Shown: piece after piece, positions 1 to 41,611 of the stretch
Layout of the letters: each line of letters starts with the position of its first letter
Position numbering within the stretch: the stretch's first letter is position 1
Source: a bacterium
GTDB taxonomy: Bacteria > Bacillota > Bacilli > Lactobacillales > Streptococcaceae
Length of the DNA stretch: 41,611 nucleotides
Assembly: GCA_905221375.1 (NCBI GenBank)
Contig: CAJNCY010000013.1
Span: forward strand, 1 to 41,611
Direction: 5' to 3'
The notes under the pieces: generated by a model
Told to the model about the DNA's origin: nothing
Seen by the model: the letters and a program-made list of their open reading frames with translations, nothing else
The model's database searches: none
Program-made: the position numbers and the translations under genes

Positions 1-113
1 TAATTCCACCATAAAAATCCGTTTTAGACTAATTTCCACTTTGGTAAGGCAAGTGGAAGTTACTTTGAGAAGTTATCAGTACCTCTCCCATCATTGAAAA
101 GCACATTCATTAC

Positions 114-143
114 TTGAAAAAAGTCGCTCATTTATGTTATAAT
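114..143 (+). promoter_or_regulatory. tig promoter
   Basis: TTGAAA (114-119), an 18-base spacer and TATAAT (138-143). A TG one base before the -10 makes it an extended -10. It sits about 40 bases ahead of the tig start. The remaining upstream sequence (1-113) holds no gene I can recognise. Confidence 0.8.
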
Positions 144-180
144 AGACTGTATTTAAAAAATTTTAAGGAGAAATGACAGA

Positions 181-1464
181 ATGTCTGTATCATTTGAAAA
201 CAAAGAAACAAACCGTGGTGTCTTGACTTTCACTATCTCTCAAGACCAAATCAAACCAGAATTGGACCGTGTCTTCAACTCAGTGAAGAAATCTCTTAAT
301 GTTCCAGGTTTCCGTAAAGGTCACCTTCCACGTCCTATCTTCGACAAAAAATTTGGTGAAGAGTCACTTTACCAAGACGTTATGAACGCTCTTTTGCCAA
401 ACGCTTATGAAGCAGCTGTAAAAGAAGCTGGTCTTGAAGTGGTTGCTCAACCAAAAATTGATGTAACTTCAATGGAAAAAGGTCAAGACTGGGTTATCAC
501 TGCTGAAGTTGTTACAAAACCTGAAGTAAAATTGGGTGACTACAAAAACCTTGAAGTATCAGTTGATGTAGAAAAAGAAGTAACTGACGCTGACGTTGAA
601 GAGCGTATCGAACGCGAACGCAACAACTTGGCTGAATTGGTTATCAAGGAAGCTGCTGCTGAAAACGGCGACACTGTTGTCATCGACTTCGTTGGTTCTA
701 TCGACGGTGTTGAATTTGATGGCGGAAAAGGTGAAAACTTCTCACTTGGACTTGGTTCAGGTCAATTCATCCCTGGTTTCGAAGATCAATTGGTAGGTCA
801 CTCAGCTGGTGAAACTGTTGATGTCGTTGTAACATTCCCAGAAGACTACCAAGCAGAAGACCTTGCAGGTAAAGAAGCTAAATTCGTAACAACTATCCAC
901 GAAGTAAAAGCTAAAGAAGTTCCAGCTCTTGACGATGAACTTGCAAAAGACATCGACGAAGAAGTTGAAACACTTGCTGAATTGAAAGAAAAATACCGCA
1001 ACGAATTGGCTGCTGCTAAAGAAGAAGCTTACAAAGATGCAGTAGAAGGTGCAGCAATCGATAAAGCTGTAGAAAACGCTGAAATCGTAGAACTTCCAGA
1101 AGAAATGATTCACGAAGAAGTTCACCGCTCAGTAAATGAATTCCTTGGAAACTTGCAACGTCAAGGTATCAACCCTGACATGTACTTCCAAATCACTGGA
1201 ACTACTCAAGAAGACCTTCACAACCAATACCAAGCAGAAGCTGAGTCACGTACTAAGACTAACCTTGTTATCGAAGCAGTTGCCAAAGCTGAAGGATTTG
1301 ATGCTTCAGAAGAAGAAATCCAAAAAGAAGTTGAGCAATTGGCAGCAGACTACAACATGGAAGTTGCACAAGTACAAAGCTTGCTTTCAGCTGATATGTT
1401 GAAACATGATATCACAATTAAAAAAGCTGTTGAATTGATTACAAGCACAGCAACAGTTAAATAA
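181..1464 (+). CDS. tig: Trigger factor, ribosome-associated chaperone/PPIase
   Basis: Trigger factor binds the ribosome at the tunnel exit, holds nascent chains and catalyses prolyl isomerisation. The 427-residue length fits the streptococcal family. The ribosome-binding loop signature GFRKG is at residues 43-47. An FKBP-type PPIase domain lies at about 150-245 (it begins near [15 protein letters not shown]), followed by a Glu/Lys-rich helical C-terminal chaperone region. AAGGAG ends 10 bases before the ATG. A nearer ATG at 173 is out of frame and would give no product. The gene has its own promoter and terminator, so it is probably monocistronic. Codon use is the restricted set of a highly expressed gene. 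Identification is secure. Confidence 0.97.
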
Positions 1465-1481
1465 TCTTAATAAACAAAAAT

Positions 1482-1504
1482 CCCACCTGATTAGGTGGGT
1501 TTTC
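1482..1504. terminator. Bidirectional terminator between tig and recD2
   Basis: Perfect 7-bp stem CCCACCT / AGGTGGG with a GATT loop. It is followed by TTTT on the plus strand and preceded by AAAAA, which is a U-tract for the minus strand. It therefore ends both tig and the converging recD2. Confidence 0.85.
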
Positions 1505-1511
1505 TGATGCA

Positions 1512-3878
1512 CTATTTTCCAAAAATCTCTTTGAGGTCTGCGTCAGTAATCCCAATCATGGCGGGGATGCTGTCCCAATTTTCTTCTGTCAGGATGTAGG
1601 ATTGTTCAGAGGCGCTTGATGTGGTTGTTTTAGAGATAGCTGGTTGCTTTTCTTCAACATTCTCCAATAAATCACTGAAGCGTTCAATCAGATAGGTTTT
1701 TCGGGCAGTTCCGATATGTTGGGTGGCATAGTCGAAGGCCTGTAATTCGCCTAGTAAGATAAGCTTGCTTTTGGCGCGAGTAATGGCTGTGTAGATGAGA
1801 TTGCGCTCCAGCATACGCCTACTAGCACTAGTGATAGGTAGGATGACAACAGGGAACTCACTTCCCTGCGATTTATGGATACTCATGGCATAGGCCAAGC
1901 GAATCTTGTACCATTCGTTCCGTGGGTAAGAGACCTCATTGCCATCAAAATCAATGACAATCTCGTCTTGCTTCGATTCGGTATATTTACCAGGAATCAG
2001 GTCTGTGATGGCTCCTAAATCTCCATTAAAGACATTGATTTCAGCATCGTTGACCAAATGAATGACCTTGTCGCCCTTGCGATAGTGGCACTGGGGAGCT
2101 TCAAAACTAAGTTGGTCTTTTTGTGGTGGATTGAGCAGGTCTTGCATGAGTTGATTGATGGCATCAATCCCTGCTGTACCACGGTACATGGGAGCCAGAA
2201 CTTGGATATCACGTGCAGGGATGCCACTTCTGAGGGCAACGCCTAAGATTTTTTCAATGGTGGCAGGAATATGGCCGCTAGCAATTTCAAAGTAGGAACG
2301 GTCTGCTTTTTTCTGGGTGAAATCAGCTGGCAAGATACCTTGTCGAATCTGACTAGCTAGAGTAACGATAGTTGATTCTTCGCTTTGTCGGTAAATTTTT
2401 TCCAAGCGAGTCTGAGGAATCAAGGGAATATGAAGCAGATCCGCTAGAACTTGGCCAGGACTGACAGAAGGTAGCTGATCGCTATCGCCCACGATGAGGA
2501 TTTTACTGTTAGAAGAGATATTGGAGAAGAGTTGATTGGCCAGCCAAGTATCGACCATAGAAAATTCGTCAACAATGATAAAGTCAGCATCCAGATAATC
2601 TTCCAGATGACTGGTATCATCGTCCCCTGTCATTCCCAAATGGCGGTGTATGGTCGCGCTAGGCAAGCCTGTCAATTCATTCATGCGCCGAGCTGCTCGG
2701 CCAGTTGGAGCAGCAAGAAGAATAGGCAGGTTGCTTTTTTTTCTGAGGTCAAGTCCTTCTAAAAGTGCATATACAGCGATGATTCCATTGATAACAGTTG
2801 TCTTACCAGTACCGGGCCCACCTGTCAGGATAAAGACCTTGTTCTGGATAGCGTCACAGATCGCCTGTTTTTGAATGCTATCATACTCAATCCCCAGTTC
2901 TTCCTCGACAGTAGTGATATATTTTTGAATGGTTTCTAAATCCTGGCTCTTCTGTTTTCCTTTTTCAAGGATACGGATCAAGTGACTGCGGATGCCTTCC
3001 TCAGCAAAAAAGAGGCTGTTGTCAAAAATCTTGGTATCAACCTGTTGAACCTTGTCTTCTTCGATCAGGTAGGAGAGTTCTTGGGCCACTTGGCTGGGAT
3101 CCAGTTCCACGGGGCGGGAAGACTCAAGGAGAGTAAGGGTTTGTTCCAGCAAATCCCGTGCTTCAACATAGGTGTCCCCTGTTTCCATACAGGCCTGAAA
3201 AAGACTATGTACTAGACCAGCACGGAAGCGTTCAGGAGCCTGACTTTCGATGCCTAGTTCTTCCGCTAATTGGTCAGCAATGGTAAAGCCCAAACCCTTG
3301 ATATCCTCAACCAGTTGATAGGGATAATTTTCAACCACGTCAAGGGTTTCTTCCTTGTAAAAGTCTTGAATCTGAAAGGCTAGTTTGTTGGGAATGCCGT
3401 AGTTGGCTAGTTTGGCCAAAACCATCTCCGTTCCGTAGTTGAGACGGAGAGTGGAGAGGAAAGCCTCGCGATTTTTGGCAGAGAGTCCTGCGATGCCTTC
3501 TAACTTTTCTGGGTGTTGCAAAATTTCGTCAATGGTATTTTCGCCATAGGTATCCACAATTTTCTGAGCTGTCTTGAGACCAATCCCCTTGAAATGGCTA
3601 CTTGAAAAGTACTTGACCAAGCCCTTGCTAGTTGGTTTTGCACGTTCATAACGACTGATTTGCAGTTGCTCCCCATACTTGGAGTGCTGGACAATTTGTC
3701 CCCAAAAAGTATAGTCTTCTCCCTCAATCACATCAGCCATGGTTCCCGTGACAATGATTTCAAAATCATCAAAATCCTCTGCGTCCGTATCTTCGATTTC
3801 TAGGAGGAGGATGCGATAAAAATTGCTGGGATTTTCAAAAATAATCCGTTCAATGGTTCCTGAAAAATAAACTTCCAT
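1512..3878 (-). CDS. recD2: RecD2-type ATP-dependent DNA helicase
   Basis: SF1B helicase of the RecD2 (RecD-like, RecBC-independent) family; a 5'-3' DNA helicase in repair and replication-stress responses. The Walker A motif GGPGTGKT is at about residues 353-360, the Walker B region DEFSMVD at about 436-442, and the late helicase motif AMSIHKSQGSEF is near the C-terminus. The long N-terminal part with helix-hairpin-helix-like segments distinguishes RecD2 from short RecD. I chose the ATG at 3878 (788 aa, MEVYFSGTIERI...) because AAAGGA lies 6 bases ahead of it. The frame stays open upstream to 3932, but those codons have no good Shine-Dalgarno and run towards a BOX repeat. It is downstream of lepB, separated by that BOX. 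Confidence 0.93.
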   Translation of the reverse strand: MEVYFSGTIERIIFENPSNFYRILLLEIEDTDAEDFDDFEIIVTGTMADVIEGEDYTFWGQIVQHSKYGEQLQISRYERAKPTSKGLVKYFSSSHFKGIGLKTAQKIVDTYGENTIDEILQHPEKLEGIAGLSAKNREAFLSTLRLNYGTEMVLAKLANYGIPNKLAFQIQDFYKEETLDVVENYPYQLVEDIKGLGFTIADQLAEELGIESQAPERFRAGLVHSLFQACMETGDTYVEARDLLEQTLTLLESSRPVELDPSQVAQELSYLIEEDKVQQVDTKIFDNSLFFAEEGIRSHLIRILEKGKQKSQDLETIQKYITTVEEELGIEYDSIQKQAICDAIQNKVFILTGGPGTGKTTVINGIIAVYALLEGLDLRKKSNLPILLAAPTGRAARRMNELTGLPSATIHRHLGMTGDDDTSHLEDYLDADFIIVDEFSMVDTWLANQLFSNISSNSKILIVGDSDQLPSVSPGQVLADLLHIPLIPQTRLEKIYRQSEESTIVTLASQIRQGILPADFTQKKADRSYFEIASGHIPATIEKILGVALRSGIPARDIQVLAPMYRGTAGIDAINQLMQDLLNPPQKDQLSFEAPQCHYRKGDKVIHLVNDAEINVFNGDLGAITDLIPGKYTESKQDEIVIDFDGNEVSYPRNEWYKIRLAYAMSIHKSQGSEFPVVILPITSASRRMLERNLIYTAITRAKSKLILLGELQAFDYATQHIGTARKTYLIERFSDLLENVEEKQPAISKTTTSSASEQSYILTEENWDSIPAMIGITDADLKEIFGK

Positions 3879-3909
3879 AAGATTCCTTTGCATAAATAGG
3901 TGAGAGTTA

Positions 3910-4023
3910 ATACTCTTCGAAAATCTCTTCAAACCACGTCAGCTTCCATCTGCAACCTCAAAACAGTATTTTGAGCAGCCTGCGGCTAGCTTCCTAGTTT
4001 GCTCTTTGATTTTCATTGAGTAT
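3910..4023. repeat. BOX-family repeat, about 114 bp, short form
   Basis: Begins ATACTCTTCGAAAATC and ends GATTTTCATTGAGTAT, the two ends of pneumococcal BOX elements (boxA and boxC). Between them is only a shortened piece with CAACCTCAAAACAGTATTTTGAG, a partial boxB-like hairpin. The same termini, in the opposite orientation, occur at 23662-23766 and 34403-34599. It occupies most of the lepB-recD2 gap. Whether it is a true BOX deletion derivative or a related small repeat needs alignment to consensus. Confidence 0.8.
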
Positions 4024-4081
4024 AACTTTGTTTCTATCCTAGTTAGACTGGGTAGTGAATAATCATCGTCTCACGATAGAA

Positions 4082-4115
4082 GAAGAGGCTGAGATTGTTG
4101 ATTCTCGGCCTCTTC
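4082..4115 (-). terminator. Terminator-like hairpin after lepB
   Basis: 13-bp stem (GAAGAGGCYGAGA paired with its complement, one G-U pair, 8-base loop) starting 6 bases after the lepB stop on the minus strand. The following tail is pyrimidine-rich but has no clean U run, so termination may be partial and recD2 could be co-transcribed. Confidence 0.5.
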
Positions 4116-4121
4116 GATTTC

Positions 4122-4736
4122 TTAAAATGTTCCGATACGGGTGATTGGCCAGAAGCGGAATTTAGCTTCCCCTGTGATATCTTTTGCTTTAAAAGTACCT
4201 ACGTGACGACTGTCACTTGAAACCAAGCGGTCATCTCCGAGGAGAAGGTATTCTCCTTCTGGAACTGTAAAGCTAAAGTTGGTATTGTAGTTGACATCAA
4301 CTGTGAAGGCTTGAGCTTTTTGAGCGATACTTCTAAAGAAAGTTCCTTTATTTCCTTCAAACCCTTTACCTGAGTAGGTGCTTTGGAGTTTATCGTCCTT
4401 AAAGCGTTTGATGTAATCAGCTAGGTAAGGTTCATCTGTTTCTTTGTCATTGATGTAAAGTTTATCGTTTTCGTAACGGATGGTGTCGCCAGGCATTCCA
4501 ATCACGCGCTTGACGATGTCCTTATTTCCATCTTCCTCATGAGCCACCACGATATCAAAACGGTCAATAGGGAGGTGTTTGACAACAAAGAGGATTTCGC
4601 CATCCGCTAGGGTCGGATCCATGGAATGTCCTTCTACGCGGACATTACTCCAAAAAAAGATACGGCTCAAAGCTAGTAATGACAGAATCAGGAGAAACAA
4701 TCCCCACTCTTTTAGGAAATTTTTAAATGAATTCAT
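4122..4736 (-). CDS. lepB: Type I signal peptidase
   Basis: Membrane-bound serine-lysine protease that removes signal peptides from exported proteins. The 204-residue length equals the pneumococcal enzyme. One N-terminal membrane anchor lies at about residues 11-30. The catalytic serine is Ser38 in GHSMDPTL and the catalytic lysine is Lys76 in VKRVIGMPGD; the later conserved box GDDRLVSSDSRHVG is near residues 167-180. The start lies 3 bases after the stop of rnhC, with AAAGG in the rnhC tail, so the two are translated from one transcript. It would process the secreted proteins in this window that have ordinary signal peptides. Confidence 0.96.
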   Translation of the reverse strand: MNSFKNFLKEWGLFLLILSLLALSRIFFWSNVRVEGHSMDPTLADGEILFVVKHLPIDRFDIVVAHEEDGNKDIVKRVIGMPGDTIRYENDKLYINDKETDEPYLADYIKRFKDDKLQSTYSGKGFEGNKGTFFRSIAQKAQAFTVDVNYNTNFSFTVPEGEYLLLGDDRLVSSDSRHVGTFKAKDITGEAKFRFWPITRIGTF

Positions 4737-4739
4737 AAT

Positions 4740-5621
4740 TTACCTTTCTAAGCGTTTTTTCGCTTTTTCAGTATTTTTAAAGTGCAGTTTGGCGCAGAAG
4801 TTGAGTCCCTGCATACCATAGGTCTGCAAAATCTGGCTAGCCACCTTATCAGAAGCCGTTCCAGCTCCACTTGGAAGTTGATAGCCCAGTTCTCGTCCCA
4901 GATTTTCAAGATTTTCCAGAAAGAGATCACGCGCAATGATAGAAGAAACTGCGACAGCCAAGTATTTGCCCTCAGCCTTTTCTTCTAAGCTGATAGGATT
5001 GCTGAAACGATTGGCCTCTTGTGCCAAGTACTTGTCATAATTTTGAGCACTGGTAAAGGCATCAATCACAATTTTCTCAGCCTGAATGCCTTTTTGAAGG
5101 AGGAGATAGATAGCCTGATTATGGAGGGCAACCTTAACCGAAACCGCATTGTAGCGGTCTCCGATGACCTCGTTGTACTTGCTTGGTGAGAGAAGCAGTG
5201 CCTGATGCTGGATTTTTTCCTTGAGAATAGGAGCAAGCTGACGAATCTTTTGGTCGGTCAGAGTCTTAGAATCTCCCACACCGAGTTTTCGCAAGAAGCC
5301 ATGCTGGTCAGGTGTGACAAAGGAAGCCACGACAGCCAGCCCACCAAAGTAGGAACCATTTCCCACCTCATCTGTCCCAATTAAAGGGAAATTTTGTCCC
5401 CTGTTTTCCTCTACAACTTGATAGCCAAAGAAACTAGCATATTTCTCAGCTCCTTCACCCTGAAGCAAGACCTTTCCAGAAGTATAGATAGAAGCCGTTG
5501 CTTGAGGTAGTCGCAAAAAGTAGCGAATATAGGGATTCTTGCTGGGAGCTAGACTAGTTTGGTAGTGTTCAAGAAAAGTCTGAATCTCCTTTTCACTTGG
5601 TGTGAGTGTTATACTTGCCAT
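4740..5621 (-). CDS. rnhC: Ribonuclease HIII
   Basis: Degrades RNA in RNA/DNA hybrids. RNase HIII is separated from HII by an N-terminal substrate-binding (TBP-like) domain, here residues 1-75. The catalytic domain begins at [14 protein letters not shown] with Asp84-Glu85; further acidic residues follow in VIDAFTS and in the [18 protein letters not shown] block. Length 293 aa is normal. The start ATG at 5621 has almost no Shine-Dalgarno, and its -10 box is so close that the mRNA should be nearly leaderless (see the promoter entry). First gene of rnhC-lepB(-recD2), divergent from zapA. Confidence 0.95.
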
Positions 5622-5628
5622 AGTTTCT

Positions 5629-5658
5629 ATTGTACCACAAAAGCAGGCAAATTTGTAA
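5629..5658 (-). promoter_or_regulatory. rnhC promoter, near-leaderless
   Basis: On the minus strand: TTACAA, an 18-base spacer and TGGTACAAT, an extended -10 (TACAAT at 5634-5629). A start 7 bases downstream falls at about 5622, directly beside the ATG at 5621. It lies back to back with the zapA promoter. Confidence 0.6.
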
Positions 5659-5661
5659 AAA

Positions 5662-5690
5662 CTGACAAAATTAGCGAATTTTGGTATAAT
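5662..5690 (+). promoter_or_regulatory. zapA-cvpA promoter
   Basis: CTGACA (5662-5667), 17 bases and TATAAT (5685-5690) with a TG one base before. The predicted start at about 5697 leaves only some 11 bases of leader before the ATG at 5708, and GAGGTG (5696-5701) lies at the very 5' end of the mRNA. Confidence 0.8.
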
Positions 5691-5707
5691 ATCGTGAGGT
5701 GAATTTT

Positions 5708-6010
5708 ATGGCAAATCTAAATCGATTCAAATTTACATTCGGGAAAAAATCATTAACCTTGACAAGCGAACATGATAACCTTTTTATGGAGGAAATCGCT
5801 AAGGTTGCAACAGAAAAATACCAAGCAATTAAAGAACAAATGCCTAGTGCAGATGATGAAACGATCGCTCTTTTGTTGGCAGTCAACTGTTTGTCAACTC
5901 AACTCAGCCGTGAGATTGAATTTGACGATAAGGAGCAAGAGCTAGAAGAACTTCGTCACAAGCTTGTGACCTGCAAGCAAGAACAAAGCAAGATTGAGGA
6001 TTCCTTATGA
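5708..6010 (+). CDS. zapA: Cell division protein ZapA family
   Basis: Small FtsZ-ring-associated protein that bundles FtsZ filaments. 100 residues when started at the ATG 5708 (MANLNRFKF...). A GTG at 5699 is in frame, but it overlaps the Shine-Dalgarno and would give only three more residues. Visible features are the N-terminal RFKFTFGKKSLTL strand region, a helix with EEIAKVATEKYQ, and a C-terminal charged coiled coil at about 74-100 (DDKEQELEELRHKL), the usual ZapA layout. The last 4 bases overlap the start of cvpA (ATGA), so the two are translationally coupled. Sequence identity among ZapA proteins is low, hence slightly reduced confidence. Confidence 0.85.
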   Translation: MANLNRFKFTFGKKSLTLTSEHDNLFMEEIAKVATEKYQAIKEQMPSADDETIALLLAVNCLSTQLSREIEFDDKEQELEELRHKLVTCKQEQSKIEDSL

Positions 6011-6555
6011 TTTCACTCCTTCTTCTATTGGTCTTGGCTTGGGGATTTTATATCGGCTATCGGAGAGGCCTGCTCTTACAAGTTTATTACCTGATTTCAG
6101 CCATGGCATCGGCTTTTATGGCTGGCCAGTTTTATAAGGGGCTTGGAGAGCAATTCCATTTATTGCTCCCTTATGCAAATCCGCAGGAAGGTCAGGGGAC
6201 TTTCTTTTTCCCATCGGATCAACTCTTTCAGTTGGATAAGGTCTTTTATGCAGGGATCGGCTACTTGCTTGTATTTGGGATTGTCTATAGCATCGGTCGT
6301 TTACTTGGTCTCTTGTTACACTTACTTCCTAGTAAAAAACTGGGTGGCAAGTTGTTTCAAGTCTCAGCAGGTATCTTGTCCATGTTGGTGACCTTATTTG
6401 TCTTGCAAATGGCCTTGACCATCTTGGCGACCATTCCCTTGCCAGCTATACAAAATCCTCTTGAAAAGAGTATCGTCGCAAAACACATCATCCAGAGCAT
6501 ACCAGTAACAACTAGTTGGCTTAAACAAATCTGGGTGACAAATTTAATCGGATAA
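6007..6555 (+). CDS. cvpA: CvpA-family membrane protein
   Basis: 182-residue integral membrane protein of the CvpA family, named for the colicin V production locus of E. coli; its molecular role is unsettled. Four hydrophobic segments are visible: about 2-18 with the GFYIGYRRG motif that follows helix 1 in this family, 25-45, 78-100 and 115-138. The C-terminus is amphipathic. It overlaps zapA by ATGA and is followed at once by a terminator, so zapA-cvpA is a two-gene unit ending before mutS2. Confidence 0.88.
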   Translation: MISLLLLLVLAWGFYIGYRRGLLLQVYYLISAMASAFMAGQFYKGLGEQFHLLLPYANPQEGQGTFFFPSDQLFQLDKVFYAGIGYLLVFGIVYSIGRLLGLLLHLLPSKKLGGKLFQVSAGILSMLVTLFVLQMALTILATIPLPAIQNPLEKSIVAKHIIQSIPVTTSWLKQIWVTNLIG

Positions 6556-6586
6556 AAAGGGCAGGAATTTTCCTAGCCCTTTGTTT
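6556..6586 (+). terminator. Terminator after cvpA
   Basis: AAAGGGC-AGGA / TCCT-A-GCCCTTT hairpin starting directly after the cvpA stop, followed by GTTT. Confidence 0.75.
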
Positions 6587-6658
6587 ACAGATTTGACTCG
6601 AATCTATTAGAATATAAAAAGCTAATACACCTAGATATTCAAAGACAAGGAAATAAAG

Positions 6659-8995
6659 ATGAACAAGAAAATATTAGAAACATTAGAGTTCAATAAGGTC
6701 AAGGCTTTGTTTGAGCCCCATTTGTTGACCGAGCAGGGCTTGGAGCAATTGAGACAGCTAGCTCCGACTGCCAAAGCAGATAAAATCAAACAGGCTTTTG
6801 CTGAGATGAAGGAAATGCAAGCTCTCTTTGTCGAACAACCGCATTTTACCATTCTCGCAACCAAGGAAATTGCAGGAGTCTGCAAGCGGTTGGAGATGGG
6901 GGCAGACCTCAATATTGAGGAGTTCCTACTCTTGAAGCGCGTACTTCTGTCTAGCCGAGAGCTGCAAAGTTTTTATGCTAATCTGGAAAATGTTAGCTTG
7001 ATAGAATTAGCCCTCTGGTTTGAGAAACTACACGATTTTCCGCAATTACAAGGAAATCTTCAGGCCTTTAATGATGCAGGTTTCATTGAAAATTTCGCCA
7101 GTGAAGAATTGGCGCGAATCCGTCGAAAAATCCATGATAGCGAAAGTCAGGTACGCGATGTTTTACAGGATCTGCTCAAACAAAAAGCGCAGATGTTGAC
7201 AGAAGGAATCGTTGCCAGCAGAAATGGCCGTCAGGTTTTACCAGTCAAAAACACCTACCGTAATAAGATTGCAGGTGTTGTTCATGATATTTCTGCCAGC
7301 GGAAATACCGTCTATATCGAACCCCGTGAGGTGGTCAAACTGAGCGAAGAAATTGCTAGTTTGCGAGCAGATGAGCGTTATGAAATGCTTCGCATTCTCC
7401 AAGAAATTTCTGAGCGTGTCCGCCCTCATGCGGCTGAGATCGCTAATGACGCTTGGATTATCGGTCATCTGGACTTGATTCGTGCCAAGGTACGCTTTAT
7501 CCAAGAGAAGCAAGCAGTCGTTCCCCAGCTGTCAGAAAGTCAAGAGATTCAACTGCTCCATGTTTGCCATCCTTTGGTCAAAAATGCGGTCGCAAATGAT
7601 GTCCACTTTGGTCAAGATTTAACAGCCATTGTTATCACAGGTCCAAATACAGGTGGTAAGACCATCATGCTTAAAACTCTGGGCTTGACACAGGTTATGG
7701 CTCAGTCAGGATTGCCGATTTTAGCAGACAAGGGAAGTCGTGTTGGTATTTTTGAAGAAATCTTTGCTGATATTGGTGATGAGCAATCTATTGAACAGAG
7801 CTTGTCTACCTTCTCTAGCCACATGACCAATATCGTGGATATTCTTGGCAAGGTTAATCAACATTCACTCTTGCTTTTGGATGAGTTGGGAGCTGGTACA
7901 GACCCTCAAGAAGGAGCTGCTCTTGCCATGGCTATTCTGGAGGATCTTCGCCTGCGTCAAGTCAAGACTATGGCGACGACCCACTATCCGGAGCTCAAGG
8001 CCTATGGTATCGAGACAGCCTTTGTGCAAAATGCCAGTATGGAGTTTGATACTGCGACTCTTCGCCCAACTTATCGCTTTATGCAGGGCGTGCCTGGTCG
8101 AAGCAATGCCTTTGAAATTGCCAAACGTCTAGGCCTATCTGAAGTTATCGTAGGGGATGCCAGCCAGCAGGTCGATCAGGACAATGATGTCAATCGTATC
8201 ATTGAGCAACTGGAAGAGCAGACGCTAGAGAGTCGCAAACGCTTGGACAATATCCGTGAGGTGGAGCAAGAAAATCTCAAGATGAACCGTGCTCTCAAAA
8301 AGCTCTACAATGAGCTCAATCGTGAAAAGGAAACCGAGCTTAACAAGGCGCGTGAACAGGCTGCTGAGATTGTGGACATGGCCCTCAGTGAGAGTGACCA
8401 GATTCTTAAGAATCTCCATAGCAAATCTCAACTCAAGCCACATGAAATCATTGAAGCCAAGGCCAAGCTGAAAAAATTGGCTCCTGAAAAAGTGGACTTG
8501 TCTAAAAACAAGGTCCTTCAAAAGGCTAAGAAAAAACGAACTCCAAAGGTAGGGGATGATATAGTGGTGCTCAGTTATGGACAGCGTGGTACCTTGACCA
8601 GCCAACTTAAGGATGGTCGCTGGGAAGCCCAAGTTGGCTTGATTAAGATGACCTTGGAAGAGAAAGAGTTTGACCTTGTTCAAGCCCAGCAAGAAAAGCC
8701 AGTCAAGAAGAAACAAGTCAATGTTGTGAAACGAACTTCTGGTCGTGGTCCACAAGCCAGACTGGACCTTCGAGGCAAACGTTATGAAGAAGCCATGAAT
8801 GAGCTAGATGCCTTTATCGACCAAGCCCTGCTCAACAATATGGCCCAAGTCGATATCATCCATGGTATTGGAACAGGTGTCATCCGTGAAGGTGTCACCA
8901 AATACCTACAAAGAAACAAGCATGTCAAGAGTTTCGGCTATGCTCCACAAAATGCTGGAGGCAGCGGTGCGACTATTGTGACATTTAAAGGATAA
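6659..8995 (+). CDS. mutS2: MutS2, ATPase/nuclease with Smr domain
   Basis: MutS-like ATPase without the mismatch-recognition domain. The family restricts recombination and, in Bacillus, acts in ribosome-collision rescue. 778 residues, normal length. Walker A GPNTGGKT lies at about residues 328-335; the Walker B region [17 protein letters not shown] and an ABC-type signature ([11 protein letters not shown]) follow. Residues about 500-600 form a charged coiled coil. The Smr endonuclease domain occupies about 700-778, with [11 protein letters not shown] and HGIGTG. AAGGA precedes the ATG. A TTGACT at 6593 might be a -35, but no well-spaced -10 was found. A terminator follows directly. Confidence 0.96.
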
Positions 8996-8998
8996 GAA

Positions 8999-9034
8999 AA
9001 GCCTGAGGAAATACATGATTCCTCAAGCTTTTTT
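8999..9034. terminator. Bidirectional terminator between mutS2 and the Rgg-type gene
   Basis: Stem AAGC-C-TGAGGAA / TTCCTCA-A-GCTT followed by a T run (9029-9034). The flanking A tract gives the minus strand a CTTTTCTT tail. It marks the left edge of the accessory block. Confidence 0.85.
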
Positions 9035-9044
9035 GATTTCTAGA

Positions 9045-9974
9045 CTAGATATCTAAAGGCTGTCCAGTGTGATTGAGCTGTGTGACAGTAACAAAGAAGT
9101 CCTCTCTCATTCGAGTCAGAAGTTGATTTGGATAAATTTTTTCAAAGTTATCGAGGCTGGCAAAGATGTGTTTTGCAAGTTCTAGCCCTCTGACGTCATC
9201 TTGTCGGAGAAAATTATTAGCACGTTCCATGGAAATGCTAATCATCTCTGTCATCTTGGTACTCAGTAGAGGGAAAGTATTAATCACTTCCAGAGTCTTA
9301 AGAGCTAAATTCTCAGCCTTATCATAGTAGCCATTGACAGAGTAATGCTTGATAGCAGTTCTTAAGCAGGCAATATAGTAGTCAGCAGTACGGATTGAAT
9401 GGTATTCAGTCTGTTTTTTTAGAGTATCTAATAAGTGGTAGAGCCTGTAATCTAAAAATTCAATTGAAAAGTGAGGCAGAATAGATGAAAAGATATTCAC
9501 CTCAATTTTATTCCAATCGTCCAATTCACTGAGATAGTTTTTGATATATTCTAGTTCTTGATAATCTTTTGGAGTCAGAAAAGAATCGCCGATGATGTTT
9601 GCGATAGCAAATTTATTGACTACACGATTGGCAATCACATAGTGTTCAGCGATCCCAGGATTTTCCAGAGGTTGATTAATCAAGCTAAGAATCTTTTTAA
9701 ATTCACGCTTATAGGCCAAATCAGCAACTTGAGCCTGTAATTTATGAAATTCCGTTGGAAACATCTGCGTTTTGAGACTATCAAATGTCTCTTTATCAAT
9801 TCCAATATTAGAAAGAATCTCTTCAAATTTTTGGATGGTTATCCGAGATTTCCCTTGCTCAAACTGACGTAAAAAGTGAGGAGTCACTGTAGTCCCAGCA
9901 GCTTCTTTCTGTGTAAACCCTCTCTCCTCACGGATGGCCTTATAGACTAATCCATAAACACTTTCATCTTGCAT
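9045..9974 (-). CDS. Rgg/GadR/MutR-type transcriptional regulator
   Basis: 309-residue regulator with an XRE-type helix-turn-helix at about residues 5-60 (ERGFTQKEAAG ... TPHFLRQFEQGKSRIT) and a long all-helical C-terminal region. That is the layout of streptococcal Rgg proteins, whose TPR-like domain usually binds a small peptide. The start is the ATG at 9974, with GAGGAG 7 bases upstream; an in-frame TTG at 9989 overlaps that site. It is divergent from the SPFH operon, and the shared gap holds the repeated operator-like sequence and a 17-G tract, so it is the obvious candidate regulator of both the operon and the choline-binding gene. I found no SHP-like peptide gene beside it. Family secure, individual identity unknown. 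Confidence 0.85.
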   Translation of the reverse strand: MQDESVYGLVYKAIREERGFTQKEAAGTTVTPHFLRQFEQGKSRITIQKFEEILSNIGIDKETFDSLKTQMFPTEFHKLQAQVADLAYKREFKKILSLINQPLENPGIAEHYVIANRVVNKFAIANIIGDSFLTPKDYQELEYIKNYLSELDDWNKIEVNIFSSILPHFSIEFLDYRLYHLLDTLKKQTEYHSIRTADYYIACLRTAIKHYSVNGYYDKAENLALKTLEVINTFPLLSTKMTEMISISMERANNFLRQDDVRGLELAKHIFASLDNFEKIYPNQLLTRMREDFFVTVTQLNHTGQPLDI

Positions 9975-10001
9975 CCTAAAGCTCCTCAAGTCCTTTTTTC
10001 C

Positions 10002-10030
10002 ATTCTATCATAATTCTACCAGTTTTTAAG
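10002..10030 (-). promoter_or_regulatory. Possible promoter of the Rgg-type gene
   Basis: Minus strand TGATAGAAT, an extended -10 with TAGAAT at 10007-10002, about 28 bases before the start codon. At 17-base spacing the -35 would be CTTAAA, which is weak and fits a regulated promoter. Confidence 0.4.
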
Positions 10031-10047
10031 GGAATTTTTAGAAAAAA

Positions 10048-10069
10048 GTAAATATAGTTACGCTTTTTC
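10048..10069 (+). promoter_or_regulatory. Operator-like copy 1 (partial)
   Basis: GTAAATATAGTTACGCTTTTTC. It matches copies 2 (10103) and 3 (14726) with few differences. In copies 2 and 3 the next element is another GTAAAT; here the match breaks into the G tract exactly at the G of that element. It lies between the Rgg-type gene's promoter and the operon promoter. Confidence 0.65.
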
Positions 10070-10086
10070 GGGGGGGGGGGGGGGGG
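10070..10086. repeat. 17-base poly-G tract
   Basis: Seventeen consecutive G in the 289-bp gap between the Rgg-type gene and the SPFH operon, immediately right of operator-like copy 1 and 16 bases left of copy 2. Homopolymers of this length are prone to slippage. This one is not in a credible reading frame, so variation would alter promoter geometry rather than a protein. Confidence 0.95.
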
Positions 10087-10102
10087 TAATTGTTCAATAA
10101 AG

Positions 10103-10138
10103 GTAAATATAGATACGCTTTTCGTAAATAAGGTAAAT
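10103..10138 (+). promoter_or_regulatory. Operator-like copy 2, SPFH operon promoter
   Basis: Three GTAAAT elements at 10103, 10124 and 10133 (offsets 21 and 9), the first within GTAAATATAGATACGCTTTT. The middle element overlaps the -35 position of the downstream promoter. The same arrangement (GTAAAC, GTAAAT, GTAGAA with offsets 21 and 9) occurs at 14726-14761. Likely binding site of the divergent Rgg-type regulator; this is inference. Confidence 0.65.
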
Positions 10139-10151
10139 AGCATGCTATACT
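10122..10151 (+). promoter_or_regulatory. SPFH operon promoter P1
   Basis: Extended -10 TGCTATACT (TATACT 10146-10151) with an unsatisfactory -35 (TCGTAA, 18-base spacer), as expected for an activator-dependent promoter. Nearly the same sequence recurs at P2 (14745-14774). Confidence 0.7.
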
Positions 10152-10174
10152 GTAACCGTAAACAATAAAAATTT

Positions 10175-10181
10175 AAAGGAG
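10175..10181 (+). promoter_or_regulatory. Orphan Shine-Dalgarno in the operon leader
   Basis: AAAGGAG followed by ATTACTTATAATTATAG. In the sister promoter at 14798 the same AAAGGAGATT precedes the start of the choline-binding gene, but here no start codon lies within range; the next ATG (10207) is 25 bases away. The operon's working site is a second AAAAGGAG just before 10264. Confidence 0.6.
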
Positions 10182-10263
10182 ATTACTTATAATTATAGTA
10201 CATTAAATGTCTCTACGAAATGATAGAGAGTTACTAAACAAATTGTTATGAAAAGGAGTAGTT

Positions 10264-11307
10264 ATGGCATTAAATATATTTGAAGTTGTTCGGTATGAAG
10301 GAGAAGATACTAGAAATGTACTAGCTTGGCGACATCCTAATAAAAATATGAAACCTGGAACAACTTTGATTGTTAATCCTGGTCAGCGAGCTGTTTTTTT
10401 CTCAAATGGTCGAGCTGTTGAAAGTTATGAGGAAGGTAAACATAAGATTGATGGGAACAATACTCAGTTTCTATCGGGGCTAAAATCCTTTGTCAGTGGG
10501 GGTGTATCACCAGATTCTTCCTTCCTTTGGTTTGTCAATATGTACGATTTACAACCAATTGGATGGGGGACTCCGTCACCGATATTGGTTAGAGACCCAG
10601 AAAGTCAAATTCCTGTTGAACTAAAATCGTATGGAAACTTTATTCCGAGAATTGTTGATTTAGAAACTTTTATCTTAGAGTTTATGCCAAGCCATCCAGA
10701 TATGATTACAGCTGATGTCTTTCAAAAACGCTTTAGACAAGCTGCTATAGGCATTATCAATTCAGCTGTTTCTCAGGTGGTTTATAATAATAAGATTGCA
10801 GTCATCGATATTGAAAAGCACACCTATGATATAGCTCTGGAATTATCAAAAATTTTATCCAATCATTTTTCTAAATATGGGATTAGTGTTGAAGAATTTA
10901 ACATTGAAGCCTTGAAGGTTAATCAAGATAGTCAAGGTTATAAGGACATCTTTGGATATCATCAAAGAATCTTGACTTCCAAAGGTAAACGTGCAGGTCG
11001 TGACATTGAAGGTTACACTTACCAAGAAGAACGTCAATTTCATGTTTTAGAAGAAGCTGCACAAAATGAAGGCTCTGCAGGTAACTTAATGGGAGCTGGT
11101 ATGGGGATATCGATGGGACTCGGATTAGGAGCCCAATTTGGTAATTTGATGGGAAGTATGGGGAATACGTTATCATCAGATAAACAGCAAAATCAGAATC
11201 AATCAGCTTCAAATGAAGAAATCGGTTTAGCTAAGTTTTGTAGTCAATGTGGGACTGCATTTTCAGACGGAGCTAAGTTTTGTTCCAATTGTGGTCAGGC
11301 AAGATAG
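10264..11307 (+). CDS. SPFH-domain protein (YdjI-like) with C-terminal zinc ribbon
   Basis: 347 residues. The region of about 30-230 reads as the SPFH (band 7) domain of the class also labelled virion-core-protein-like: TTLIVNPGQRAVFFSNGRA, then WGTPSPILVRDPE and a coil region. B. subtilis YdjI, which works with membrane proteins at the envelope, is of this class. There is no clear transmembrane segment. A Gly/Met-rich stretch lies at about 270-300, and a C4 zinc ribbon at the very end: Cys326, 329, 340, 343 (CSQC-x10-CSNC). AAAAGGAG precedes the ATG. First gene of the operon, 9 bases before the next. Likely a membrane-associated scaffold; the substrate or signal is unknown. Confidence 0.82.
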   Translation: MALNIFEVVRYEGEDTRNVLAWRHPNKNMKPGTTLIVNPGQRAVFFSNGRAVESYEEGKHKIDGNNTQFLSGLKSFVSGGVSPDSSFLWFVNMYDLQPIGWGTPSPILVRDPESQIPVELKSYGNFIPRIVDLETFILEFMPSHPDMITADVFQKRFRQAAIGIINSAVSQVVYNNKIAVIDIEKHTYDIALELSKILSNHFSKYGISVEEFNIEALKVNQDSQGYKDIFGYHQRILTSKGKRAGRDIEGYTYQEERQFHVLEEAAQNEGSAGNLMGAGMGISMGLGLGAQFGNLMGSMGNTLSSDKQQNQNQSASNEEIGLAKFCSQCGTAFSDGAKFCSNCGQAR

Positions 11308-11316
11308 GAGAAGAAT

Positions 11317-11727
11317 ATGAGTAAAAATATTTGGATTTATGTAGCTGGTGCTGTGACTATCATTACTACAATTATTTTAGGATTATTAATTCCGCATCTA
11401 TCTATTTCTTTATACTATGTTGCTTTGGGATTTTTAGTCATAGCAGAGTTTGTTTTTTTCTTACAAATGGTTATCAAGCGTCAATTTACAGATTGGCTAC
11501 CAATCAATGTAGTTACTGCTATTTGGGTACTTGGGCAAGTTTTCATGATGCCTCTAGTACAGATTTTGCCAAGTTTTCTGTTTTGGATTATTGAAGTACT
11601 AGCAATCGCTTTGGTGGCTATTATAGGCTCTTTAACAGCAGCAGATAGTCACTATCGTAAAGGACGAGCAGAAGCTTTCTCAGAAAATGCAGAGGATGTT
11701 TTTAATCCTAAAAAGGGAGATTATTGA
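11317..11727 (+). CDS. Four-helix membrane protein, unknown function
   Basis: I do not recognise this 136-residue protein. Four hydrophobic segments are visible at about 7-27, 31-53, 61-82 and 85-108, followed by a hydrophilic acidic tail (ADSHYRKGRAEAFSENAEDV...). AGGAG lies 7 bases before the ATG. It starts 9 bases after the SPFH gene and its stop overlaps the next ATG (TGATG), so it is translationally coupled on both sides. The context suggests an integral-membrane partner of the SPFH protein. Confidence 0.8.
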   Translation: MSKNIWIYVAGAVTIITTIILGLLIPHLSISLYYVALGFLVIAEFVFFLQMVIKRQFTDWLPINVVTAIWVLGQVFMMPLVQILPSFLFWIIEVLAIALVAIIGSLTAADSHYRKGRAEAFSENAEDVFNPKKGDY

Positions 11728-12029
11728 TGTATCAAGTATTTCGGTCATTAAGTTTGCTATTTATGGGATTGACAGCTGCAACATTTTTTTTTACTATCGT
11801 TTTAAAAGTGCTTGGTATTATTGACCATGGCGAATCTTTTTCGATGGAATTTTTTCTATCCGATCCTGCAATATTTTCTTTTTCAGGTTTTGCTTTATCT
11901 GTATTTCTTTTTGATAGTTTTGAGAATTTAGAAAAAATAAAAATAAAAGTGAAGGCATTAGATGAAATATATAGGGGCAAAATTCTATATAAGGAGTATC
12001 TTCTTAAGGAGAAGAAAGGGGGAAAGTAA
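11727..12029 (+). CDS. Small membrane protein, unknown function
   Basis: 100-residue protein with two hydrophobic segments (about 5-28 and 42-62) and a very basic C-terminal tail rich in lysine (KIKIKVKALDEIYRGKILYK). The ATG at 11727 overlaps the previous stop; an in-frame TTG three bases earlier is less likely. It ends one base before the GTG of the following gene, with AAAGGGGG in its tail serving that gene. No family recognised. The sequence is visibly AT-rich compared with the flanking core genes. Confidence 0.72.
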   Translation: MYQVFRSLSLLFMGLTAATFFFTIVLKVLGIIDHGESFSMEFFLSDPAIFSFSGFALSVFLFDSFENLEKIKIKVKALDEIYRGKILYKEYLLKEKKGGK

Positions 12030-13235
12030 GTGTCTGAGTTGTTTTCCTTAAATTGGAAATCTGTAGATAAATGGATTATGGTAGTAGTTGCTCTTTTTCT
12101 ATCTTTGTATGATTTTATTTTTCATTTAGAAGAACCTAGTATTCTCAGAATGAGTATTTTACCATTTATATTTTTATTGTCGTTAAAAATTTTATTTATA
12201 ATCTTTCGAGTCAAATCGGAAAGTGTCTTATCTTACACGCCTATTTTATCTTTATTAGTGTTACTATTAGGTGCTCCCAACATCACATACATTATATTTG
12301 GTCTTCTATACTCATTCCTTAAACCATTGGATATAGAATTTCAAGTACATGTTATGTCCTGTTTTTCCTTTAAAAATCTAAAGTATATTCACTTATCACT
12401 TTTAATTTCATTACTTATTATTTTGTCAATGTTTATGAGTAATTTTTCAGGGGATAAGGCAATCTTCTTGGTAGTTATTTATCGCATATTGCCCATATAT
12501 CTCATCTGTCTTACATCATTTTTGGCAGTAACCTATTTTAGGCGTAAGGCTGAAAGAGAAGAAAATACCAGACAAAAATTTATTTTCTTGTCAGAATTAT
12601 ATATGATATCTTTCAATACAGTCTTGGGTCTATTAATGTGGGCATTTAAACAAATTATAATCTTTGGATGCACTGTCTTTGCTTACTTTATTTTTTCATA
12701 TTACTACCCTTATGTAATGAAAATATTTACTTTTTTATTCTTTCTTTTTATAATCGGTGTTCCAATCCCTGTTTCCATATTATCTTTTACTCTACCAAAT
12801 ATTATTTATTCTATATTTTCCCTATTACTAATGTGGTTATTACGAGAGAAGATAAAAGAACGTTTAACTTTAGATAATTTATTGAAATGGAATTTCTCAC
12901 AGTTATTCGTTATTATATTCTCATTCTTTTTTGGTATTGAATATGAAAATATAAGAGAGTGGGCAATTAAGATACTTCAAATTCTTGTACCTTGGTATAT
13001 AATTTGTTTAATTCTGATTGTAATCCTAACATATCGTCGAGCAAAGAAGGAGGAAGATATAAACACAAGAAAGCAAATTTGGGAGCTGTTTAAGTTATTC
13101 AAAAGACATGAAATTAAGGAAACAACCTATCCTGTGATTTGTCCATCTTGTAGTAGCGAAAATTTATTAGAGTTAGGCCAAGGGAAAACTTGTGACTATT
13201 GCGGTGGCTGGCTTTCTAGAAAGAGGGATTTATAA
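12030..13235 (+). CDS. Polytopic membrane protein with C-terminal zinc ribbon
   Basis: 401 residues starting at a GTG directly after the preceding stop, with AAAGGGGG 8-12 bases upstream; the first internal ATG (residue 17) would cut into helix 1. Roughly nine to ten hydrophobic segments span residues 14-345. The cytoplasmic-looking tail carries a C4 zinc ribbon, Cys371, 374, 388, 391 (CPSC-x13-CDYC). The same CxxC-x13-CxxC spacing ends the next gene product, and a related ribbon ends the SPFH protein. Family not recognised; very AT-rich. Probably the core membrane component of this locus (inference). Confidence 0.75.
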   Translation: MSELFSLNWKSVDKWIMVVVALFLSLYDFIFHLEEPSILRMSILPFIFLLSLKILFIIFRVKSESVLSYTPILSLLVLLLGAPNITYIIFGLLYSFLKPLDIEFQVHVMSCFSFKNLKYIHLSLLISLLIILSMFMSNFSGDKAIFLVVIYRILPIYLICLTSFLAVTYFRRKAEREENTRQKFIFLSELYMISFNTVLGLLMWAFKQIIIFGCTVFAYFIFSYYYPYVMKIFTFLFFLFIIGVPIPVSILSFTLPNIIYSIFSLLLMWLLREKIKERLTLDNLLKWNFSQLFVIIFSFFFGIEYENIREWAIKILQILVPWYIICLILIVILTYRRAKKEEDINTRKQIWELFKLFKRHEIKETTYPVICPSCSSENLLELGQGKTCDYCGGWLSRKRDL

Positions 13236-13697
13236 ATGAAGCGTTATCGTTCAACTATAATAAAATTTATCTATCCACCTGTTTTTATTATCTGTTTTAT
13301 TCATGGATTCAGATTATACCAAGCTATAGTTGGGGAATATCAAATGTGGATAGACAAGAGAGGATCTGAATTAGATTTCAAATTCCGCTATTCTATGTAC
13401 ATTTTGACATTTCAAGTACTATTTGGGTTATTTTTTATCTTTCTAGTAATTTCATTCATTTTATTGCTAAAACCACCAACTATGAAAAAATATAAGACAA
13501 GTTTAAAAACAGTTTTAGAATATGAGAATCGAAACGAAGACGTTCTTGAAGATCAAGGACATGAAATGCGAAAAGAAACAGATTATCGTTTATCTGCTAA
13601 ACGAGTCTACTGTCCAACATGTGATGCACCAACAGAAGGTGTGGTTGGTTCTTCCCTAACCTGTGCAAATTGTGGAGAAGTTTTTGAGGTAACCTAA
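13236..13697 (+). CDS. Bitopic/two-helix membrane protein with C-terminal zinc ribbon
   Basis: 153 residues; the ATG follows the previous stop without a gap. Hydrophobic segments lie at about 7-27 and 52-78, then a charged linker and a C4 zinc ribbon with Cys126, 129, 143, 146 (CPTC-x13-CANC). That is the same spacing as in the preceding 401-residue protein, so the two tails are probably paralogous or interact. No named family recognised. 87 bases separate it from the GIY-YIG-like gene, with no terminator seen between. Confidence 0.75.
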   Translation: MKRYRSTIIKFIYPPVFIICFIHGFRLYQAIVGEYQMWIDKRGSELDFKFRYSMYILTFQVLFGLFFIFLVISFILLLKPPTMKKYKTSLKTVLEYENRNEDVLEDQGHEMRKETDYRLSAKRVYCPTCDAPTEGVVGSSLTCANCGEVFEVT

Positions 13698-13784
13698 AGG
13701 TTAAATGATATAAATCTAAAACTATTTTTTAAGAAAATCTTAGGAGGCTCTTTAAGTTGAGAATATAGCGAAAGGAAATAAAAT

Positions 13785-14657
13785 ATGCTTAATTTAAAAA
13801 CATTATTAGGAATTGATGATTTAACTGAATTTAATATTAAATTGGATAATATAGATCAGTTTGGAATTGATACGAATACATTATTTGCTTTAAATCATGA
13901 TCGTTTATTACAAGAGATTGGTTTTCTTCATGACAGCAATCGAAAAAGAAAAACACCAGGTTTCAATTATGTTATGGATAGGAAGTATACTATTCATTTT
14001 ATTCCTTATGATTTAAAAAATAAATTATGGTTGTTTGTGGGAGTTTTTATACAACCGAGTACGTATGAAGTTGAAAAAGATGGTGTTACGACTACCTTTT
14101 ATAATTTAATTCCTGTCTCTGAATTTGATGAAGTAGGATTGAATGGGCGTTTAATTATGAAAATGGTAAGACCTACCAAATCGCAACATTTTAGATTTAG
14201 ATTAGAAGATTCATTAGAATGGTTTACTCTAAATTCAATATTAGAAAGAAAAATTGATACTAAAAACTTTAATGGATATGAAAATGTATGTTTGACTTAT
14301 CCAGAATTAAAAGGGATTATTTCTAACGGAAATCCATCTTGGAGAACGGCTTTGGGAAATCTAAATGCAGTTTATTTACAAGTTGATAAGGAAACAGGTA
14401 AACAATATGTTGGAGCCGCGTATGGAGAGCAAAAGTTATGGGGGCGTTGGACAAATTATGTTGATAGCTATCACGGTGGTAATAAAGGTTTGAGAGCTTT
14501 GTATGAAGAAAAAGGTGGGGAATATTTTGAAAAGAATTTTATATATACAATTTTAGAAATTTTTTCTAATAAAACTCTTAAAGCTGAAGTAATAGAGAGG
14601 GAAAACTGGTGGAAAGAAATTTTAAGGACTCGTGATTTTGGCTACAATGAAAATTAA
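13785..14657 (+). CDS. GIY-YIG nuclease-domain protein
   Basis: 290 residues with a C-terminal GIY-YIG-like domain from about residue 190. The two core strands are AVYLQ (Tyr197) and YVGAA (Tyr208-Gly210). The catalytic arginine candidate is Arg221 in GRW, a SYHGGNKGLRALYEEKG block follows, and the metal-binding glutamate candidate is Glu271 or Glu273 in VIERENWWK. The canonical GIY is replaced by AVY, so activity is not assured. The N-terminal 180 residues are not recognised and might recognise a target. AAGGA precedes the ATG. It lies between the membrane-protein genes and the second operator-controlled gene. It could be a restriction-like or defence nuclease, or simply a passenger. Confidence 0.72.
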   Translation: MLNLKTLLGIDDLTEFNIKLDNIDQFGIDTNTLFALNHDRLLQEIGFLHDSNRKRKTPGFNYVMDRKYTIHFIPYDLKNKLWLFVGVFIQPSTYEVEKDGVTTTFYNLIPVSEFDEVGLNGRLIMKMVRPTKSQHFRFRLEDSLEWFTLNSILERKIDTKNFNGYENVCLTYPELKGIISNGNPSWRTALGNLNAVYLQVDKETGKQYVGAAYGEQKLWGRWTNYVDSYHGGNKGLRALYEEKGGEYFEKNFIYTILEIFSNKTLKAEVIERENWWKEILRTRDFGYNEN

Positions 14658-14703
14658 AAGAATAATTTTTAGTGGTAAGTATAGTTTTCTTTTATAAAAA
14701 AAG

Positions 14704-14724
14704 TTTATTTGAAAATCAAATAAA
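14704..14724. promoter_or_regulatory. Perfect inverted repeat next to operator-like copy 3
   Basis: TTTATTTGA-AAA-TCAAATAAA, a 9-bp perfect palindrome with a 3-base loop, ending one base before the operator-like GTAAAC at 14726. No U-tract follows, so it is not an obvious terminator. It could be a protein-binding palindrome or a weak terminator for the GIY-YIG-like gene. Confidence 0.5.
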
Positions 14725-14725
14725 G

Positions 14726-14761
14726 GTAAACATAGATACGCTTTTTGTAAATAGAGTAGAA
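14726..14761 (+). promoter_or_regulatory. Operator-like copy 3, choline-binding gene promoter
   Basis: GTAAACATAGATACGCTTTT followed by GTAAAT (14747) and GTAGAA (14756), the same three-element spacing as copy 2. Identity with the P1 region continues through the -10 and the Shine-Dalgarno. Confidence 0.65.
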
Positions 14762-14774
14762 TCTATGCTACAAT
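14745..14774 (+). promoter_or_regulatory. Promoter P2 of the choline-binding-repeat gene
   Basis: TTGTAA (14745-14750), an 18-base spacer and extended -10 TGCTACAAT (14766-14774). It aligns base for base with P1 apart from a few substitutions. Confidence 0.75.
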
Positions 14775-14811
14775 GTAATCGTATACAATAAAATCTTAAA
14801 GGAGATTCTTG

Positions 14812-15717
14812 ATGAAAAAATACATTTTACTCGCCTCAGCTGTTTTAGCGGTGGGTCTTGCAACTACAACAAGCGATACAAATTCTTTCTTTGTGTCAAC
14901 AGTTAGAGCTTCTGAACAAACACTTAATCCATCTGCAAAATATTATATTCTTGTTCCCAATGATTCAGAAGTATTTAAAGGATGGAAGGGAACTGCCAAT
15001 CGTCCCATTATTTGGGCTACAAAAACTACTCCAGAATTATCTTACTTCGAAGAATCCGATCGCAACTATATAGCTCTTGAGAATAAGTCTGGTGCCAATT
15101 ACATAGAGTGGAAGGGAACTGTAGACGAGTTTAAAGAGGCTGTGAAGAAGCTGACTGGTAAAACAACAGCTGCTACAACTCCCAAAACGTCTAACCAATC
15201 AACAACTACTACAACTCCCAAAACGTCTGGTCAATCAACACCGAATCAAAGAGATGGATGGTCGGGTTTATCTTATTATCAAAATGGTAGTAAAGTTATC
15301 AGTAAGTGGATTTTCGATAAAAACTATAATTCCTACTTCTACCTAGATGCTTCAGGTAACTTTGTCCAAAATTCTTGGGTAGGAAACTATTACCTTAAAT
15401 CAGGTGGTTACATGGCTAAGAGTGAGTGGATTTTTGATAAGAACTATGGTGCCTACTATTATCTAACGTCTGAGGGGAGCTATTCTTACAGTACTTGGGT
15501 TGGTGATTATTATGTTAAATCAAATGGTAAGATGGCTACAAAAGAGTGGATTTTTGATAAAAACTATGATTCATACTATTATTTAACATCAGAAGGAAGC
15601 TATGCTCGTAACACATGGGTAGGTGACTACTATCTCAAATCAAATGGTAAGATGGCAGTCAACGAACGTACCCCAGATGGCTACCAAGTAGATAGTTCAG
15701 GTAAGTGGGTTAAATAA
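14812..15717 (+). CDS. Secreted choline-binding-repeat protein
   Basis: 301 residues from the ATG at 14812 (AAAGGAG upstream). Signal peptide of about 1-34, with cleavage likely near VRASEQ. A compact N-terminal domain of about 90 residues that I do not recognise is followed by a Thr-rich linker in which a 36-bp unit is repeated (TTPKTSNQST / TTPKTSGQST). From about residue 150 there are choline-binding-type repeats of the LytB style: KWIFDKNYNSYFYL, EWIFDKNYGAYYYL and EWIFDKNYDSYYYL, each followed by WVGDYY-type and KSNGKMA-type segments. These would tether it to phosphocholine on teichoic acids. No catalytic domain is evident. It shares its promoter module with the SPFH operon, tying this surface protein to the same regulator. 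Confidence 0.85.
   Translation: MKKYILLASAVLAVGLATTTSDTNSFFVSTVRASEQTLNPSAKYYILVPNDSEVFKGWKGTANRPIIWATKTTPELSYFEESDRNYIALENKSGANYIEWKGTVDEFKEAVKKLTGKTTAATTPKTSNQSTTTTTPKTSGQSTPNQRDGWSGLSYYQNGSKVISKWIFDKNYNSYFYLDASGNFVQNSWVGNYYLKSGGYMAKSEWIFDKNYGAYYYLTSEGSYSYSTWVGDYYVKSNGKMATKEWIFDKNYDSYYYLTSEGSYARNTWVGDYYLKSNGKMAVNERTPDGYQVDSSGKWVK
15175..15246 (+). repeat. 36-bp direct repeat in the Thr-rich linker
   Basis: Two near-identical 36-bp units (ACAACTCCCAAAACGTCT followed by a CAATCAACA segment), in frame, 12 codons each. Copy-number change would lengthen or shorten the linker without a frameshift. Confidence 0.7.
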
Positions 15718-15729
15718 AATAAAAATAGT

Positions 15730-15763
15730 GAAAGGAATTAGCACAGGCTGGTTCCTTTCTCTT
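15730..15763 (+). terminator. Hairpin after the choline-binding-repeat gene
   Basis: GAAAGGAA-TT-AGC / GCT-GG-TTCCTTTC with ACAG loop, followed by TCTTA. The stem is good but the U-tail weak, so some read-through into the lipoprotein gene is plausible; I see no separate promoter for that gene. Confidence 0.55.
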
Positions 15764-15778
15764 AGATAAGGGAGTACT

Positions 15779-16837
15779 ATGAAAAAGTTTTTATTAGCCA
15801 CAACGCTTTTACTGACACTGGTTTTAGGAGGATGTCAGTATCTACCTTGGAACAAAAGCGCAGAAACACCATCTGATTCAACACCAGATACATCTGCAGC
15901 AAGTCCAGAGATAGATTACAGCCAATATAACAAGGTTCTCGATGACTATGAAAAAGTAACCAAAGGCACCTTGCCGACTGGTATAGATGTCAATCCCCTA
16001 GCTGGTCAAGTGAAGTCTTCTCAAGTTTTTTACACAGATGTGGTTTACCACAAGACGGATTTGAATAATGACGGAGTGGATGAACTCTTGCTTGCTCTTG
16101 AAATGAAGAGTGGCGAAAAGAGTTTGCTTGATATCCGTACTTTGAAAGATAGAAAGGTGATTCGCCTGACCAATCAAGAAAATCGTTTAGACCAGATTGG
16201 TGAGAGAATGACGGTTGGTATCTTGCCAGACAATTCTTTGCTCTATCGTGGGGCTGGTACAGCAACGAGTCACATCTATGCCCACTATCACTTTAGTGAG
16301 GACGGCCAGTCTTTGGTAAAAGCTAAGGAAGCTCAAGAACTTGCAGATCTTGGTGTCGGTTCTCCAATTTCTCTAGAGACTTTAAGCTGGAAGTCTGTTT
16401 CAGATAAGATTCCTGGAGGGGCAAGTGCAGACAAGGGTACAGCTGAGACAGCATCTTCCACTAACAAAAATGTTTCTAGCAAAATGGATATTAATGCCAT
16501 AAAAAATGGAGATTTCTCTAGTATTGAAGGAAGATGGAGTAATGGTCACGGAGGAGAAGACATAGTCTTTAGTAAAGAGGGATTGATAGAACCAGAGAAT
16601 TTTAAAGTTGACCTTGCAGAATCAGAAATAGTCAATGATTTTCTACGAGCTCGCTATTCAGGTCCATCTTTTGGAGTCTTTATTCAATTCATACCAGCAG
16701 GTGTTAGAATACCGGATGGGACATCTATGGGTAAGGTGGTCACGGATGCTTCGGATATTAGTAAAGATCGAATCATCTTCCATGCTGCATTTCCGCTACA
16801 TGGTGATCCAGAGCAATTCTTATATCGTGTAGAATAA
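15779..16837 (+). CDS. Lipoprotein with C-terminal DUF6287-like domain
   Basis: 352 residues. The N-terminus MKKFLLATTLLLTLVLGGC is a lipoprotein signal with lipobox LGGC and lipidated Cys19. A Ser/Thr/Pro-rich spacer follows, then a domain with a calcium-site-like TDLNNDGVDELLLAL strand (about residues 92-107). The last 115 residues begin MDINAIKNGDFSSIEGRW, the opening typical of DUF6287 in streptococcal lipoproteins. GGGAG precedes the ATG. Function unknown; surface-exposed and membrane-anchored. No promoter of its own was found, so it may be co-transcribed with the choline-binding gene. Confidence 0.85.
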   Translation: MKKFLLATTLLLTLVLGGCQYLPWNKSAETPSDSTPDTSAASPEIDYSQYNKVLDDYEKVTKGTLPTGIDVNPLAGQVKSSQVFYTDVVYHKTDLNNDGVDELLLALEMKSGEKSLLDIRTLKDRKVIRLTNQENRLDQIGERMTVGILPDNSLLYRGAGTATSHIYAHYHFSEDGQSLVKAKEAQELADLGVGSPISLETLSWKSVSDKIPGGASADKGTAETASSTNKNVSSKMDINAIKNGDFSSIEGRWSNGHGGEDIVFSKEGLIEPENFKVDLAESEIVNDFLRARYSGPSFGVFIQFIPAGVRIPDGTSMGKVVTDASDISKDRIIFHAAFPLHGDPEQFLYRVE

Positions 16838-16846
16838 GAGTGACAC

Positions 16847-16902
16847 AGATTGATTTAATAATTAATAGCATCTCACGCACATGGGAATACTCAATCTTTT
16901 TC
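16847..16902 (+). terminator. Weak terminator candidate after the lipoprotein gene
   Basis: AGATTGA ... TCAATCT followed by TTTTCT. The stem is only 7 bp with a 37-base loop, so this is tentative. Confidence 0.3.
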
Positions 16903-16934
16903 TACAGAGTCAAATAAGATTTTCCCAAAATCCA

Positions 16935-16963
16935 TTGACAAAAGCCAACATTTTTTGTAAAAT
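16935..16963 (+). promoter_or_regulatory. Promoter of the glycine-riboswitch/agcS unit
   Basis: TTGACA (16935-16940), 17 bases, TAAAAT (16958-16963). Strong consensus. Transcription from about 16970 gives a leader of some 250 bases before the symporter gene; the 381-bp gap is accounted for by this promoter and the riboswitch. Confidence 0.85.
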
Positions 16964-17039
16964 AAGAATCAATTAAATACCAACACCGAATGAAGTTTAA
17001 TAGAAGTGGGGAATCGTTTGATTTTCCATGACTGTAAAT

Positions 17040-17123
17040 GGACGGAACTCTGGAGAGACCGTAAAGGCACCGAAGGGGCAAGGCAGGCAACTGCTCAAAC
17101 TCTCAGGTAAAAGGACAGAGCTA
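17040..17123 (+). promoter_or_regulatory. Glycine riboswitch, single aptamer
   Basis: Conserved glycine-aptamer blocks are present in order: ACTCTGGAGAGACCG (17047-17061), GGCACCGAAGGGGCAAGG (about 17066-17083), AACTCTCAGGTAAAAGGAC (about 17098-17115) and CAGAG (17116-17120), which closes P1 with CTCTG (17048-17052). Only one complete aptamer is seen, unlike the tandem form before gcvT operons. The 5' P1 strand ACTCTGGA (17047-17054) is perfectly complementary to TCCAGAGT (17157-17164) at the base of the downstream terminator. That predicts an OFF switch: glycine bound keeps P1 and the terminator forms. Confidence 0.92.
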
Positions 17124-17159
17124 GGATAGACCGCTTTTTAGCATTTATCTAAGCATTCC

Positions 17160-17193
17160 AGAGTACATGTATCTTGCATGTGCTCTTTCTTTT
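17160..17193 (+). terminator. Riboswitch expression-platform terminator
   Basis: AGAGTACATG / CATGTGCTCT stem (one G-U pair, 7-base loop) followed by UUUCUUUU. Its 5' foot is shared with the antiterminator pairing described for the aptamer. Confidence 0.85.
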
Positions 17194-17218
17194 GGGGTTG
17201 AAAAGATAGGAGAAGGAA

Positions 17219-18541
17219 ATGTTAGAATTGCTTAAATCAATTGATGCTTTTGCTTGGGGCCCACCCCTCTTGATTCTCTTGGTCGGGACAGGGATTTACC
17301 TAACTTCCCGTCTAGGCCTCTTGCAGGTTTTGCGTTTGCCCAAGGCCTTTCAACTCATTTTTACCAAGGATAAGGGGCATGGAGATGTGTCCAGTTTTGC
17401 GGCCTTGTGTACAGCACTAGCAGCGACAGTTGGTACGGGAAATATTATTGGGGTGGCGACGGCTATCAAGGTTGGTGGCCCAGGAGCCCTCTTTTGGATG
17501 TGGATGGCCGCTTTCTTTGGAATGGCTACCAAGTATGCGGAAGGACTCTTGGCGATTAAATACCGCACTAAGGACGACCATGGTGCAGTAGCAGGGGGCC
17601 CAATGCATTATATCCTTCTAGGGATGGGAGAAAAGTGGCGTCCCCTTGCCATCTTCTTTGCCCTAGCAGGTGTTCTAGTAGCTTTGTTGGGGATCGGAAC
17701 CTTCACCCAGGTCAACTCGATTACAGAATCTATCCAAAATACAACAACTATTTCGCCAGCTATCACTGCTCTTGTGTTGTCTGTCTTTGTAGCGCTTGCT
17801 GTCTTTGGTGGGCTCAAGTCCATTTCAAAGGTTTCAACAACCGTTGTTCCTTTTATGGCCATCATTTATATTTTGGGAACTCTTACAGTTATTTTCTTTA
17901 ATATCGGGAAACTCCCAGCTACAATCGCTTTAATCTTGACATCCGCTTTTAGTCCTGTTGCTGCGGTAGGTGGATTTGCCGGCGCCAGCATTCGGATGGC
18001 TATTCAAAATGGTGTGGCGCGTGGTGTTTTCTCGAACGAATCTGGTCTGGGTTCGGCTCCCATTGCAGCTGCTGCGGCTAAGACAAATGAACCGGTAGAG
18101 CAAGGCTTGATTTCCATGACAGGAACCTTTATTGATACCCTCATCATCTGTACTCTAACTGGTTTAACCATCTTGGTAACTGGGGTTTGGAGTGGTGATT
18201 TAAATGGGGTTGCCTTGACTCAGTCAGCCTTCTCAACAGTCTTTTCACACTTTGGACCTGCCCTCTTAACAATCTTCCTTGTACTTTTTGCCTTTACGAC
18301 GATTTTAGGTTGGAACTACTATGGAGAACGCTGTTTCGAGTTCCTCTTTGGGGTTCGCTTTATCTGGCTCTACCGTGTGGTCTTTGTGCTCATGGTCTTG
18401 TTGGGAGGATTTATCGAGTTGGATATGGTTTGGATTATCGCAGATATTGTCAACGCCTTGATGGCTCTGCCAAACTTGATTGCCCTCTTAGTTTTATCGC
18501 CGGTCGTTATTGCTGAGACTAAAAAGTATTTTAATAAATAA
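17219..18541 (+). CDS. AgcS-family alanine/glycine:cation symporter
   Basis: 440-residue member of the alanine or glycine:cation symporter family, with about ten to eleven hydrophobic segments. Signature segments are ALCTALAATVGTGNIIGVATA near residues 60-80 and GVARGVFSNESGLGSAPIAAA near residue 265-285, both typical of the family. AGGAGAAGGA precedes the ATG. The glycine riboswitch in the leader argues that glycine is a substrate or that uptake is matched to glycine supply. Followed by its own terminator, so it is a single-gene unit. I leave the symbol blank because naming varies among streptococci. Confidence 0.93.
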   Translation: MLELLKSIDAFAWGPPLLILLVGTGIYLTSRLGLLQVLRLPKAFQLIFTKDKGHGDVSSFAALCTALAATVGTGNIIGVATAIKVGGPGALFWMWMAAFFGMATKYAEGLLAIKYRTKDDHGAVAGGPMHYILLGMGEKWRPLAIFFALAGVLVALLGIGTFTQVNSITESIQNTTTISPAITALVLSVFVALAVFGGLKSISKVSTTVVPFMAIIYILGTLTVIFFNIGKLPATIALILTSAFSPVAAVGGFAGASIRMAIQNGVARGVFSNESGLGSAPIAAAAAKTNEPVEQGLISMTGTFIDTLIICTLTGLTILVTGVWSGDLNGVALTQSAFSTVFSHFGPALLTIFLVLFAFTTILGWNYYGERCFEFLFGVRFIWLYRVVFVLMVLLGGFIELDMVWIIADIVNALMALPNLIALLVLSPVVIAETKKYFNK

Positions 18542-18544
18542 TGG

Positions 18545-18569
18545 AATCACACAGATTGTGTGATTTTTT
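18545..18569 (+). terminator. Terminator after the symporter gene
   Basis: Perfect 9-bp stem AATCACACA / TGTGTGATT with GAT loop, followed by TTTTG. Confidence 0.9.
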
Positions 18570-18672
18570 GCTTTCATAAAAAATTTCTATCAGTGCAATT
18601 TAAAATATATATTATACACGGTATAGAATCTGTGATAGACTAGGTTTCAACAACATGAAAAGAGGTTTTATG

Positions 18673-19221
18673 ATGACAACATTTACAATTCATACAGTCG
18701 AATCAGCGTCAGCAGAAGTGAAAGAGGTTCTTGAAACAGTACAAAAAGATAACAATGGCTATATTCCCAACCTAATCGGTCTCTTGGCTAATGCACCAAC
18801 TGCTTTAGAAGCCTACAGAACTGTCGGAGCCATCAATCGTCGCAACAGCCTGACACCCGTTGAGCGTGAAGTGGTGCAGATCACGGCAGCTGTGACCAAT
18901 GGTTGTGCCTTCTGCGTAGCAGGTCACACAGCATTTTCCATCAAACAAATCCAGATGAATGATGATCTTCTTCAAGCCCTTCGCAATCGTACTCCGATTG
19001 AAACAGATCCTAAATTGGACACTCTAGCTAAGTTTACCTTGGCGGTTATCAATACCAAAGGTCGTGTAGGAGATGAAGCCTTGGCTGAGTTTTTAGAAGC
19101 TGGCTACACGCAACAAAATGCCTTGGATGTGGTTCTTGGTGTCAGCCTAGCAAGCCTTTGTAACTATACCAATAACCTAGCCAATACCCCAATTAATCCA
19201 GAATTGCAACCTTATGCATAA
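18673..19221 (+). CDS. Carboxymuconolactone decarboxylase / AhpD-like protein
   Basis: 182-residue CMD/AhpD-like protein. The redox motif is Cys78-x-x-Cys81 with His85 (NGCAFCVAGHTAF), the arrangement of AhpD-type alkylhydroperoxidases and peroxidase-related proteins. The rest is helical, with a second-half ALDVVLGVSLASLCNYTNN segment typical of the family. Three in-frame ATGs occur (18655, 18670, 18673). AAAAGAGG lies between the first and second, so the start is 18670 or 18673; I chose 18673 for the better spacing. Likely role in oxidative-stress handling; the partner reductase is not in this window. Monocistronic by its downstream terminator. Confidence 0.88.
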   Translation: MTTFTIHTVESASAEVKEVLETVQKDNNGYIPNLIGLLANAPTALEAYRTVGAINRRNSLTPVEREVVQITAAVTNGCAFCVAGHTAFSIKQIQMNDDLLQALRNRTPIETDPKLDTLAKFTLAVINTKGRVGDEALAEFLEAGYTQQNALDVVLGVSLASLCNYTNNLANTPINPELQPYA

Positions 19222-19235
19222 TTCATATCTGAGTA

Positions 19236-19270
19236 AAATGAAGTCTGAAATAATCGGACTTCGTTTTTTT
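19236..19270 (+). terminator. Terminator after the AhpD-like gene
   Basis: AAAATGAAGTCTGA / TCGGACTTCGTTTT stem with an AATAA loop and a run of seven T. Confidence 0.88.
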
Positions 19271-19279
19271 AAGTCCTCA

Positions 19280-19302
19280 TTTAAGCGCTTTTATGCTATA
19301 CT
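19280..19302 (+). promoter_or_regulatory. TDT gene promoter with cre-like palindrome
   Basis: Extended -10 TGCTATACT (TATACT 19297-19302). Just upstream is TTTAAGCGCTTTTA (19280-19293), matching 12 of 14 positions of the CcpA cre consensus TGWAARCGYTWWCA and containing the perfect palindrome AAGCGCTT. TTTAAG also occurs twice (19268 and 19280), 12 bases apart, close to but not at the 11-base period of CiaR sites. No consensus -35. Confidence 0.5.
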
Positions 19303-19330
19303 GAAACTAACATGATTATTGGAGGTTAGG

Positions 19331-20230
19331 ATGAAAAAACTCCCCTTAGTATTTTCTGGTTGTTTGCTAGGTTTAGCAGGAGCTGGAAATCTTATTTTAG
19401 ATATGTTGCCGGTTCTGTCCCATATACTGAGTTTATCAGGTTTGGTTTTATGGATTTACTTTCTGATTCTTCATCTCTTTAATTGGAAAGAAACCAAGCA
19501 AGAATTGACCAAGCCTCCTCTTTTGTCAGGGATGGCCACTTTTCCTATGGCTGGGATGATTTTATCTACCTATGTCTTTCGTGTGTTTTCTCATCTTCCT
19601 TTGGTAGCGCAAGGACTCTGGTGGTTTTCATTTTTCTTGGATTTGGCCTTGATTGTTGGTTTCACCATCAAGTTTGCTTGTCCGGGTCGGAGGGTTCATG
19701 CCACTCCTAGCTGGACGGTTCTCTATGTGGGGATAGCAGTGGCTGCCTTGACCTATCCACTTGTAGGCATCATCGAAATTGCCTATGCGACCTTGAGTTT
19801 TGGTTTTCTCCTAACCTTCTATCTCTATCCGCTTATTTATAGCGATTTAAAGAAACATCCACTTCCACTAGCCTTGCTTGGTCAAGAAGGAATCTACTGT
19901 GCTCCCTTCTCTCTACTCTTGGCGTCCCTAGTTCGAGTTGGAGGATCCAGCCTACCAACTTGGGTCTTGATTGCCATGTTCTTGGCTTCCCAATCCTTCT
20001 TTTTCTTTGTTTTAACTCGCCTGCCTAATATTTTAAAACAAGGTTTTCAACCAGCCTTCTCAGCCCTCACCTTCCCAACCATTATCACAGCTACTTCGCT
20101 CAAGATGGCTCAGGGAATCTTGAAACTTCCATTTCTGGATTATCTGGTATTGGCTGAAACAATTATATGCCTAACTATTTTATTCTTTGTATTAGGTGCT
20201 TATTTAATTTGGTTACGAAAAAAGGTCTAG
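19331..20230 (+). CDS. TDT/TehA-family membrane transporter
   Basis: 299-residue hydrophobic protein with about ten membrane segments, in the SLAC1/TehA (telurite-resistance/dicarboxylate transporter, TDT) style: a small protein almost all membrane, with GGSSLPTW and FSALTFPTIITATSL segments. Homologues in pneumococci have been labelled exfoliative toxin in some databases, which the sequence does not support. Start ATG 19331 with GGAGG 5 bases upstream; an in-frame TTG at 19319 overlaps that site. Substrate unknown. It converges on serS with a shared terminator. Confidence 0.8.
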   Translation: MKKLPLVFSGCLLGLAGAGNLILDMLPVLSHILSLSGLVLWIYFLILHLFNWKETKQELTKPPLLSGMATFPMAGMILSTYVFRVFSHLPLVAQGLWWFSFFLDLALIVGFTIKFACPGRRVHATPSWTVLYVGIAVAALTYPLVGIIEIAYATLSFGFLLTFYLYPLIYSDLKKHPLPLALLGQEGIYCAPFSLLLASLVRVGGSSLPTWVLIAMFLASQSFFFFVLTRLPNILKQGFQPAFSALTFPTIITATSLKMAQGILKLPFLDYLVLAETIICLTILFFVLGAYLIWLRKKV

Positions 20231-20256
20231 CTAGAAATAGCTAAACCTTATTTTTT
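20222..20256. terminator. Bidirectional terminator between the TDT gene and serS
   Basis: AAGGT-CT-AGCTA / TAGCT-AA-ACCTT with GAAA loop; ATTTTTT follows on the plus strand and an A run gives TTTTTT on the minus strand. It overlaps the last codons of the TDT gene and the serS stop. Confidence 0.85.
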
Positions 20257-21529
20257 ATGGTTTGATGACTTCAGCTCCACCCATGTAAGGACGAAGAGCT
20301 TCTGGGATGGTTACAGAACCATCTTCATTTTGGTAGTTTTCAAGAATAGCAGCCACTGTACGTCCAACTGCAAGTCCAGAACCGTTCAAGGTATGGAGGA
20401 GTTTCACCTTGCCATCTGCTTCATCACGGTAACGGATTTGGGCACGACGGGCTTGGAAATCTTCTGTGTTTGAACAGCTTGAAATTTCACGGTAGGTATT
20501 TTGTGCTGGAATCCAAACTTCCAAGTCGTAAGTTTTAGCAGCTGAGAAGCCCATATCTCCTGTAGAGAGAGCAACGACACGGTATGGAAGGTTAAGTTTT
20601 TGAAGGATATTTTCAGCGTTTGCTGTCATTTTTTCCAATTCTTCGTAAGATTCTTCTGGTTTGGCAAATTTAACCATTTCAACCTTGTGGAATTGGTGCA
20701 AACGAATCAAGCCACGAGTATCACGACCAGCAGAACCAGCCTCGGAACGGAATGATGGACTCATAGCAGTGAAGTAGATTGGCAGGTCTTTACCGTCAAG
20801 GATTTCATCACGGTAGTAGTTTGTCAGAGGAACTTCAGCTGTAGGAATAAGGACGTAATTGCTATCGCTGAGTTCAAAAGTATCTTCCTTGAATTTTGGA
20901 TATTGACCAGTACCAAACATAGAATCGTGGTTAACCATGTAAGGTGTGATGACTTCTGTATAGCCTTCTTTTCCATGTTCATCCAACATAAAGTTGTAGA
21001 GAGCACGTTCCAAACGAGCACCGAGGCCTTTATAGAAGAGGAAGCGAGCTCCTGTTACCTTACCACCGCGTTCCCAGTCAAGGATACCAAGGTCTTCACC
21101 CAGATCCCAGTGAGCTTTTGGCTCGAAATCGAACTCGCGTGGAGTACCCCAACGGCGGACTTCCACATTGTCGTCTTCGTCAGCCCCAACAGGAACGCTG
21201 TCAGCTGGAATGTTTGGAAGAGTCGTTGTAAATTCTGTTAATTTAGCATCGATTTCTGCCAATTCAGCATCCAAGGCTTTAACCTCAGCAGATAGAGTTT
21301 GCATGGCAGCAATCTTGTCATCTGCATTTTCCTTGTTGCGCTTAGCTTGGGCAATCTCAGCAGAAACTGTGTTACGTTCTGCTTTGAGAGTTTCAACCTT
21401 GACCAAGATGTCACGACGTTTAGCATCGATTTCTTTCATCTCGTTTAAGATAGCAGCATCTACACCACGTGTAGCTAATTTTTCTGCGACAGCATCAAAA
21501 TCTGTACGAATACGTTTGATATCTAACAT
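20255..21529 (-). CDS. serS: Seryl-tRNA synthetase
   Basis: Class II aminoacyl-tRNA synthetase that charges tRNA-Ser. 424 residues from the ATG at 21529 ([11 protein letters not shown]), with AAGGAG 5 bases upstream. The frame continues upstream into the T-box leader, but that part is not coding. The N-terminal coiled coil of about 30-100 is the tRNA-binding arm. Motif 2 ([20 protein letters not shown], near residues 258-277) and motif 3 ([19 protein letters not shown], near 380-400) are clear. Controlled by the T-box element in its leader and its own promoter; single-gene unit. Confidence 0.97.
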
Positions 21530-21544
21530 AAGAACTCCTTTATG

Positions 21545-21721
21545 AAAAAAGCACACCTGACAAAGCGTTGGAGTGGCAGGGCCACGGTTCCATCCAACTT
21601 CACAGGTGTGCACTTGATTGTGTATGTAATTGTTACTAACGGTAGAATTTCACCTATCCCTCCTATCTGCTCGCAGCACCCGCAGACTTTCTGAAAGAAG
21701 AAGACAACCTACTTATCCGTT
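21545..21721 (-). promoter_or_regulatory. T-box leader of serS
   Basis: Read on the minus strand. Stem I is closed by AACGG / CCGTT and shows the AGTA ... GAA loop-E-type motif. The specifier candidate is UCU (Ser) at 21646-21644, followed by A. The T-box GGATGGAACCGTGG is then within a compound terminator, outer stem GCACACCTG / CAGGTGTGC followed by TTTTTT at 21550-21545. Uncharged tRNA-Ser should favour the antiterminator. The base after the UGG of the bulge is A, not the C expected for a G73 tRNA-Ser. Confidence 0.9.
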
Positions 21722-21727
21722 GCTATG

Positions 21728-21756
21728 ATTATACTAAAGTTTCTACTTTTTTGCAA
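21728..21756 (-). promoter_or_regulatory. serS promoter
   Basis: Minus strand TTGCAA (21756-21751), 17 bases, TATAAT (21733-21728). The -35 lies inside the last codons of the upstream DUF956 gene. Confidence 0.85.
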
Positions 21757-22114
21757 ATAGATTTTTAAATTTTTGACCAATGGTCTGAATCAGGGTCGGA
21801 AGTTTGACGACCTTGTCATTGCCCAGTTTTTCGCGAGCAATTTTGAGAATGGCACCTGAGTCTTTTGATGCAAAGAGGAATTTTCCTCTGTCTGTAAAGA
21901 CTTCGAAGTGGCGACTGATTTTGCGACCAGTGACATTAGCTCCAATTTGGTTGATATGGCTCCAAGGAATCTGGATAAATTGTTCGACATTGACATCTGG
22001 GTAAAATTCCAAAGCCTGATCTCCGACAAGGAATTTCCCAACTTTCCCAGCGATAGAGAGGTAGGAGGTGCCTGTCGTATTGAGGAGCACTGTTTTGTTA
22101 AGAGATTGGGCCAT
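21743..22114 (-). CDS. DUF956 (ManO-like) protein
   Basis: 123 residues of the DUF956 family, found in lactic acid bacteria often near mannose-PTS genes (manO). A PH-like beta-rich layout is suggested by LSIAGKVGKFLVGDQALEFYP, then IPWSHINQIGANV and HFEVFTDRGKFLFASKD, ending in a basic tail. No catalytic motif is visible. It starts 2 bases after the aspartokinase stop, so the two form one unit; its 3' end contains the serS -35. No PTS genes occur in this window. Function unknown. Confidence 0.88.
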   Translation of the reverse strand: MAQSLNKTVLLNTTGTSYLSIAGKVGKFLVGDQALEFYPDVNVEQFIQIPWSHINQIGANVTGRKISRHFEVFTDRGKFLFASKDSGAILKIAREKLGNDKVVKLPTLIQTIGQKFKNLFAKK

Positions 22115-22116
22115 GA

Positions 22117-23481
22117 TTAATCTTCCTTGTTTTCACCGAAAAAGGCATTGTAGAGGGCTTTAATAGCTGCTTTCTCTTGGTCTTTATGGACAACAAACAT
22201 AATAGAAACTTCACTAGAACCTTGAGACATCATCTGGATGTTGATCTTGTTTTCAGATAGAGCGCGTGTCGCAGTAGCAGTTACTCCGATATGGCTCTTC
22301 ATCTTTTCTCCAACAATCATAATGATTGAAAGGTCGTGCTCGATTTCTGCATGGTCTACTTCAGCCTTTTGAACCAACTGACGAAGGATTTCTTCTTCCT
22401 TGATAGGAGTTAGTTCGCGAGAACGGAGGATGATTGAAAGATCGTCGATACCTGTTGGCATATGTTCCCAACCGATGTTAAGATCTTCAAGGATTTGAAG
22501 AACCTTGCGTCCAAATCCAACCTCACGGTTCATGAGGTATTTAGACATGTTGATGCTGACAAAGCCTGAATCACCAGCAATTCCCACAACTGGAAATTCA
22601 TCACTACTATGTTTTAGAACGATACGAGTACCTGGGTGGTCAGGGTTATTGGTATTCTTGATAACCAGAGGAATTTTTCCTCGGTAGGCAGGAAGAAGCG
22701 CTTCGTCATGAAGGACTGAGAAGCCTGCATAGGCCAACTCACGCATTTCACGGTAGGTCAACTCTGGGATAGAGTGTGGTTGGTGAATGATTCCTGGGTG
22801 AGCCGCAAAGATACCATCAACGTCTGTAAAGTTTTCATAGAGGTCTGCCTTAACACCGGCAGCAATGATAGAACCTGTAATGTCTGATCCTCCACGTGAG
22901 AAGGTACAGATTTGATTTTCCTTGGTAACTCCAAAGAAACCAGGAATGACAAGGACTTCATTTGCATTTGTCAATTCTTCAATCTTGTCATAACTTGATG
23001 GAATGATGCGAGCGTGACCAGGTTCACTTGTGACCACAATACCAGCTTCTCTAGGGTGAACATAGCGTGCATCGATCCCATTTTGATTAAAGTAGGCTGC
23101 GATCAATTTAGCATTGTTGTTTTCACCCGCTGCTAGGAAAGTATCGTAGAGAAATTCATTTTCTTCGATAGGAAGAGTGGCCAAGGCACGAATGCTTTTA
23201 GAAATTTTTTCTAGCACAGCTGGCTTTAGTCCCAATTCGCTAACCATAGCAGCATAGCGATCGATAATCCAGTTTTGGCTCTTGCTAATATCGTTACCAG
23301 CAACATAGTCGCGGTAGTATTTAATCAAGGCATCCGTAACCTTAGTATCTTCAGCATTGCGTTTACCAGGCGCAGAAACGACTACAAAACGACGCTCTGA
23401 ATCGCTTTTGACGATGTTTAAAACTTTTTCTAATTGACTAGCAGAGGCAAGAGAACTACCTCCAAATTTAACAACCTTCAT
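22117..23481 (-). CDS. lysC: Aspartate kinase
   Basis: First step of the aspartate family pathway (Lys, Thr, Met and cell-wall precursors): phosphorylates aspartate. 454 residues. The kinase nucleotide motif KFGGSS is at residues 5-10, and the RGGSDITGS substrate loop near 197-205. Two C-terminal ACT domains (about 300-450) provide amino-acid feedback. No homoserine dehydrogenase is fused. TTTAGGAG precedes the ATG. Promoter at 23511-23539; co-transcribed with the DUF956 gene. The symbol is given as lysC; the same enzyme is called thrA in some streptococcal annotations. Confidence 0.93.
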   Translation of the reverse strand: MKVVKFGGSSLASASQLEKVLNIVKSDSERRFVVVSAPGKRNAEDTKVTDALIKYYRDYVAGNDISKSQNWIIDRYAAMVSELGLKPAVLEKISKSIRALATLPIEENEFLYDTFLAAGENNNAKLIAAYFNQNGIDARYVHPREAGIVVTSEPGHARIIPSSYDKIEELTNANEVLVIPGFFGVTKENQICTFSRGGSDITGSIIAAGVKADLYENFTDVDGIFAAHPGIIHQPHSIPELTYREMRELAYAGFSVLHDEALLPAYRGKIPLVIKNTNNPDHPGTRIVLKHSSDEFPVVGIAGDSGFVSINMSKYLMNREVGFGRKVLQILEDLNIGWEHMPTGIDDLSIILRSRELTPIKEEEILRQLVQKAEVDHAEIEHDLSIIMIVGEKMKSHIGVTATATRALSENKINIQMMSQGSSEVSIMFVVHKDQEKAAIKALYNAFFGENKED

Positions 23482-23510
23482 AAGAACTCCTAAAGTAAGT
23501 ATTTTATACG

Positions 23511-23539
23511 ATTATAGCAGAAAGAAAGCCTTTTTTCAA
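23511..23539 (-). promoter_or_regulatory. Aspartokinase promoter
   Basis: Minus strand TTGAAA (23539-23534), 17 bases, TATAAT (23516-23511) preceded by TGC, an extended -10. The 315-bp gap to fabM holds this promoter, about 120 bases without recognisable signals, and a BOX repeat. Confidence 0.85.
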
Positions 23540-23661
23540 TGAAGAAAATAAGATGCGTTCTAGTATAAATCGAGCCCTTCTAATCGGCCGAGACACTTTC
23601 AGTTGATTTTTTCTTGCTTTCGAGTTTTAAAAAAGATATACTTTGAAAATAAAATAATTTA

Positions 23662-23766
23662 ATACTCAATGAAAATCAAAGAGCAAACTAGGAAGCTAGC
23701 CGTAGACAGTACTTGAGTACGGCAAGGCGAAGCTGACGTGGTTTGAATTTGATTTTCGAAGAGTAT
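23662..23766. repeat. BOX-family repeat, about 105 bp, A-C type
   Basis: ATACTCAATGAAAATCAAAG ... GGCAAGGCGAAGCTGACG ... GATTTTCGAAGAGTAT. It has boxC and boxA ends with no boxB between; a short palindrome AGTACTTGAGTAC lies at the joint. It is only 30 bases before fabM, and its end supplies TTGATT and TATAAA sequences that could contribute to a fabM promoter. Confidence 0.82.
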
Positions 23767-23796
23767 AAACTGCTTATAAAATAAAAAGGAGTCCCG

Positions 23797-24582
23797 ATGG
23801 AACACATTATTTATCAGCTTGATGAGGACTTGGCAATCCTTACCTTGAACCGTCCTGAGGTCGCGAATGGTTTTCATATCCCTATGTGCGAGGAGATTTT
23901 AGAAGCTATGACTTTGGCAGAAGAGGATCCGGCTGTGCATTTTGTCTTAATCAACGCGAATGGCAAAGTCTTTTCAGTTGGGGGAGATTTGGTTGAGATG
24001 AAGCGAGCAGTCGATGAGGATGATATTCCATCATTGACAAAAATCGCAGAATTGGTCAATACTATTTCTTATAAAATCAAGCAAATTGCTAAACCTGTCT
24101 TGATGGAGGTTGATGGGGCTGTTGCAGGTGCCGCAGCGAATATGGCTGTTGCTGCAGATTTCTGTCTGGCAACGGATAAGGCTAAGTTTATCCAAGCTTT
24201 TGTTGGAGTTGGCTTGGCTCCGGATGCAGGAGGAATTCATCTTTTGAGTCGAAGTATTGGTGTGACGCGTGCAACTCAACTAGCCATGACAGGAGAGGCT
24301 TTGACAGCAGAAAAAGCTCTAGATTGGGGCCTGGTTTACCGTATTTCTGAAGCTGATAAGTTAGAAAAAACCAGAGAACAGCTTCTTAAAAAATTAAGAC
24401 GTGGTTCAAGCAATTCCTATGCTGCCATTAAGAAGTTGGTGTGGGAGAGCCAATTTAAGGATTGGCAAGATTATGCTGTTTTAGAATTGAACCTACAGGA
24501 ATCCTTGGCCCAAACAGAGGATTTCAAAGAAGGAGTTCGGGCTCATTCGGAGAGAAGAAGACCGAAATTTACTGGAAAATAA
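23797..24582 (+). CDS. fabM: FabM, trans-2,cis-3-decenoyl-ACP isomerase
   Basis: Enoyl-CoA hydratase/isomerase-fold enzyme of 261 residues. In streptococci, which lack FabA, FabM isomerises trans-2- to cis-3-decenoyl-ACP and so starts unsaturated fatty acid synthesis. Crotonase-fold oxyanion-hole segments are visible: [16 protein letters not shown] near residues 53-68 and [20 protein letters not shown] near 105-125. AAAGGAG precedes the ATG. It heads the fatty-acid locus and is read into the fabT promoter region; no terminator was seen before fabT. Assignment as FabM rather than a general enoyl-CoA hydratase rests on context plus family. Confidence 0.92.
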
Positions 24583-24590
24583 GAAAATAC

Positions 24591-24619
24591 TTGCACTGTT
24601 CTTTGAAGTTTGATATAAT
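24591..24619 (+). promoter_or_regulatory. fabT promoter
   Basis: TTGCAC (24591-24596), 17 bases, TATAAT (24614-24619) with TG one base before. It drives fabT-fabH and probably downstream genes. Confidence 0.85.
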
Positions 24620-24632
24620 TTTTTTGTCAAAT

Positions 24633-24649
24633 GTTTTGATTGTGAAAGT
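24633..24649 (+). promoter_or_regulatory. FabT operator candidate before fabT
   Basis: TTTGATTGTGAAAGT (24635-24649) matches 12 of 15 positions of the core of the FabT palindrome ANTTTGATTATCAAATT. It lies just downstream of the fabT -10, consistent with autorepression. Confidence 0.6.
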
Positions 24650-24673
24650 TTTTTGAAAAGGAGGGAAAAGAGA

Positions 24674-25108
24674 TTGGACTACCAACGAATTAATGAATAT
24701 TTAACATCTATATTTAACAATGTCCTCGTCATCGAGGAAGTTAGCTTGAGGGGTAGTCGTTTCAAGGATATCTCCATCAAAGAAGTACATACAATCGATG
24801 TAATTGGGAAATTTCCAGATGTGACGCCAAGTCAAGTGTCGAAAGAGTTGATGGTGACTCTTGGGACGGTTACGACGAGTCTGAATAATCTTGAACGAAA
24901 GGGTTACATTGAACGTATTCGCTCAGAGCAGGATCGACGTGTGGTGCATCTGCATTTGACAAAGAAGGGTCGCTTGGTTCATAGGCTACATAAACGCTTC
25001 CACAAGGCCATGGTTGAAAAAATCATTGATGGTATGAGCAAGGAAGAAACTGAAGTTATGAGCAAAGGTTTGACTAAACTTTATCAATTTTTGGAGGATT
25101 TGAAATAA
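24674..25108 (+). CDS. fabT: FabT, MarR-family repressor of fatty acid synthesis
   Basis: 144-residue MarR-type winged helix regulator that represses the fab genes, with acyl-ACP as corepressor in streptococci. Recognition helix region [20 protein letters not shown] (about 50-69), wing [21 protein letters not shown] (about 74-94, two segments), and dimerisation helices at both ends. The start is a TTG at 24674, with GGAGG 10 bases upstream; an in-frame TTG at 24653 lies before that site and is unlikely. It overlaps fabH by one base (TAATG). Two FabT-type operators occur in the locus. Confidence 0.95.
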
Positions 25109-26082
25109 TGGCTTTTGCAAAAATAAGCCAGGTTGCTCATTATGTGCCAGAGCAAGTGGTTACAAATCATGATTTGGCTCAGATTATGGATACCAATGAT
25201 GAGTGGATTTCAAGTCGGACGGGAATACGACAAAGGCATATTTCAAGAACAGAATCTACTAGTGATTTGGCTACAGAAGTTGCCAAGAAACTGATGGCAA
25301 AAGCTGGAATCACAGGAGGGGAGTTGGATTTCATCATCCTAGCTACCATCACTCCAGATTCGATGATGCCCTCTACAGCTGCTCGTGTCCAAGCCAATAT
25401 TGGTGCTAATAAGGCCTTTGCTTTTGACCTAACAGCAGCTTGCAGTGGATTTGTATTTGCCTTGTCAACTGCTGAAAAGTTTATCGCTTCTGGTCGCTTT
25501 CAAAAAGGTTTGGTGATTGGTAGTGAAACCCTCTCTAAAGCAGTCGATTGGTCGGACCGATCAACAGCTGTTTTGTTTGGAGATGGTGCTGGTGGCGTCT
25601 TGCTAGAAGCTAGCGAGCAAGAGCATTTCTTGGCTGAGAGTCTCAATAGTGATGGGAGTCGTAGCGAGTGTCTAACTTATGGACATTCAGGCTTGCGTTC
25701 TCCGTTTTCAGATCAAGAAAATGCAGATTCATTTTTGAAGATGGATGGGCGCGCGGTCTTTGATTTTGCCATTCGGGATGTAGCCAAGTCTATCAAGCAG
25801 ACTATTGATGAATCTCCTATAGAGGCGACAAACTTGGATTATCTGCTACTTCATCAGGCTAATGACCGTATTTTGGATAAGATGGCTAGAAAAATCGGTG
25901 TTAACCGAGATAAAATTCCAGCCAATATGATGGAATATGGGAACACCAGTGCAGCCAGTATCCCGATTTTACTTTCAGAGTGTGTAGAACAAGGACTCAT
26001 CCGTTTAGATGGTAGTCAGACTGTTCTACTATCAGGCTTTGGTGGAGGCTTGACATGGGGCACGCTCATTCTTACAATTTAG
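25108..26082 (+). CDS. fabH: FabH, beta-ketoacyl-ACP synthase III
   Basis: Condenses a primer acyl-CoA with malonyl-ACP to start fatty acid synthesis. 324 residues. Catalytic Cys112 in [13 protein letters not shown]; histidine near 249 in [10 protein letters not shown]; asparagine near 279 in [10 protein letters not shown]. The C-terminal GFGGGLTWG loop is typical. Its ATG overlaps the fabT stop, so regulator and initiator enzyme are translationally coupled. Confidence 0.97.
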
Positions 26083-26140
26083 GTAATCATGTGGTGAACA
26101 CATTGTTATAAAAAACTATTTATTTTAAAGGAGTCCTATC

Positions 26141-26365
26141 ATGGCAGTATTTGAAAAAGTACAAGAAATTATCGTTGAAGAACTTGGAAAAGACGCATCA
26201 GAAGTAACACTTGAATCAACTTTTGATGATTTGGACGCAGATTCATTGGACTTGTTCCAAGTAATCTCAGAAATCGAAGATGCTTTTGATATCCAAATCG
26301 AAGCAGAAGATGACTTGAAAACAGTTGGTGACTTGGTTGCCTACGTTGAAGAGCAAACAAAATAA
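26141..26365 (+). CDS. acpP: Acyl carrier protein
   Basis: 74-residue acidic four-helix acyl carrier. The phosphopantetheine attachment serine is Ser35 in [16 protein letters not shown] lies ahead of the ATG. The 58-bp gap from fabH contains a small inverted repeat (ATGTG / CACAT, 26089-26103). An attenuator-like hairpin follows the gene, which may allow more AcpP than downstream enzymes. Some streptococci have a second ACP elsewhere; this is the fab-cluster copy. Confidence 0.96.
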
Positions 26366-26382
26366 GCAGAATATAAGATAGA

Positions 26383-26413
26383 AGGAGTAGGGAAACCCGC
26401 TCCCTCTTGTTTA
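26383..26413 (+). terminator. Attenuator-like hairpin between acpP and fabK
   Basis: GGAG-TA-GGG-AAA-CCC-GC-TCC hairpin followed by CTCTTGTTT. A moderate stem and weak U-tail suggest partial termination. Confidence 0.5.
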
Positions 26414-26419
26414 GGCAAT

Positions 26420-26436
26420 AGTTTGATTGTCAAATT
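26420..26436 (+). promoter_or_regulatory. FabT operator before fabK
   Basis: AGTTTGATTGTCAAATT differs from the FabT palindrome ANTTTGATTATCAAATT at one position. It overlaps a possible -35 (TTGTCA) whose -10 TATTAC is at 26452, spacing 19. This divides the locus into fabT-fabH-acpP and fabK-accA parts, as in pneumococcus. Confidence 0.85.
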
Positions 26437-26482
26437 ATGACAGTATCGAACTATTACGTAAGCAAGAAATGATGGAGGCACT

Positions 26483-27457
26483 ATGAAAACGCGTATTACA
26501 GAATTATTGAACATTGATTATCCTATCTTTCAAGGAGGAATGGCTTGGGTGGCTGATGGTGATTTGGCAGGGGCTGTTTCCAAGGCTGGAGGGCTAGGGA
26601 TTATCGGTGGGGGAAATGCCCCTAAAGAAGTTGTCAAGGCAAATATTGATAAAATCAAATCATTGACGGATAAACCCTTTGGTGTCAATATCATGCTCTT
26701 GTCTCCCTTTGTGGAAGATATTGTAGATCTCGTTATCGAGGAAGGTGTTAAGGTAGTGACAACAGGCGCAGGAAATCCTGGTAAATACATGGAACGCTTC
26801 CATGAAGCTGGCATTACAGTTATTCCTGTTGTGCCAAGTGTGGCTCTAGCTAAACGCATGGAAAAAATCGGTGCGGACGCTGTTATTGCAGAAGGAATGG
26901 AAGCTGGGGGGCATATCGGTAAATTAACAACCATGACCTTGGTGCGCCAGGTAGCTGCAGCTGTATCTATTCCTGTTATTGCTGCAGGAGGGATTGCAGA
27001 TGGTGAAGGTGCTGCCGCTGGCTTTATGCTAGGTGCAGAGGCTGTTCAGGTTGGAACGCGTTTTGTCGTTGCAAAAGAGTCTAATGCCCATCCAAATTAT
27101 AAGGCCAAGATTTTAAAAGCTAGAGATATTGATACTACGATTTCAGCTCAACATTTTGGTCATGCTGTTCGAGCTATTAAAAATCAATTGACTCGTGATT
27201 TTGAAAAAGCTGAGAAAGATGCCTTTAAACAGGAAAATCCTGATTTAGAAATCTTTGAACAAATGGGAGCAGGTGCCCTAGCTAAAGCAGTTGTTCACGG
27301 AGATGTGGATGGTGGATCAGTCATGGCAGGTCAAATTGCAGGGCTTGTTTCTAAAGAAGAAACAGCTGAAGAAATCCTAAAAGATTTGTACTACGGAGCA
27401 GCTAAGAAAATTCAAGAAGAAGCCTCTCGTTGGGCAGGAGTTGTGAGAAATGACTAA
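26483..27457 (+). CDS. fabK: FabK, FMN-dependent enoyl-ACP reductase II
   Basis: Reduces enoyl-ACP in each elongation cycle; the FMN enzyme that replaces FabI in streptococci and makes them naturally indifferent to triclosan. 324 residues, nitronate-monooxygenase-like TIM barrel. The N-terminus has YPIFQGGMAWVADGDLAGAV, a GMEAGGH segment near residue 140 and a phosphate-binding AAGGIADGEG near 170. GGAGG precedes the ATG. Its end overlaps the fabD start by 8 bases. Confidence 0.97.
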   Translation: MKTRITELLNIDYPIFQGGMAWVADGDLAGAVSKAGGLGIIGGGNAPKEVVKANIDKIKSLTDKPFGVNIMLLSPFVEDIVDLVIEEGVKVVTTGAGNPGKYMERFHEAGITVIPVVPSVALAKRMEKIGADAVIAEGMEAGGHIGKLTTMTLVRQVAAAVSIPVIAAGGIADGEGAAAGFMLGAEAVQVGTRFVVAKESNAHPNYKAKILKARDIDTTISAQHFGHAVRAIKNQLTRDFEKAEKDAFKQENPDLEIFEQMGAGALAKAVVHGDVDGGSVMAGQIAGLVSKEETAEEILKDLYYGAAKKIQEEASRWAGVVRND

Positions 27458-28373
27458 AACAGCCTTTTTATTTGCTGGCCAAGGTTCCCAGTATTTAGGG
27501 ATGGGACGGGACCTTTATGATCAGTATCCGATTATCAAAGAAACGATTGACCAAGCGAGTCAGGTTCTGGGTTATGATTTGCGTCATCTCATCGATACAG
27601 AAGAAGAAAAACTTAATCAGACTCGCTATACCCAACCAGCTATTCTAGCGACTTCAGTTGCTATTTACCGTTTATTGCAAGAAAAGGGTTATCAGCCTGA
27701 TATGGTTGCTGGTTTGTCTCTTGGAGAATACTCTGCCTTGGTGGCCAGCGGTGCCTTGGAGTTTGAAGATGCGGTAGCCTTGGTAGCTAAGCGTGGAGCC
27801 TATATGGAAGAAGCGGCTCCTGCTGGCTCTGGCAAGATGGTGGCAGTTCTCAATACACCAGTAGAGGTCATTGAAGAAGCCTGTCAGCAAGCTTCTGAAC
27901 TTGGAGTGGTTACCCCAGCCAACTATAATACACCTGCACAAATCGTCATTGGTGGAGAAGTGGTTGCGGTTGACAGAGCTGTTGAACTCTTGCAGGAAGC
28001 TGGTGCCAAGCGCTTGATTCCTCTCAAGGTGTCAGGTCCCTTTCATACCGCTCTCCTTGAGCCTGCTAGCCAAAAACTAGCTGAAACTCTAGCTCAAGTA
28101 AGTTTTTCAGATTTTACTTGTCCCCTAGTTGGCAATACAGAAGCTACGGTCATGAAAAAAGAAGACATTGCTCCACTCTTGACGCGTCAGATCAAGGAAC
28201 CGGTTCGTTTCTATGAGAGTATTGCAGTTATGCAAGAAGCAGGTGTAACCAACTTTATCGAGATTGGACCTGGGCAAGTCTTGTCAGGCTTTGTTAAAAA
28301 GATTGATAAAACGGCTAAACTAGCCACTGTTGAAGATCAGGAGAGTTTGGAAACCTTGCTAGAAAACGAGTAA
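27450..28373 (+). CDS. fabD: FabD, malonyl-CoA:ACP transacylase
   Basis: Transfers malonyl from CoA to ACP. 307 residues. N-terminal FAGQGSQYLGMG; nucleophile Ser90 in GLSLGEYSA; partner histidine near 199 in SGPFHTALLEPA; C-terminal EIGPGQVLSGFV. Overlaps fabK by 8 bases, with a 40-bp gap to fabG. Confidence 0.97.
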   Translation: MTKTAFLFAGQGSQYLGMGRDLYDQYPIIKETIDQASQVLGYDLRHLIDTEEEKLNQTRYTQPAILATSVAIYRLLQEKGYQPDMVAGLSLGEYSALVASGALEFEDAVALVAKRGAYMEEAAPAGSGKMVAVLNTPVEVIEEACQQASELGVVTPANYNTPAQIVIGGEVVAVDRAVELLQEAGAKRLIPLKVSGPFHTALLEPASQKLAETLAQVSFSDFTCPLVGNTEATVMKKEDIAPLLTRQIKEPVRFYESIAVMQEAGVTNFIEIGPGQVLSGFVKKIDKTAKLATVEDQESLETLLENE

Positions 28374-28413
28374 TCCCTTCTCCCATAAATACAGGAGGAA
28401 ACAGGAGAAAAGA

Positions 28414-29145
28414 ATGCAACTAAAAAATAAAAATATCTTTGTTACAGGTTCGAGTCGTGGAATTGGTCTTGCCATCGCCCACAAGTTTGCTCAAGCAGGA
28501 GCCAACATTGTCTTAAACAGTCGTGGGTCTATCTCTGAAGAATTGCTCGCTGAATTTTCAGACTACGGTGTCAAGGTAGTTCCTATTTCAGGGGACGTGT
28601 CTGATTTTACAGACGCTAAGCGTATGGTTGAGGACGCTATTGCAGAGCTTGGTTCAGTGGATGTTTTGGTCAATAATGCAGGGATTACCCAAGATACCCT
28701 CATGCTCAAGATGACAGAAGCAGATTTTGAAAAAGTGCTCAAAGTTAACCTGACTGGTGCCTTTAACATGACACAATCAGTCTTGAAACCGATGATGAAA
28801 ACCAGAGAAGGTGCTATCATTAATATGTCTAGTGTTGTTGGTCTGATGGGAAATATTGGTCAAGCTAACTATGCAGCTTCTAAGGCTGGTTTGATTGGTT
28901 TTACCAAGTCTGTGGCACGTGAAGTGGCTAATCGCAATATCAGAGTTAATGCTATCGCACCTGGAATGATTGAGTCCGATATGACAGCGGTCCTATCAGA
29001 CAAGGTAAAAGATGCCATGCTGACGCAAATTCCTATGAAAGAATTTGGACAGGCAGAACAGGTTGCAGATTTAACAGTATTTTTAGCAGGCCAAGATTAT
29101 CTAACTGGTCAAGTGGTTGCCATTGATGGTGGCCTCAGTATGTAG
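28414..29145 (+). CDS. fabG: FabG, 3-oxoacyl-ACP reductase
   Basis: NADPH-dependent SDR enzyme for the first reduction of each cycle. 243 residues. Cofactor motif TGSSRGIG at 11-18, NNAG at 87-90, catalytic Ser140, Tyr153 and Lys157. AGGAG lies upstream of the ATG. Co-directional with neighbours, no terminator around it. Confidence 0.97.
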   Translation: MQLKNKNIFVTGSSRGIGLAIAHKFAQAGANIVLNSRGSISEELLAEFSDYGVKVVPISGDVSDFTDAKRMVEDAIAELGSVDVLVNNAGITQDTLMLKMTEADFEKVLKVNLTGAFNMTQSVLKPMMKTREGAIINMSSVVGLMGNIGQANYAASKAGLIGFTKSVAREVANRNIRVNAIAPGMIESDMTAVLSDKVKDAMLTQIPMKEFGQAEQVADLTVFLAGQDYLTGQVVAIDGGLSM

Positions 29146-29166
29146 CAGAAGCTAGAGGTAAAAAAG

Positions 29167-30402
29167 ATGAAACTAAATCGCGTAGTAGTAACAGGTTATG
29201 GAGTGACATCTCCAATCGGAAATACACCAGAAGAATTTTGGAACAGTTTGACAACTGGAAAAATCGGAATTGGACCAATTACAAAATTTGATCATAGTGA
29301 CTTTGATGTGCATAATGCAGCAGAAATTCAAGATTTTCCTTTTGATAAATACTTTGTTAAGAAAGATACCAACCGTTTTGATAACTATTCTTTGTATGCC
29401 TTATATGCAGCCCAAGAAGCTGTCAACCACGCTAAGCTGGATGTTGAGGCTCTTGACAGGGATCGTTTTGGTGTTATCGTTGCCTCTGGTATTGGTGGAA
29501 TCAAGGAAATTGAAGATCAAGTGCTTCGCCTCCATGAAAAAGGACCAAAACGTGTGAAACCATTGACCCTTCCAAAAGCCTTGCCAAATATGGCTTCAGG
29601 AAATGTTGCCATGCGTTTTGGAGCAAACGGTGTTTGTAAATCCATCAATACTGCCTGCGCTTCATCAAATGATGCGATTGGGGATGCTTTCCGCTCAATC
29701 AAGTTTGGTTTCCAAGATGTTATGTTGGTAGGTGGTTCGGAAGCTTCTATTACACCTTTTGCTATTGCTGGTTTCCAAGCACTAACTGCTCTCTCTACTA
29801 CAGAGGATCCAAGTCGTGCTTCTATCCCCTTTGATAAGGACCGTAATGGTTTTGTCATGGGTGAAGGTTCAGGGATGTTGGTTCTTGAAAGCCTTGAACA
29901 CGCAGAAAAACGTGGGGCTACTATCCTTGCTGAAGTGGTTGGTTACGGAAATACTTGTGATGCCTACCATATGACTTCACCACATCCAGAAGGTCAGGGA
30001 GCTATCAAGGCTATCAAACTAGCCTTGGAAGAAGCTGAGATTTCTCCAGAGCAAGTCGCCTATGTCAATGCTCACGGAACGTCAACTCCTGCTAATGAAA
30101 AAGGAGAAAGCGGTGCGATCGTCGCTGTTCTTGGTAAGGAAGTACCTGTATCATCAACTAAATCTTTCACAGGACATTTGCTGGGGGCTGCGGGTGCAGT
30201 AGAAGCTATCGTCACAATCGAAGCCATGCGTCATAACTTTGTACCAATGACAGCTGGAACAAGTGAAGTATCAGATTATATCGAAGCCAATGTCGTTTAT
30301 GGGCAAGGCTTGGAGCAAGAAATTCCATACGCTATTTCAAATACTTTTGGTTTTGGTGGCCACAATGCGGTTCTTGCTTTCAAACGTTGGGAGAATAAAT
30401 AA
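29167..30402 (+). CDS. fabF: FabF, beta-ketoacyl-ACP synthase II
   Basis: Elongating condensing enzyme of 411 residues; in streptococci, which lack FabB, it also elongates unsaturated chains. Catalytic Cys164 (NTACASSNDA), His303 (NAHGTSTP) and His337 (SFTGHLLGAAGA), with Lys332 nearby. GAGGT precedes the ATG; 2 bases separate it from accB. Confidence 0.97.
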   Translation: MKLNRVVVTGYGVTSPIGNTPEEFWNSLTTGKIGIGPITKFDHSDFDVHNAAEIQDFPFDKYFVKKDTNRFDNYSLYALYAAQEAVNHAKLDVEALDRDRFGVIVASGIGGIKEIEDQVLRLHEKGPKRVKPLTLPKALPNMASGNVAMRFGANGVCKSINTACASSNDAIGDAFRSIKFGFQDVMLVGGSEASITPFAIAGFQALTALSTTEDPSRASIPFDKDRNGFVMGEGSGMLVLESLEHAEKRGATILAEVVGYGNTCDAYHMTSPHPEGQGAIKAIKLALEEAEISPEQVAYVNAHGTSTPANEKGESGAIVAVLGKEVPVSSTKSFTGHLLGAAGAVEAIVTIEAMRHNFVPMTAGTSEVSDYIEANVVYGQGLEQEIPYAISNTFGFGGHNAVLAFKRWENK

Positions 30403-30404
30403 GT

Positions 30405-30890
30405 ATGAATTTAAACGATATTAAAGACTTGATGACTCAATTTGACCAGTCAAGTTTGAGAGAATTTTCTTATAAAAATGGGACGGATGAGTTACAGTTT
30501 AGTAAGAATGAAGCGAGACTGGTGTCTGAAGTTGCAGCTCAAGTCGCTCCAGCGCCTGTTCTAGCAACACCAAGTCCAGTGGCTCCTACATCTGCTCCAG
30601 CAGAGCCTGTAGCAGAAGAAGTTCAAGCTCCAGCTGAAACAAGTGTAGCTGCTGAGGGAGATGTTGTAGAGAGCCCACTTGTTGGTGTGGCTTACTTGGC
30701 TGCTGGTCCAGATAAACCTGCCTTCGTTTCAGTTGGTGATAGTGTTAAAAAAGGCCAAACATTAGTTATTATCGAAGCCATGAAAGTCATGAATGAAATT
30801 CCAGCACCTAAGGATGGTGTGGTAACGGAAATTCTCGTTTCGAACGAAGAAATGGTTGAGTTTGGTAAAGGATTGGTACGTATCAAATGA
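30405..30890 (+). CDS. accB: AccB, biotin carboxyl carrier protein
   Basis: Carrier subunit of acetyl-CoA carboxylase. 161 residues: N-terminal domain (about 1-40), an Ala/Pro-rich flexible linker (about 45-85) and the biotinyl domain (about 88-161) with Lys127 in IEAMKVMNE as the biotinylation site. The stop overlaps the start of fabZ (ATGA). Confidence 0.97.
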
Positions 30891-31309
30891 TCGATATTCA
30901 AGAAATCAAAGAAGCCCTTCCCCACCGTTATCCTATGCTCCTAGTGGACCGTGTGTTGGAAGTGAGCGAGGATACCATAGTTGCCATCAAAAATGTGACC
31001 ATCAATGAGCCCTTCTTTAACGGTCATTTCCCTCAATATCCAGTTATGCCAGGTGTTCTGATCATGGAAGCCTTGGCGCAAACAGCTGGTGTCTTGGAGT
31101 TGTCTAAGCCTGAAAATAAAGGGAAACTGGTCTTTTACGCTGGTATGGACAAGGTTAAATTCAAGAAGCAAGTTGTACCAGGCGATCAATTGGTTATGAC
31201 AGCGACTTTTGTAAAACGTCGTGGCACTATTGCCGTGGTTGAAGCAAAGGCTGAAGTGGATGGCAAGCTTGCAGCCAGTGGTACTCTTACCTTTGCAATA
31301 GGGAACTAA
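30887..31309 (+). CDS. fabZ: FabZ, 3-hydroxyacyl-ACP dehydratase
   Basis: Hot-dog-fold dehydratase of 140 residues. Catalytic His47 in [12 protein letters not shown] and Glu61 in IMEALAQ. N-terminal [11 protein letters not shown] is typical. It overlaps accB by 4 bases. Works upstream of FabK and is the partner branch to FabM. Confidence 0.97.
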
Positions 31310-31320
31310 GGAGGTTCTCC

Positions 31321-32688
31321 ATGTTTCGAAAAATTTTAATTGCCAATCGTGGTGAAATTGCGGTCCGTATTATCCGTGCGGCGCGTGAATTGGGGATTGC
31401 GACGGTAGCGGTCTATTCAACTGCCGATAAGGAAGCCCTTCATACGCTTTTGGCAGATGAAGCAGTTTGTATCGGCCCAGGTAAGGCAACTGAGTCTTAT
31501 CTCAATATTAATGCGGTTCTATCAGCTGCAGTCTTGACTGAGGCAGAAGCCATTCACCCCGGTTTTGGATTTCTCAGTGAAAATTCCAAATTTGCAACTA
31601 TGTGCGAAGAGGTGGGTATCAAGTTTATCGGTCCATCTGGTCATGTTATGGATATGATGGGGGACAAGATCAATGCGCGTGCTCAGATGATCAAAGCAGG
31701 TGTGCCTGTCATTCCAGGGTCGGATGGAGAAGTGCATAACTCTGAGGAAGCCTTAATTGTTGCTGAAAAAATTGGCTATCCTGTGATGCTCAAGGCTTCA
31801 GCAGGTGGTGGTGGTAAAGGGATTCGTAAGGTTGAAAAACCAGAAGACCTCGTTTCAGCCTTTGAAACAGCCTCTAGTGAAGCTAAGGCCAATTATGGCA
31901 ATGGTGCCATGTACATAGAACGGGTTATCTATCCAGCTCGTCATATCGAGGTTCAAATCCTAGGAGATGAACACGGGAATGTAATCCACTTGGGAGAAAG
32001 GGATTGTTCTCTACAACGGAATAACCAAAAGGTTTTGGAAGAAAGTCCTTCGATTGCAATTGGGAAAACGCTACGCAATGAAATTGGTGCTGCTGCTGTT
32101 CGAGCGGCAGAGTCTGTTGGTTATGAGAACGCAGGAACCATTGAGTTTCTGCTTGATGAAGCCAGTGGTAAATTCTATTTCATGGAAATGAATACTCGTG
32201 TTCAGGTAGAGCATCCAGTAACAGAGTTTGTTTCAGGTGTGGATATCGTTAAGGAACAGATTCGCATTGCGGCAGGTCAGCCTCTGTCTGTTAAGCAAGA
32301 AGATATTGTTCTAAGAGGGCATGCTATCGAGTGTCGTATCAATGCAGAAAATCCAGCCTTTAACTTTGCTCCTAGTCCAGGTAAGATTACTAATCTCTAT
32401 CTGCCAAGTGGAGGAGTTGGATTGCGCGTGGATTCAGCAGTTTATCCAGGCTATACCATTCCGCCTTATTATGATAGTATGATTGCCAAAATCATCGTTC
32501 ACGGTGAAAATCGTTTTGATGCTCTGATGAAAATGCAACGTGCCCTCTATGAATTAGAGATTGAAGGGGTGCAGACCAATGCAGATTTCCAGCTTGATCT
32601 CATTTCAGATCGCAATGTCATTGCTGGAGATTACGATACTTCCTTCTTGATGGAAACCTTCTTACCTAAATATCAAGAAAAAGAATAA
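31321..32688 (+). CDS. accC: AccC, biotin carboxylase subunit
   Basis: ATP-grasp enzyme that carboxylates biotin on AccB. 455 residues. N-terminal KILIANRGEIAVRIIRAARE, the glycine-rich ATP loop KASAGGGGKGIRKV (about 159-172), and catalytic-region MEMNTRVQVEHPVTE (about 286-300). GGAGG precedes the ATG, 11 bases after fabZ. Confidence 0.97.
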   Translation: MFRKILIANRGEIAVRIIRAARELGIATVAVYSTADKEALHTLLADEAVCIGPGKATESYLNINAVLSAAVLTEAEAIHPGFGFLSENSKFATMCEEVGIKFIGPSGHVMDMMGDKINARAQMIKAGVPVIPGSDGEVHNSEEALIVAEKIGYPVMLKASAGGGGKGIRKVEKPEDLVSAFETASSEAKANYGNGAMYIERVIYPARHIEVQILGDEHGNVIHLGERDCSLQRNNQKVLEESPSIAIGKTLRNEIGAAAVRAAESVGYENAGTIEFLLDEASGKFYFMEMNTRVQVEHPVTEFVSGVDIVKEQIRIAAGQPLSVKQEDIVLRGHAIECRINAENPAFNFAPSPGKITNLYLPSGGVGLRVDSAVYPGYTIPPYYDSMIAKIIVHGENRFDALMKMQRALYELEIEGVQTNADFQLDLISDRNVIAGDYDTSFLMETFLPKYQEKE

Positions 32689-32724
32689 AATGACTTCAAG
32701 AGATTAAACCGAAAAGGGGAATCA

Positions 32725-33591
32725 ATGGCTCTATTTAGTAAAAAAGATAAGTATATTCGAATCAATCCCAATCGTTCGGTTAGGGAAAAACCTCAAGCCA
32801 AGCCAGAGGTTCCAGATGAATTATTCTCCCAGTGTCCGGGTTGTAAGCATACCATCTATCAGAAGGATCTGGGAAGTGAGCGTATTTGTCCGCACTGTAG
32901 CTATACCTTTCGTATTTCTGCCCAAGAGCGCTTGGCTTTGACGATTGATATGGGAACCTTTAAGGAATTGTTTACAGGGATTGAAAGTAAGGATCCCTTG
33001 CATTTCCCTGGTTATCAAAAGAAACTGGCAACCATGCGTGAAAAAACAGGTCTGGATGAAGCCGTTGTGACAGGAACAGCTCTTATTAAAGGTCAGACTG
33101 TGGCTCTTGGGATTATGGATTCCAACTTTATCATGGCTTCTATGGGTACGGTTGTAGGTGAAAAAATCACTCGTTTGTTTGAGTATGCGACTGTCGAACA
33201 ATTGCCAGTTGTTCTCTTCACAGCATCTGGTGGAGCCCGTATGCAGGAAGGAATCATGAGTCTCATGCAGATGGCTAAGATTTCTGCGGCGGTTAAACGG
33301 CATTCAAATGCAGGTCTCTTTTACCTGACTATTTTGACTGATCCAACGACTGGTGGTGTGACAGCTTCCTTCGCTATGAAAGGGGATATCATTCTGGCTG
33401 AACCACAGAGCTTGGTTGGTTTTGCTGGGCGTCGAGTGATTGAAAACACGGTTCGTGAAAGTTTGCCTGAGGATTTCCAAAAGGCAGAATTCTTATTGGA
33501 ACATGGCTTTGTGGATGCTATTGTCAAAAGAAGAGATTTGCCAGACACCATTTCTAGCCTAGTCAGATTGCACGGAGGGGGTCCTAGATGA
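32725..33591 (+). CDS. accD: AccD, carboxyltransferase beta subunit
   Basis: Carboxyltransferase subunit that with AccA moves the carboxyl group to acetyl-CoA. 288 residues. A C4 zinc ribbon with Cys37, 40, 55, 58, then the crotonase-like domain with [11 protein letters not shown] and a [11 protein letters not shown] segment. GGGGA precedes the ATG. Overlaps accA by ATGA. Confidence 0.97.
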
Positions 33592-34355
33592 ATATTGCAA
33601 AAATAGTCAGAGAAGCGCGTGAGCAGAGTCGCTTGACAACCTTGGACTTTGCTGCAGGCATTTTTGATGACTTTATCCAATTACACGGTGACCGTTCTTT
33701 TCGAGATGATGGTGCAGTTGTTGGAGGTATTGGCTGGCTTGGTGATCAAGCTGTAACAGTGGTTGGTATCCAAAAAGGCAAGAGTTTACAAGATAACCTC
33801 AAGCGGAATTTTGGTCAACCGCATCCAGAAGGCTACCGCAAGGCTCTACGGTTGATGAAACAGGCTGAAAAATTTGGCCGTCCAGTTGTGACCTTTATCA
33901 ATACAGCAGGTGCCTATCCGGGTGTGGGAGCGGAAGAACGTGGGCAAGGAGAAGCTATCGCTCGCAATCTCATGGAAATGAGTGACCTGAAAGTTCCGAT
34001 TATTGCCATCATTATCGGTGAAGGTGGTTCAGGTGGGGCTCTGGCTCTGGCAGTCGCAGACCGTGTCTGGATGCTGGAAAATTCCATCTATGCTATTCTC
34101 AGCCCAGAAGGCTTTGCTTCCATTCTATGGAAGGACGGCAGTCGTGCCATGGAAGCGGCAGAACTGATGAAAATCACTTCACACGAGCTGCTAGAAATGG
34201 ACGTGGTGGACAAGGTGATTTCTGAAGCAGGGCTTTCTAGCAAAGAACTAATTAAGAATGTCAAAAAAGAACTCCAAGATGAGCTAGCTCTACTTTCACA
34301 AAAACCGCTAGAAGAGTTGTTGGAAGAACGTTACCAACGATTTAGAAAATACTAA
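33588..34355 (+). CDS. accA: AccA, carboxyltransferase alpha subunit
   Basis: Partner of AccD. 255 residues, the short streptococcal form. Characteristic segments are [40 protein letters not shown] and [19 protein letters not shown]. Last gene of the fatty acid locus, followed at once by a strong terminator. Confidence 0.97.
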
Positions 34356-34358
34356 TAT

Positions 34359-34391
34359 AAAAACTAGAACTGACTGCCAGTTCTAGTTTTT
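34359..34391 (+). terminator. Strong terminator of the fab/acc operon
   Basis: Perfect 14-bp stem AAAAACTAGAACTG / CAGTTCTAGTTTTT with ACTGC loop; the U-run is part of the stem. The stem is symmetrical, so it could also act leftward. Confidence 0.92.
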
Positions 34392-34402
34392 ATGTGCTTC
34401 TT

Positions 34403-34599
34403 ATACTCAATGAAAATCAAAGAGCAAACTAGGAAACTAGCCGCAGGTTGCTCAAAACACCGTTTTGAGGTTGTAGATAAGACTGACGAAGTCAGCTCAA
34501 AACACTGTTTTGAGGTTGCAGATAGGAACTGACGAAGTCAGTAACATCTATACGGCAAGGCGACGTTGACGCGGTTTGAATTTGATTTTCGAAGAGTAT
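34403..34599. repeat. BOX element, 197 bp, boxA-B-B-C composition
   Basis: boxC end (ATACTCAATGAAAATC...), two successive boxB-like units (TCAAAACAC-GTTTTGAGGTTG ... ACTGACGAAGTCAG), then boxA (ACGGCAAGGCGACGTTGACG ... TTTTCGAAGAGTAT). The length agrees with 50+45+45+59. It fills the gap between the convergent accA and nusB terminators, so it probably has no cis effect on either gene body. Confidence 0.9.
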
Positions 34600-34621
34600 T
34601 ACTCTGTGCAGAGGGGAAAGT

Positions 34622-34653
34622 CAAAAAGTGCTTGGAAGACCAAACACCTTTTC
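34622..34653 (-). terminator. Terminator of the efp-nusB operon
   Basis: Minus strand GTGTTTGG-TCTT-CCAAGCAC stem flanked by A and T runs, ending TTTTT, about 10 bases after the nusB stop. Confidence 0.8.
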
Positions 34654-34655
34654 GA

Positions 34656-35081
34656 TTATTCATTTTCTTCAGTTACAAATTGACTAAGCAGTCCGTTGAT
34701 AAAGCGGGCTGATTTTTGATCTGAAAAATTCTTGGCAAGTTCAATGGCTTCATTGACTGCTACCAGCTGAGGCGTATCAAATGAAGTGATTTCAAAGATA
34801 CCCAAACGTAGTAAGTTTTTTTCGACCAAGGTCAAGCGTTCAACTGTCCAACCTGACTTGAGGTGCTGGTTGATTTGTTTATCCAACTCGTCTTTTTGAG
34901 CTTGCACACCAGAAACCAAGTTCAGAAGAAAGGCAGGGATTTGCACATCTGCATCTTCACGGTCATGCGTGTAGGCAAAGTGACAAGCTGTTTCCATATC
35001 TGTACCGAATTCAAGGCTCATGAGAGCTTGAAAAGCGCATTTACGAAGTTCGCGTCTAGATTCTAATAATGGACTAGTCAT
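34656..35081 (-). CDS. nusB: NusB transcription antitermination factor
   Basis: All-helical RNA-binding factor that with NusE (S10) supports rRNA antitermination. 141 residues. N-terminal [19 protein letters not shown] and C-terminal [26 protein letters not shown] are the family's conserved helices. The start overlaps the end of the Asp23-family gene by 8 bases, so the two are coupled. Confidence 0.96.
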
Positions 35082-35463
35082 TGAGGAAGTCCTCGTTAAA
35101 TAGATCTTTCAACTCAGGTTTTGGTGTTTTGTCTGGAACGATTCCTGCAACATGGATGTTAACAGCAGCAAGTTCCACATCAGCCATATCACGGACAGCA
35201 TCTTTTACTGCTTTTTGAATAGCAAGAGCAACTTTTGGTACTTTCACACCGTACTCAAGGTAGAGATAGATGTCAGCAGTTAGCTCGTCATTGCTTTCTT
35301 TTAAGTAGACGCCACGACCAAGAGAGAGTTTTGATAGGGTATCAGATACGGATTTATTTGAAAATGAATGGACACCATCAACTTTAGCAGTTGCGATGGC
35401 AATGATTTTTTCAAGTACACGTGGAGCGATAACGATTTCGCCAAATTGTTCTTCAGTTCCCAT
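35074..35463 (-). CDS. Asp23/Gls24 family protein (YqhY-like)
   Basis: 129-residue Asp23/Gls24 domain protein: [24 protein letters not shown] and [24 protein letters not shown] core, ending in an acidic tail. It corresponds in place to B. subtilis yqhY, which sits beside accBC and nusB and has been linked to acetyl-CoA carboxylase activity. Here it again lies between efp and nusB and faces the acc genes across a short gap. Molecular function not established. 21 bases downstream of efp. Confidence 0.9.
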
Positions 35464-35484
35464 AGAATGACCTCTTTCTAGAGA

Positions 35485-36045
35485 TTAGGCACGAGAAACG
35501 TAAGTTCCTTCTGCAGTGTTGATGATCAATTTTTGTCCAGCTTCGATGAAGTCAGGAACGTTGACAACAAGTCCAGTTTCCATAGTTGCTGGTTTACCAG
35601 AACCTGTAACAGTAGCACCTTTGATAGATGGTTGTGTTTCAGCAACTGTCAATTCAACAGTAGTTGGTACAGTTACACCGATTACTTCAGTTCCGTAGAA
35701 TTGGATTTTCACATCAGAGTTTTCAAGGATGTAAAGCAATTCATTTTCAACGTTTACGACTGGGATTTCGTATTGGTCGTAAGTTTCAGTGTTCATGAAG
35801 TAGGCAGTTTCATCCATTTTGTACAAGTATTGAGCTGGAACAGTTTCGATAATAGCTTGTTCGAATTTTTCTTCTGGACGGTAGCTTGTATCAAAAGTAG
35901 AACCAGTACGGACATCACGTAATTTCATACGCATGATTGTGTTTCCTTTACCTGGTTTGTGGTGGCTAGCTTCCAAAACGCGGATCAATTTTCCGTCTGC
36001 AGTTTCAAATGTCATACCAGCTTTCAATTTGCTTGCTTCAATCAT
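35485..36045 (-). CDS. efp: Elongation factor P
   Basis: Translation factor that relieves ribosome stalling at polyproline stretches. 186 residues in three beta-barrel domains. The loop tip is HHKPGKGNT, with Lys33 the position equivalent to the modified lysine of Bacillus EF-P. GAGGT precedes the ATG. First gene of efp-asp23-nusB. Codon use suggests high expression. Confidence 0.96.
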
Positions 36046-36079
36046 GTTTTTACCTCTTTAATAAATATTATTACTCTTC

Positions 36080-36088
36080 ATTTTACCA
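36080..36088 (-). promoter_or_regulatory. efp promoter, extended -10
   Basis: Minus strand TGGTAAAAT about 35 bases before the start codon; the -35 region is T-rich without a clear consensus. Confidence 0.5.
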
Positions 36089-36227
36089 TAAAAGGAATGA
36101 AAAAGAAAGTTGGAGGTGGGATAATGGAAATATTTATATAAATTTATACTTGTATGAAAAAATGTTTTAGAATGGCATATTTTCTAATGAAATTTATAAG
36201 CAAATATCTTAAAAGTTACCGTAAATA

Positions 36228-36236
36228 TGATATAAT
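36228..36236 (+). promoter_or_regulatory. Promoter of the YSIRK surface protein gene
   Basis: Extended -10 TGATATAAT (36228-36236), with a weak -35 around TTAAAA (36209). The predicted start near 36243 gives a leader of about 57 bases containing the AT repeat. The 255-bp gap efp-YSIRK gene holds the two divergent promoters and nothing else recognised. Confidence 0.7.
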
Positions 36237-36269
36237 CTAGTAAGAGTATATTTGTACCTAAGCGCGTGC

Positions 36270-36285
36270 ATATATATATATATAT
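36270..36285. repeat. (AT)8 dinucleotide repeat beside the Shine-Dalgarno
   Basis: Eight AT units directly followed by AAGGTGG (36286-36292), 7 bases before the ATG at 36300. It lies in the untranslated leader, so length change would not shift the frame but could alter RNA structure around the ribosome binding site. Confidence 0.9.
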
Positions 36286-36299
36286 AAGGTGGTAAACAT

Positions 36300-39200
36300 A
36301 TGTTTAAATTGTCGAGACAACAAAAAGATCATCGTTATTTTTGTGGAAATAGATACGAAAAATATTCGATTAAAAAATTAAAAGTTGGTGCTGCGAGCGT
36401 CTTAATCGGGGCAGGATTTTTGTTTGGTTACAATGTAGATACGGTAGAAGCAGCCTCTGCTACTGAAACTACTGAAGCGGTGGTACAGAAGGATGCTGAT
36501 ACGGGACTAAACCAAGCTCAAGAAAATACGCAAGCAGGAACTATCTCTGAGTCAAAATCAGATAGTGAAACAAAATCAGAATTAGCTGAGCAACCAAAAT
36601 CAAATGCAGGGCTAGAAAAGTCAGTTGAGCCAGTAAAACCTGTAAAAGCAAATGAAAAAGATACCGAACAAGCTTCAGCAGTTTCAGAACATACTAACAT
36701 TGCAGAAGCAACTGAGACAAAACCATCTGTTGATTTATCTCTCTTGCAAGCAAAATTAGCAGATTTGGAAGCTCAAATTGAACGTATCCGAGGAAATAAA
36801 AAACAAGCTTCTCAAATCCAAAATGCTGAAAAACTAGTTGCAGAAGCTAAGCAATATTTAAGTGCATTGGGTGCAACACAGTCAGGAGTTGATAAAAAAG
36901 CAAAAGAAATTAGTTCATTAACGTCTATCTTAAAATCAATTAAAGCTGAAGAGATAGCTAAAGAAAATAAAAATCAAGATAGCCGTAATGGTAAGAAAAT
37001 GGAAGAAGGAACTGGCTTCCGTACTGGGGTGACAGACCAAGCTTTGACAGGGTCAATTCATTTTGATACATCGAAAGGACCAACTGAAAAGAAAATTCCA
37101 GTTGCAAATAATGGTGATGGTGAACGTGTCATTAATATGGCGATTACTTATTCAGCTTCTTCAAATGATACAGTTACAGATGGTAAAGTTCGAGTAACTA
37201 TTCCAAAGGAATTTGTTCATTCGACAAAAAAACCTGTATTTACCAATTCATCTTTTGTCAAAAGTATTGATGACCGTTCTACAAATACAGAATATATTTA
37301 TGACTTGAACTTAAACCCAATGTCAGGTGGATCTGTTGCAGAAAGTTTATTAAAGCTTTATGTGGGGACATCTAGAACTAATGCACCATCAAAGGATGAC
37401 TCGCTAACAGTGAAGACAGAGTTTATAAGTGGTGATAATGTATTATCTACAAAAACTGCAACAGCTACTTTTGACTATCTATCAGAAATTATTTATCGTG
37501 AAAAGGATACAAGAGAAAAATTAGTAAAAAATTATGTGTCTCAGGAACAACGTGAATATAAAATCGGCTCAGTTGTTGATGGTAAGTTAGTTCCTGTAAG
37601 CAGTCCATTTAGAATCCCATTAATTATGACAAATGATCCATTCTTCAATAGTGGAGAAGCTGATGGTAATAATCAAAATGGTAATGGACGATTAACAAGT
37701 TACGAATATACAATTAGTGGAATTCCAGAGTTTTTAGAATTAGATCCTACTTCGCCTAAGAATTCAAAATGGACATTAGAAAACGGTGTAGCTACATTAC
37801 ATCCGGATCAAACTCGTGGAATTGACCAAATGTTATACTATGCAGGTCCTGTATTAAGATTAAAAGAGGGAGCCTTAAGTACACCTGAAGAAATTGCAAA
37901 AGTTATTGAGACTAATGGAACAAAAGGTTATAGTGCTAAAATTGTTTATAATGCTGTAGGTCATAGACCAGACGGTTCATCATTCACGCAATCTCTAGAA
38001 AATCCAGATGGTTTTAGAATCTATGCGGGTGATGGTGCGCCTTCAATTGGAATGATGGAAGATCGTATTAACGCAGCTACTAATCAAAGATTATTCTCAA
38101 ATGCTAGTAATGTAGATAGTTTTGGAGCAGTTTATAGAGTTCCGCTTAACAAATTAAAAGCTGATGGAGGAACATTACCGAGTCAATATCTGAATTATTT
38201 CATTCCAAAAGATCAAGCGGGGAATTATTTTACTAGATTTAAAATAACAGAAATTGCAACGAATGAATTAGAAAATGGGAATGCTGGAATAAAAGGATAT
38301 CATGCAGGTAATAAAGATTTACGTGGACAATTTAAAGAAAACTTTAAGTTATATGGAGTCAATGAAAATAATCAAGCCGAGTTAATTAAAGAATTTAATT
38401 CTGTTGATGAAACATTTGATGAAGTTGCTATTAATCCTGATAAGAAATTTACTCATTTGATTTTAAAAACTCCTGGAATTGTTGATGAAATTCAAGATAG
38501 GAATAAAGCTTCTAAAACGATTCTTGGAATGAGGGCTGATTTAGATGTAACGGTAGGTACTTGGAAAGAAAAAGCAAAAGATCCTACTATTACTCGTTAT
38601 GAAAATAAAATTTCTCAAGTTTTAGCGGCTAGTAATACGATTGAGAGTGCTGTAGCTTCAGAACGACCAAATTCTGGTAGTAGTACGCCAGCTGTTCATA
38701 CTAAAGAATCAACAACTTTAGGTTTAGGGATGAGTCAAATTGGTAATAGGGAGTTAACGAAAGATAACTTAACAAGAGGGAAAAAAGTACCAATTGCAGT
38801 TCATTATGAAGCACCGGATTATTTTAAATTAGCAGAATCTGACAAAAATGGCATTAAAGTTTATGATTTAGACAAATTAGATGCGAATATTAATAAAACA
38901 AGTGTCATGCTATTAGCTGATCCTAAAGTTCCTTTAAAAGATTTCAGATTAACGGCTGATAATCGTTTATTATCGAAAACTGCCTTATATTTTGGTGGAC
39001 CAAATGGTGAGGGTGCAAATGGAACTTACAACCAGATTAAAGAATCATATGACACTGTTAATCCAACGCGTATTATTGAAAATTATAAGGGAACTGGAAA
39101 ACGTGCCTATATTTTCGAATCAAAAGATTTAGGTTTGTCTACCTATGATTTAGACAAATATGGAAATATTAAAGGTGGAACTTATAAACCAGCGGCATTA

Positions 39201-41611
39201 ACTTTTGAAGTAGAAAATAACGGTCAAATAGCAAGTGGAACTTATAATATTGAATCTTATCTTGTGTGGAATAGTGATTCTGAAACTTTATTTGGAAAAG
39301 ATCGTTCTTTAAATGCAAATTATGTAGAAGGACATGAACCTGGTTCAACGATTGCAAAAGCAAATATTAATGTTACGATGAATAATGTTATTGAGTATTC
39401 AACATCATTAACGATTTCTAAACCAGGGACAACAGGTACACGTGGAATTATTGATGTGAAGAATGGACAAGAAGTTATTCTAACACCTCAAATTGAGAAC
39501 TTAACAGATACACCTCAAAAAATCAAAGAAGCAGTTGTTTTAATTCCTAAGAGTGAAGCAGTAACGTATTTAGAAGGACCTATTGTTGAGAATTCAGATG
39601 AGTATGATATAGAATATACGACATCAACTGCGACTGACAAAACTACAGGAACTTATGTAACTGCAGATAAAATCACAAATTGGAAAGATGTTACTGCCGT
39701 TAAATATAAATTTAAAAAAGATTATACGGTAACCAAACAACATGGCTTTACGCATAACTTTAATCTTCGAGTTGATGCTGATAATCCAAACTTTGTTCAA
39801 AGTACATCGCAAATTTTCTTGAAGAATAATCAAAATGTATGGTTAGAATCGAATATTGTCGGATTAAGAACAGAAGACACTCGTGGTAAACTAGAAGTTC
39901 GTTATATCAATGCTAGAAAAGACGATCTTCTTCCAAAAATTACTGGAAAAGAATTTGCAGGACAACCATATACTACTACAAAAGAAGATCTCATAAAGTC
40001 TAATAATATTCCGTATTTATTTAAAGAAATCCAAGCTGATTCAGTTCCAGAAACAGGAACTTATGAAAAACAAGTAACGAAAAAAGTTACTTATGTCTAT
40101 GAGGAAGCAACATTTAAAGAAGAAAGTAAAACGATTACTCGTACAATAAATTATCTTGAAAAGAATAATGAGAGTAATGTAGTTGCTAATCCTGTTGTAC
40201 AAAACATTACAGTTAAGAGAAAAATTTATACAGGTAAAGAAACCGGGCGAGTGGTAAAAGGGCCATGGGAATATAGAACAGATGCTTATCAACCAAATTG
40301 GCCAACAACAAATTCACCTAAAGTGGCTAATTTTGAAGCTCCAGATAGAGAAGTTATCGATAGAGTATTGGTTTCTCAAGACCTAATTAATAATGGGAAC
40401 GTAGTTGAAAATGTTTATTACGAAAGAATTATGCCTATAGGTGGAGATGTAGTAGCAAAATACGTAATCGAAGGAACAACAACTGAATTAAAACCAGCAA
40501 CAGATGTTGCTAAGGGATTAAAAGTTGGAAAAAGCTATACTTCAACAGCGCCAGCAGCAGGTGAAGAATTAACAGCTACTGATGGAAAAGTTTATGTATA
40601 TAAAGGTCATAAAACTACATCAGCTGCAGAAACAGGTAAAGTAACAGAAGCGAAACAAGAAGTCGTTTATGAGTACGCACCAAAAGTAGGTGGAAACGTC
40701 GAAGTGAAATATGTCATTGCAGGAACAGAAACAAACCTAAAAGATCCAGTAACATTAGTAACAAACGGACAAGTAGGAAGTGACTATACTGCGACAAAAG
40801 ATAACACCATCACAAAAGACGGCTTAGTCTATGAATTAGTTAAAACAAATGGTGGACTAAAAGACGGTTCAGCTACAGAAACAGGTAAAGTAACAGAAGC
40901 GAAACAAGAAGTCGTTTATGAGTACGCACCAAAAGTAGGTGGAAACGTCGAAGTGAAATATGTCATTGCAGGAACAGAAACAAACCTAAAAGATCCAGTA
41001 ACATTAGTAACAAACGGACAAGTAGGAAGTGACTATACTGCGACAAAAGACAACACCATCACAAAAGACGGCTTAGTCTATGAATTAGTTAAAACAAATG
41101 GTGGACTAAAAGACGGTTCAGCTACAGAAACAGGTAAAGTAACAGAAGCGAAACAAGAAGTCGTTTATGAGTACGAGTTACAAAGAGGTGACGTTGTAGT
41201 AAATTATGTTGATACTGAAGGTAAACCGATTGACGGAAAAGCAAGCGTCAAAGCTGAAAACCAAAGTCCAACAGGTATAAATTACAATACAAACACACCA
41301 GAATTGAAACCAACAACAATTACAACTGCCAATGGTGATGTTTATGAATTCGTGAAAAAATCTGAAACATCAGCTCCTGAAACAGGAACATTAAATAAAG
41401 GAATTGCAACTGTTGAGTATGTCTATCGTAAGGTTGTTACAACTTATGTAGATGAAGAAGGCAAAGAAATCAATCCTTCAGACAAAGGAACGAAAGATAA
41501 GAAAGACATTCCAGAGTACATTTACAAAGAAACGAAGAAAGACGAAAAAGGAAATACAACGCATGTATACCGTCAAGTCGTAACAAGTTATGTGAATGAA
41601 GAAGGCAAAGA
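36300..41611 (+). CDS. YSIRK surface protein with MucBP-like repeats, 3' end missing
   Basis: Open frame of at least 1770 residues running past the window edge. The N-terminus has the YSIRK-type signal YSIKKLKVGAASVLIGAGF at residues 22-40, then a cleavage region near VEAAS. An acidic Glu/Ser/Lys-rich stretch with coiled-coil character follows (about 45-235), then a large region without repeats (about 240-1375) that I do not recognise. From about 1380 there are beta-rich MucBP-like repeats with the pattern GG-V-V-KYV...G, including two near-identical 83-residue units, followed by related RGDVVVNYVDTEGKPI and TTYVDEEGKEI units. A C-terminal LPXTG anchor is expected beyond the window but not seen. 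Likely a wall-anchored adhesin; ligand unknown. Confidence 0.9.
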   Translation, partial: MFKLSRQQKDHRYFCGNRYEKYSIKKLKVGAASVLIGAGFLFGYNVDTVEAASATETTEAVVQKDADTGLNQAQENTQAGTISESKSDSETKSELAEQPKSNAGLEKSVEPVKPVKANEKDTEQASAVSEHTNIAEATETKPSVDLSLLQAKLADLEAQIERIRGNKKQASQIQNAEKLVAEAKQYLSALGATQSGVDKKAKEISSLTSILKSIKAEEIAKENKNQDSRNGKKMEEGTGFRTGVTDQALTGSIHFDTSKGPTEKKIPVANNGDGERVINMAITYSASSNDTVTDGKVRVTIPKEFVHSTKKPVFTNSSFVKSIDDRSTNTEYIYDLNLNPMSGGSVAESLLKLYVGTSRTNAPSKDDSLTVKTEFISGDNVLSTKTATATFDYLSEIIYREKDTREKLVKNYVSQEQREYKIGSVVDGKLVPVSSPFRIPLIMTNDPFFNSGEADGNNQNGNGRLTSYEYTISGIPEFLELDPTSPKNSKWTLENGVATLHPDQTRGIDQMLYYAGPVLRLKEGALSTPEEIAKVIETNGTKGYSAKIVYNAVGHRPDGSSFTQSLENPDGFRIYAGDGAPSIGMMEDRINAATNQRLFSNASNVDSFGAVYRVPLNKLKADGGTLPSQYLNYFIPKDQAGNYFTRFKITEIATNELENGNAGIKGYHAGNKDLRGQFKENFKLYGVNENNQAELIKEFNSVDETFDEVAINPDKKFTHLILKTPGIVDEIQDRNKASKTILGMRADLDVTVGTWKEKAKDPTITRYENKISQVLAASNTIESAVASERPNSGSSTPAVHTKESTTLGLGMSQIGNRELTKDNLTRGKKVPIAVHYEAPDYFKLAESDKNGIKVYDLDKLDANINKTSVMLLADPKVPLKDFRLTADNRLLSKTALYFGGPNGEGANGTYNQIKESYDTVNPTRIIENYKGTGKRAYIFESKDLGLSTYDLDKYGNIKGGTYKPAALTFEVENNGQIASGTYNIESYLVWNSDSETLFGKDRSLNANYVEGHEPGSTIAKANINVTMNNVIEYSTSLTISKPGTTGTRGIIDVKNGQEVILTPQIENLTDTPQKIKEAVVLIPKSEAVTYLEGPIVENSDEYDIEYTTSTATDKTTGTYVTADKITNWKDVTAVKYKFKKDYTVTKQHGFTHNFNLRVDADNPNFVQSTSQIFLKNNQNVWLESNIVGLRTEDTRGKLEVRYINARKDDLLPKITGKEFAGQPYTTTKEDLIKSNNIPYLFKEIQADSVPETGTYEKQVTKKVTYVYEEATFKEESKTITRTINYLEKNNESNVVANPVVQNITVKRKIYTGKETGRVVKGPWEYRTDAYQPNWPTTNSPKVANFEAPDREVIDRVLVSQDLINNGNVVENVYYERIMPIGGDVVAKYVIEGTTTELKPATDVAKGLKVGKSYTSTAPAAGEELTATDGKVYVYKGHKTTSAAETGKVTEAKQEVVYEYAPKVGGNVEVKYVIAGTETNLKDPVTLVTNGQVGSDYTATKDNTITKDGLVYELVKTNGGLKDGSATETGKVTEAKQEVVYEYAPKVGGNVEVKYVIAGTETNLKDPVTLVTNGQVGSDYTATKDNTITKDGLVYELVKTNGGLKDGSATETGKVTEAKQEVVYEYELQRGDVVVNYVDTEGKPIDGKASVKAENQSPTGINYNTNTPELKPTTITTANGDVYEFVKKSETSAPETGTLNKGIATVEYVYRKVVTTYVDEEGKEINPSDKGTKDKKDIPEYIYKETKKDEKGNTTHVYRQVVTSYVNEEGK
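40677..41174 (+). repeat. Two 249-bp tandem repeats inside the surface protein gene
   Basis: Units 40677-40925 and 40926-41174, starting GCACCAAAAGTAGGTGG (the second unit's last residues diverge into GAGTTACAAAGAGG). Apart from that the only difference noticed is one silent T/C change in the AAAGAYAACACC segment. The tail of each unit (CAGAAACAGGTAAAGTAACA... onwards) is also shared with the divergent preceding unit. In frame, 83 codons each. Confidence 0.88.

Follow-up and report, generated by a model that had tools for sequence, protein, structure and literature searches.

An uninterrupted row of 17 G residues lies between two conserved, operator-like near-palindromes that separate the gene of an Rgg-like regulator from a divergent presumed operon in a DNA stretch of 41,611 nucleotides (the whole stretch analysed, hereafter the window). 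It is, in our assessment, somewhat probable that this tract acts as a slippage-variable contingency spacer between the operators, which would give graded, heritable expression via the regulator. The window is part of a mitis-group Streptococcus chromosome with the order tig, recD2, lepB, rnhC, zapA, cvpA, mutS2 and then the island, followed by an alanine symporter gene, serS and fab genes. The features discussed below are as follows.

9045-9989, minus strand: Rgg-like regulator, start ATG at 9974 or TTG at 9989
10013-10018, minus strand: putative extended -10 of the regulator gene, TGG-TAGAAT, 29 bp from operator 1
10048-10061, no strand assigned: operator 1, GTAAATATAGTTAC, 14-bp near-palindrome, from sequence and relatives
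10070-10086, plus strand: G17 tract, presumed slippage-prone, 13-20 G in relatives
10087-10102, plus strand: 16-bp flank from the tract to operator 2, identical in the window and its five closest intact relatives
10103-10116, no strand assigned: operator 2, GTAAATATAGATAC, 14-bp near-palindrome, from sequence and relatives
10146-10151, plus strand: putative extended -10 of the operon, TGC-TATACT, 29 bp from operator 2
10264-11307, plus strand: presumed operon's first gene, encoding a zinc-ribbon SPFH/Band_7_1 protein
11317-13697, plus strand: four further cargo ORFs (11317, 11724, 12030, 13236), no Pfam family above cut-off
13785-14657, plus strand: UzuA-like protein, PADLOC defence model, E 1.5e-48
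14726-14739, plus strand: operator 3, GTAAACATAGATAC, 29 bp before TACAAT (14769-14774), without a G tract
14809-15717, plus strand: choline-binding surface protein behind operator 3, start TTG at 14809 or ATG at 14812

The initial annotation, made from this DNA alone, had described 17 uninterrupted G, a gap of 16 bases from the tract to the second operator-like copy and a noncoding position. All three were borne out: the tract occupies 10070-10086 on the plus strand, the gap is exactly 10087-10102, and no ORF of at least 80 aa, the shortest length in the ORF list, spans the tract. The longest G run elsewhere in the 41.6 kb window is 6 and the longest T run is 9; G17 is the sole homopolymer of at least 10 there. 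The chance expectation for such a run in the window is about 4e-7 (first-order Markov estimate). The tract is confirmed as real and is no chance run.

Together with its A/T-rich arms, operator 1 extends, by eye, into a near-palindrome spanning 10041-10069, whose right end meets the tract. An operator with at most 3 mismatches, followed after 28-30 bp by a -10 that matches at 5 or more of its 6 positions, was found at three places in the window, namely operators 1 and 2 and 14726-14739. The last of these, operator 3, was absent from the initial annotation and precedes the choline-binding-protein gene with the same geometry. The operator motif alone (at most 2 mismatches) has 6 matches in the window against 2.5 expected by chance; it is not rare, and it is the geometry and the conservation that carry weight. 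Three operator-like copies beside a divergent regulator had been proposed around the tract: the divergent arrangement holds, with the Rgg-like gene leftward and the operon rightward, and copies 1 and 2 are conserved, but copy 3 (GTAAATAGCATGC, at 10133) is missing from two of the seven aligned rows (lost in G190 and G172). TAGAAT occurs again at 10002-10007 where, paired with TTAAAA, it scores as a promoter. The promoter at operator 3 nearly duplicates that of the operon (about 10094-10180 against 14717-14812), and the cargo at 10264-14657 is therefore bracketed by a direct repeat. Recombination between the two promoter copies that flank it could swap this cargo or lose it.

We call the regulator Rgg-like rather than a proven Rgg. 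Its resemblance to the Rgg/RRNPP regulators (Rgg2, Rgg3, Rgg144, ComR) consists of structure matches and weak Rgg_C and RGG_Cterm profile matches, and it differs from them in profile scores that stay under the cut-offs: RGG_Cterm 18.8 bits against 36.9 and Rgg_C 18.6 against 27. The helix-turn-helix profiles are likewise below (HTH_19 24.1 bits, cut-off 30.2; HTH_3 22.6, cut-off 23). A relative 71% identical to the window protein (P0007) reaches 29.6 for Rgg_C, above the cut-off of 27, and three others (P0002, P0004, P0006) score just under it. A search of solved structures by sequence gave Lmo0325 (1.8e-9) and 7zcv, which is Rgg144 (9e-6). The predicted structure (mean pLDDT 74.6, built from 7 sequences) has Rgg3, Lmo0325, Rgg144, NrpR and Rgg2 as its best structural matches, with low TM; for the top Foldseek matches, Rgg3, Lmo0325 and Rgg144, E is 1.8e-5 to 7.5e-5 and TM only 0.34-0.37. 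The protein cluster at 98% identity contains 1566 member sequences, so the regulator is common.

A search for the regulator in 284 Streptococcus genomes (E<=1e-30) found it in 12, ten of them close (88-98% identity) and two distant (38-39%). The relatives with a close regulator (8 loci) are labelled S. pneumoniae, S. mitis, S. pseudopneumoniae, S. shenyangsis and S. infantis. An intact, pure tract was present in six of the ten close genomes: 15 G in G195, 13 in G067, 20 in G188, 14 in G264, 15 in G190 and 15 in G172. It could not be read in the other four, which have a contig end or N there: in G066 (12 G), G243 (7 G) and G245 (2 G) a contig ends inside the tract and another begins just to the right, and in G169 an N run begins at the expected tract position. 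All ten are compatible with the same architecture, and the breaks in four assemblies may reflect poor sequencing of long G runs. The seven intact copies, window included, hold 109 G without a single interruption, and their lengths (17, 15, 13, 20, 14, 15 and 15) compare species representatives, one genome per species, and may be wrong in draft assemblies. Lengths of 13-20 are therefore the opposite of the invariant length across strains that the initial annotation had named as counting against its proposal, and its expectation that related genomes differ in length is upheld. The sequence next to the tract behaves differently. The flanks between the operators are nearly constant in the closest relatives despite the changing tract length; across the window and its five closest intact relatives, every column of the 16-bp flank is identical and five different tract lengths occur.

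The distance from operator 2 to the rightward -10 is 29 bp in all seven intact copies, and that from operator 1 to the leftward -10 is 29 bp in six and 28 in G195; G067 and G190 have another ATTCTACCA at a leftward gap of 40, besides the -10 at 29. Since these gaps are constant, the G count n alters the distance between the operators and not that of an operator to its own promoter. The suggestion that length shifts copy 1 relative to copy 2 is thus supported by the architecture, with start-to-start spans of 51-58 bp, about five to five and a half helical turns. Exact matches to an extended operator motif occurred only at the regulator locus in the ten close genomes, and the reversed-motif control gave one match in each of two of the 12 genomes; with one mismatch, matches occur elsewhere too (contig 2 of G067; G002, which is without a close regulator). 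G190 repeats the operator-29 bp arrangement some 6 kb away, where a choline-binding gene has CATACT for its -10. A DNA search of 117 relatives matched 11 genomes, with the regulator locus only in G066 and G067; the other matches were short (24-42 query bases), one being the G17 of G022. A search of viral contigs for further alleles gave 0 matches.

The favoured contingency-spacer reading would work as follows. Replication slippage would alter the G count (the evidence here being differences between genomes), and each G added or lost would displace the two operators relative to each other by one base pair and turn them by about 34 degrees around the helix, with each operator's gap to its own extended -10 staying nearly fixed (29 bp, once 28). 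The Rgg-like regulator is predicted to bind both operators and is probably an activator, because its sites would be placed some 42-55 bp upstream of the start and a good -35 was not seen. As the tract is outside both core promoters, we propose that its effect needs operator-operator interaction; contacts or looping between two bound dimers would depend on n, and n would set transcription of the regulator gene and the operon to graded, heritable levels that differ from cell to cell. The choline-binding-protein promoter, which has no tract, would follow through the regulator level. Cargo genes would be exchanged between strains and the regulator, operators and tract retained. Slippage within a strain, regulator binding, activation and spacing dependence are the steps that we infer.

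The tract could also be mutable but silent, slipping without any readout because each operator would serve its own promoter independently. Every operator indeed has the complete 29-bp geometry, the third without any tract. A pure run in seven of seven intact copies argues against silence, as does its being the only run of at least 11 G in five of the six intact genomes (G195, G190, G264, G188 and G172; G067 has others). The two distant homologues bear on both sides of the question. In G042, whose regulator is 38% identical, the order is GAACATAAATGTTC, 19 bp, G12, 9 bp, GAACATTTATATCC, 29 bp and TATAAT, upstream of a gene for a secreted-looking protein that has no Pfam family. A run between operators is found there too, which again speaks against silence; the G042 operators differ in sequence from those of the window. 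G054, with a regulator 82% identical to that of G042, has kept operators and genes and no longer has a pure run, the interrupted tract GAGGGGGG standing at the G12 position, as would be expected of a silent tract. The leftward operator to -10 gap is 28 bp in both. Near four regulators at 28-30% identity no G run of at least 7 was found in the fetched 3.4-3.9 kb. The architecture thus recurs with other operator letters; it is not universal and can decay. On balance we consider a silent tract rather unlikely.

In Neisseria porA, poly-G/C slips within the promoter, between -35 and -10. The window shares with it a poly-G in a promoter region and differs in that the tract is outside both core promoters, neither a TTGA-like -35 on its left nor a -10 on its right being seen in the window. 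A spacer-type promoter in the window was rejected because the scan of 9900-10300, which gave 3 sites against 1.5 expected by chance, found none across the tract. A variant of this arrangement seems to us improbable, namely a third rightward promoter (operator 1 - TTTTTC - Gn - TAGAAT), active only at some n, whose spacer the tract forms or once formed. In the S. infantis copy (G172) the tract is followed at once by TAGAAT, and poly-G spacer promoters elsewhere in the genus share the flank TTTTC-Gn-TA, but the window and its five closest intact relatives read TAATTG where the -10 would be, the spacer pattern matches none of the ten close genomes, and by arithmetic the 29-bp rule needs n near 21, above all seven observed lengths.

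We give equally little credence to an action of the tract through its own DNA shape (a stiff G-tract or a quadruplex) or as the site of another protein, with length of minor importance. The 16-bp flank, invariant in six rows, could mark another site, but length varies where the flanks are constant. A three-tetrad intramolecular quadruplex requires at least 15 nt, and lengths of 12-14 are too short for it. Single-strand folding of the tract region was no better than that of shuffled sequences (z 0.26), in a program that does not count as a quadruplex test. The quadruplex of the initial annotation was therefore not borne out as a conserved feature, and we do not favour it as the main idea because lengths 13 and 14 occur and no signal supports it. 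An assembly or sequencing artefact is very improbable: long G runs are error-prone and four assemblies stop at the tract, but seven sequences join both flanks through it, and G195 and G190, two of the seven, are single-contig genomes.

Under the preferred reading, in which n sets the spacing of the operators, the nearest proven case is in our assessment nadA/NadR and the nearest streptococcal one the T tract of R28/Spy1337. In meningococcal nadA, according to PMC2791445, NadR operators flank a repeat whose number tracks expression, differences in operator spacing probably explain the differential repression, and the expression difference between repeat numbers largely vanishes without NadR. 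The likeness is a simple repeat with operator or operator-like sites on either side. In the window two conserved near-palindromes, to which binding of the regulator is predicted, flank the tract, each 28-29 bp from a -10, and 13-20 G stand beside a 16-bp flank invariant in the six closest rows, a comparison between species representatives. In that system the repeat is a tetranucleotide, the regulator is a repressor and IHF lies between the operators (PMC2791445), whereas here there is a G homopolymer, a divergently encoded adjacent Rgg-like regulator, a Gram-positive host and exchangeable cargo. In S. pyogenes, PMC7098570 reports a T tract between divergent Spy1337 and R28 (Spy1336) in which a single base alters both transcripts, 9, 10 and 11 T giving three transcript levels. 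This resembles the window in having a homopolymer between a divergent regulator gene and a target gene, and differs in having a poly-T of 8-13 and an LPXTG protein (PMC7098570) as against a poly-G of 13-20 with palindromic operator-like sites. The R28 homopolymer is a T tract beside a surface-protein gene; that of the window is a G tract whose first target varies (the SPFH operon, a choline-binding protein or an Hsp70 module). A further streptococcal homopolymer case, of the C/G kind, is mga of Group A Streptococcus, where slipped-strand mispairing in a polycytidine tract alters a surface-protein regulator; that 8C tract lies inside the gene (both as cited in PMC11868660), and the one described here is noncoding, between operators. 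Among the listed titles and starts of abstracts of open-licence papers no noncoding poly-G switch in Streptococcus was found. Our best reading is that operator-spacing phase variation is known and that its poly-G, Rgg-like version in Streptococcus would be new.

The genes behind the putative switch vary between genomes at one chromosomal site. The SPFH operon is the cargo in the window and in S. shenyangsis (L029), and choline-binding proteins are found in SMRU824 (L025) and S. mitis OD_317805_11 (L030). Genes for Hsp70, DnaJ/TPR, GrpE and a NERD-domain protein form an alternative cargo in S. infantis (L032:3281-7501). The same Hsp70 start is visible at the locus edge in G195 and G190, and in L031 the Hsp70 frame is split. 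A group I intron endonuclease model also matches the UzuA-like protein weakly (30.7 bits, below cut-off). PADLOC gave no match for the Hsp70 module and the other cargo proteins tested, UzuA apart.

Runs of at least 11 G are present in 67 of 279 Streptococcus genomes, and the pattern TTGA, 4-10 bases, G10, 0-6 bases, TANNNT matches in 37 of the 279, with 0 for the reversed control. The 30 loci fetched in the plain G11 search, one per genome for 30 genomes (the run that was listed first), comprised 10 of the spacer type, 5 of the window's own locus and 15 of neither, several of the last inside ORFs. Together with 30 promoter-pattern loci (L033-L062 and L120-L149 in all) they gave 50 distinct tracts of at least 10 G, 30 of which fit a spacer of 15-24 bp, mostly 17-19, in a set biased by the promoter-pattern fetch. 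The window tract is not of this -35/-10 spacer type. When a simple hydrophobicity rule was applied to what follows 30 spacer tracts (L120-L149), 20 had a protein with a signal-like start, 8 lacked one and for 2 no ORF was found; ten of the 20 signal-like proteins were scanned and nine had surface, pilin or YSIRK-signal families. Spacer poly-G tracts of 10-18 are a candidate genus-wide set of phase-variable promoters.

Taken as a whole, the initial interpretation is partly supported: its anatomy and polymorphism are well supported by the comparison of genomes, and its functional part we infer. We give somewhat less than even odds to the idea that Streptococcus has an unrecognised poly-G phasome. 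In one branch the tract would lie in the -35/-10 spacer of surface-protein genes; in the other it would separate the operators of an Rgg-like regulator and serve as a graded dial on their spacing. This dial would occupy a fixed chromosomal site, with mutS2 on one side and the alanine symporter gene on the other, and drive interchangeable cassettes: SPFH genes with the UzuA-like defence gene, choline-binding proteins, or the Hsp70/DnaJ/GrpE/NERD module. If length sets expression, clonal mitis-group or pneumococcus-like cells would differ in surface and possibly phage-defence genes. Four of the ten related assemblies stop at the tract, which is therefore easily overlooked. With its geometry of 29 bp, variable spacer and 29 bp, the locus allows a direct test of the operator-spacing idea in a Gram-positive bacterium.

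Two further observations concern the wider set of tracts. At L058 (G032) a G11 lies between two CTACT...AGTAG palindromes, before a secreted-looking protein, and is possibly another operator-flanked tract; it fits a weak spacer promoter too. The base preceding long G runs is C in 36 of the 50 distinct tracts, often as TTC (L033-L062, L120-L149).
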